Positions 1 through 33,652 of a stretch of 33,652 bases of DNA are shown here, in pieces. A model generated the notes under the pieces. It was not told the DNA's origin and did no database searches. It saw only the letters and a list, made by a program, of their open reading frames with translations. The stretch covers positions 1 to 33,652 of the forward strand of contig NZ_CAMFLC010000037.1 of NCBI RefSeq assembly GCF_945957465.1. Direction: 5' to 3'. The stretch comes from an uncultured Leifsonia sp. (GTDB lineage: Bacteria > Actinomycetota > Actinomycetes > Actinomycetales > Microbacteriaceae). A program made the translations under genes and the position numbers. Position 1 is the first letter of the stretch; every line of letters begins with the position of its first letter.

Positions 1-1
1 C

Positions 2-46
2 GAGACCGTCGGGGTGGTGAGAGGTGCGGAGTCGATCGCGGCCTGA
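2..46 (+). CDS. flhA: FlhA C-terminal end (partial, 5' part outside window)
   Basis: The frame that is open from the window edge ends in the residues ETVGVVRGAESIAA and a TGA at 44-46. A short tail with a VGVV-type ending is what I expect at the C-terminus of FlhA, the export-gate protein of the flagellar type III secretion system, and flhA is often close to csrA in Gram-positive bacteria. Only 14 residues are visible, so the call rests on this ending and on the csrA context. The next gene starts inside it at 24. Confidence 0.5.
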   Translation, partial: ETVGVVRGAESIAA

Positions 47-812
47 GTGGCTCGGCGGCGACCTCGGGCAGGAGGTGCTGCCTGCGGTGTCGACGTCGTC
101 GCAGACCTTCGCCGCCATCCTCGACGACCTCGTGCGGGCCACCGACGCCGCTGCTCCTCCCGACGCCGCTGCTCCCACCGCACCACCCGCATCCCCCGCT
201 TCACCGAAGGGCACATCGTCGTCGCTTTCGGAGCCCGACAGCGACAACGACGTGCCCCTCGCAGAGCATCACGCGACCGCACGCGCGCACGTGCTGCGGG
301 AGGCGCCTCCCGTGCGGCTCCGCGGCAGAGGCGACCTCACGCTCGTGGTCGGGCTCGGAGGCGACGCGCAGGCGGCAGCGGCGACCCTCGCGGCCTCCGC
401 CGACGCCGACGTGCTGGCGGTCGGCGACCGGCGGGAGGCGCTCGCGGCGCGGGCGGAGGGTGTGCGCCGCGAGTGCCCGATCGTGGGCGTGGTCGAGCTG
501 GCGCGGGTGGACGCCGTTCCGGCGCTCGCCGCCTCCCTCGCCGGCATCGAGCCCGACCAGGTCTGGGTCGCCGTCGACGTCAGCCGCAAGCTCGACGACA
601 CGGCGGTCTGGGTGCACGCCGTCGACGCCGTGCTCGCGGTCGACGGGATCGCCGCCCACGGAGCCGCGCACACGGCGACGCCTTGGGCGGTCGGCGCGCT
701 CGGCCTCCCGCTGCTCTGGCTCGACGCACCTCCCGCACCGCCCGGCCGGCCTGGACGGCTTGGCGTCGCCGCGACGCCGGTTCCGGATCCGCTGCCTCGC
801 CCGACCTCCTGA
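24..812 (+). CDS. FlhF-like (SRP-GTPase-related) flagellar protein lacking a P-loop
   Basis: A 262-residue protein starting at a GTG that overlaps the end of flhA. An Ala/Pro-rich N-terminal part (about residues 40-75) precedes a globular domain from about residue 100. There, LTVVVG-type text (seen as LTLVVGLGGDAQAAAATLA) stands where FlhF and other SRP GTPases have the G1 P-loop, but the GKT residues are absent. Later segments (VWVAVDVSRK near 185 and LGLPLLWLDA near 230) sit where the family has its G3 and G5 regions. I infer a degenerate FlhF paralogue that probably does not bind GTP in the usual way; FlhF helps place or assemble flagella. Residues 61-80 are encoded by a dispersed palindrome (205-262). 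Position between flhA and csrA supports a flagellar role. A plain hypothetical protein remains possible. Confidence 0.6.
   Translation: MRSRSRPEWLGGDLGQEVLPAVSTSSQTFAAILDDLVRATDAAAPPDAAAPTAPPASPASPKGTSSSLSEPDSDNDVPLAEHHATARAHVLREAPPVRLRGRGDLTLVVGLGGDAQAAAATLAASADADVLAVGDRREALAARAEGVRRECPIVGVVELARVDAVPALAASLAGIEPDQVWVAVDVSRKLDDTAVWVHAVDAVLAVDGIAAHGAAHTATPWAVGALGLPLLWLDAPPAPPGRPGRLGVAATPVPDPLPRPTS
205..262. repeat. Dispersed coding palindrome, copy A (inside FlhF-like gene)
   Basis: Two 26-base arms (206-231 and 235-260) match as inverted repeats at 22 of 26 positions around the 3-base loop agc. The outer core is GGGCACRTCGT. It is read in frame as KGTSSSLSEPDSDNDVPL (residues 62-79). Related copies are at 2756-2817 and 29397-29458. 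Confidence 0.85.
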
Positions 813-845
813 CGGCGGGTCCTGTCCGCCGGATGCGCGGCCGGA

Positions 846-851
846 TAGGCT
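846..851 (+). promoter_or_regulatory. -10 box TAGGCT of csrA, leaderless arrangement
   Basis: TAGGCT ends exactly 6 bases before the csrA ATG and no good Shine-Dalgarno sequence lies between, which suggests transcription starts at or next to the start codon. It may let csrA be expressed apart from the flagellar operon. Confidence 0.5.
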
Positions 852-857
852 GGACCA

Positions 858-1094
858 ATGCTGGTATTGACGCGGAAAGTCGGGGAGCGCGTGCTGATCG
901 GCGACGACATCGTCATCACGATCCTCGACGTCCGCGGCGACGGCATCCGCGTGGGCATCGACGCGCCGCGCGGCATCCGCATCCAGCGCGACGAGGTCGT
1001 GCAGGCCGTCACCGAGGCCAATCAGGAGGCGCGCGAGAACGCCGCCGCCACCCCCGACCCCGAATCCCTCATCAAGAAGTCCCTGGGCCTCTGA
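858..1094 (+). CDS. csrA: Translational regulator CsrA
   Basis: A 78-residue CsrA/RsmA protein. It opens with the family signature MLVLTRKVGERVLIGDDI and continues with GIRVGIDAPRGIRIQRDEV, covering all five strands of the dimer; the C-terminal helix and tail (QEARENAA to KKSLGL) are slightly longer than the usual 60-65 residues. CsrA binds GGA motifs in mRNA leaders and blocks translation; in Gram-positive flagellates it represses flagellin synthesis and is held back by FliW. Its place at the end of the flagellar export genes fits that. A TAGGCT -10 box sits directly upstream. The gene converges with the SDR gene, with only 13 bases between stops. Confidence 0.95.
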   Translation: MLVLTRKVGERVLIGDDIVITILDVRGDGIRVGIDAPRGIRIQRDEVVQAVTEANQEARENAAATPDPESLIKKSLGL

Positions 1095-1107
1095 ATCTGC
1101 CTCGGCT

Positions 1108-1866
1108 CTAAGCGATGCCCCCGCCGTCGGCGACGAGCGCGGTGCCGGTGACGTAGGACGACTCGTCGCTCGCGAGCCAGACGACGGCCGCGGCGATCTC
1201 GCGGGGCGCGCCCATGCGCCGCAGCGGACGATCGGCTGCCTCGGCGAGGAACGAACCGGTCTCCTGGCCGAGCTGGCGCGCCTCGTCACGCAGCATGCCG
1301 GTGTCGACGTCGCCGGGGTTGATCGAGTTGACGCGGATGCCCTGCGGCCCGTGGTCGATCGCGAGCGCGCGCGTCATGTTCACGACCGCCCCCTTGGATG
1401 CGCAGTACGAGATCGCCTGGCCACCGCCCTTGAGGCCCCAGCCGCTGCCGGTGTTGATGATGGATCCGCCTCCAGCGGCCGCCATCACCGGAACGACGTG
1501 CTTGCACATCAGGAACACCCCGCGCACGTTGACTCCGAAGACGCGGTCCCACTCCTCGACGGTGGTCTCGACGGCGGTGGTGCGACGGATGATGCCGGCG
1601 TTGTTGAACGACACGTCGATGCCGCCGAACGCCTCGACGGTCGCCGCGACGACGCGCTCGACGTCGGCCTCGGCGGAGACATCGGCGCCGAACGCGATCC
1701 CTTCGCCGCCGGCGGAGCGGATCTCGGCGGCCACCGCCTCCGCCGCCTCGTGCTGCAGGTCGACGACCGCGACCCGGGCGCCCTCCGCAGCGAAGGCGAG
1801 GGAGGTGGCGCGGCCGATGCCGCCCGCCCCTCCGGTGACGATGGCGGACTTGCCGGCTAGACGCAT
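1108..1866 (-). CDS. Short-chain dehydrogenase/reductase (SDR)
   Basis: A 252-residue classical SDR, a cytoplasmic NAD(P)-dependent oxidoreductase. Visible are the cofactor motif TGGAGGIG near residue 11, NNAG near 90, and the catalytic set S141, Y154 and K158 (YCASK), followed by NPGDVDTGM and a C-terminal end VTGTALVADGGGIA. D36 after the second strand (VVDLQ) suggests preference for NAD. The substrate cannot be read from sequence; relatives act on sugars, polyols, acetoin or 3-oxoacyl compounds. Its ATG overlaps the stop of the AcoX-like gene by 10 bases, so it is the last gene of the minus-strand operon beginning with the GH42 gene. Confidence 0.9.
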   Translation of the reverse strand: MRLAGKSAIVTGGAGGIGRATSLAFAAEGARVAVVDLQHEAAEAVAAEIRSAGGEGIAFGADVSAEADVERVVAATVEAFGGIDVSFNNAGIIRRTTAVETTVEEWDRVFGVNVRGVFLMCKHVVPVMAAAGGGSIINTGSGWGLKGGGQAISYCASKGAVVNMTRALAIDHGPQGIRVNSINPGDVDTGMLRDEARQLGQETGSFLAEAADRPLRRMGAPREIAAAVVWLASDESSYVTGTALVADGGGIA

Positions 1867-3131
1867 TCGGGTTCTCCTTCGATGGGGGCCGCTGTCGCGG
1901 CACTGACAGGGTAGAGGCTCGCGGCGGCGGGCCCGGTGATCACGGTGACGTGACCGGCCAGCCGCTCGTCGAGCGCCGGATCGCCGGTGTCGACCAGGAG
2001 CGGCCGGCCGGCGAGGTCGATGAGCTTCTGCTCGGTCGCGACCACGAGCAGGGGGTCGGCTCCCAGCGCCGCGATCACGCGCGCGGAGAGCTGCTGGTTG
2101 CCGCGGCCGAGGAGGAAGCCCTGGCCGCCGATGACGGTGACGATCGCCTGTGCGTCATGGCCGGTGACGGCTTCGTAGGCCTGACGCTCGGTGACGTCCC
2201 GGGCGATCAGGCGGCCGTCGTGGACGATGTCGACGCCGAGCGGAGAGGTGTCGAGTCCGAGGAGACGCCCGAGTTCGGCGGTCGTGCCGCCGGGGCCGAG
2301 CAGGTAGCGGGTGCCGGGGCGCATCCGCTCGGCCGCGCCCGCGGCGGCGCGGCGCACGGCCTCGCGCGCGCCGGCGGGTGTCGGCGCCTTGCGCGCCTGC
2401 GTGCGACCGGCCGAGACCGGGACAGGCACGAGGGCGAAGAGCAGCGGTTCCGGTCTTCCGGCACGCAGCAGGTCTTCGTCGAGGTCGAGCACTTCGGCTT
2501 CGGCCAGCGCGAGGCGCCGGGTGAGCCAGTCGGCCGCGAGAGCGCCGGCGGCGGCCGGCCCGACCGCGAAGCAGCCGGAGTACATCTTGACGCCGGCCGG
2601 GATCCCGAGCATCGGAACGCCCGACGGGAGGCCGCGGGCGACATCGCGCGCCGTGCCGTCCCCGCCCGCGAACAGCACGAGCGAGGCGCCTGCCGCGTGG
2701 AGCGCCGCGGCCGCCAGGGCCGTGTCATCCCCCGTCGTCGCGCCCTCCGCAGCGCCGAAGGGCACGTCGCCGTCACTTCCGCGCCCCGAAAGCGACGACA
2801 ACGTGCCCCTCGCGGGGAGGGAGCGCGCACGGGCGGAGGGCGTGTAGACGACGCGCGGCGTGAGGCCGGCAGCCCGCACGGCGTCCTCGCCGAGCGGGCC
2901 CGCAGCCGTGAGCACGTCGAGGCCAGGGCGGGCGGCGGCGAGCACGCGCAACGCCTCCGTCGCCCGTTCGGCGGCCCGTGCACGCCCGCCTCGGCGGAGC
3001 GCCTCGAGCTGCACCGCGACGCCGTCGCTCCCCGCGAGCCCCGCGGGTCCGCCGACGCCGGCGACCGGATTGACGATGACGCCGATCGTCACGGTCGCGC
3101 CCACTGCTGCACCCGGTTCACGCGACCGCAT
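1857..3131 (-). CDS. ATP-NAD kinase-like protein (AcoX / COG3199 type)
   Basis: About 424 residues. The N-terminal VTIGVIVNPVAGVGG and the central FAGGDGTARDV are the nucleotide-binding motifs of NAD-kinase-like proteins, and GIPAGVKMYSGCFA follows as in COG3199/AcoX. The later TVIGGQGFLLGRGNQQLS is also typical of this group. AcoX accompanies acetoin-degradation genes, but its reaction is not settled. Start: the ATG at 3131 overlaps the gcvPB end by 14 bases; a GTG at 3104 is a good alternative that starts just before VTIGVIVNP, and a longer frame up to 3224 reads through low-complexity Arg/Pro and is unlikely. Residues 108-125 are encoded by palindrome copy B, inserted between VVYTPSA and the GDDTALAAAAL helix, so the protein carries an extra loop. 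Confidence 0.8.
   Translation of the reverse strand: MRSREPGAAVGATVTIGVIVNPVAGVGGPAGLAGSDGVAVQLEALRRGGRARAAERATEALRVLAAARPGLDVLTAAGPLGEDAVRAAGLTPRVVYTPSARARSLPARGTLSSLSGRGSDGDVPFGAAEGATTGDDTALAAAALHAAGASLVLFAGGDGTARDVARGLPSGVPMLGIPAGVKMYSGCFAVGPAAAGALAADWLTRRLALAEAEVLDLDEDLLRAGRPEPLLFALVPVPVSAGRTQARKAPTPAGAREAVRRAAAGAAERMRPGTRYLLGPGGTTAELGRLLGLDTSPLGVDIVHDGRLIARDVTERQAYEAVTGHDAQAIVTVIGGQGFLLGRGNQQLSARVIAALGADPLLVVATEQKLIDLAGRPLLVDTGDPALDERLAGHVTVITGPAAASLYPVSAATAAPIEGEPECV
2756..2817. repeat. Dispersed coding palindrome, copy B (inside AcoX-like gene)
   Basis: Arms 2757-2781 and 2787-2811 match at 20 of 25 positions; every mismatch is a transition, so one transcript strand could close them as G-U pairs. 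Read on the minus strand in frame it gives RGTLSSLSGRGSDGDVPF, identical to the copy A peptide at 11 of 18 positions. A GCGGGGAGGGA extension on the right is shared with copy C. Confidence 0.85.
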
Positions 3132-4758
3132 CCTCCAGCGTCGCCGTCGCCGTGGCCGTGGTCGCGGTCGCGGCCCCGGCGGCGTTCGCAGCGCCCTCGC
3201 CGAAGTGCTTGCGCCGGTAGGCACGCCACGTCACCGCCCAGCGCTCGGGGTCGTCGAGGTCGTCGTGGTGCGTGTGGTGCACGGTCTGGTTGTGCGGGGC
3301 GGTACGGACGACCTCCGGAGTCTCGCGGGCCTCCCGTGCGACCTCGGCCAGCACCCGTGCGTACTCCTCGAGCTCGGCCTTCGAGTACGACTCGGTGGGC
3401 TCCAGCGTGAAGGGCTGCGGGACGACGTAGGGGTGATGGCTGGTCCAGTAGTGCATCCCGAAGTCGCTGGCACGGATGCCGATCTCCTCCGAGCTGATCC
3501 CCGTCTCCTCGAACAGGCCCTGCCAGGAGTAGCGCACCTGCTCGATGCGGCGGCGGCCGGTGGCGTAGGGCGCGCTCGCTCCCGGGATGTCCAGGACGAG
3601 CTTCATCAGGTAGTTGTTGTTCAGTACCGCGGTCTCGGCCACCGCCCGCAGCCCGGGAGCGCCGAGCGCGCGGATCCAGGCGTACGTGCGCACGATGTTC
3701 GGGATGACGCCGTAGAACGGCGCGACCGACCCGATGGACTGCGGCCGGTCGCCGTCGATGACGAACCGGTCGCCGACCTTCTCGATCACCGGGCCGGGCA
3801 GGAACGGCGCGAGCGCCTCCGACACCGCGTTGGCGCCGGACCCCGGGCCGCCGCAGCCGTGCGGCGTGCCGAACGTCTTGTGGAGGTTGAAATGGCAGAC
3901 GTCGAAGCCGGCGTCACGGGCGCGGGTGATGCCCAGGATGCCGTTGGCGTTCGCCTGGTCGTACGACGCCAGCGCACCGACCGAGTGGGCGAGGTCGACC
4001 CACTCGCGGATGCGCGGGTTGTAGATGCCGGTGTCCTCGGGGTTCGTCACCATGATCGCGGCGGTGCGCGGCGAGATCGCCGCGCGCAGGGCCTCCACGT
4101 CGGGGTAGCCGTCGGCGTCGGGGAAGATCGTGATGACCGTGTACCCGGCCATCCTGGCGGCCGCCGCGTTCGACGGGTGCGAGAAGATCGTCGTGATCAC
4201 CTCGTCGCGCGGCTCGGCCTCGCCGCGCGACGCGTGGTAGGCGCGGATCATGGAGATGTTGGCCCAGATCGCCTCCGAGCCGCCGCTGGTCTGCAGCGAG
4301 ACGCGGCTCATTCCGGAGATCTCGGCCAGCATCCGCTCGGTTCGCCAGACGATCTCGAGGACGCCCTGTGCGGTGTCCGGGTCTTGCAGCGGGTGCAGTT
4401 CGGTGAGGTCGGGGGTGCGGATGATCGCTTCGTTGACCTTGGGCGCGTACTTCATCGTGCACGTGCCCTGACCCACGTCGACGTTGAGGTCGGCGCCCAG
4501 GTTCTCCTGGCTCAGGCGGAGGTAGTGCTTGAGCACGCGCATCTGCCCGATCTCGGGCAGCGCGGGCGGCTCGGCGCGGCGCAGCGACGCGGGCAGCTCG
4601 GCGACCACGTCGCCGACGGCCTCCCGCACCCCGTTCTCGGTCTGCGACGGGATGACGCCGCGCTCGCCCGGCGTGTGCAGCTCGAAGACGATCGGCTCGT
4701 CCCAGCGGGCCTGGTGGAAGCGCCGCAGCGCGGGCTTGGGTGCGATGGGCAGGCTCAT
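3118..4758 (-). CDS. gcvPB: Glycine dehydrogenase (decarboxylating) subunit 2, GcvPB
   Basis: The 546-residue PLP-binding half of a split glycine decarboxylase (P-protein), which with GcvPA decarboxylates glycine and passes aminomethyl to the lipoyl arm of GcvH. The PLP lysine is K294 in HFNLHKTFGTPHGCGGPG; other family segments are QTSGGSEAIWANI, FSHPSNAAAARMAGY, MVTNPEDTGIYN and the C-terminal TSHHPYVVPQPFTLEPTESYSK. Start: ATG at 4758, overlapping the gcvPA stop in ATGA; a longer frame to 4851 is only shadow sequence. The tail after residue 520 is an Ala/Thr run. No gcvT or gcvH lies nearby, and most actinobacteria have the one-piece P-protein, so the split form in a sugar operon is odd. 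Confidence 0.92.
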   Translation of the reverse strand: MSLPIAPKPALRRFHQARWDEPIVFELHTPGERGVIPSQTENGVREAVGDVVAELPASLRRAEPPALPEIGQMRVLKHYLRLSQENLGADLNVDVGQGTCTMKYAPKVNEAIIRTPDLTELHPLQDPDTAQGVLEIVWRTERMLAEISGMSRVSLQTSGGSEAIWANISMIRAYHASRGEAEPRDEVITTIFSHPSNAAAARMAGYTVITIFPDADGYPDVEALRAAISPRTAAIMVTNPEDTGIYNPRIREWVDLAHSVGALASYDQANANGILGITRARDAGFDVCHFNLHKTFGTPHGCGGPGSGANAVSEALAPFLPGPVIEKVGDRFVIDGDRPQSIGSVAPFYGVIPNIVRTYAWIRALGAPGLRAVAETAVLNNNYLMKLVLDIPGASAPYATGRRRIEQVRYSWQGLFEETGISSEEIGIRASDFGMHYWTSHHPYVVPQPFTLEPTESYSKAELEEYARVLAEVAREARETPEVVRTAPHNQTVHHTHHDDLDDPERWAVTWRAYRRKHFGEGAANAAGAATATTATATATLEDAVA

Positions 4759-6143
4759 CGTGCGTTCTCCTTCGAGGCGGTCGCCAGCGCCTCGCCGAAC
4801 GCGGCGGCGAGGTCGTCGATGTCGGTCTGGGTGTTCTGTTCGGTGACGCATACCAGCAGGCGCATGTCATCCAGGGCGAGGCCGGGCTCGAAGCCGCGTT
4901 CGCGCAGCGCCGCGACGATTCCGGGCGCGGTGACGGAGGCATCGCGCAGGTCGACCACGAACTCGCGGAAGTGGATGGCCCCGTCTGTCGCGCCGACGCC
5001 GGGCAGCGCCGTGAGCGCCTGGCGGGCATATACCGTTCGGGACATGATGGTGTCGCCGAGCTCGGCCATCCCCTGCGGGCCCAGCAGAGCGAGGTAGACG
5101 CCGGCGGCGATCCCCCAGAGTGCGGCTGCGGTGCCCACCCACTCCTTGCCCTCTTCGCGCAGCGCGAAGGACGTGCGGTCGTAGGCGACGTCTCCGAAGC
5201 CGTACTCGCCTTCGACGTCGGTGGAGGCCAGCCCGAACAGCCGCGACGGCAGCTCCATCACGAGCCGGGTGTCGTCGGGCACGGCGATGAATCCGGCGTG
5301 CGCTCCGCCGAACCACGGGTGCAGCCCGAGCGACTGGATGTCGCCGTGCACGATGTCGGCGCCGTGGTCGGCGGGCGAGGCGAGCACGCCGAGGCCGATC
5401 GGGTCGGTGCCGGCGACGAGCAGCGCTCCCGCCGCGTGGGCGGCGTCGGCCAGCTCCGCCACCGCGGTCTCGAGGGCACCGTGGAAGCTGGGAGTCTCGA
5501 CCCACACCGCGGCCGTGTCCGGTCCGATGAGCGCGAGGGCCGCCGTGAGGTCGGCGGTGCCGTCGACGGTCGGCACGATGTGGAGATCCGCGATCGGCTG
5601 CACGTAGTCCCGCACCTTCGACAGCTTGTCGGGGTGGGCGTCGCTGACCAGCAGGATGCCGCGGCGTCCCGTGACGCGCGTCGCCATCGCCAGGGCCGTC
5701 GCCGCCGCCTGGTAACCGTCATAGGTGGGTACGTTGACCACGTCGAGGTTCAGCAGCTCGCCCATGAGCGACTGGTACTGGAACAGCGCCTGGAACCGGC
5801 CGTGGTCCTCGTAGGGCTCGCCGGCGTAGGCGGTGAGGAACTCGCTGCGGTTGATCACCTCGTCCACCACGGCCGGGACGGCGTGGGAGTACGTGCCGGC
5901 GCCCAGGAACAGCCGCCCGGGCTCCACTGCGCGGTTGCGGCGCAGCAGGCCGCCGACGTGACGCACGAGGTCCTGCTCGGCGATCAGCGGCTCCGGGAGG
6001 TCGAGGTCGCGCCCGAGCCGGAGATCGGCGGGGACGTCGGCGTAGAACTCCTCCACGCTGACGGCGCCGACGGCGTCGAGCATCGCCCGGCGAGACTCGG
6101 GTGCCGTGTTGGGCACGTACGGGTGGACGAAGGGGTGGGACAT
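4755..6143 (-). CDS. gcvPA: Glycine dehydrogenase (decarboxylating) subunit 1, GcvPA
   Basis: A 462-residue GcvPA, the non-PLP half of split P-protein. Recognisable segments are FVHPYVPNTAPESRRAMLDA at the N-terminus, FLGAGTYSHAVPAVVDEV, FLTAYAGEPYEDHGRFQALF and the Gly-rich region GLHPWFGGAHAGFIAVPDD, ending with the VCVTEQNTQTDID segment. Length is normal for the family. The gene begins 19 bases after the GH42 stop behind a GAGAGG ribosome site and ends in the ATGA overlap with gcvPB, so all three should be on one mRNA. There is no room upstream for a glycine riboswitch. Whether this pair serves the normal glycine cleavage system or another amine reaction cannot be told from sequence. Confidence 0.92.
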   Translation of the reverse strand: MSHPFVHPYVPNTAPESRRAMLDAVGAVSVEEFYADVPADLRLGRDLDLPEPLIAEQDLVRHVGGLLRRNRAVEPGRLFLGAGTYSHAVPAVVDEVINRSEFLTAYAGEPYEDHGRFQALFQYQSLMGELLNLDVVNVPTYDGYQAAATALAMATRVTGRRGILLVSDAHPDKLSKVRDYVQPIADLHIVPTVDGTADLTAALALIGPDTAAVWVETPSFHGALETAVAELADAAHAAGALLVAGTDPIGLGVLASPADHGADIVHGDIQSLGLHPWFGGAHAGFIAVPDDTRLVMELPSRLFGLASTDVEGEYGFGDVAYDRTSFALREEGKEWVGTAAALWGIAAGVYLALLGPQGMAELGDTIMSRTVYARQALTALPGVGATDGAIHFREFVVDLRDASVTAPGIVAALRERGFEPGLALDDMRLLVCVTEQNTQTDIDDLAAAFGEALATASKENAR

Positions 6144-6162
6144 GCTGGCCTCTCTCGATGGA

Positions 6163-8184
6163 TCAGACGGTCGGGTGCGCGATCACGGCGACGCCGAACG
6201 CGGGGAGCGGCAGGCCGCCGCCCGCGTCGGCGCCGGTGAGCAGGTCGGTGCCGCCCGCGATGCGTGGGGCGACCCGCTCCTCGCGGCCGTGGTTGAGGAC
6301 GAAGGTGAAATCGGTGACACCGTCGGTGCGGGTCACGACCTCCAGAGTCAGGCCGGCCTCCCGGGTCTGCAAGCGGGCGGCCGCGAACACCTCGGCGAGC
6401 ACGGCGCGCATCGCCGGCCCGTCGAGGCCGGCCGCCAGGTACCAGGCGGCGCCGTCGCCGTGGGCACGACGGGTCAGGGCCGGCAGGCCGGCGAGGTCGC
6501 CGTCGGCGAAGCGGGCGAGCACCTCCGTGCCCGGAGCGGCTTCGATCCACTCGCCCCACACGCGGGTGGAGTGGACGACGCCGCCCAGCTCGACGGTGCG
6601 CTGGGCGCCGTCGGCGAGCGGCCACCACTCGTCCACCTCGACGCCCAGGAGGTCGCGCAGCGGACCCGGTGCGCCTCCCGGGTGCACCTGCTCCCGGTGG
6701 TCGACCACTCCGGAGAACGGCCCGACCACCAGCTGGCCGCCGGCGGCGACGAAGGCGGTCATCGCCTGCGCCTGCTCGGCTGTGGCCGCGTACAGGTTGG
6801 GCACGAGCACGACGCGGTGGTCGCCGAACGGTCCGGCGGCCCGGGCGACGTCGACCGGCTGCCCCAGGGCGTAGGCGGCGGCGTGCCACGCGCGCGCTTC
6901 GGTCAGCCAGTCGAGGCGCTGGGAGGGCATCGACTCGGACTGCGTGACGCCCCACCAGGCGTCCCAATCGGCCACGAGGGCGACGGACGAGCGCACGCGC
7001 GTGCCGCGCACCGCCTCCAGCTTCTTCAGCTCGGCGCCGAGCGCCTTCGACTCGTGGAAGCTGCGGCTGCGTTCGCCGCGGTGGCCGAGCATCGCCGAGT
7101 GGAACTTCTCCGGCCCGAACGTGGCCTGCCGCCACTGGAAGAACATCACGCCGTCGGAGCCGTGCGCGACCGCCTGCAGGCTGCCGAGCCGCAGCTGGCC
7201 CGGCGCCTTGGGCACGTTGACGTCGCGCCAGCTGACCGCGCTGGGCGCCTGCTCCAGGAGGAGCCACGGCCGTCCGTCTTTCAGGCCGCGCATGAGCCCG
7301 TAGTTGAGCGCTGCGGCCACGTGGGCGTGCGGGTCGGCGGGGTCGGGATACGCGTCGTCGGTCACGAGGTCCTCGGCGTCGGCGAAGCGCCAGTAGTCGA
7401 GCTCGCGGAAGAGGCTCATGAAGTTGGTGGTCACCGCGACCTCGGGCGTCACCTCCCGAAGCACGTCGATCTCCGCGGTGAAGAGTTCGAGCAGGGCGTC
7501 GGACGAGAACCGCTCGAAGTCGACGACCTGGGCCGGGTTGATCGGACCGGTCGCGGTGCGCGGCGGCTCGATCTGGTCGAAGTCCAGGTAGTGCTGACCC
7601 CAGCAGCTCGTGCCCCAGGCCGCGTTGAGTCCGGCGATGTCGCCGTAGCGGGCCTCCAGCCAGCGGCGGAAGTGCCGCGCGGATTCCGGGCACCAGCAGC
7701 GCGCGACGTGATCGCCGTACTCGTTCGACACGTGCCAGAGCGCGAGGGCGGGATGCTCGCCGTAACGTTCGGCGAGCGCGCGGGTCAGCCGCAGCGCGGC
7801 CTCCCGGAACACCGGCGAGCTCGGGCAGTAAGACTGCCGCGAGCCGAACTCGAGCCGCACCCCGTCGGCGTTCCACGGCAGCACCTCGGGGTGCTCGCGC
7901 ACCAGCCAGGCCGGCGGCGTGGCCGTCGCGGTGGCCAGGTCGACCCGGATGCCGGCCGCCCACAGGAGGTCGATGATGCGGTCGAGGCCGTCGAAGTCCC
8001 AGCGACCCGGCTCCGGCTCCAGCAGCGGCCAGGAGAACACGGGGAGCGTGACGATGTTGACGCCGGCCTCCACCATCAGGCGCACGTCCTCCGCCCAGAC
8101 CTCTTCCGGCCACTGGTCGGGGTTGTAGTCGCCGCCGTAGGCGAGCGCGTCGAGCCGGATGCTCCGGGGCTCGGGGATCGTCAT
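6163..8184 (-). CDS. Beta-galactosidase, glycoside hydrolase family 42
   Basis: A 673-residue GH42 enzyme releasing terminal beta-galactose from oligosaccharides. The N-terminal YGGDYNPDQWPEEVWAEDV is diagnostic; the acid/base is E155 (HVSNEYG) and the nucleophile E311 (LLLEQAPSAVSW). C162 and C164 of CWCP lie where many GH42 enzymes hold a structural zinc. The order is TIM barrel (about 1-385), trimerisation domain (about 390-600) and a C-terminal beta domain. There is no signal peptide, so it works on imported oligosaccharides. The start has an AAGGAG ribosome site. It heads the five-gene minus-strand operon, and its promoter region holds the GntR-type operator at 8223-8239, shared with the divergent gntR. 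Confidence 0.93.
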   Translation of the reverse strand: MTIPEPRSIRLDALAYGGDYNPDQWPEEVWAEDVRLMVEAGVNIVTLPVFSWPLLEPEPGRWDFDGLDRIIDLLWAAGIRVDLATATATPPAWLVREHPEVLPWNADGVRLEFGSRQSYCPSSPVFREAALRLTRALAERYGEHPALALWHVSNEYGDHVARCWCPESARHFRRWLEARYGDIAGLNAAWGTSCWGQHYLDFDQIEPPRTATGPINPAQVVDFERFSSDALLELFTAEIDVLREVTPEVAVTTNFMSLFRELDYWRFADAEDLVTDDAYPDPADPHAHVAAALNYGLMRGLKDGRPWLLLEQAPSAVSWRDVNVPKAPGQLRLGSLQAVAHGSDGVMFFQWRQATFGPEKFHSAMLGHRGERSRSFHESKALGAELKKLEAVRGTRVRSSVALVADWDAWWGVTQSESMPSQRLDWLTEARAWHAAAYALGQPVDVARAAGPFGDHRVVLVPNLYAATAEQAQAMTAFVAAGGQLVVGPFSGVVDHREQVHPGGAPGPLRDLLGVEVDEWWPLADGAQRTVELGGVVHSTRVWGEWIEAAPGTEVLARFADGDLAGLPALTRRAHGDGAAWYLAAGLDGPAMRAVLAEVFAAARLQTREAGLTLEVVTRTDGVTDFTFVLNHGREERVAPRIAGGTDLLTGADAGGGLPLPAFGVAVIAHPTV

Positions 8185-8222
8185 CGGTCTCCTTGGGTCA
8201 CTTGTGCGTCGCTCAGTGTCGA

Positions 8223-8239
8223 CTGTATTCTGTATACAG
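8223..8239. promoter_or_regulatory. Operator CTGTATTCTGTATACAG between GH42 operon and gntR
   Basis: The site holds a perfect 10-bp palindrome CTGTATACAG (8230-8239) preceded by a second CTGTAT half. The identical 17-mer occurs at 15227-15243 in front of the transporter operon. TGTATACA-type palindromes are common operators of GntR/FCD regulators, and such a gene starts 70 bases away. A minus-strand TATACA inside the site could serve as the GH42 -10 box, so binding would repress. Confidence 0.75.
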
Positions 8240-8310
8240 CAACGCTAAACGGATCGTAGCGCCGGGTCAAGCCCTAAGCTGACGACCACGAGTCCGGCCG
8301 GGAGGGTCAC

Positions 8311-8970
8311 ATGGCGATCGAGCGCAAGAACCTGCGTTCCCAGGTGCGAGAGGAGCTGATCGCGCGCATGCGCGCCGGCGACGTGCGGCCGGGGGAGAGC
8401 ATCAACGAGGTGCAGCTCGCCGCCGAACTCGGCGTCTCGCGCACGCCGCTGCGGGAGGCCCTCATCGCGCTCGAGTCGGAAGGCCAGATCGAGAGCGAGA
8501 ACGGCAAGGGCTTCCGGTTCGTGCCCCTGAGCGCCCGCGAGTTCGAAGAGCTCTGCCCGATCATCGTCACACTCGAGGGGCTCGCGCTCGACCTGTCGCC
8601 GGTCGACGAGCTCGCAGCACTGGGCGAACGCCTGGGCGCGCTCGCGGCGGCGTTCTCGGACGACGTCGCCGAACACGCGGTGGTCAACCGCAAGGACGAC
8701 GAGTGGCACAACCTGATGCTGAGCTCCTGCCCCAACAAGAAGCTGCTCGAGCAGATCGCCCAGGTGCGCAGCGCCATCCACCGCTACGAATCGCTCCTGG
8801 TCGGCGACGAGGTGCTGGTCGAGCGCTCGGCCGAGGAGCATGCGGAGATCGCCCGCCACCTCGTCGAGCGCGACGTGCCGGCGGCCAAAGCGGCGCTCGC
8901 CGAGAACTGGACCAACGGCATGCGACGCCTGCTCGCCGACGCCGGCATCAAGTGGGAGCGGCTCGGCTAG
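8311..8970 (+). CDS. GntR-family transcriptional regulator, FCD subfamily
   Basis: A 219-residue FadR-like regulator. The winged helix is at about 5-75, with the typical GESINEVQLAAELGVSRTPLREAL recognition region (each part visible across residues 30-55). The C-terminal FCD effector domain carries D131 and H135 of the DDEWHNLML segment and H177 of HAEIARHL, positions used in this family for a metal and an organic acid or sugar ligand. The start has a GGAGGG ribosome site. It is divergent from the GH42 operon with the 8223-8239 site between them, so it probably regulates itself, that operon and the transporter genes whose promoter has the same site. The ligand is unknown; a sugar acid or oligosaccharide product is likely. 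Confidence 0.92.
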   Translation: MAIERKNLRSQVREELIARMRAGDVRPGESINEVQLAAELGVSRTPLREALIALESEGQIESENGKGFRFVPLSAREFEELCPIIVTLEGLALDLSPVDELAALGERLGALAAAFSDDVAEHAVVNRKDDEWHNLMLSSCPNKKLLEQIAQVRSAIHRYESLLVGDEVLVERSAEEHAEIARHLVERDVPAAKAALAENWTNGMRRLLADAGIKWERLG

Positions 8971-8976
8971 CTCCCC

Positions 8977-9035
8977 CGACATTCGTCACGAATGTCGACT
9001 TTCGTGCCGACTTTTCGTCGATTCGTCACGAATCG
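8977..9035. promoter_or_regulatory. Cluster of ATTCGTCACGAAT palindromes before the GH10 gene
   Basis: Two near-perfect palindromes: 8977-8997 with core GACATTCGTCACGAATGTC, and 9019-9035, CGATTCGTCACGAATCG. Between them CGACTTTCGTGC and CGACTTTTCGTC form a direct repeat. A related cluster precedes the GH3 gene at 21683-21735. It may be an operator array or a dispersed intergenic repeat that also forms a hairpin after gntR. Confidence 0.7.
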
Positions 9036-9090
9036 CGTCCGCTCCGCTGCGTCGAGACGCACCTCGGCGAGGCGGTAGGGGCGCCGGGGC

Positions 9091-9096
9091 TAGCGT
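9091..9096 (+). promoter_or_regulatory. -10 box TAGCGT of the GH10 gene, leaderless arrangement
   Basis: TAGCGT ends 6 bases before the ATG at 9103 and there is no Shine-Dalgarno motif in between. Confidence 0.5.
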
Positions 9097-9102
9097 GGAC
9101 GC

Positions 9103-10326
9103 ATGCAGCACCTCAGCAGCACGGGTACAGTGCCCGCGCACCGCACCGGAATCACGGCCGTCACGCTCGTCGGCCCCGAAGGCGTTCCGCTGGCGGATCG
9201 GGAGGTGACGGTCGAACAGCGCTCGCACGCGTTCGGGTTCGGCAACATCGGCTTCGACTTCGTCGAGCACGGCTTCGACGGGGCCGAGCCGTTTCTGCGG
9301 CTCTTCAACCAGGCGACGCTGCCGTTCTACTGGGGCACCTTCGAGCCGCGACGGGGTGAGACACGGGCCGCCCGCCTCCACGAGGTCGCCTCCTGGCTGG
9401 TCGGACAGGGCGTGCGGGTGAAGGGCCACCCGCTGGTCTGGCACACCGTGCAGCCCGACTGGCTGATGGAGGTCGGCGGCGACGACGAAGTGGAGCGGCT
9501 GCTGCGCGCCCATGTGCGTGAGACGGTCGCCGGCTTCGCCGACGTGATCCAGCTCTGGGACGCGATCAACGAGACCGTGATCATGCCGGTCTTCGCGAAC
9601 GGCGACAACGCGATCACACCCCTTGCCGCCACCCGCGGGCGCCAGCACCTGATCCGGCTGGCCTTCGAGGAGGCGCGCGCCGCGAACCCGGCCGCGACCC
9701 TCGTCATCAACGACTTCGAACTGTCGCCGGACTACGAGCGGGTCATCGAGGAGACGCTCGCCGACGGTGTCGCCGTCGACGCGATCGGGCTCCAGACCCA
9801 CATGCACCAGGGCTACCGCGGGGAGGACGAGATCCTGGAGATCGTCGACCGGTTCGCGCGGTTCGGCCTCCCGCTGCAGCTGACCGAGACCACGTTCGTC
9901 TCGGGCCACCTGATGCCGCCCGAGATCGAGGACCTCAACGACTATCAGGTCGAGTCCTGGCCTTCCACGCCCGAGGGGGAGGCGCGGCAGGCCGACGACA
10001 TGGAACGCCACTACCGCTCGCTGTTCGGCCACCCTGCCGTCGAATCGATCACCTACTGGGGGTTCTCGGACGCCGGCGCCTGGCTGGGCGCGCCGTCGGG
10101 CCTCGTGCGGGCCGACGGGACGCCGAAGCCGTCGTACGCGGTGCTCGAGCGGCTGATCCGCGACGAGTGGTGGACGGCGCCGACGCGCGTGCGCACCGAC
10201 GAGAACGGCGCGATCCGGGTGGAGGGCGTGGCCGGTGGCTATCGCGTCACTGACCGCGCGTTCGCGGGCGACTTCGCGATCGAACGCGGTGGCGCCACGT
10301 CACGGCTCGTCCGCCTCGGCGTGTAG
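9103..10326 (+). CDS. Intracellular endo-1,4-beta-xylanase-like enzyme, GH10
   Basis: A 407-residue GH10 protein. An N-terminal beta segment (HAFGFGNIGFDF, about 43-54) leads into the TIM barrel. Motifs are GHPLVWHT near residue 108, the acid/base E157 in WDAINE, the substrate-binding H of LQTHMHQGY, and the nucleophile E262 in LQLTETTF; ITYWGFSD gives the late barrel Trp. A short beta-rich tail (RVEGVAGGYRVTD) ends the protein. There is no signal peptide, so it should cleave imported xylo-oligosaccharides rather than polymer, as intracellular GH10 enzymes do. It is a single gene following gntR, preceded by the ATTCGTCACGAAT cluster and a leaderless -10 box, and convergent with the glycosidase gene at 10352. 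Confidence 0.9.
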   Translation: MQHLSSTGTVPAHRTGITAVTLVGPEGVPLADREVTVEQRSHAFGFGNIGFDFVEHGFDGAEPFLRLFNQATLPFYWGTFEPRRGETRAARLHEVASWLVGQGVRVKGHPLVWHTVQPDWLMEVGGDDEVERLLRAHVRETVAGFADVIQLWDAINETVIMPVFANGDNAITPLAATRGRQHLIRLAFEEARAANPAATLVINDFELSPDYERVIEETLADGVAVDAIGLQTHMHQGYRGEDEILEIVDRFARFGLPLQLTETTFVSGHLMPPEIEDLNDYQVESWPSTPEGEARQADDMERHYRSLFGHPAVESITYWGFSDAGAWLGAPSGLVRADGTPKPSYAVLERLIRDEWWTAPTRVRTDENGAIRVEGVAGGYRVTDRAFAGDFAIERGGATSRLVRLGV

Positions 10327-10351
10327 CCGCGACTCCCGACGATGCGCGGGC

Positions 10352-11983
10352 TCACCCCGAAACCGACACCGCCAGATCGACGAACAGCGCCGCCGACCAC
10401 CCGAACGCGGTCGTCGCCGTCCGCGCCTTCTGCCCGGTCGACGGGTTGAAGTACTCGTGCGGTCCTCCCGCGTGGATGACCAGGCGGAGCGTCTCCTCGA
10501 CCAGTTCGCGCGAGCGGGCCGTGTGGCCGGACACCGCCAGTCCCGCCGCCAGCAGCGCGTTGACGTTGACCCACACGGGCCCGCGCCACATGCGCTCGTC
10601 GGAGTATGACGCCTCACGGCGAGCGACGGTGGGTACGGTCCAGGTCGTCGCGAAGCGTTCGGGGTCGTCGAGTGCGGCGAGGATTCCCGTGACGTAGCGG
10701 CCAGGCAGCCGGCCGGTCAGCAGCGGCAGGAGCGACACGGCGGTCTCGGCGGCCACGGGACGCCCGGCGCCGGCTGACAGGAAGAAGCCCGCCTCGTCGT
10801 CCCACATCCCCTCCAGCAGCGCGAGCGTGTGCGCGGCCCGGTCGGCGTACCGAGCGGCCGCGGCGACGTCTCCGGTCTCCCGCGCCCGTGCCGCCAGCAG
10901 GTCGTCCTGCAGGATCAGGTACGCCGCGAGGTCGGGCGACGCCACCGGCAGCTCGGCGTCGAAGACCGGGCTGTCGTCGAGGCCGGACGAGTACGGGTGG
11001 CCGTACTCGGGCATCCCGTCGCCGTCCAGGTCGGAGTGCGCGAACCACCACTCCTGACTGCGTGCGACGGCCTCCCATGCCGCGTCGAAGAACGCGGGAT
11101 CGTCGACGAAGCCGTCGAGTCGCCGGAGCGCCCACGCTGCCAGCGGCGGCTTGGTCAGCGGGATCGGCGCCGCGGGGTCCGCGATGGCCGAGCCGGCGCG
11201 GCGCAGGTTCTCCCGGTCGCCGGGCGGGAGGTCGTCGCTCGACGCGAGGACGCCCTCGTCGTGCACCACGTCCGGCAGCTGGCCGTCGGCGGTCGCGTAG
11301 CCGAACGCCAGCTCCAGTTGCTCGCGCGCGAGCTCAGGGTCGCCGTGCCGGAGACCCGAGGCGATGAAGTACGCGTCCCACTGCCAGAGGCCGACGTAGC
11401 CGATCTTCGAGGGGACGACCGCCCGCGCGCCGCGGCCGGGGAGCGAAACGATGTTGGCGCCGAGCACCCACCAGCAGAAGGCGGTCATGTCGGCGAGGTC
11501 GTCGCGTACGGCGGGCGTGCGGGCGAACCACGCGTCCCAGACGGCGCCCGTCGCCGCGAGGGCGGCCTCGTGCTCGCGACCAGGAACGCGCCGCACGCCG
11601 TCCGTCGAGATCCGCACCGAGCCGTCGGCCGACGAGAACGATGTGGTCGCTCCCGACGGGTCGGTGACCTCCAGCGACCAGCTGCCGCGGCCTCCCGCGC
11701 TCAGCGCGTCGGGGCCATCGAAGGTCAGCGTCACGTCCGAGTCGCCGAACGCGATGCGATCGGGGCGCACGGCGGACACGGGGGCGACGCGCCCGTCGCC
11801 GTCGAGCACACGCAGCGTCCGCACGAGCACGCAGTCATCCAGAGCGCGCTCGTACTCGGCGAGCCTGACCGTCAGACCATCGGGCACCGCGTCGTCGCGG
11901 AAGACCAGGATGCGCGATCCTGGCAGCGTGAACGGCGCCGACACCAGATCGAGGAACGGCGACACGCGATCCGCGGTGCTCAC
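10352..11983 (-). CDS. Glycoside hydrolase with (alpha/alpha)6 barrel, GH63/MGH1-like
   Basis: A 543-residue protein with a beta-rich N-terminal part (about 1-150) and an (alpha/alpha)6 barrel. Family landmarks are SKIGYVGLWQWDAYFIASGL, GLDDSPVFD with the probable catalytic acid D336/D337, WRGPVWVNVNALL, and PHEYFNPSTG with the probable base E510. Such enzymes (GH63, mannosylglycerate hydrolase type) are inverting alpha-glycosidases acting on glucosides or mannosides; the substrate here is not clear. No signal peptide is seen. The GTG start overlaps the stop of the preceding permease gene by four bases (GTGA), so it is the last gene of the transporter operon and probably processes the imported sugar. 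Confidence 0.82.
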   Translation of the reverse strand: MSTADRVSPFLDLVSAPFTLPGSRILVFRDDAVPDGLTVRLAEYERALDDCVLVRTLRVLDGDGRVAPVSAVRPDRIAFGDSDVTLTFDGPDALSAGGRGSWSLEVTDPSGATTSFSSADGSVRISTDGVRRVPGREHEAALAATGAVWDAWFARTPAVRDDLADMTAFCWWVLGANIVSLPGRGARAVVPSKIGYVGLWQWDAYFIASGLRHGDPELAREQLELAFGYATADGQLPDVVHDEGVLASSDDLPPGDRENLRRAGSAIADPAAPIPLTKPPLAAWALRRLDGFVDDPAFFDAAWEAVARSQEWWFAHSDLDGDGMPEYGHPYSSGLDDSPVFDAELPVASPDLAAYLILQDDLLAARARETGDVAAAARYADRAAHTLALLEGMWDDEAGFFLSAGAGRPVAAETAVSLLPLLTGRLPGRYVTGILAALDDPERFATTWTVPTVARREASYSDERMWRGPVWVNVNALLAAGLAVSGHTARSRELVEETLRLVIHAGGPHEYFNPSTGQKARTATTAFGWSAALFVDLAVSVSG

Positions 11984-12885
11984 CGCCCGCCCAGCCCCGA
12001 CGCCGCCATGCTGTTGAGGATGCGTCGCTGCCCGATCACGAACGCGATCAGCATCGGGATGGTGGCGATCGCCGACGCGGCCATGATCAGACCGTAGTTG
12101 ACCGAGCCGAACTGGCCGCGGAAGCTCTGCAGCAGCAGCGGCACCGTGAAGTTCTCCTGCGAATTGAGGATCACCAGCGGCAGCAGGAAGTTGTTCCAGG
12201 TGCTCAGCGCGACGATGATCGCCAGCGCGCCGAGTCCGGGCGTGAGGTTCGGGAGGATGATGCTCCAGAAGATCCGCCAGCGCCCGGCGCCGTCGACGAT
12301 CGCGGCCTCCTCCAACTCCTTCGGCAGCGAGAGGACGAACTGGCGCATCAGGAACACGGCGAACGGGTTCGCCAGCGCGGCCGGAACGATGAGCGCGAGG
12401 TGCGAGTCCACCCAGCCGAGCCGTGCCATCAGGAAGTAGAAGGGGATCAGCGTGACCTGCATCGGGATCATCTGCGTCGCCAGGAAGACGACGAACAGTA
12501 CCCGGCTGCCGCGGAAGGGGATGCGGGCGAACGCGTAGCCGGCCATCGCGGCCGTGATCAGCGTGCCGACGACCACCAGCACGGCGATGTAGATCGTGTT
12601 CCAGTATGCGGAGCCGAACGGCACGTCATTCCAGGCGTCCACATAGTTCTGCAGCGTGAACGGCTGCGGCCAGAAGCTCAGCGGGTCGTTCAGCAGCTGC
12701 GGGAGCGACTTGAACGAGGTGACCAGCATCCAGAGGAACGGGAACACCATCGCGATGCCGCCCACCAGGAGCACGATGTGGAGGACGGCCTTGCGGGCAC
12801 GGCCGGCCCCCTTGCCGGTGCGTGGCGTGCGCGGGGCCGGCGCCGAAGGGGCGGTGGACGTCGCGGTCAGCTCGGCGGTGGTCAT
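11980..12885 (-). CDS. Sugar ABC transporter permease (MalG/CUT1 type)
   Basis: A 301-residue inner-membrane permease with about six membrane segments. After a Pro/Ala-rich cytoplasmic head (1-30), the first segment is VLHIVLLVGGIAMVFPFLWM; the EAA loop that contacts the ATPase reads EEAAIVDGAGRWRIFWSIILP. It ends with the MalG-like RRILNSMAASGLGG. Together with the neighbouring permease it forms the pore of a carbohydrate-uptake type 1 importer. The ATG overlaps the upstream stop (ATGA) and its own end overlaps the glycosidase GTG. No ATPase gene is present in the operon, so a shared MsmK/MsiK-like ATPase is expected elsewhere on the chromosome. Confidence 0.93.
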   Translation of the reverse strand: MTTAELTATSTAPSAPAPRTPRTGKGAGRARKAVLHIVLLVGGIAMVFPFLWMLVTSFKSLPQLLNDPLSFWPQPFTLQNYVDAWNDVPFGSAYWNTIYIAVLVVVGTLITAAMAGYAFARIPFRGSRVLFVVFLATQMIPMQVTLIPFYFLMARLGWVDSHLALIVPAALANPFAVFLMRQFVLSLPKELEEAAIVDGAGRWRIFWSIILPNLTPGLGALAIIVALSTWNNFLLPLVILNSQENFTVPLLLQSFRGQFGSVNYGLIMAASAIATIPMLIAFVIGQRRILNSMAASGLGGR

Positions 12886-13847
12886 GCGGCACCATCCTCG
12901 TAGTGGACGAACTTCTTCTGCGCGGTGAACTGGATGCCCGTGATGATGAGCGTGATGATCAGCAGGATGATGGAGGCCGCGCTGGCCGGACCGAACTGGA
13001 ACTTGCCGAAGCCCAGATCGTAGATGTGGTACACGATCGTGCGGGTGGCGTTGTCGGGACCGGCGTTCGCCGTCAGGATGAACACGGTGTCGAACGTCTG
13101 CAGCGAGCTGATGAACGCGATGACCGTCGAGAAGAAGATGATCGGCGACAGCAGCGGCAGCCGCACGCGGAAGAACAGGGTGAGCGCGCCGGCGCCGTCG
13201 AGCCGGGCCGCCTCGATGACAGCGGGCGAGATGTTCTGCAGGCCGGCCAGGAAGATGATGACGTTCAGGCCGACGGACGACCAGATCGTCACGATGCACA
13301 CCGCGATGAGGGCGAGGTGCGGGTCGCCCAGCCAGTCCGGCGGCGCGACGTGGAAGACCGAGGCGATGAAGCCGCTGATCACTCCGTCTTTGCGGAAGAG
13401 CTGCTGCCAGATCATCGCGACGGCCACCGACGAGGTCACCACCGGTGCGAAGAACAGGATCAGATAGAGCGTGCGCGTCTTCAACCGCTCGAGGGCGACC
13501 GCCAGGACGACGGCGAGCCCGAGGCCGATCGGTACCGTGATGAGGGCGATCAGCAGGGTGTTGAGGATCGACCTCCCCAACAGCGGATCGGTCAGCTCCG
13601 TCTTGAAGTTGTCGAAGCCGACCCAGCTGAGGTCGTTCAAGCCGTCCCAGTGGGCGAAGGCGAGCACCAGGCTCGCGACGAACGGCACGACGACGAAGAG
13701 CGCCATCCCGAGCAGCTGCGGCCCGACGAAGACGTAGCCCCAGCGGCGGTCGCGACGCCGCCAGGCGGACTCCGTACGGAGCCCGCCCGGCGTCGCGGGG
13801 GTGATCTCGGCCTCGGTGACGACCGCTGCCTCTCCCAGTGCGCTCAC
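12882..13847 (-). CDS. Sugar ABC transporter permease (MalF/CUT1 type)
   Basis: A 321-residue membrane protein with about six segments, starting with WGYVFVGPQLLGMALFVVVP after a 35-residue cytoplasmic head. The EAA loop is VIEAARLDGAGALTLFFRVRL, and the TFDTVFILTANAGPDNATRT segment is typical of MalF-type partners. The start is GTG at 13847, 10 bases after the stop of the binding-protein gene; the end overlaps the second permease in ATGA. It forms the heterodimeric channel of the importer with that protein. Confidence 0.93.
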   Translation of the reverse strand: MSALGEAAVVTEAEITPATPGGLRTESAWRRRDRRWGYVFVGPQLLGMALFVVVPFVASLVLAFAHWDGLNDLSWVGFDNFKTELTDPLLGRSILNTLLIALITVPIGLGLAVVLAVALERLKTRTLYLILFFAPVVTSSVAVAMIWQQLFRKDGVISGFIASVFHVAPPDWLGDPHLALIAVCIVTIWSSVGLNVIIFLAGLQNISPAVIEAARLDGAGALTLFFRVRLPLLSPIIFFSTVIAFISSLQTFDTVFILTANAGPDNATRTIVYHIYDLGFGKFQFGPASAASIILLIITLIITGIQFTAQKKFVHYEDGAA

Positions 13848-13857
13848 GTCGTTCGCC

Positions 13858-15162
13858 TCACTTGCCGCCGGTCTTGTCGGCGATCATCTTCGCGACGTCG
13901 TCGAGGGTGGCCTGCGTGGACTCCTTGCCCTGGTAGAGCGCCAGCATCTTGTCGCTGATGTCGCTGGACAGGCCGGGCACGGAGGCCTCGGTGGTGTAGT
14001 CCTCGAAGCCGATGTCGCGCATGTCGAGCAGGGTCTGGGCGTGCGCCGGGTAGCCGTCGAGGACGACCGAGTCGGCGCCCTTGATCGACGGGACGGCGTT
14101 GCCGCCGCCCTTCAGACGGAAGGTCTGGCCCTCGGCCGAGAGGAAGTTCGTCCAGAACGTGAACGCGGCGTCCTTGTTCTTGGTCTTGGCGTTGATGGCG
14201 AGGTAGCTCACCGCGACGCCGGTCGGGGCAGCCTTGCCCGACGGCGTGGGCCACGGAGCGACGTCGTAGTTCTCCGGGTCGCCCGCCGCCTTGACGGTGC
14301 CGATCGTGTAGCGGCCCTGGACGAAGAAGCCGGCTTTGTGGGTCACGAAGACGCTGTCCGCGCCGGCGCCCTCCGGGAGCGTGTCGGCGACGACGAAGGT
14401 GCCGTTCTGGAAGTTCTTGGCGAGGACGTCCATCGCCTTGATGCTCGTCGGGTCGGTGTTGGCGACGAACTTCCCGGAGTCGTCGAAGGCCTTCCCGCCC
14501 TGGGACGAGATCCAGCTGTAGTGGGTCGACCAGTAGTTCCAGAACATCGAACCGGTCAGGCCCGCCTTGTGCAGCTTCTCGTTCATGTCGAGGAACGCTT
14601 CTGTCGTCCACTTGCCTTCGGAGGCGAGCTTCGCCGGGTCCTCCGTGACGCCGGCCTTCTTGAGAGCGGCCTTGTCGTACCAGAGGGCGTCGGGGTTGGA
14701 GTCGTTGGGCGCCGCGTAGAGCTCGTCGCCCTTCTTGGTCGCCCCGAACAGGCCCTGCGCGAAGTCCGCAGGCTTGGTCTTGCTCGCGGACGAGTTCATC
14801 AGCGAGGTCAGCGGCAGCAGCGCCTTGGAGTTGACGAACTGGCCGATCTTGTCGTCACCGATGTAGAACACGTCCGGAGCGGTGCCGGAGGCCAGCTGCG
14901 CGAGGAGCTTGGTGTGGTAGTCGCCGTAGTCGGCGACCGGCTGGAGCACCACTTTGATGTCGGGGTGCTGCTTCATGAACTGGGTGTCGAATTCCTTGTA
15001 CCGGGTGAGCTCCTGGGGCGTGCCCCAGGTGGACCAGACGACCGTCTTGGTCCCTGACCCCGAGCCGGAGCCGGAGCCGGAGCAAGCGGCCAGTCCGAGT
15101 GCCAGTGCGGTGGCCGCCGTGATGGCGAGCGCCCTTCTCACCGTTGAGTCGACGCGAGACAT
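13858..15162 (-). CDS. Sugar-binding lipoprotein of ABC transporter
   Basis: A 434-residue extracytoplasmic solute-binding protein (family 1). The lipoprotein signal has R9/R10, a hydrophobic stretch and the lipobox LAAC with lipidated C27, followed by a five-fold Ser-Gly linker. The mature part begins with TVVWSTWGTPQELTRYKEF, and typical segments are HPDIKVVLQPV, SGTAPDVFYIGDD, LWYDKAALKKAGV and GYPAHAQTLLDM. It captures an oligosaccharide outside the membrane and feeds the two permeases. First gene of the transporter operon; ribosome site AAGGAACGAGG region just before the ATG. The promoter overlaps the operator at 15227-15243. Confidence 0.94.
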   Translation of the reverse strand: MSRVDSTVRRALAITAATALALGLAACSGSGSGSGSGTKTVVWSTWGTPQELTRYKEFDTQFMKQHPDIKVVLQPVADYGDYHTKLLAQLASGTAPDVFYIGDDKIGQFVNSKALLPLTSLMNSSASKTKPADFAQGLFGATKKGDELYAAPNDSNPDALWYDKAALKKAGVTEDPAKLASEGKWTTEAFLDMNEKLHKAGLTGSMFWNYWSTHYSWISSQGGKAFDDSGKFVANTDPTSIKAMDVLAKNFQNGTFVVADTLPEGAGADSVFVTHKAGFFVQGRYTIGTVKAAGDPENYDVAPWPTPSGKAAPTGVAVSYLAINAKTKNKDAAFTFWTNFLSAEGQTFRLKGGGNAVPSIKGADSVVLDGYPAHAQTLLDMRDIGFEDYTTEASVPGLSSDISDKMLALYQGKESTQATLDDVAKMIADKTGGK

Positions 15163-15226
15163 GAGTACCTCGTTCCTTGAGAGTCTCTGCTGTGTGGGGG
15201 TGCGCCGGAGTGCAGCGCGGGTCCGT

Positions 15227-15243
15227 CTGTATTCTGTATACAG
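15227..15243. promoter_or_regulatory. Operator CTGTATTCTGTATACAG before the transporter operon
   Basis: Identical over 17 bases to the site at 8223-8239, with the 10-bp palindrome at 15234-15243. It lies between the divergent transporter operon and serine hydrolase gene, so one bound GntR dimer could affect both. Confidence 0.78.
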
Positions 15244-15263
15244 TAGGCAGATGGCGAATGCAA
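15235..15263 (-). promoter_or_regulatory. Promoter of the transporter operon
   Basis: On the minus strand TTGCAT (15263-15258) is followed after a 17-bp spacer by TATACA (15240-15235). The -10 hexamer lies inside the operator palindrome, so occupancy by the regulator would block RNA polymerase. Confidence 0.6.
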
Positions 15264-15306
15264 GTGCCTCCTTGCATGCCCACTCGCGCCACGCGAAGAT
15301 GCGGTC

Positions 15307-16335
15307 ATGCCCGACTTCCGCCGCGTCACCGACCTGGTGGACGCACGCGGAGGGGCGGCCTGGCTCACCGTGATGCGCGGCGGGGAGGTCCTCCTCGACC
15401 GCCGGACGGGCTGCGGCCCCGACGCCCTGTTCTACACGTTCTCGGTGAGCAAACCGTTCGTGGCGCTCGCGGTGCACCTGCTGGCCGAGCGGGGGATGCT
15501 GCGCCTCGACGACCCGGTCGCCGCTCACTGGCCCGCCTATGCGCGCGGCGGCAAGTCCGACATCACCATCCGTCACGTGCTCTCGCATCGCGCCGGCGTC
15601 CCGTACTCGACCGGGAGCCTGCTCGGCGACACGGTCCGCTTGACGGATCTGCGGCGCTCGGTCGCAGCCGCCGAGGCTGCCCGCCCGCGGTGGCCCGCGG
15701 GCGAAGTGGTCGGATACCACGTGCTCAGCTTCGGCTTCATCCTGGGTGAGCTCGTCCGCCGCGTCGGCGGGATGCCGGTGGAAAGGTTCATCGCCGAGAA
15801 CCTGCTGCGGCCGGCCGGTCTGACCGAGACGACGCTCGGCCTCCCCGATGGGCAGGCCTCCCGTGGAGTGCCGCTGCGCGCGGTGAGCGCCGCCGAACAC
15901 GCCCGCACGCTCCTGTTCAACCGGCCGCGGACGCGGGCAGTGCCGGTGCCGGCGGCTGCGCTCAGCACCAACGGACGCGAACTCGCGGACTTCTACCGGT
16001 TGCTCCTCGCCGGCGGGGAGGGCGTGCTGAGGCCCGAGACGATCGCCGCCGCGCGGGAGGTCTCGAGCGACGGCGAGCCCGACCGGATCATGGGATACCC
16101 GGTGCGCTGGGCGTACGGCTTCCAGCTCGGCGGCCCGATCGGGCTGGCCCGGCCCACGGGCTCCCGCGCCGATCCCCGTACGTTCGGCCACAACGGCAGC
16201 AGCATCTGCAACGTCTGGGCCGATCCGGTGCGCGACCTGGTGGTCGCCTACCTGACGAACACCGCCGACGAGCGCCGCCGCGCCCTCCGGCACCTCAGCG
16301 ACGTGAGCGACGCGATCCTCGAAGCCTCCGCCTGA
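15307..16335 (+). CDS. Serine hydrolase, beta-lactamase class C / esterase family
   Basis: A 342-residue protein of the beta-lactamase-like fold. The nucleophile motif SxxK is S46-V-S-K49 in FYTFSVSKPFVALAV; HVLSHRAGVPY is the usual following block; GYHVLSFGFILGEL holds the Tyr of the YxN-like second motif; and FGHNGSSICNVWAD near the C-terminus is the HxG-type third motif. Members are esterases, D-amino-acid peptidases or lactamases; by context (divergent from the sugar transporter, shared operator) an esterase that removes acyl groups from oligosaccharides is plausible but not shown. No signal peptide. The ATG is preceded by GAAGAT at 6 bases' distance, a weak leaderless -10. Confidence 0.85.
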   Translation: MPDFRRVTDLVDARGGAAWLTVMRGGEVLLDRRTGCGPDALFYTFSVSKPFVALAVHLLAERGMLRLDDPVAAHWPAYARGGKSDITIRHVLSHRAGVPYSTGSLLGDTVRLTDLRRSVAAAEAARPRWPAGEVVGYHVLSFGFILGELVRRVGGMPVERFIAENLLRPAGLTETTLGLPDGQASRGVPLRAVSAAEHARTLLFNRPRTRAVPVPAAALSTNGRELADFYRLLLAGGEGVLRPETIAAAREVSSDGEPDRIMGYPVRWAYGFQLGGPIGLARPTGSRADPRTFGHNGSSICNVWADPVRDLVVAYLTNTADERRRALRHLSDVSDAILEASA

Positions 16336-16362
16336 CCGCCCCACCTGACCGCCCACCTGCCC

Positions 16363-16422
16363 GCGAGACGTGAGTAATCGCGCAAATCCACCCCCGGATT
16401 CCCGCGATTACTCACGTCTCGC
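16363..16422. repeat. Perfect 20-bp inverted repeat with 20-base loop
   Basis: GCGAGACGTGAGTAATCGCG (16363-16382) is repeated exactly in reverse complement at 16403-16422. The loop contains a nested AATCC/GGATT pair. It lies between two plus-strand genes and has no T-run, so it looks more like a REP-type intergenic element than an ordinary terminator, although it could stop or protect transcripts of the serine hydrolase gene. Confidence 0.9.
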
Positions 16423-16470
16423 ACGAGGGCTGGAGGCGCTCGGGCGATCGGCCGGCCCGCGTCAGCGAGG

Positions 16471-16476
16471 TAGTTT
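16471..16476 (+). promoter_or_regulatory. -10 box TAGTTT of the isochorismatase-like gene, leaderless arrangement
   Basis: TAGTTT ends 6 bases before the GTG at 16483. An ATG at 16481 is followed by an immediate out-of-frame context, so the spacing supports GTG as the start. Confidence 0.5.
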
Positions 16477-16482
16477 ATCCAT

Positions 16483-17058
16483 GTGAACGATCTCTCCCTG
16501 ATCCCCTCCTCGACCGCCCTTCTGCTCATGGACCTCCAGCCCGGGATCCTGGACCGCCTGCCCGACTCCGACGGTTTCCTCGCCGGCCTGGTGCGGGCGC
16601 GGGAGGCCGCCCGCGCCGCCGGCCTCACCATCGGTTACGTGCGCGTCGCCGTGACGGCGGAGGAAGCGGCGGGCATCCCGGCGACCTCCCGCTTCGCCGG
16701 AGCGGCCGAGCGCCTGAACGCCGCGAGCCCGCACACGCAGATCGACCCGCGGATCGCGCCCGCCGACGGCGAGATCGTCGTGCGCAAGAAGCGCGTCGGC
16801 GCGTTCGGCACGACCGACCTCCATGAGCAGCTCGCCGCCCGCGGCGTCGACACGCTCGTGCTCACCGGCGTCGCCACCAGCGGGGTCGTGCTCTCGACGG
16901 TGCGCGACGCCTCGGACCGCGACTACCGGCTGGTCGTGCTCGAGGACGGCTGCTGGGATGCCGATCCGGAGGTCCACAGAGTGCTCACCGAGAAGGTGTT
17001 CGCACGCGGCGGCGTGACCGTCACCAGCATCGACGCCTTCATCGAGTCGCTGGCGTAG
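16483..17058 (+). CDS. Isochorismatase-like cysteine hydrolase family protein without the catalytic cysteine
   Basis: A 191-residue protein of the isochorismatase/nicotinamidase fold. ALLLMDLQPGIL holds the catalytic-type D17, and VVRKKRVGAFGTTDL holds the lysine region. In the third motif, GVATSGVVLSTVRDA, V135 occupies the place of the nucleophilic Cys seen in nicotinamidases. Isochorismatase-type members also lack this Cys, so the protein may hydrolyse another bond or be a binding protein. Start at GTG 16483, set by the -10 box spacing. Its last 136 bases are overlapped by the antisense end of the Nudix gene. Confidence 0.85.
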   Translation: MNDLSLIPSSTALLLMDLQPGILDRLPDSDGFLAGLVRAREAARAAGLTIGYVRVAVTAEEAAGIPATSRFAGAAERLNAASPHTQIDPRIAPADGEIVVRKKRVGAFGTTDLHEQLAARGVDTLVLTGVATSGVVLSTVRDASDRDYRLVVLEDGCWDADPEVHRVLTEKVFARGGVTVTSIDAFIESLA

Positions 17059-17531
17059 CGGGCGGCGTCGGCCAGCCCCGGCGCGAGGTCGGCCGGCCCC
17101 TGCGGCGTGCCGAGTTCGTCGACCGGCAGCCAGTGCAGCTCCTGGGATTCGTCCTCGCCGGGCCGTCCGGCCGGATCGGAGGTCGCCACGAACCCGTACG
17201 CCAGATCCGTGTGGAAGTGGTCGTCGCCGATCGGGTGAACATCGACGCACAACGGCTGAGGGAGGATCGCGATGCCGGGCGCGCTCACGATCCGGTGCGT
17301 CGGCTGCAGGAGCAGCAACTGCTCGAGCTCGTACCCCGACTCCTCGCGGAGTTCGTGGGCGACTGCCGCCCACGGGTCCTCCGTGCGCTCGACGTGACCG
17401 CCCGGCTGCATCAGGAGCCCGAGCTTGCGGTGCCGGTGCACCAGGAGGTGCAGGCGCCCCTCCAGCTCGCGGAAGATCAGGGCGCTCGCGGTGAGGTCGT
17501 ACTCGCCCGGCCCGGCGTTGAGGTGCGGCAT
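16923..17531 (-). CDS. Nudix hydrolase
   Basis: A 202-residue protein with a Nudix box at about 44-66: GGHVERTEDPWAAVAHELREESGY, in which H replaces the usual Arg of REUxEE. These enzymes hydrolyse nucleoside diphosphates linked to another group, with Mg2+ held by the box glutamates. The domain appears complete by about residue 150 (ELHWLPVDELG, then LADAARYASDS). The remaining 45 or so residues are Ser/Thr/Pro-rich and are encoded antisense to the end of the isochorismatase-like gene, which suggests that an original stop codon near 17060 was lost and the frame now runs on to 16923. No clear ribosome site; CAGACT lies 6 bases upstream of the ATG. Confidence 0.85.
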   Translation of the reverse strand: MPHLNAGPGEYDLTASALIFRELEGRLHLLVHRHRKLGLLMQPGGHVERTEDPWAAVAHELREESGYELEQLLLLQPTHRIVSAPGIAILPQPLCVDVHPIGDDHFHTDLAYGFVATSDPAGRPGEDESQELHWLPVDELGTPQGPADLAPGLADAARYASDSMKASMLVTVTPPRANTFSVSTLWTSGSASQQPSSSTTSR

Positions 17532-17560
17532 GCCAGCAGTCTGCCACGCGCTCGGTCTGG

Positions 17561-17566
17561 CACTAT
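17561..17566 (+). promoter_or_regulatory. -10-like CACTAT of the TMEM175 gene, leaderless arrangement
   Basis: CACTAT ends 6 bases before the ATG at 17573. The same hexamer at the same distance precedes the gene at 31468. Confidence 0.4.
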
Positions 17567-17572
17567 GGGCGC

Positions 17573-18202
17573 ATGGCGGTGATGCGCACGCAGCGAGGGT
17601 TCGACCGGTTGGTCAACTTCTCCGACGCCGTGGTCGCGATCGCGATCACCCTGCTCATCCTCCCCCTCGTGGACGCCGGCCCGGAGGTCGTGAAGCACGG
17701 TATCGGCCCCTACTTCCAGGACAACTTCTGGCAGTTGCTCGCTTTCGCCATCTCATTCGCCGTCATCGCCCGGCTGTGGATGGTGCACCATCAGGTCTTC
17801 GACTGGATCGACGGCTACACCAACGGCCTGATGTGGCTCAACATCCTCTGGCTCGCCGCGATCGTGTTCATGCCGTTCACCGCCAACGTGCTCTCGGACA
17901 GCCCCAACGGCCAGCCCGACGTCTACGCCCTGTACATCGGCGACCTGCTGCTGGCGACCGTCACCATGCAATTCATGGAGGTGATCATCGTGCGCACGCC
18001 CGGGATGCTGCTGCCCGAGGCCGCCGACCGGTCCGATCTGCTGCGCGGCTGGACCTTCGTGATCCTGATGGCCCTGGCGCTCGTGCTCGCCGTGCTCTTT
18101 CCCGGCGGCGGCATGTTCTGGCTGCTGATCCTGTTCCTCTCGCAGCCGCTGCACATCCTGCTGAAGCGGCTGTCCCGCCGAGGGGCCTCCACCGGCACCT
18201 GA
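17573..18202 (+). CDS. TMEM175-family (DUF1211) potassium channel-like membrane protein
   Basis: A 209-residue protein with about six membrane segments. The first segment carries the family signature R-x-x-N-F-S-D (NFSDAVVAIAITLLIL, F16-S17-D18), which lines the pore of bacterial TMEM175 K+ channels. WMVHHQVFDWIDGY and LMWLNILWLAAIVFMPF follow as in the family. Bacterial members assemble as tetramers in the cell membrane. A second in-frame ATG lies three codons downstream, but the -10 box spacing supports 17573. A short GC hairpin follows the stop. Confidence 0.88.
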   Translation: MAVMRTQRGFDRLVNFSDAVVAIAITLLILPLVDAGPEVVKHGIGPYFQDNFWQLLAFAISFAVIARLWMVHHQVFDWIDGYTNGLMWLNILWLAAIVFMPFTANVLSDSPNGQPDVYALYIGDLLLATVTMQFMEVIIVRTPGMLLPEAADRSDLLRGWTFVILMALALVLAVLFPGGGMFWLLILFLSQPLHILLKRLSRRGASTGT

Positions 18203-18232
18203 GGTCGCGGCGCCTGTGAGTCCACCTGATCC

Positions 18233-18252
18233 GGCCGGGCCTTCCCCCGGCC
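18233..18252 (+). terminator. Possible terminator hairpin after the TMEM175 gene
   Basis: GGCCGGG (18233-18239) and CCCGGCC (18246-18252) form a 7-bp stem with a 6-base loop. No T-run follows, so a role as terminator is only possible. Confidence 0.35.
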
Positions 18253-18264
18253 CGCACCGAGGGT

Positions 18265-18270
18265 TATCGT
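18265..18270 (+). promoter_or_regulatory. -10 box TATCGT of the small membrane-protein gene, leaderless arrangement
   Basis: TATCGT ends 6 bases before the ATG at 18277; the same hexamer and spacing occur before 18839. Confidence 0.5.
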
Positions 18271-18276
18271 CGCGGC

Positions 18277-18465
18277 ATGCGACCCAAGACATTCTTCGTG
18301 CTCCTGATCATCGCCGCCGCCTACGTCCTGGGTGCGCGCGCCGGCCGGGAGCGCTACGACCAGATCGTCGACTCGATGACCGCCTTCTGGAACAGCCCCG
18401 ATGTCAAGAAGGCGCGCAAGAGCGCCAAGAAGCAGGCCGTGAAGGCCCGCAAGAAGTACTCCTGA
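18277..18465 (+). CDS. Small single-span membrane protein with basic tail
   Basis: A 62-residue protein: MRPKTFFVLLIIAAAYVLGA is one membrane segment (about 5-20), followed by GRERYDQIVDSMTAFWNSP and a very basic C-terminal tail (VKKARKSAKKQAVKARKKYS) likely to be helical and in the cytoplasm. Similar short proteins are widespread in actinobacteria and some are annotated as YtxH-like, but I know no function. Start supported by the leaderless -10 box. It converges with the small repeat-protein gene. Confidence 0.75.
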   Translation: MRPKTFFVLLIIAAAYVLGARAGRERYDQIVDSMTAFWNSPDVKKARKSAKKQAVKARKKYS

Positions 18466-18499
18466 CCGCGGTGGCGGCCTCGCCGACCGCGGTGGCGGC
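18464..18499. repeat. Direct repeat of GACCGCGGTGGCGGC
   Basis: Exact 15-base copies at 18464-18478 and 18485-18499. The first overlaps the stop codon of the small membrane-protein gene, and the second touches that of the convergent gene. The region is the whole intergenic space. Confidence 0.8.
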
Positions 18500-18727
18500 T
18501 CAGGGCTCCCGGTAGTCGCCCTCGGTGTACTCGCCCTCGGGCGCGTCGGCCGGTTCGTCCGTGTCGGTATAGCTTCCCTCGACGGCGGGATCCGGGCCGG
18601 GGTCGCCCTCGGTCTCCGTGTACTGACCGTGGACGGTGCGCTCGTGCGGGCCTTGGTCGTCGGACTCCGTGTAGCTGCCCTCGAGGTTCTCGCGGGCGTC
18701 GCCTGCCGGCTCTTCTGGGTTGCTCAT
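18500..18727 (-). CDS. Small acidic protein with four GxYTE-type repeats
   Basis: A 75-residue, strongly acidic protein with no Cys and few hydrophobic residues, so probably disordered. It contains GSYTESD, GQYTETE, GSYTDTD and GEYTEGD at intervals of about 15-16 residues, ending GDYREP. The regular G-x-Y-T-[ED] spacing points to repeated short binding or modification sites, perhaps on Thr or Tyr. I do not recognise a family function. The start is the ATG at 18727, behind TACGCT at 7 bases, a leaderless -10; a much longer open frame on this strand is only a shadow of the 941-residue gene. Confidence 0.7.
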   Translation of the reverse strand: MSNPEEPAGDARENLEGSYTESDDQGPHERTVHGQYTETEGDPGPDPAVEGSYTDTDEPADAPEGEYTEGDYREP

Positions 18728-18734
18728 AGCGGTG

Positions 18735-18740
18735 AGCGTA
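18735..18740 (-). promoter_or_regulatory. -10 box TACGCT of the repeat-protein gene, leaderless arrangement
   Basis: On the minus strand TACGCT is followed by 7 bases and the ATG at 18727. Confidence 0.4.
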
Positions 18741-18826
18741 CGCTGTCCTCGCCTCCTCGACCAGAGGTCCGTGCAGTTCAGGAGGTCGTGTCGACGTCCC
18801 CGTAGCCACCACCCGCCGGCCGCCGC

Positions 18827-18832
18827 TATCGT
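18827..18832 (+). promoter_or_regulatory. -10 box TATCGT of the 941-residue protein gene, leaderless arrangement
   Basis: TATCGT ends 6 bases before the ATG at 18839. Confidence 0.5.
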
Positions 18833-18838
18833 TCGGCC

Positions 18839-21664
18839 ATGGCGCGGTCGCCTTCCGTCTTCGCGAAGCGCGGTCCGGCGGTCCTGGAGCTCAGGATCCA
18901 CGGGATCAAGAACACGCCGCCGGGGGAGATGCTCGGCGTCGCGCCTGGCGACGTGCGCGCCGATCAGGCCGACGAGAACGGCGGCTTCTACGTGCCGACC
19001 GTCGACCCCGTCGACCCGGAGGACCCGGCGACCCCGCCGACCGTGATCCGTCGCGAGGCCTACTCGTGGGGGATGCTCGCACGCTATGGCGGCGGCGCCC
19101 TCGTGGCGGTCGGGCAGTTCTTCGTGCAGCTCGCCTGGCTGCTCATCCTGCCGTTCGGGCTGTGCAACACCGCCTACTGGACCCGACCGATCCCCGACCA
19201 GGCGCGCACCGGGGAGTGGCGTGCCGGGAGGGGCGCGGCTTCGTTGCGCGTGTTCGCGCTCGGCCTCACTCTGCTCTACGTGTGCGCGCTGGCCTCCGTG
19301 AGCCTCGACCTGATCGGCACGCAGTGCCTCGCGAGGCCGGCGCTGTGCCCGGCTCTCCCCGGTTGGGTGACCGGCTTCTTCGAAGCGCCGGGGCTCGACC
19401 ACCGCGGGATCCGGGTCGCCGTGCTCTCGCTGGTCCCGATCGCGGGCGTGCTGTTGCTGTTCTTCGTCTCGCACCAGGCGCGCACCCGCTACGAGGCCGG
19501 CATCTTCGGGACCGTTGCGAAGATCCGCACGGCGAGCGACGTGAGCGGTGTCGCGGCCGGTCAGCCCGCCGCGCCCCGCCGGCCGCTCGCCACCGACGGC
19601 TTCTGGGGGATCACTCGGGTCAGGCTCCCGAGTGAGCTGCTCCATGTGGCCGCCGCCTTCTTCCTGGTCTCGCTGCTGATCGGCTGGGACGGCGTCTTCG
19701 GCTCGTGCGCGCCCGCCGGCCTGGATCTTCCGGCCGCCTGCTTCGATCCCGTCACCACGCCGCTGCTCGCCAGGTGGTGGCTGACCGCCGCTGCGGCGCT
19801 CGCCGCGGTCGGGCTCGTCGCCGTGGTGGCGCTCGTCGTGCGGCAGTCCGACACCACTGTCGCGGGCCGTGCCGAGCGTGCGATGGCGGGCGCCGGAGCG
19901 ACCGAGCGCGACGAGCGCCGGCACGCGCTCATCCGGGCGAAGCTGCGCCGGCGCGACGGCGTGGCCGGTTGGATGCTGGTCGTGGCGGCGACGGTGTACG
20001 TCGTGGTTGCGGTTTCGGTCGCCGTGCCGGATGCGGCGGTCGACCGCCACGCGCCGTCGTTCCTCGGACTGGTGATCGCACCTTCGATCATCCTCGGCGT
20101 GCTGCTCGCGATCGCGCTCTCCGCGCTCGGCTGGCGGCGCGGGGTGCCGCGCTGGCTGTCCATCGGCGTCGTGGTCGTCGGCGGCGTCGCGCTGCTGGTC
20201 GCCGTCGTGTCGACGCCCCGCGATCTCCACCTGGCGCCGCCGACCGCAGCGGCGTACGGGATCGCCGCGCTGTGTGCCGCGCTGCTGACGGCGCTCGTGG
20301 TCTTCTGGCCGATGGGACGGCACCGCGGTTTCGCGTACCAGGGTTGGCGCGGCACCGGACCGGGCGTGATCATGCTGCTGTCGCTGGGTGCGGCGATGCT
20401 GCTGTCGACGCTGCTCGTCCTGGGCTCCCAGTGCGCGTTGGCCTCGACGGGATCGGCGCCCGTCTGCCCGCTGAGTCCTGGCGGCCTCACGACACCGGTC
20501 GCGTACCGCAACTTCGGCGGCATGGTGCCGGTGCTCGCGGTGCTCCTGGCGGTGTTCGTGCTGGTGGTGGCGTTGCTGCGGATGCGCACGACGCCGCGCC
20601 TGACCACGCCGGAGACCATCGGCGGCCGTGCGCTCCGCGAACCGCTGCGCGCCTATCGTGACGGCAGGGTGCCGCTGGTGAAGTCGGCGGGCAAGCTCGA
20701 CTTCCGGATGCTGCGGGCCCGCCGTTCGGCTGCGCTGTTCCACCGCGGCGAGCCGGTGCTCGGGGTGTTGGCGGGGCTTCTCGCACTCGGCGTGGTCGTC
20801 GCGATCGCCCTGCCGCAGCCGCTGCGGCCGGCGTTGCTCGACCTTGCGCTGCCCGCCCTGGGGCTGATCGCCGTCGCCGCCGTGGTCACCATCGCCGAGA
20901 ACGCCCTGACCACGAAGGAGCGCCCGATCGGCGTGATGTGGGACCTGATGTGCTTCCTGCCGCGTGCCGGTCACCCGTTCGGCCCGCCATGCTACGCCGA
21001 GCGCGTCATCCCGGAGCTGCGCGACCGCATCGTCGCCTGGCTGGAGGCCGACCTGGCGGCGGGCGGAGTGGAGGACCGCCGCACGGCGGAGCAGCGCGCC
21101 CGCGACGAGCTGAGAGCGCTGACCACCCGGCAGCGCCGCAAGGTCATCCTCAGCGCGCACAGTCTCGGCGCGGTGCTCGCCGTCTCGGCGATCTTCACCC
21201 TCGGCGCCGACACGTCCGGCGGTCTCAAGAACCTGGGACTCCTCACGTACGGAACGCAGCTGCGCGCGTACTTCGGTCGGTTCTTCCCCGAGCTGTTCGG
21301 CCCGGAGGCGCTGGGCACGCTGCCCAGCCGCGGACCGTCGCTCTGGAAAGCGGATCCCTGGTTGCGGCAGGTGATCGAGGATCACGGAACCGACGGCTCC
21401 GGAGGCCGCGACATCGACCTCCGCGACAAGCCGACCCTGCGTGAGCTGCTCACGCAGCCCGACGGCCGGGTGGCCTGGGTCAACCTGTGGCGCCGCACCG
21501 ACTATCTCGGGTTCCCCGACGCATCGTTCAAGGACAACGAGATCGATCGCGGAGCCGACGAGTTCGGCCCGCCGCTCTACCTCGTCAAGGTCGCCACCCA
21601 TCCCGGTTACCAGGCGTCGTCCCAGTACATGGGCGCCCTCCGGGACCTGATGCGGCGGGTGTGA
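18839..21664 (+). CDS. Large membrane protein with a split alpha/beta-hydrolase (lipase-like) triad
   Basis: A 941-residue protein. The N-terminal VLELRIHGIKNTPPGEM resembles the first strand and oxyanion HG loop of alpha/beta hydrolases. About ten membrane segments follow between residues 80 and 700 (for example ALVAVGQFFVQLAWLLILP, VAVLSLVPIAGVLLLFFV, IGVVVVGGVALLVAVV). The C-terminal soluble part has KVILSAHSLGAVLAVSAI with nucleophile S775, WRRTDYLGF with D888, and THPGYQASSQY with H921, which together fit a Ser-Asp-His triad. I infer a hydrolase whose core is interrupted by a membrane domain, perhaps acting on a lipid or polyprenyl substrate. No known family name can be given with confidence. 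Single gene behind a leaderless -10 box; the GH3 gene follows on the same strand. Confidence 0.8.
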   Translation: MARSPSVFAKRGPAVLELRIHGIKNTPPGEMLGVAPGDVRADQADENGGFYVPTVDPVDPEDPATPPTVIRREAYSWGMLARYGGGALVAVGQFFVQLAWLLILPFGLCNTAYWTRPIPDQARTGEWRAGRGAASLRVFALGLTLLYVCALASVSLDLIGTQCLARPALCPALPGWVTGFFEAPGLDHRGIRVAVLSLVPIAGVLLLFFVSHQARTRYEAGIFGTVAKIRTASDVSGVAAGQPAAPRRPLATDGFWGITRVRLPSELLHVAAAFFLVSLLIGWDGVFGSCAPAGLDLPAACFDPVTTPLLARWWLTAAAALAAVGLVAVVALVVRQSDTTVAGRAERAMAGAGATERDERRHALIRAKLRRRDGVAGWMLVVAATVYVVVAVSVAVPDAAVDRHAPSFLGLVIAPSIILGVLLAIALSALGWRRGVPRWLSIGVVVVGGVALLVAVVSTPRDLHLAPPTAAAYGIAALCAALLTALVVFWPMGRHRGFAYQGWRGTGPGVIMLLSLGAAMLLSTLLVLGSQCALASTGSAPVCPLSPGGLTTPVAYRNFGGMVPVLAVLLAVFVLVVALLRMRTTPRLTTPETIGGRALREPLRAYRDGRVPLVKSAGKLDFRMLRARRSAALFHRGEPVLGVLAGLLALGVVVAIALPQPLRPALLDLALPALGLIAVAAVVTIAENALTTKERPIGVMWDLMCFLPRAGHPFGPPCYAERVIPELRDRIVAWLEADLAAGGVEDRRTAEQRARDELRALTTRQRRKVILSAHSLGAVLAVSAIFTLGADTSGGLKNLGLLTYGTQLRAYFGRFFPELFGPEALGTLPSRGPSLWKADPWLRQVIEDHGTDGSGGRDIDLRDKPTLRELLTQPDGRVAWVNLWRRTDYLGFPDASFKDNEIDRGADEFGPPLYLVKVATHPGYQASSQYMGALRDLMRRV

Positions 21665-21682
21665 GCGCCGCTTCCGCCGTAG

Positions 21683-21735
21683 ATTCGTCACGAATGCGAC
21701 TTTTCGTGCCACGAATCGCGATATTCGTCACGAAT
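21683..21735. promoter_or_regulatory. Cluster of ATTCGTCACGAAT palindromes before the GH3 gene
   Basis: ATTCGTCACGAAT at 21683-21695 and again at 21723-21735, with an imperfect palindrome TTCGTGCCACGAA (21703-21715) between. The part ATTCGTCACGAATGCGACTT matches the cluster at 8981-9035 apart from one base. It ends 75 bases before the GH3 ATG, close to the 67 bases seen for GH10. Confidence 0.7.
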
Positions 21736-21800
21736 GTCTGTGGCGCGGCATATCAAAAACCGACTGGTGTAAGGTATTGCCCGACCCGCGACCGTCATCG

Positions 21801-21806
21801 AAGGAG
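21801..21806 (+). promoter_or_regulatory. Ribosome binding site AAGGAG of the GH3 gene
   Basis: AAGGAG stands 4 bases before the ATG at 21811 and fixes the start; the long frame upstream to 21487 only shadows the previous gene. Confidence 0.8.
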
Positions 21807-21810
21807 AATC

Positions 21811-24069
21811 ATGGTCGACCGCCTCACCCGTGCATCCGAATTGACCCTCGAAGAGAAGGCGTCGCTCACGAGCGGTCGCAGCTTCTGGTCGACCGAAGCG
21901 GTCGACCGCGCCGGCATCCCGTCGATCTACCTCACCGACGGCCCGCACGGCGTGCGCAAGCAGGCGCAGGGAGGCGACCACCTCGGCATCGGCGACAGCG
22001 TGCCGGCGACGTGCTTCCCGCCGGCCGTCGCCCTCGGCTCGTCGTGGGATGCCGAGCTGCTCGAGCGCGTCGGCAGGGCGCTCGGCGAGGAGGCCAAGGC
22101 CGAAGGGGTCGGCGTGCTGCTCGGTCCTGGCATCAACATCAAGCGCTCACCGCTCTGCGGACGCAACTTCGAGTACCTGTCCGAAGATCCGATCGTCTCC
22201 GGACGGCTCGGCGCGGCACTGGTGCGCGGCCTCCAGTCGCAGGGCGTCGGCGCTTCGCTCAAGCACTTCGCCGCGAACAACCAGGAGACCGACCGGCTGC
22301 GGGTCAGCGCCGACGTCGACGAACGCCCGCTGCGCGAGATCTACCTGCGCGGCTTCCAGCACATCGTCGAGCAGACCCAGCCGTGGACCGTCATGTGCTC
22401 CTACAACCGCATCAACGGCGTCTACGCCAGCGAGGACCCGTGGCTCCTCACGAGCGTGCTGCGTGAGGAGTGGGGTTTCGAGGGCCTCGTCGTCTCGGAC
22501 TGGGGTGCCGTGAACGACCGCGTGAGTGCCCTCGTCGCGGGCCTCGACCTCGAGATGCCGTCGAGCGGCGGCGTGACCGACGCGCGGCTGGTCGCCGCGG
22601 TGCGCGACGGCTCGCTCTCCGAGTCGGTGCTCGACACCGCCGCCGACCGCGTCATCGAGCTGGTCGAGAAGGCGCTCGCCGGCGCCGACGCCGATGCGAC
22701 CTACGACGCGGAGGCCCACCACGCCCTCGCCCGGGAGGTCGCGGGCCGAAGCGTCGTCCTGCTCAAGAACGACGGCGTGCTGCCGCTGTCCACCGCCGCC
22801 GGCCGCACGATCGCCGTGATCGGCGAGTTCGCCCGCACGCCGCGCTACCAGGGTGCGGGCTCCTCCCAAATCGTGCCGACCCGACTCGACAACGCCCTCG
22901 ACGAGCTCGTCGCGCTCGCCGGCGACGCGACGGTGACCTTCGCACCCGGCTACGCGGTCGGTGGCGCCGAGGCGGTCGACGAGGTCGCCCTGACCGCCGA
23001 GGCGGTCGCTGCAGCTGCAGCGGCCGACGACGCCGTGGTGTTCCTCGGCCTCCCGAGCGAGGACGAGTCCGAAGGCTTCGATCGCGAGCACCTCGAGCTG
23101 CCCGCCGCGCAGACCGCGCTGTTGGAGGCCGTCATCGCTGCCAACCCGCGCGTGACCGTCGTTCTCTCCAACGGCGGCGTCGTCCGCGTCTCCGGCTGGG
23201 CGGACCGCGTGCCGGCCATCGTGGAGGGCTGGCTGCTCGGTCAGGCGGGCGGCGGCGCGATCGCCGACGTGCTGTTCGGCGTCGTCAACCCGTCCGGCCG
23301 GCTCGCCGAGAGCATCCCGGTACGGCTGGAGGACACCGCGTCGTATCTCAACTTCCCTGGCGAGAAGGGTCATGTGCGCTACGGCGAGGGCCTGTTCGTC
23401 GGGTACCGCGATTTCGATGCCCGCGGTCTGGATGTCAGCTTCCCGTTCGGTCACGGCCTCTCGTACACCACCTTCGCGTTCGGTGCGCCGGTGGCGACCG
23501 CGAACGCCGACGGCGCGCTCCGCGTGTCCGTGGACGTCACCAACACGGGCGCGCGCGACGGCCGGGAGGTCGTGCAGGTCTATGTGTCGGTCCCGGGCTC
23601 GCGGGTGCAGCGGCCGGTGCGCGAGCTGAAGGGGTTCGCGAACGTGGCCGTGGCGGCGGGAGCGACCGAGACGGTGGTGGTCGAGGTCCCCGCGGCCGAC
23701 CTCGCCTACTTCGACACCGAGCTCGGCGGCTGGGTCGTGGAGGGCGGAGACTACGTCGTCGAGGTCGGAGCGTCGTCCCGCGATCTGCGCGGATCGGCCA
23801 CGGTCGCCCTCGCGGGCGACGGCCGCCGAGCGCCACTGACGGTCGACTCGACGCTCGGCGAGTGGCTCGAGCACCCGGTCGGCGGCCCGATCCTGATGGC
23901 GGCGCTCGCGCAGGGCGCGGAGACCCAGGGCATGGGTGCCATGCTGGCCGACCCGGGGCTGCGCCGGATGGCCGAGTCGATCCCGTTGATCCGCGCGGCA
24001 TCGTTCCCCGGGAGCCCGGTCACGCGGGAGCAGCTCGACCAGCTCGTGGCCGCCGCGGCCGGCGCCTGA
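21811..24069 (+). CDS. Beta-glycosidase, glycoside hydrolase family 3
   Basis: A 752-residue GH3 enzyme cleaving terminal beta-glucose or beta-xylose. The first domain has TDGPHGVRKQ, GPGINIKRSPLCGRNFEYLSEDP split over residues 110-130, LKHFAANNQE, and the nucleophile D230 in VVSDWGAV. The second domain begins with SVVLLKNDGVLPL and contains ESEGFDREHLELP, whose E421 or a neighbour is a candidate acid/base. A fibronectin-III-like domain (REVVQVYVSVPGSRVQRPV, about 585-660) is followed by an extra helical tail of about 90 residues. There is no signal peptide, so it finishes imported oligosaccharides. A hairpin at 24141 follows. Confidence 0.93.
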   Translation: MVDRLTRASELTLEEKASLTSGRSFWSTEAVDRAGIPSIYLTDGPHGVRKQAQGGDHLGIGDSVPATCFPPAVALGSSWDAELLERVGRALGEEAKAEGVGVLLGPGINIKRSPLCGRNFEYLSEDPIVSGRLGAALVRGLQSQGVGASLKHFAANNQETDRLRVSADVDERPLREIYLRGFQHIVEQTQPWTVMCSYNRINGVYASEDPWLLTSVLREEWGFEGLVVSDWGAVNDRVSALVAGLDLEMPSSGGVTDARLVAAVRDGSLSESVLDTAADRVIELVEKALAGADADATYDAEAHHALAREVAGRSVVLLKNDGVLPLSTAAGRTIAVIGEFARTPRYQGAGSSQIVPTRLDNALDELVALAGDATVTFAPGYAVGGAEAVDEVALTAEAVAAAAAADDAVVFLGLPSEDESEGFDREHLELPAAQTALLEAVIAANPRVTVVLSNGGVVRVSGWADRVPAIVEGWLLGQAGGGAIADVLFGVVNPSGRLAESIPVRLEDTASYLNFPGEKGHVRYGEGLFVGYRDFDARGLDVSFPFGHGLSYTTFAFGAPVATANADGALRVSVDVTNTGARDGREVVQVYVSVPGSRVQRPVRELKGFANVAVAAGATETVVVEVPAADLAYFDTELGGWVVEGGDYVVEVGASSRDLRGSATVALAGDGRRAPLTVDSTLGEWLEHPVGGPILMAALAQGAETQGMGAMLADPGLRRMAESIPLIRAASFPGSPVTREQLDQLVAAAAGA

Positions 24070-24096
24070 CGGCCGGCGCCTGACGGCCGACGCCTG
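24057..24096. repeat. Tandem 14-base repeat over the GH3 stop codon
   Basis: GGCCGGCGCCTGAC at 24057-24070 and 24071-24084, then a partial third unit with one change to 24096. The GH3 TGA lies in the first unit, so each unit contains a potential stop. Confidence 0.8.
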
Positions 24097-24140
24097 GGCG
24101 ATAGCTGACGCACGAACGGTACGCCCGTTCGCGACGCGAT

Positions 24141-24168
24141 GAACCCCCTTGCGAGTGCAGGGGGGTTC
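24141..24168 (+). terminator. Hairpin after the GH3 gene
   Basis: GAACCCCCT (24141-24149) pairs with AGGGGGGTTC (24159-24168) around a 9-base loop. It is placed to end GH3 transcription, but also just before the next start at 24185. Confidence 0.6.
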
Positions 24169-24184
24169 GGCGTTCGGTGGCGGC

Positions 24185-24397
24185 ATGGACGAAAAGCGTG
24201 ACGAGCAGGATGCGGTCACCGGCCACGACCCGACGAACGGACTGGCGGGCGACCTCGAAGGAGACGACGGCGGCGCCGAAGTGCCCACCGCGCACCAGAA
24301 TGTGATCCAGGACGTGATCGCCGACCTCGACCCGGACCGACCGGTGGACGAGGACGACGACTCGGCCACGTCGTACAGCGAGGAGGGCAAGCCGTGA
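24185..24397 (+). CDS. Small acidic disordered protein
   Basis: A 70-residue, very acidic protein beginning MDEKRDEQDAVTGHD, with one likely helix in the middle (HQNVIQDVIADL) and an acidic end (VDEDDDSATSYSEEGKP). No membrane segment and no recognised domain. The start is the ATG at 24185; an upstream GTG at 24149 lies within the hairpin and is unlikely. Its stop overlaps the GTG of the next gene in GTGA, so the pair is coupled. Function unknown. Confidence 0.65.
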   Translation: MDEKRDEQDAVTGHDPTNGLAGDLEGDDGGAEVPTAHQNVIQDVIADLDPDRPVDEDDDSATSYSEEGKP

Positions 24398-24741
24398 GCG
24401 ACACGAGAGGACTCCCGAACACGGACGCGCAGGGTGTGCCCGTCGAGGACGATCCCGAGCGCTTCGAGCGGGGAAGCGGCCAGACCGACGCCGGCTCGGA
24501 GCACGACGCCCAGGCGTCCGAACCCGCTGAGACCGAGCAAGGCCAGGGCGCCGACGGCGGGGGCCGGACGACCCCCGAGGGAGCCGAGGACGTGACGGAC
24601 GCCCAGACGCAGAACGCCCAGACGCAGAACGCCCCGGCCGGCGACGCCGGCGGCGCGGAGCCGCCCCCCGCCGACTTCGACCCGGCCCAGCAGCCGTCGA
24701 ATCCCGACATGGTCAAGAACGTCGAGCCGCCGGACGAGTGA
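24394..24741 (+). CDS. Low-complexity acidic protein
   Basis: A 115-residue protein rich in Asp, Glu, Gln, Gly and Pro, with a duplicated QTQNA unit near residues 71-80 and an end DMVKNVEPPDE. It is predicted to be unfolded. GTG start, overlapping the previous stop by four bases. Short acidic proteins of this sort are common and poorly studied in Microbacteriaceae; I cannot assign a role. A strong hairpin at 24767-24801 closes the unit. Confidence 0.6.
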   Translation: MSDTRGLPNTDAQGVPVEDDPERFERGSGQTDAGSEHDAQASEPAETEQGQGADGGGRTTPEGAEDVTDAQTQNAQTQNAPAGDAGGAEPPPADFDPAQQPSNPDMVKNVEPPDE

Positions 24742-24766
24742 GTCCGAGCCGCTCACCGAAGTGACT

Positions 24767-24801
24767 GCGGCCCCGCCCACGTCATCCCTGGGCGGGGCCG
24801 C
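24767..24801. terminator. Strong terminator hairpin between convergent genes
   Basis: GCGGCCCCGCCC (24767-24778) and GGGCGGGGCCGC (24790-24801) form a perfect 12-bp stem with an 11-base loop. It lies between the converging genes at 24741 and 24840 and can serve both. Confidence 0.8.
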
Positions 24802-24839
24802 TCCGCGTCCACGTCCGGTCGGCCGCCCGGTGGAGGCGC

Positions 24840-25040
24840 TCAGCGCGTGCCGGCGTTACGACCGCCGTACAGCCACACCGCGCCGACGGCCAGCCCGATC
24901 GCGAGCATGCCGATCCCGACGCCGAGGATGGGGGCGTCCCCGGTGCGCGGCACGATGAGGCCGACGACGAACAACACCGCCCCCAGGTTGAGCAGCACCG
25001 CGGCCACCCAGCCGAGCGTCCTGCGCAGCGCTGCGTTCAT
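24840..25040 (-). CDS. Small two-span membrane protein
   Basis: A 66-residue protein with two membrane segments, LGWVAAVLLNLGAVLFVVGLIV (about 9-30) and ILGVGIGMLAIGLAVGAVWLY (about 38-58), joined by PRTGDAP and ending in a basic tail. No known family can be named. The start at 25040 is supported by TACGAT 7 bases upstream with no Shine-Dalgarno motif. Confidence 0.65.
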   Translation of the reverse strand: MNAALRRTLGWVAAVLLNLGAVLFVVGLIVPRTGDAPILGVGIGMLAIGLAVGAVWLYGGRNAGTR

Positions 25041-25047
25041 CCCCGGT

Positions 25048-25053
25048 ATCGTA
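25048..25053 (-). promoter_or_regulatory. -10 box TACGAT of the two-span membrane-protein gene, leaderless arrangement
   Basis: On the minus strand TACGAT is followed by 7 bases and the ATG at 25040. Confidence 0.4.
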
Positions 25054-25091
25054 GCCCGCCGCCCTGCGCACGACGTGTGCGCGCGCGGGGA

Positions 25092-25394
25092 TCAGGCGTC
25101 GCCCTGGTTGCCGGTGGCGGCGGGCTGCTCGTCGTCGAGGGCTTCGTTGATGAGCGACGCGACCAGAGACTTCCAGTCCGACCCCTCGTGCAGGGTTTCG
25201 GAGTAGCCCAGCGGGATGGCGCCGAACACCGGTTCGTGCTCCTCGCCTTCGACCGACACGCGCACGAGCCTGCCCAGCTGCGCGTGCGAACCGTCCAGGA
25301 CGACCCACTCGCCCGGCGCCTTCTTCTCGACGTGGAAGATCCGTTCGCGGTAGGGGAAGCGGACGCTCGACATCTCGAGTTCGCTGGCGGACAT
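25092..25394 (-). CDS. Conserved hypothetical small protein
   Basis: A 100-residue soluble protein (MSASELEMSSVRFPYRERIF and so on) with alternating beta-type segments (EWVVLDGSHAQLGRLVRVSV, HEPVFGAIPLGYSE) and a C-terminal helix (DWKSLVASLINEALDDE). No domain is recognised. Of three starts, the ATG at 25394 is preferred because GGAAGG lies 6 bases before it; that motif abuts the ATG at 25400, and a GTG at 25424 adds little. Single gene, divergent from the cupin gene. Confidence 0.7.
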   Translation of the reverse strand: MSASELEMSSVRFPYRERIFHVEKKAPGEWVVLDGSHAQLGRLVRVSVEGEEHEPVFGAIPLGYSETLHEGSDWKSLVASLINEALDDEQPAATGNQGDA

Positions 25395-25471
25395 GGCCAT
25401 CCTTCCGTCGGTTGATGCTCTCACCGTGCATCAAACGCCTCGCGACCGGTGCTTGGCAAGATGCCGCGGCC

Positions 25472-25477
25472 TAGGCT
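25472..25477 (+). promoter_or_regulatory. -10 box TAGGCT of the cupin gene, leaderless arrangement
   Basis: TAGGCT ends 6 bases before the ATG at 25484, exactly as for csrA. Confidence 0.5.
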
Positions 25478-25483
25478 GATTCC

Positions 25484-25855
25484 ATGAGCGGTACCGTCCA
25501 CAACCTCGATGAAGCGTTCGCCCTCGTTCCGGAGGCCTGGCAGCCGCACCGGTTGACCAGCGTCAACGACTACGACGTCAAGGTGGCCCGGTTGAACGGC
25601 GAGTTCGTCTGGCACGCGCATCCCGACACCGATGAGCTGTTCCTCGTGGTGTCCGGCCGGCTGACCATCGGGCTTCGCGACGGCGACGTGGAACTCGGCC
25701 CGCACGACGTGTTCGTCGTGCCTCGAGGCGTGGAGCACTGCCCGCGAGCCGACGAGGACGCGCTCGTGGTCCTGTTCGAGCCGAAGGGAACCGTCAACAC
25801 CGGCGACCGCCCGGGCGACCGCACGAGCGAGCTGCGCGAGCTTCCCGAAGGCTGA
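25484..25855 (+). CDS. Cupin-domain protein
   Basis: A 123-residue single cupin (cupin_2). The first motif, VWHAHPDTDELFLVVSGRL, supplies metal ligands H44, H46 and E51; the second, FVVPRGVEHCPRADED, supplies a further His. These small barrels bind a metal and act as isomerases, dioxygenases or sensors; the substrate here is unknown. The tail after residue 100 is polar. Single gene with a leaderless -10 box. Confidence 0.88.
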   Translation: MSGTVHNLDEAFALVPEAWQPHRLTSVNDYDVKVARLNGEFVWHAHPDTDELFLVVSGRLTIGLRDGDVELGPHDVFVVPRGVEHCPRADEDALVVLFEPKGTVNTGDRPGDRTSELRELPEG

Positions 25856-25882
25856 CCTGACGCGGGCCGCGACCGCTGTTCG

Positions 25883-26533
25883 TCAGAGCAGGTCGTCGAG
25901 CGCCGCCAGCAGCCCCGCGGGGCCGTCGTAGACGCTCCGCGCTCCGGCATCGAGGAGCTCGCCCGCGCCGACCCCGCCGCACAGCACACCGAGCGAGCGG
26001 ATGCCCGCGCGGGCCGCGGCGGCCATGTCCCACACCGAGTCGCCCACCATCAGCGCATCGGACGCCGTCGCGTCCGCGCGACGCAGGGCGACCTCCAGGA
26101 TGCCGGGGTCGGGCTTGGCCTCGTCGACGTCGTCGGCCGAGGTCACGGCATGGATGGCGTCGTCCGCGTCGATCGCCTCCCGTAGCAGCACGAGCTCGTC
26201 CTCCGGCGCGGAGGTGGCGAGCACCACCCGGATGCCGCGCGCGTCGATCGCCCGCAGGAGGCCGGCCGCGCCCTCGAAGGCGCGGAGCCGGTGCGTCGAT
26301 GCGCGGTAGTGCTCGCTGTGGAGGGACTTCGCGCGCTCGGTCCAGGCGTCGTCGTGCTCGCCGGCCACATCCCGCAGCAGCCGGGCCGAGTCCTGCCCGA
26401 TCGCCCGGTGGATCCGCCAGGCATCCACGGTCACGCCGAGGTCGGCGAACGCGCGCTTCCAGGCGTCGACGTGCAGATAGTTCGAGTCGACGAGGGTTCC
26501 GTCGACGTCGAAGAGTACGGTTCGGACGGTCAT
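25883..26533 (-). CDS. HAD-superfamily phosphatase (beta-phosphoglucomutase/Gph-like)
   Basis: A 216-residue HAD hydrolase. Motif I is FDVDGTLVDS with nucleophile D9 and D11; the helical cap covers about 15-80; motif II is VVLATSA near 105; K of DEAKPDPGI is motif III; and VGDSVWDMAAAARAGI holds the motif IV aspartates. Such enzymes dephosphorylate small sugar phosphates such as phosphoglycolate. Start at the ATG 26533 behind AGGGGG; an ATG five codons upstream lacks a site at the right distance. It converges with the cupin gene. Confidence 0.88.
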   Translation of the reverse strand: MTVRTVLFDVDGTLVDSNYLHVDAWKRAFADLGVTVDAWRIHRAIGQDSARLLRDVAGEHDDAWTERAKSLHSEHYRASTHRLRAFEGAAGLLRAIDARGIRVVLATSAPEDELVLLREAIDADDAIHAVTSADDVDEAKPDPGILEVALRRADATASDALMVGDSVWDMAAAARAGIRSLGVLCGGVGAGELLDAGARSVYDGPAGLLAALDDLL

Positions 26534-26628
26534 GCCCCCTGTGTACACCCGTATCCCCGAAGCGGCCCGCGTGGGTCGAACCCCGGGCCGTTCGCGTGCA
26601 TCCAGCGGATCGCGCGGCGCACGGTGTC

Positions 26629-26700
26629 GGCCGACCGGGGGCGCCTGAAGAGGTGGCGGCCGTCATCGCGTTCCTGGCCTCGCCTGCCGCGCCGTCCGCC
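26629..26700 (+). pseudogene. Remnant of an SDR C-terminal region
   Basis: On the plus strand one frame reads GRPGAPEEVAAVIAFLASPA, the standard segment of short-chain dehydrogenases just before the VTG-containing C-terminus. The sequence upstream in the same frame has no SDR character, the expected downstream part is missing, and no start codon or promoter is apparent. It is probably a decayed fragment left from a deletion in the 183-base gap between two minus-strand genes. Confidence 0.55.
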
Positions 26701-26716
26701 GATCAGCGCCGCGCAA

Positions 26717-27412
26717 TCAGCCGATCAGCGACACCGCGCGGGCGATCACGAGCGCGAGGAGAACGAACCCCGCGAACGACTCCAGCGCCATCAGCAGCTT
26801 GGCCCGGTGGGTCAACGGCATGGTGTCCGTCGGGCTGAACGCCATCGAGTTCGACAGTGAGAAGTAGAAGTAGTCGATGTAGTTCGGCACCCAGTCCGCC
26901 CTCTGGCTGGAACCCCGCGCGACCTCGTCCACGTCGTCCTGGTCCTCGTCCTGCGGGAACCGGAAGTCGGCCGGTGGGATGTCCGTGCGCTTGAGGGTGA
27001 TCCGCGCGACCGGGCCGCCGCGGTCCATCGTCCAGTAGACGAGCCCGAAGGCGATGACGTTGGTGATCCAGACCTGCAGGGAGGCCAGGAGCAGCTCCGA
27101 GCCGTTGCCGTGCTTGTTCAGCAGCCGCACGATCGTCTCGACGAACGCGATCTGATTGGCGGCGAGGATCAGCACCGCGACGGCGATCTCGGCGCGGCGC
27201 GACCACTTCGACTCGCGGGTGAGGCGGTGCGGGTTGTAGATGACGAGTGAAACCAGCATCAGCACGCAGACCCCGACGACAGCCAAGCGCGCGAACGGAG
27301 GCACGACGCTCGGAAGGAGGGCGTACGCCAGCAGCGCGACCATGGTGCCGATCGTGGCGGGCCAGCGGTGCTCAGGGGCGACGCGTCGTGGGCGGCCGGC
27401 TTCGTCGTTCAC
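26717..27412 (-). CDS. DUF1345-family membrane protein (pore-like)
   Basis: A 231-residue protein with about five membrane segments, the first two being TMVALLAYALLPSVVPPFA and AVVGVCVLMLVSLVIYN. The conserved block YIDYFYFSLSNSMAFSPTDTMPLT precedes the last segment (LLMALESFAGFVLLALVIA) and looks like a pore loop of ion channels. Between lies an acidic cytoplasmic loop (QDEDQDDVDEVARG). The function is unproven in this family. Start GTG at 27412 with TACTGT 7 bases upstream (27420-27425). The motif CCGATCAGCG occurs on both sides of its stop. Confidence 0.85.
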   Translation of the reverse strand: MNDEAGRPRRVAPEHRWPATIGTMVALLAYALLPSVVPPFARLAVVGVCVLMLVSLVIYNPHRLTRESKWSRRAEIAVAVLILAANQIAFVETIVRLLNKHGNGSELLLASLQVWITNVIAFGLVYWTMDRGGPVARITLKRTDIPPADFRFPQDEDQDDVDEVARGSSQRADWVPNYIDYFYFSLSNSMAFSPTDTMPLTHRAKLLMALESFAGFVLLALVIARAVSLIG

Positions 27413-27419
27413 CCCGTGG

Positions 27420-27425
27420 ACAGTA
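27420..27425 (-). promoter_or_regulatory. -10 box TACTGT of the DUF1345 gene, leaderless arrangement
   Basis: On the minus strand TACTGT is followed by 7 bases and the GTG at 27412. Confidence 0.35.
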
Positions 27426-27448
27426 CGCCGAGCGCGCCCTGCGGGGAA

Positions 27449-27697
27449 TCAGTTGAAGATCGCCCACTCCGAACGGCTCAGTTTCGCCCGCTGTCCGTTG
27501 ATGACCAGGTACCAGCTGTCTTCGTCGCGATGGAGGTATTCGGCCAGCATGGTCGTGTAGCGCCATTCGCCGTTGACCTGAGACCAGCGGATCAGAGAGA
27601 TGAGCTGGCCTTGACGCAGGTAGGGTACCGCGACGAAATCGTCGCGGTGCGGATGCTCGGGACCCCTGAGCTGGCCCCCCGCCTTCGGAGTGCTCAT
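27449..27697 (-). CDS. Conserved hypothetical small protein
   Basis: An 82-residue soluble protein with many Trp and Tyr residues (LISLIRWSQVNGEWRYTTML, EDSWYLVINGQRAKLSRSEW), suggesting a small beta-rich fold. No family function is recognised. The ATG at 27697 is preceded on its strand by TAAAGT at 5 bases (27703-27708) rather than by a ribosome site. Single gene between two other minus-strand genes, 36 bases upstream of the DUF1345 gene. Confidence 0.7.
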   Translation of the reverse strand: MSTPKAGGQLRGPEHPHRDDFVAVPYLRQGQLISLIRWSQVNGEWRYTTMLAEYLHRDEDSWYLVINGQRAKLSRSEWAIFN

Positions 27698-27768
27698 GCG
27701 TCACTTTAACCCCACGGACCACCCTTTGGGAACAGTTTCTGCTCAGGAGATATGCAATAGATCGTGTG

Positions 27769-28299
27769 TCAATCGGCCGCCGTCGGTGTGCTCAGTCCGC
27801 GTGTCCAGACGGTGAGGGGCCGGCCGTCGACGTAGGTGCCCGAGCGGAACCTCCGGAAGCCGCAGCGCGTGGCGACCGCCTCGCTCGCGGCATTGCCGTC
27901 GAGGGTGCTCAGCCAGACGACCGTCTCGCCCTGGCCGGCGAGCCATCCGGTCAGAGCGGTCACCGCGGCGGTGATGAGGCCGCGTCCGCGGCCCTCCGGC
28001 CGCAGCGCGTAGAAGACTTCGAATCCGTCGTCCGACTTCCCGAAGCCGACCGTGCCGAGGGCGTCGCCCTGCTCGTCGACGACGTAGCGGATGCCGTGGC
28101 CGGCGTCGGCGGCCCGCACGTTGCGTTGGGCGCGGAGGCGGGCGCCGTCCTCGTCGAGGTCGGCCGGGTACATCGTCCATGGCGGCACATCGTCGACGCG
28201 CGTGAGCTGCAGCTCGATCGCCCAGTCGTCCTCTTCGAGGCGCCTCAAGACGACGCCGGGGTGGGCGCGGAGGTCGAGGCGGAGCGGGAAGGAGTCCAT
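27769..28299 (-). CDS. GNAT-family acetyltransferase
   Basis: A 176-residue GNAT protein transferring acetyl from acetyl-CoA to an amine. The CoA-binding motif A region reads FEVFYALRPEGRGRGLITAAVTAL (residues about 92-115) with the R/Q-x-x-G-x-G/A pattern in RPEGRGRG, and motif B is STLDGNAASEAVATRCGFRRF near the C-terminus. The arrangement resembles the RimJ/RimL group, but the acceptor is unknown. No Shine-Dalgarno motif; TAGCCT at 6 bases marks a leaderless start. Confidence 0.88.
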   Translation of the reverse strand: MDSFPLRLDLRAHPGVVLRRLEEDDWAIELQLTRVDDVPPWTMYPADLDEDGARLRAQRNVRAADAGHGIRYVVDEQGDALGTVGFGKSDDGFEVFYALRPEGRGRGLITAAVTALTGWLAGQGETVVWLSTLDGNAASEAVATRCGFRRFRSGTYVDGRPLTVWTRGLSTPTAAD

Positions 28300-28305
28300 G
28301 GCAGG

Positions 28306-28311
28306 AGGCTA
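28306..28311 (-). promoter_or_regulatory. -10 box TAGCCT of the GNAT gene, leaderless arrangement
   Basis: On the minus strand TAGCCT is followed by 6 bases and the ATG at 28299. Confidence 0.5.
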
Positions 28312-28352
28312 CGCCCGGGCCGCGGCGGACGGCCGCCGCGGCCCGGCGCGCA

Positions 28353-29372
28353 TCAGTGCGTCGCGCTGAGCGCCGGGACGGCGGCCACGGCGCGCGTGCG
28401 CGCGGACTCGTAGGCGCCGAGGATGATCCCGAGCACTTCGATGCCCTCCTTCTGCGTGTGCAGCGGACGGGTGCCGTCGAGGATGCTGCGCGCGAAGTGG
28501 TTCAGCTCCTCGCCGAACTGGTGCACGGGCTCCAGCTCGATCACCGTCGCATCCGCGTCGCCGCGCTTCGTGACGGTCAGGGTGGTGCCGTCGCTGCTGA
28601 GGCTCCCGAGCTCGCCGACCGCGGAGAACTTCTCGGTGCCCGGTGCGGCCTCGTACGCCCAGCTCGTGACCACGGTGCCGATGACGCCGTTGTCGAACCG
28701 CACGAGCACGGTGGCCGAGTCCTCGCCCTCCATGAAGGCCAGACGGTGGGTGGCGAGCATCGCCGTGACCTCGACGGGGGCGCCGCCCGCGAGGTGCAGG
28801 AGCAGGTAGGTCGGGTGGTAGCCGGTGTCGATCAGCTCGCCGCCGCCCGACGTCGCGGCGTGCGCGCGCCAGCCCATGCTCGACGGGTCGAAGTCGTTGA
28901 AGAACGAGTCCGTCGTGCGCACCTCGTAGACGCGCCCGATGGTCCCGCCCTCGATGAGCTCCTTCGCTCGTGCCACCGCCGGCAGGAACAGCTGGTTGTG
29001 CGCGCACATCAGCGTGACACCGGCCTCCTCCACGGCGGCGGAGACCTCGGCGGCCTCCTCCGGCGTCAGGCAGAGCGGCTTCTCGCACAGGATGTGCTTG
29101 CCCGCCCGGGCGGCCGCGACGATGGCGTCCTTGTGGAGGTGGTGCGGCAGGCAGATGTCGACAGCGTCGATGTCGGCCTCGGCGAGCATGGTGAGGTAAT
29201 CGGCGTAGACGGCGGCGCCGGCCGCCTCGGCGCGCTTCTCGGCGCTCTCGCGCACGGGGTCGGCGACGGCGGCGAACGTGATCGTGTCGGGGTTGCGCAG
29301 GTAGCCCTCGACGTGGGCGCCGGCGATACCGCCGGCTCCGATCAGGCCGATGCGGACAGTGTTTTCAGACAT
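28353..29372 (-). CDS. Gfo/Idh/MocA-family oxidoreductase (first)
   Basis: A 339-residue NAD(P)-dependent dehydrogenase of the glucose-fructose oxidoreductase/inositol dehydrogenase family, likely acting on a sugar or cyclitol. The Rossmann motif is IGLIGAGGIAGAHVEGY; ICLPHHLHKD and the catalytic EKP in ILCEKPLCLT near residue 97 follow; and GGGELIDTGYHPTYLLLHLAGG has the DxxxH-type catalytic Asp and His. Start ATG 29372 behind GGAGA; a longer frame upstream is shadow sequence. Probably co-transcribed after the second dehydrogenase, with palindrome copy C in the 121-base gap. Confidence 0.92.
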   Translation of the reverse strand: MSENTVRIGLIGAGGIAGAHVEGYLRNPDTITFAAVADPVRESAEKRAEAAGAAVYADYLTMLAEADIDAVDICLPHHLHKDAIVAAARAGKHILCEKPLCLTPEEAAEVSAAVEEAGVTLMCAHNQLFLPAVARAKELIEGGTIGRVYEVRTTDSFFNDFDPSSMGWRAHAATSGGGELIDTGYHPTYLLLHLAGGAPVEVTAMLATHRLAFMEGEDSATVLVRFDNGVIGTVVTSWAYEAAPGTEKFSAVGELGSLSSDGTTLTVTKRGDADATVIELEPVHQFGEELNHFARSILDGTRPLHTQKEGIEVLGIILGAYESARTRAVAAVPALSATH

Positions 29373-29396
29373 GAAGTCTCCAAGAGTCGAGTGTGC

Positions 29397-29458
29397 CGAA
29401 GGGCACGTTGTTGTCGTGTGAAAGGACGCGAAGTGACAACGACGTGCCCTTCGCGGGG
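29397..29458. repeat. Dispersed palindrome, copy C (intergenic)
   Basis: Arms 29398-29415 and 29435-29452 (GAAGGGCACGTTGTTGTC and its near complement) match at 17 of 18 positions; the middle is less symmetrical than in copies A and B. The frame used by copies A and B is open here on both strands (KGTLLSCERTRSDNDVPF on plus). It sits between the two dehydrogenase genes. Confidence 0.85.
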
Positions 29459-29460
29459 AG

Positions 29461-29505
29461 GGATCAGCGGGGATTGGATCAGCGGGGAATGGGTCAGCGG
29501 GACGC
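29461..29505. repeat. Three tandem 15-base repeats at a gene end
   Basis: GGATCAGCGGGGATT, GGATCAGCGGGGAAT and a diverged GGGTCAGCGGGACGC follow each other directly. The stop codon of the second dehydrogenase lies in the third unit, and the first touches palindrome copy C. Confidence 0.8.
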
Positions 29506-30498
29506 GGTGACGGCGGGGACGGCAGGGGCCACGGCGGCGTGAGCCGTGGCCGAGGCGTTCGCCGCCACGACGGTGCGGGTGAGCGCGAGTGCGTGGTCGA
29601 GATTGGCGTCGGCCCTGCTGCCGTCGTGGATGCGGCGCACCCATTCGTCGAAGGCACCGGGCTCGTCGTCCGGCAGCGGCAGCTCATGCCACCCGTCGCC
29701 CTCGTCGACCAGGAGGCCGCCGCCGGCCGCGCCGTAGGTCAGCGCGCCCTTCGTGCCGCGCAGCTCGATCGTGAAATCACCGGGACCCTGCACGAGGCTG
29801 GCCTCGAAGACGCCGATCCGCCCGCCGTCGAACTCCGCCGTGACCACTGCGTTGTCCTCGACCTCCCGGCCGGTGACGCTGCCGTAGGTCGCGGTGATCC
29901 GCGTCGGCTCGGAGCGATGGAAGAGCCGCGTCAGGTAGGCGGGGTGGCAGCCGAGGTCGGTGAGCGCCCCGCCGATGGCCTCGGCGGGGTTGCCGAACCG
30001 GTCGGGCAGCCAGCCGGCGACCCATCCGTCGTGGGCGAGCCGCACCCGGCTGTACGCGAGTTCGCCGAGGGTGCCCTCGTCGAGCACCTTCTCGATCGCG
30101 AGCGTGTACCCGTGGTAGAGCCGCGGCAGCGAGACCACGAGCGACACTCCTGCGGCGTCGGCGGCCGCGACGAGCTCGTCGGCCTCTTCGACGGTGGGCG
30201 CGAGCACCTTCTCGGTGAACACGTGTTTGCCCGCCGCGACGGCGCGCCCGATGACGTCGCGGTGCTGATCGGTGGAGGTGGTGATGGTGACGGCGTCGAG
30301 CCCGTCGCGGGCCAGCAGCTCGTCGAGGTCGGCGACGAACTCGACGCCGAACTGCTCGGCGGCGGCGCGTCCGCGCTCGGGATCGTCGTCCCAGACGGCG
30401 ACGAGGGTGGTTCCGGGATGGTTCTGGGCGGCGCGGGCGTAATCGCCCGCGTGCACGTGCCAGAAACCGATCGCAGCGACAGCGAGTGGATGGGACAT
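29494..30498 (-). CDS. Gfo/Idh/MocA-family oxidoreductase (second)
   Basis: A 334-residue member of the same family. The N-terminal VAAIGFWHVHAGDYARAA has W-H-V-H in place of the Gly-rich GAGG loop, a form seen in several family branches; TITTSTDQHRDV is the second Rossmann part. The usual EKP is EKV (VFTEKVLAPT), keeping the lysine but not the proline. GGALTDLGCHPAYLTRLFH carries the catalytic Asp and His. The C-terminal tail is an Ala/Val-rich run. Start ATG at 30498 with AAGGAGG about 12 bases upstream. Substrate unknown; likely a sugar derivative, shared with the downstream dehydrogenase. Confidence 0.9.
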   Translation of the reverse strand: MSHPLAVAAIGFWHVHAGDYARAAQNHPGTTLVAVWDDDPERGRAAAEQFGVEFVADLDELLARDGLDAVTITTSTDQHRDVIGRAVAAGKHVFTEKVLAPTVEEADELVAAADAAGVSLVVSLPRLYHGYTLAIEKVLDEGTLGELAYSRVRLAHDGWVAGWLPDRFGNPAEAIGGALTDLGCHPAYLTRLFHRSEPTRITATYGSVTGREVEDNAVVTAEFDGGRIGVFEASLVQGPGDFTIELRGTKGALTYGAAGGGLLVDEGDGWHELPLPDDEPGAFDEWVRRIHDGSRADANLDHALALTRTVVAANASATAHAAVAPAVPAVTASR

Positions 30499-30585
30499 GA
30501 CCTGTGAAGGCCTCCTTGCCTGGTATTCGATGCGCGCGAACAGACCAAGCCTAACCACTTCGCGCCGTGCACCGAAGACCTTTTG

Positions 30586-30600
30586 CTGTATTGCCAACAG
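30586..30600. promoter_or_regulatory. Possible operator CTGTATTGCCAACAG
   Basis: Outer halves CTGT and ACAG are symmetrical and CTGTATT repeats the first half of the GntR-type sites at 8223 and 15227. It overlaps TTGCCA (30591-30596), a possible -35 element 19 bases before TACCGT. The spacing differs from the other sites, so shared binding is doubtful. Confidence 0.25.
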
Positions 30601-30615
30601 AAGTTCGCAAGGGTG

Positions 30616-30621
30616 TACCGT
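30616..30621 (+). promoter_or_regulatory. -10 box TACCGT of the alpha/beta-hydrolase gene, leaderless arrangement
   Basis: TACCGT ends 6 bases before the GTG at 30628 and supports that start over a TTG at 30583. Confidence 0.45.
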
Positions 30622-30627
30622 CTGGCT

Positions 30628-31386
30628 GTGACGCGCATCCCCCTGCACCACGAATGGCACGGAGACGAGGACTCCCCGCAGCCGCCGCTGCTGCTCATCC
30701 ACAGGGGCGGGTCCACGATCCCGTCCAACTGGGGGAGGCTGATCCCGCTGCTCGAGCGGGGCAGGTCGCTGCTGGCGGTCGAGCTGCAGGGGCACGGTCG
30801 CACCCCGGTGGGCGACCGGGAGCCGTCGTTCGAGGCCTCGGCCGACGACGTCGACGCGCTGCTGGCCGGACTGCGGCTCGGGCCGGTCGACGTGCTCGGC
30901 TTCAGCAACGGCGGGCAGGTGGCGCTGCAACTCGCAGCGCGGCATCCCGAGCGTGTACGCCGGCTCGTGCTGGCGTCCACGCCGGTGCGCCGCGACGGGA
31001 TGGTCGACGGGTTCTGGGACGGCCTCGCGGGCGGACGGTTCGAGGACATGCCGCGGGTGTACGTGGAGGCCGACCTCGCGGTGAGCCGCGACCCGGAGCA
31101 CGCGCGCCGGATGTTCGAGCTCGACCGGCGGCTGATGCTCGGCTTCACCGACTTCCCGGACGAGCTGATCGCGTCGGTCGTCGCCCCCACCCTCGTCGTC
31201 GGAGCCGATCGGGACGTCATCCGTCCGGGCCATTTCGTGGAGCTGGCGGCGCAACTGCCCGACGCCCGGTTGCTGATCGTGCCCGGGGTCCACGGCGACT
31301 ACCTCGGCGAGGCGCTCGCCGCCGCCGGTGACGACCGCGCACTGCGCGCGTTCCTGCCGCACCTGACGGGATTCCTCGAGGACTGA
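30628..31386 (+). CDS. Alpha/beta-fold hydrolase
   Basis: A 252-residue alpha/beta hydrolase. PLLLIHRGGSTIPSNWGRLIP gives the oxyanion region (HRGG in place of HGGG or HGxG), S93 in GFSNGGQVALQLA is the nucleophile, D194 or D196 in GADRDVIRP the acid, and H222 in PGVHGDYLGE the base. VELQGHGRTP is the usual second strand turn. It probably cleaves a small ester, lactone or similar bond; the substrate is unknown. Start GTG at 30628, judged by the -10 box; the upstream TTG would add 15 residues without family match. It is divergent from the dehydrogenase pair. Confidence 0.88.
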   Translation: MTRIPLHHEWHGDEDSPQPPLLLIHRGGSTIPSNWGRLIPLLERGRSLLAVELQGHGRTPVGDREPSFEASADDVDALLAGLRLGPVDVLGFSNGGQVALQLAARHPERVRRLVLASTPVRRDGMVDGFWDGLAGGRFEDMPRVYVEADLAVSRDPEHARRMFELDRRLMLGFTDFPDELIASVVAPTLVVGADRDVIRPGHFVELAAQLPDARLLIVPGVHGDYLGEALAAAGDDRALRAFLPHLTGFLED

Positions 31387-31455
31387 ACGGTTATAGGTGT
31401 TTCGTACCGGTGTCAATCCCCTTTCTTCGCATGCGCGGAAGGTAGGGGTCTGAGG

Positions 31456-31461
31456 CACTAT
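31456..31461 (+). promoter_or_regulatory. -10-like CACTAT of the DUF7882-type gene, leaderless arrangement
   Basis: CACTAT ends 6 bases before the ATG at 31468, as in front of the TMEM175 gene. Confidence 0.4.
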
Positions 31462-31467
31462 GGGGAG

Positions 31468-31782
31468 ATGGGAAAACTGCTCTACGGTGCAGGTCAGGAA
31501 TATGACCTCGACGACCGGGTGCTGAGCCACATCAAGCTCGCGATCGTCGCCAAACTGCGCCGGCACGAGAGCTTCCTGCTCAACTGGGATGTGCCCGTCG
31601 ACCAGGGTTCGGGCCGCGTCTCGCTCTGGATCAGCCGTGAGATCCCGCTCTCGTTCCAGTTCTCCGGGAGCCGCCCGCCGGCGATCAACGGCCAGTGGTT
31701 GGAAGCGCTCATGCACACCTCGCAGCGCACCGGGGGCATGATGGTGATGGCCGAGGACGAGGTGGGGCACCACCTGCCTTGA
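31468..31782 (+). CDS. DUF7882-type small protein of Microbacteriaceae
   Basis: A 104-residue protein: MGKLLYGAGQEYDLDDRVLS, then HIKLAIVAKLRRHESFLLNW, a beta segment GSGRVSLWISREIPLSFQFS, and a closing helix GQWLEALMHTSQRTGGMMVM. From memory this matches a short family common in Microbacteriaceae that databases often label, without good reason, as ATP-dependent DNA ligase; no ligase motif (KxDG) is present. Function unknown. It converges with the coiled-coil gene with 20 bases between stops. Confidence 0.78.
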   Translation: MGKLLYGAGQEYDLDDRVLSHIKLAIVAKLRRHESFLLNWDVPVDQGSGRVSLWISREIPLSFQFSGSRPPAINGQWLEALMHTSQRTGGMMVMAEDEVGHHLP

Positions 31783-31802
31783 CCCGACCGGCGCCCCGGG
31801 GC

Positions 31803-32645
31803 TCAGCCGCCCCGGGCCTCGTCGAGCGCCCGCTCGGCGTCCCGCACGGCGCGCTGCGCCTCGGGGATGCGCTTGCGCAATGCGCGCTCGGCGGCCTTCG
31901 ACTCCGCCAGCTCGGCCTCGGTGCGCTGCAAGCGGCGGTCGAGGGAGGCCCGCTCGGCCTCCAGATCGGCGCGTCGGTCGACCTCCTCGTCCAGTTCGTC
32001 GTCGAGGGCCTCGGCTTCGGAGCGCGCCCGCTCGAGCGCCCGCTTGGCCGCGCGGACGGCGCGCTGGCGTTCGCGGCGCTCGCTCGCGGACTCGCGTGGC
32101 GCCGGCTCCGGTTCCGGTTCCGGCTCCGCGGCGGCCGGCGCCTCGGGAGGACGCGGCGGCCCGGTCAGCTCGGCCGCGTCGAGCGGCACCGCCACCGCAT
32201 CCGCGATGTCCACCGACTCCACGCCGGTCGACTCCAGCGGGCGCACCAGCATCCCGCTGCGCACCGCGGCGGCGGCCGCCGGGTCGATGACAGCCGCCTG
32301 CAGAGTCTCCTCGACCTCCCGGCCGACCGCGGGGCTCGCATCGAGGTCGCGCAGCGCGGCCTGCAGCATCCGTTGGCGCTGACGGGTCACCTCGCGGATC
32401 GCGTCGCGGTCGCGGGCGGCGAACGCGTCGCGCATGCGGTCGCCGAGCGCGAGGAGGCGGTCGATCAGCGCGGGATCGCTGCGGGTCAGCGCGTTGACCG
32501 CGGCGGCCGCGGCGGTCGGCTTGCGGAGCGCTTTGATCTCGGCGCGCAGGGAGCGATCCGCGTCGGCTGCCGCAGCGGCCCGTGCGGCGACGAACTCCGC
32601 GGGAGCGACCCCGTACAGGTCCGCGGCCACGTCGCGCAGGTCCAT
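31803..32645 (-). CDS. Coiled-coil protein of unknown function
   Basis: A 280-residue protein. The N-terminal half (about 1-120) is helical and Ala/Arg-rich, with the opening MDLRDVAADLYGVAPAEFVA. A Pro/Glu linker (about 165-185, PEPEPEPAP) leads to a long charged coiled coil from about 187 to the end (RSEAEALDDELDEEVDRRAD, AERASLDRRLQRTEAELAES). No membrane segment, no nuclease or transferase motif. It looks like a conserved actinobacterial structural or adaptor protein, but I cannot name a role. TACACT 6 bases upstream of the ATG marks a leaderless start. Confidence 0.75.
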   Translation of the reverse strand: MDLRDVAADLYGVAPAEFVAARAAAAADADRSLRAEIKALRKPTAAAAAVNALTRSDPALIDRLLALGDRMRDAFAARDRDAIREVTRQRQRMLQAALRDLDASPAVGREVEETLQAAVIDPAAAAAVRSGMLVRPLESTGVESVDIADAVAVPLDAAELTGPPRPPEAPAAAEPEPEPEPAPRESASERRERQRAVRAAKRALERARSEAEALDDELDEEVDRRADLEAERASLDRRLQRTEAELAESKAAERALRKRIPEAQRAVRDAERALDEARGG

Positions 32646-32651
32646 GGCGCG

Positions 32652-32657
32652 AGTGTA
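32652..32657 (-). promoter_or_regulatory. -10 box TACACT of the coiled-coil gene, leaderless arrangement
   Basis: On the minus strand TACACT is followed by 6 bases and the ATG at 32645. Confidence 0.5.
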
Positions 32658-32689
32658 CGCGCTCGCCGCCGGCGGAGGGGCGGCGCCGG

Positions 32690-32953
32690 TCAGTGGTTGC
32701 GGAGTTCCTTCACCAGCTCCGATTTGTTCTTCTTGGAGTAGCCGGTCAGCCCGAGCTCCTTCGCGCGCTTCTTCAACTCGGGTACGGTCCAGTCGTCATA
32801 CGACCCGGACTCGCCTCCCGCGCGGCCGACCGACCGGCGCCCACGTGCCGCGGCGGCGTTGGAGATACGCGCCGACTTCTCCTTCGAGTTGCCTTCGTCG
32901 CGGAGCTTCTCGTACAGCCCCTGGTCATTCAGTGAGGTTTCCCGTCCCGGCAT
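32690..32953 (-). CDS. Small protein with Rho-N/SAP-like C-terminal domain
   Basis: An 87-residue basic protein. The N-terminal part (LYEKLRDEGNSKEKSARISN followed by AAAARGRRS) matches short actinobacterial proteins of the DUF7218 type. The C-terminal WTVPELKKRAKELGLTGYSK, followed by KNKSELVKELRNH (about 52-87), is a Rho termination factor N-terminal-like helix-extended-helix, which usually binds nucleic acid. The start is ATG 32953 with AAAGGAG 6 bases upstream; the longer frame to 32989 is not needed. Function unknown, perhaps nucleoid- or RNA-associated. Confidence 0.82.
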   Translation of the reverse strand: MPGRETSLNDQGLYEKLRDEGNSKEKSARISNAAAARGRRSVGRAGGESGSYDDWTVPELKKRAKELGLTGYSKKNKSELVKELRNH

Positions 32954-32992
32954 GGTTGCTCCTTTCGTCGTGCAGCCCGCACGGTACACGCA

Positions 32993-33026
32993 GAAGGACC
33001 CGCGGCCGACTGGTCGCGGGTCCTTC
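32993..33026 (-). terminator. Terminator hairpin of the membrane-protein gene
   Basis: GAAGGACCCGCG (32993-33004) and CGCGGGTCCTTC (33015-33026) form a perfect 12-bp stem with a 10-base loop, placed 20 bases after the stop of the minus-strand gene at 33046 and before the promoter of the next one. Confidence 0.8.
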
Positions 33027-33045
33027 GTGCGTGGTGAACGGAACG

Positions 33046-33652
33046 CTATGCGCGCGGTGCCTTCGACGCCTTGATGGCGGCGAACCAGGCGCTCGACGGG
33101 CGCAGCCAGATCAGCACGACGGCGACGATCGCGGCCAGCACCTGCAGCAGGCCGAACGGGAAGCCGGGGATGACGTTCAGCAGCGAGAGCGCGGTCAGCA
33201 CGGTCAGCACGATCCGGGCCCAGTTCGCCCCGCGGCGCAGGAAGAAGGCGAAGAGCACGAAGACGATCGCCCAGAAGATCAGCGTGACGATCGACCAGCC
33301 GATGGCGAACGCGATCACCGCGTTGACGACCTGTTCGGCGCTCTGCCCGTGGAGGTCGGCGTTCGAGTTCGCCAGCTGGCGGAGCGCGGCGGCACGGTTG
33401 CTTCCCGCGCCGACCACCGTCACGATGCCGCCGATCACGCTGAGCACCGCGCTCGCGATGTACAGCCAGAAGGCCGTGTTGACCGTCGTCGGGATGCCTG
33501 TCGGCGCCTCGGCGGGCGCCGCGGGAGCGGCCGAGTACCCCGGGAACGCGCCGGGAGGCGGCGGGGGAGCCGCGGGGAAGCCGCCAGAAGCGGGCGTCGC
33601 CGGCTCGGGGGTGACGGGCGGGGCCGGGGGAGCGGGCGGCACGTCGCCGGCG
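33046..33652 (-). CDS. Proline-rich membrane protein, N-terminus probably outside window
   Basis: At least 198 residues. A Pro/Ala-rich cytoplasmic or exposed head (PPAPPAPPVTPEPATPASGG and GFPAAPPPPPGAFPGYSAAP) is followed by four membrane segments: TAFWLYIASAVLSVIGGIVT, VVNAVIAFAIGWSIVTLIFW continuing into a third segment ending FALFFLRRG-like (seen as VLFAFFLRRG), and VLTALSLLNVIPGFPFGLLQ/VLAAIVAVVLIW. This layout is common among actinobacterial proteins of unknown function. A GTG at 33642 could be the start, but the frame stays open to the window edge and the Pro-rich head may extend further. The hairpin at 32993 ends it. Confidence 0.75.
   Translation of the reverse strand, partial: AGDVPPAPPAPPVTPEPATPASGGFPAAPPPPPGAFPGYSAAPAAPAEAPTGIPTTVNTAFWLYIASAVLSVIGGIVTVVGAGSNRAAALRQLANSNADLHGQSAEQVVNAVIAFAIGWSIVTLIFWAIVFVLFAFFLRRGANWARIVLTVLTALSLLNVIPGFPFGLLQVLAAIVAVVLIWLRPSSAWFAAIKASKAPRA

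Follow-up and report, generated by a model that had tools for sequence, protein, structure and literature searches.

We interpret the palindromic sequences of the window, the 33,652-nt stretch of DNA analyzed here, as members of a dispersed, REP-like palindrome family of fixed length in Leifsonia, with look-alikes in other Microbacteriaceae; this is the best reading of the data. The element spans 57 bp, with 25-bp arms flanking a 7-bp loop, starting with CGA and ending with TCG. Three copies, all of dialect D1, are found in the window. The first (positions 205 to 261, plus strand) lies in frame in the linker of an FlhF-like ORF (24 to 812, plus strand; its N-terminus is near the contig end), where it encodes KGTSSSLSEPDSDNDVPL; csrA (858 to 1094, plus strand), directly 3' of this ORF, is mentioned for context only. 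The second (2756 to 2812, minus strand) lies in frame in an AcoX-like gene (1857 to 3104, minus strand) and encodes RGTLSSLSGRGSDGDVPF. The third (29397 to 29453, not assigned to a strand), located between two tandem GFO_IDH_MocA-type genes, was absent from the preliminary description of this DNA. That description located the other two palindromes correctly, the true unit being 57 bp, and was also right that their peptides, identical at 11 of 18 positions when counted on the translations, are read in a common element frame (element base 1 falls on codon base 2, hereafter offset 1) and represent in-frame inserts in two unrelated genes. Many orthologues of both genes are without the palindrome. 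The gene names in that description are less secure: FlhF-like is a mere label, because a Pfam search of the ORF found nothing; in the AcoX-like product it found NAD_kinase and NAD_kinase_C. A search of the window against Rfam at the gathering score gave no match to curated RNA families.

Using copy 1 as a query, BLAST gave 47 matches in the source genome at E ≤ 1 (both strands counted). A covariance model, a search that the preliminary description had proposed, identified 22 places in the same genome at E ≤ 1e-6, a number that rises to 26 when the cutoff is E ≤ 1; it had been trained on 20 of the copies that it then finds. As a model-independent control, a 49-base two-arm pattern was run on 28 Leifsonia genomes with up to 3 mismatches. 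It matched 19 times in G000, 43 in G008, 53 in G026, 80 in G010 and 50 in G027, and had no match in the remaining 23; the reversed pattern had none in all 28, which leads us to reject chance similarity of the copies. Some matches in other genera (L078-L080 and L297) were discarded as chance matches. Since a plasmid search gave no match, and four partial matches of 28 bases in Brevundimonas phages were taken as chance, a phage or plasmid origin was rejected as well. Within the genus, further copies exist and no orthologue was found with the peptide but lacking the palindrome, the reverse of the two outcomes that the preliminary description had named as fatal to its view.

The length of the element is a property in its own right. 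Among CGA...TCG palindromes of 40 to 80 bp in 1.6 Mb, 37 of 57 measure exactly 57 bp, a length that is also found for palindromes with unrelated interiors; block-shuffled sequence contained 4 such palindromes, none of 57 bp. This result hinges on the requirement for CGA/TCG ends: when it is lifted, the maximal extent is 57 bp in 21 of 113 palindromes from four Leifsonia regions, the others ranging from 35 to 74 bp. Palindromes differing in length and sequence are also present.

The distribution of the copies relative to genes is uneven. The regions surveyed, 1.2 Mb from three related genomes, contain 197 convergent and 197 divergent gene pairs and 37 copies. Of these copies, 18 separate convergent genes and 12 tandem genes, 6 fall within coding sequence and 1 at an edge, and none separates divergent genes. 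Fifty copies in named genomes, a sample that partly overlaps the first, include 26 convergent and no divergent ones. Most elements lie no more than about 60 nt downstream of a stop codon, and the claim that the element is mainly protein-coding does not stand, only 6 of the 37 copies being so. Divergent copies are rare elsewhere as well, comprising both D2 places read in G001 (L061 and L281) together with two weak cases, a family B copy of the source genome (L101:6028) and a match in G026. Most convergent gene pairs contain neither the element nor a strong hairpin; in G014, an unrelated hairpin occupies one orthologous convergent spacer. The element shares with REP/REPIN sequences the trait of a dispersed short palindrome, extragenic and located 3' of genes. 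Its copies are predicted to fold as strong hairpins; however, the U-tract of an intrinsic terminator was not seen, TTTT occurring within 15 nt on none of 208 hairpin sides. One-sided G-U pairing was rejected as a sign of selection on the RNA: tandem copies show no strand bias (42 sense, 31 antisense), and individual copies are not internally concordant, the observed value being reached in 381 of 2000 random draws.

Leifsonia clades carry their own element dialects, and one orthologous slot may hold different dialects in different species. This applies inside the FlhF-like and AcoX-like genes and to the spacer of copy 3, which holds a D1 variant in G008 and a family B element in G026. In one such swap the right-hand boundary is identical, and the peptide of one linker varies with the dialect of the genome. 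These swaps could alternatively result from repeated insertion at hot spots. In orthologous copies from 21 sites (pairs below 36/50 were dropped, 3 of 42 two-flank pairs), identity amounts to 940 of 1050 arm columns, 89 of 147 loop columns and 738 of 1148 aligned columns of the 25-nt flanks, the conservation of the arms being partly ascertained, as copies were found by similarity. Ten paired changes retain Watson-Crick pairing, against 47 and 18 one-sided changes. Orthology adds very little to arm identity, which is 0.899 for orthologous copies (44 pairs), 0.881 for unrelated copies of the same genome (824 pairs) and 0.872 for unrelated copies of different genomes (3136 pairs), with D1 copies filtered at 40/50 consensus bases; none of 500 label shuffles reached the gap between same and different genomes. 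Covariation in 20 copies from the source genome is modestly above that of shuffles (score reached by 11 of 500), and 141 of 500 had as many pairs in which both bases had changed. Systematic inversion of the loop was rejected, isolated suggestive pairs being all that was seen.

The coding copies have a consistent reading frame. We count 13 in 5 genes, one of them ScpA, whose start is uncertain, and every one is read at offset 1. This set includes FlhF-like copies from G000, G026 and L199, where the gene caller missed the N-terminus and the copy was counted by orthology; it omits a weak match in an MFS tail (L075). A copy at an aldo/keto reductase gene (L070) was rejected, as the element precedes the likely true start. 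The preliminary description held that the frame is chosen for its absence of stops. Of 182 readings of non-coding copies, 158 are stop-free at offset 0 and 155 at offset 1; because offset 0 is as open as offset 1, yet never used by coding copies, we reject this account. The site and frame of copy 1 are the same in G008, G010 and G026. Reading the FlhF-like linker in 23 genomes yielded 10 with a recognizable element, 9 with none and 4 with a possibly decayed one, as judged by eye.

Short palindromic repeats are usually attributed to RAYT transposases or to decayed transposons. The Leifsonia family is abundant, clade-specific, homogeneous, exact in length and present at shared slots, without a detectable RAYT. 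The Y1_Tnp domain (PF01797) was found in none of 28 Leifsonia genomes by a search that was positive in 5 of 14 control genomes, and a RAYT-driven REP system was rejected on account of this absence, which includes the source genome. At gene ends, the palindrome would be tolerated or retained as a transcript hairpin, which, although it lacks a U-tract, would act in both directions as a 3'-end structure promoting termination or mRNA stability. A putative copying or conversion process acting in trans, for which we found no enzyme, would keep copies alike by replacing or correcting whole 57-bp units. At coding slots (linkers, a loop and protein tails), purifying selection would spare the one frame that yields a cysteine-free, flexible and nearly neutral peptide. 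This combination of a REP-like 57-bp family, a role at 3' ends, copying or conversion and purifying selection on the coding frame is the best explanation as a whole, and we consider it somewhat probable. It is tempting, although the odds lean against it, to go further and suppose that Leifsonia, and probably other Microbacteriaceae, rewrite their 57-bp palindromes in situ by a system that does not depend on RAYT. Such a system would convert the fixed slots 3' of genes, along with a small number within proteins, collectively to whichever dialect the genome currently uses. If so, a protein linker would change 19 residues in step with dozens of non-coding sites. The in-gene slots are a readable record of dialect, making the spread and homogeneity of such repeats testable across close species and strains.

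Other explanations deserve consideration. The element might be the site of a sequence-specific DNA- or RNA-binding protein, such as a nucleoid, segregation, termination or processing factor, with which it co-evolves, dialects tracking changes in the protein. Conserved arms, a free loop, fixed length and conserved slots would fit this idea, as would the coordinated state of base pair 20:38, which is A:T in 12 of 12 sampled D1 copies of G027, the other four genomes having G:C or a mixture. However, a protein site would not be expected to have near-perfect arms as long as 25 bp, D1 copy number varies from 0 to 80 among congeners and no candidate protein emerged; we regard this alternative as unlikely.

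Distinctly less probable is the view of the preliminary description, in which a mobile element similar to the palindromic elements of Rickettsia spreads by inserting itself in frame within genes. The common frame of the coding copies agrees with it, as do insertions with empty orthologues: the AcoX-like gene contains the element in 5 of 13 Leifsonia genomes (G000, G008 and G027, and in divergent dialect G011 and G002) and lacks it in 8, and the FlhB tail contains it in DP-L11 and lacks it in Leaf336 and G014. Against this stand the small coding share, the lack of target duplication and the orthologous copies already found, in the compared portions of other genomes, for 15 of 22 copies of the source genome. 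What survives is a dispersed family, for which these data give no sign of present mobility.

A DDE-type transposon could give rise to a minimal MITE, in which little more than a short spacer separates the two terminal repeats; such an element would also be dispersed, palindromic and clade-specific in abundance. Yet a test of 104 copies revealed no target-site duplication, the values for k = 2-10 never exceeding the mean of the shuffles. Solo arms are scarce in the source genome (about 4 of the 24 hits that have no more than one mismatch) and dialects swap at identical slots, making this origin very improbable. That these are ordinary gene-end hairpins with a mere resemblance, as their location mostly behind genes, the unrelated G014 hairpin and the palindromes of other lengths might suggest, is scarcely credible, since arm sequence and exact length are common to dozens of unrelated places, some copies lie inside genes, and the zero pattern-control matches and the 57-bp length result exclude it as a full account.

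The REP-like family that we favor invites comparison with several known systems. DNA uptake sequences of Neisseriaceae occur as clade dialects, form 3'-end hairpins as inverted pairs and show a frame preference within genes. The Leifsonia element resembles them in all three respects; in contrast, its solo arms are few in the source genome and its unit is the full 57-bp palindrome. In Nematomorpha mitochondria, inverted repeats are likewise retained in protein-coding sequence, but there both arms code for conserved protein parts (PMC6649704), whereas in Leifsonia the palindrome has been inserted into linkers and tails that are variable. Bacterial MITEs (ERIC, YPAL, NEMIS and RUP) are similarly non-autonomous and hairpin-forming, with occasional in-frame fusion (PMC2229807); the Leifsonia element differs in having neither target-site duplication nor TA termini, and in being smaller and exact in length. 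The parallel with Rickettsia palindromic elements drawn in the preliminary description is sound in part. These elements, which we compared by description, are palindromic, fall into several families and encode a conserved peptide where they interrupt unrelated genes in frame (PMC2229807, PMC10969869), features found in Leifsonia too. The parallel fails for size, about 105-150 bp against 57 bp, and for coding share, coding copies being a minority in Leifsonia, where gene ends dominate. The Leifsonia family also resembles REP/REPINs, described as short dispersed palindromes 3' of genes, in convergent or unidirectional spacers and with few in ORFs (PMC3733652). The same text reports different REPs at about the same recB site of two Xanthomonas species (PMC3733652), a situation reminiscent of the Leifsonia slots with differing dialects. 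REP/REPINs are tagged with GTAG or CGTC (PMC3733652), a tag absent from the ends of the Leifsonia element, which differs from them in its CGA/TCG ends, its fixed length of 57 bp, the lack of Y1_Tnp in 28 of 28 genomes and its clade dialects at shared slots.

Both palindromes that the preliminary description placed in an FlhF-like ORF (24-812, forward strand) and an AcoX-like gene (1857-3104, reverse strand) are present, near-perfect and 57 bp long (205-261 and 2756-2812). Translation bears out its in-frame reading of the two, with peptides identical at 11 of 18 positions. Palindrome and covariance-model searches add a third window copy (29397-29453), lying between two tandem genes. As RNA, the six strands of these three copies are predicted to fold at -27 to -49 kcal/mol, and no shuffled sequence folded as well. 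The AcoX-like copy matches its orthologues (L125 and L126) better when inverted, at 45 and 44 of 50 arm bases versus 40 and 40, as if it had flipped in place within the lineage of our genome (G000). Inverted ATTCGTCACGAATGT repeats at 8970-9006 and 21710-21746, whose motif is present too in a spacer of Leaf336 (G008), are possibly a separate repeat family.

A covariance model built from 20 copies in G000 finds 22 places there at E<=1e-6 and 26 at E<=1, copy finding being biased toward the consensus. At E<=0.01 it matches 25 of 60 genomes (our own and relatives), namely 19 of the 28 Leifsonia searched and six others, the latter being weak matches. An exact two-arm pattern, sought in one genome per species across 84,980 species, a set that may omit very near relatives of our genome, hits 48 stretches. 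These fall in only three genomes, each from Leifsonia: Leaf336 (G008), TF02-11 (G010) and L. shinshuensis DP-L11 (G026). Scoring few candidates per genome, a model search of Microbacteriaceae matched 13 of 299 genomes in 7 of 85 genera. Beyond Leifsonia 11 loci were read, and eight of them are CGA...TCG palindromes of 57 bp, a length favoured by the search model itself; five of these eight are convergent. In another family of the order, L074 and L076 (1501-1557) are palindromes lying between convergent genes; their core reads TTGTCGTTTT...AAAACGACAA or close to it, and their likeness to the element is weak.

With CGA and TCG required at the ends, palindromes of 40-80 bp favour a single length: 1.6 Mb of G008, G014, G026 and G027 hold 57 of them, and 37 measure exactly 57 bp; a control shuffled in 30-base blocks gave four such palindromes, none of 57 bp. 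Family B, whose interior is GTAAACGCCCCTA, belongs to this exact-length set, as does a palindrome with yet another interior (G027 region 105919). When the end requirement is dropped, extents scatter, with 57 bp in 21 of 113 palindromes. The D3 version is built as 27+3+27 = 57 bp in G003 and DP-L11, and the other D3 loci read also span 57 bp from CGA to TCG, L284 excepted. In 400 kb of G034, a genome from a different genus, the same census counts nine palindromes, with lengths of 56 bp (three), 57 bp (two) and other values (four). G014 carries another palindrome family (CGAGTACGCACAAATTGCACGC..., at about 176249 and 203973 of the joined stretches L256-L275), with two copies within 400 kb, one of which has a measured length of 58 bp.

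Gene contexts come from a home-made codon-based gene caller, corrected where orthology disagrees. The 22 copies of G000 comprise 7 convergent, 10 tandem, 2 coding and 3 at contig ends, one of the last (window 205) being coding by orthology. Across 1.2 Mb of G008, G026 and G027, chosen regardless of the element, 37 CGA/TCG-ended palindromes of 57-58 bp divide into 18 convergent, 12 tandem, 6 coding (after reassignment of the DP-L11 FlhF-like copy from tandem), 1 edge and 0 divergent; gene pairs in the same regions number 197 in convergent, 197 in divergent and 773 in tandem orientation, and about 88% of the sequence is coding. Fifty copies in the named genomes give 26 convergent, 14 tandem (one of which, L199:6165, is that same DP-L11 coding copy), 7 coding, 3 edge and 0 divergent. 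Divergent exceptions include a weak G026 match (39.5 bits) and a weak family B copy of our own (L101:6028). Other dialects, at 20 distinct loci, are 12 convergent, 6 tandem and 2 divergent. Both D2 places read in G001 (L061 and L281, about 1496-1557) are exceptions too, lying between divergent genes, unlike D1 copies. In three genomes, convergent spacers of up to 400 nt have a median length of 75-120 nt with the element (18 spacers) versus 16-31 nt without it, and those bearing it are predicted to fold more strongly.

Within genes, the FlhF-like linker encodes D1 peptides in G000, G008, G010 and G026, D2 peptides in G001, G013 and G019, and D3 units in G003, G014 and G021; G005, G009, G024 and G025 possibly retain a decayed element, judged by eye, and none was seen in 9 of the 23 genomes read. 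The AcoX-like gene has an element in 5 of the 13 genomes possessing the gene. Copies also occur in the EamA transporter tail (G000, Leaf336, DP-L11), the ScpA N-terminus (Leaf336, DP-L11) and the FlhB tail of DP-L11; the FlhB tails of Leaf336 and G014 are without it, that of Leaf336 resuming. In G000 the copy follows the stop codon of the adjacent gene and overlaps the start called for ScpA, which leaves that start uncertain. The preliminary description supposed a frame chosen for being stop-free, and this explanation fails: among 182 readings of 91 non-coding copies, offset 0 is stop-free in 158, offset 1 (element base 1 as second codon base) in 155 and offset 2 in 96, yet all 13 D1 coding copies (FlhF-like 4, AcoX-like 3, EamA 3, ScpA 2, FlhB 1) use offset 1. 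Offset 0 would yield Arg/Cys-rich peptides. These 13 copies contain 8 G-U pairs on the sense strand and 30 on the antisense, and the sense RNA is predicted to fold better only in the AcoX-like copy of the window, a pattern that is suggestive only, since copies sharing a gene cannot be counted as independent.

Dialects are unevenly spread among genomes. D1 numbers 19 copies in G000, 43 in G008, 80 in G010, 53 in G026 and 50 in G027, with 0 in 23 others; D2 numbers 26 in G001 and 6 each in G013 and G019, with 0 in 25 others; D3 units number 24 in G014, 14 in G021, 13 in G003, 9 in G009, 7 in G001, 5 in G025, 2 each in G000 and G026 and 1 in G005, with 0 in 19 others. Reversed-pattern controls for all three gave 0 matches throughout. 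In a tree of three linked genes from 23 genomes (G027 absent), D1 forms a clade (support 0.996), as does D2b (1.000), a label resting on one locus each in G002, G011, G016 and G022. The D3 genome G014 groups tightly with the D2 genomes G013 and G019 (0.992), and G001, mostly D2, with the D3 genome G021 (0.999). Such close neighbours with different dialects suggest that dialects may switch fast. On contig C30 of our genome (L103, 1260-1991), seven degenerate CGAAGGGCGCGTAAACGCCCC-type matches cluster at 83-195 bp spacing, resembling arrayed family B units.

The same slot can hold different dialects. Six of 24 other-dialect loci (22 distinct places) match a D1 slot by flanks on both sides, five intergenic (L062, L277, L280, L282, L286) and one in the FlhF-like slot (L289). 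At one, the right-hand boundary is identical between D2b of G011 and D1 of G010 and G000; at the remainder, flanks are too diverged or the spacing is not the same. The slot of the third window copy is occupied by D1 in G000, by a variant of D1 in G008 and by family B in G026, and in the AcoX-like gene G011 and G002 hold a different dialect where G000, G008 and G027 hold D1. Of 50 cross-genome copy pairs with shared flanks (both flanks in 42), identity at 21 separate sites is 89.5% in arms, 60.5% in loops and 64.3% in adjacent flanks. Stem pairs of orthologous copies show 10 two-sided changes keeping Watson-Crick pairing, and one-sided changes of which 47 are to or from mismatch and 18 to or from G-T. 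Within the FlhF-like gene, G010 and G026 differ by an inner-arm block that has changed on both sides. D1 arms keep almost no trace of locus ancestry. A triplet of D1-like palindromes in DP-L11 (L323, about 1321-1671; G026:C5:314325-314667), with a 147-bp period and near-identical spacers, is a local duplication of element plus spacer.

At title and abstract level, the open-licence literature yielded no prior account of an element of this kind, either from Leifsonia or from Microbacteriaceae at large. On repetitive extragenic palindromes (REPs), a 2025 survey (PMC12306157) makes no mention of Leifsonia, nor does the paper of Di Nocera et al. (2013; PMC3733652), in which REPs are described as situated behind genes and, at times, within ORFs.
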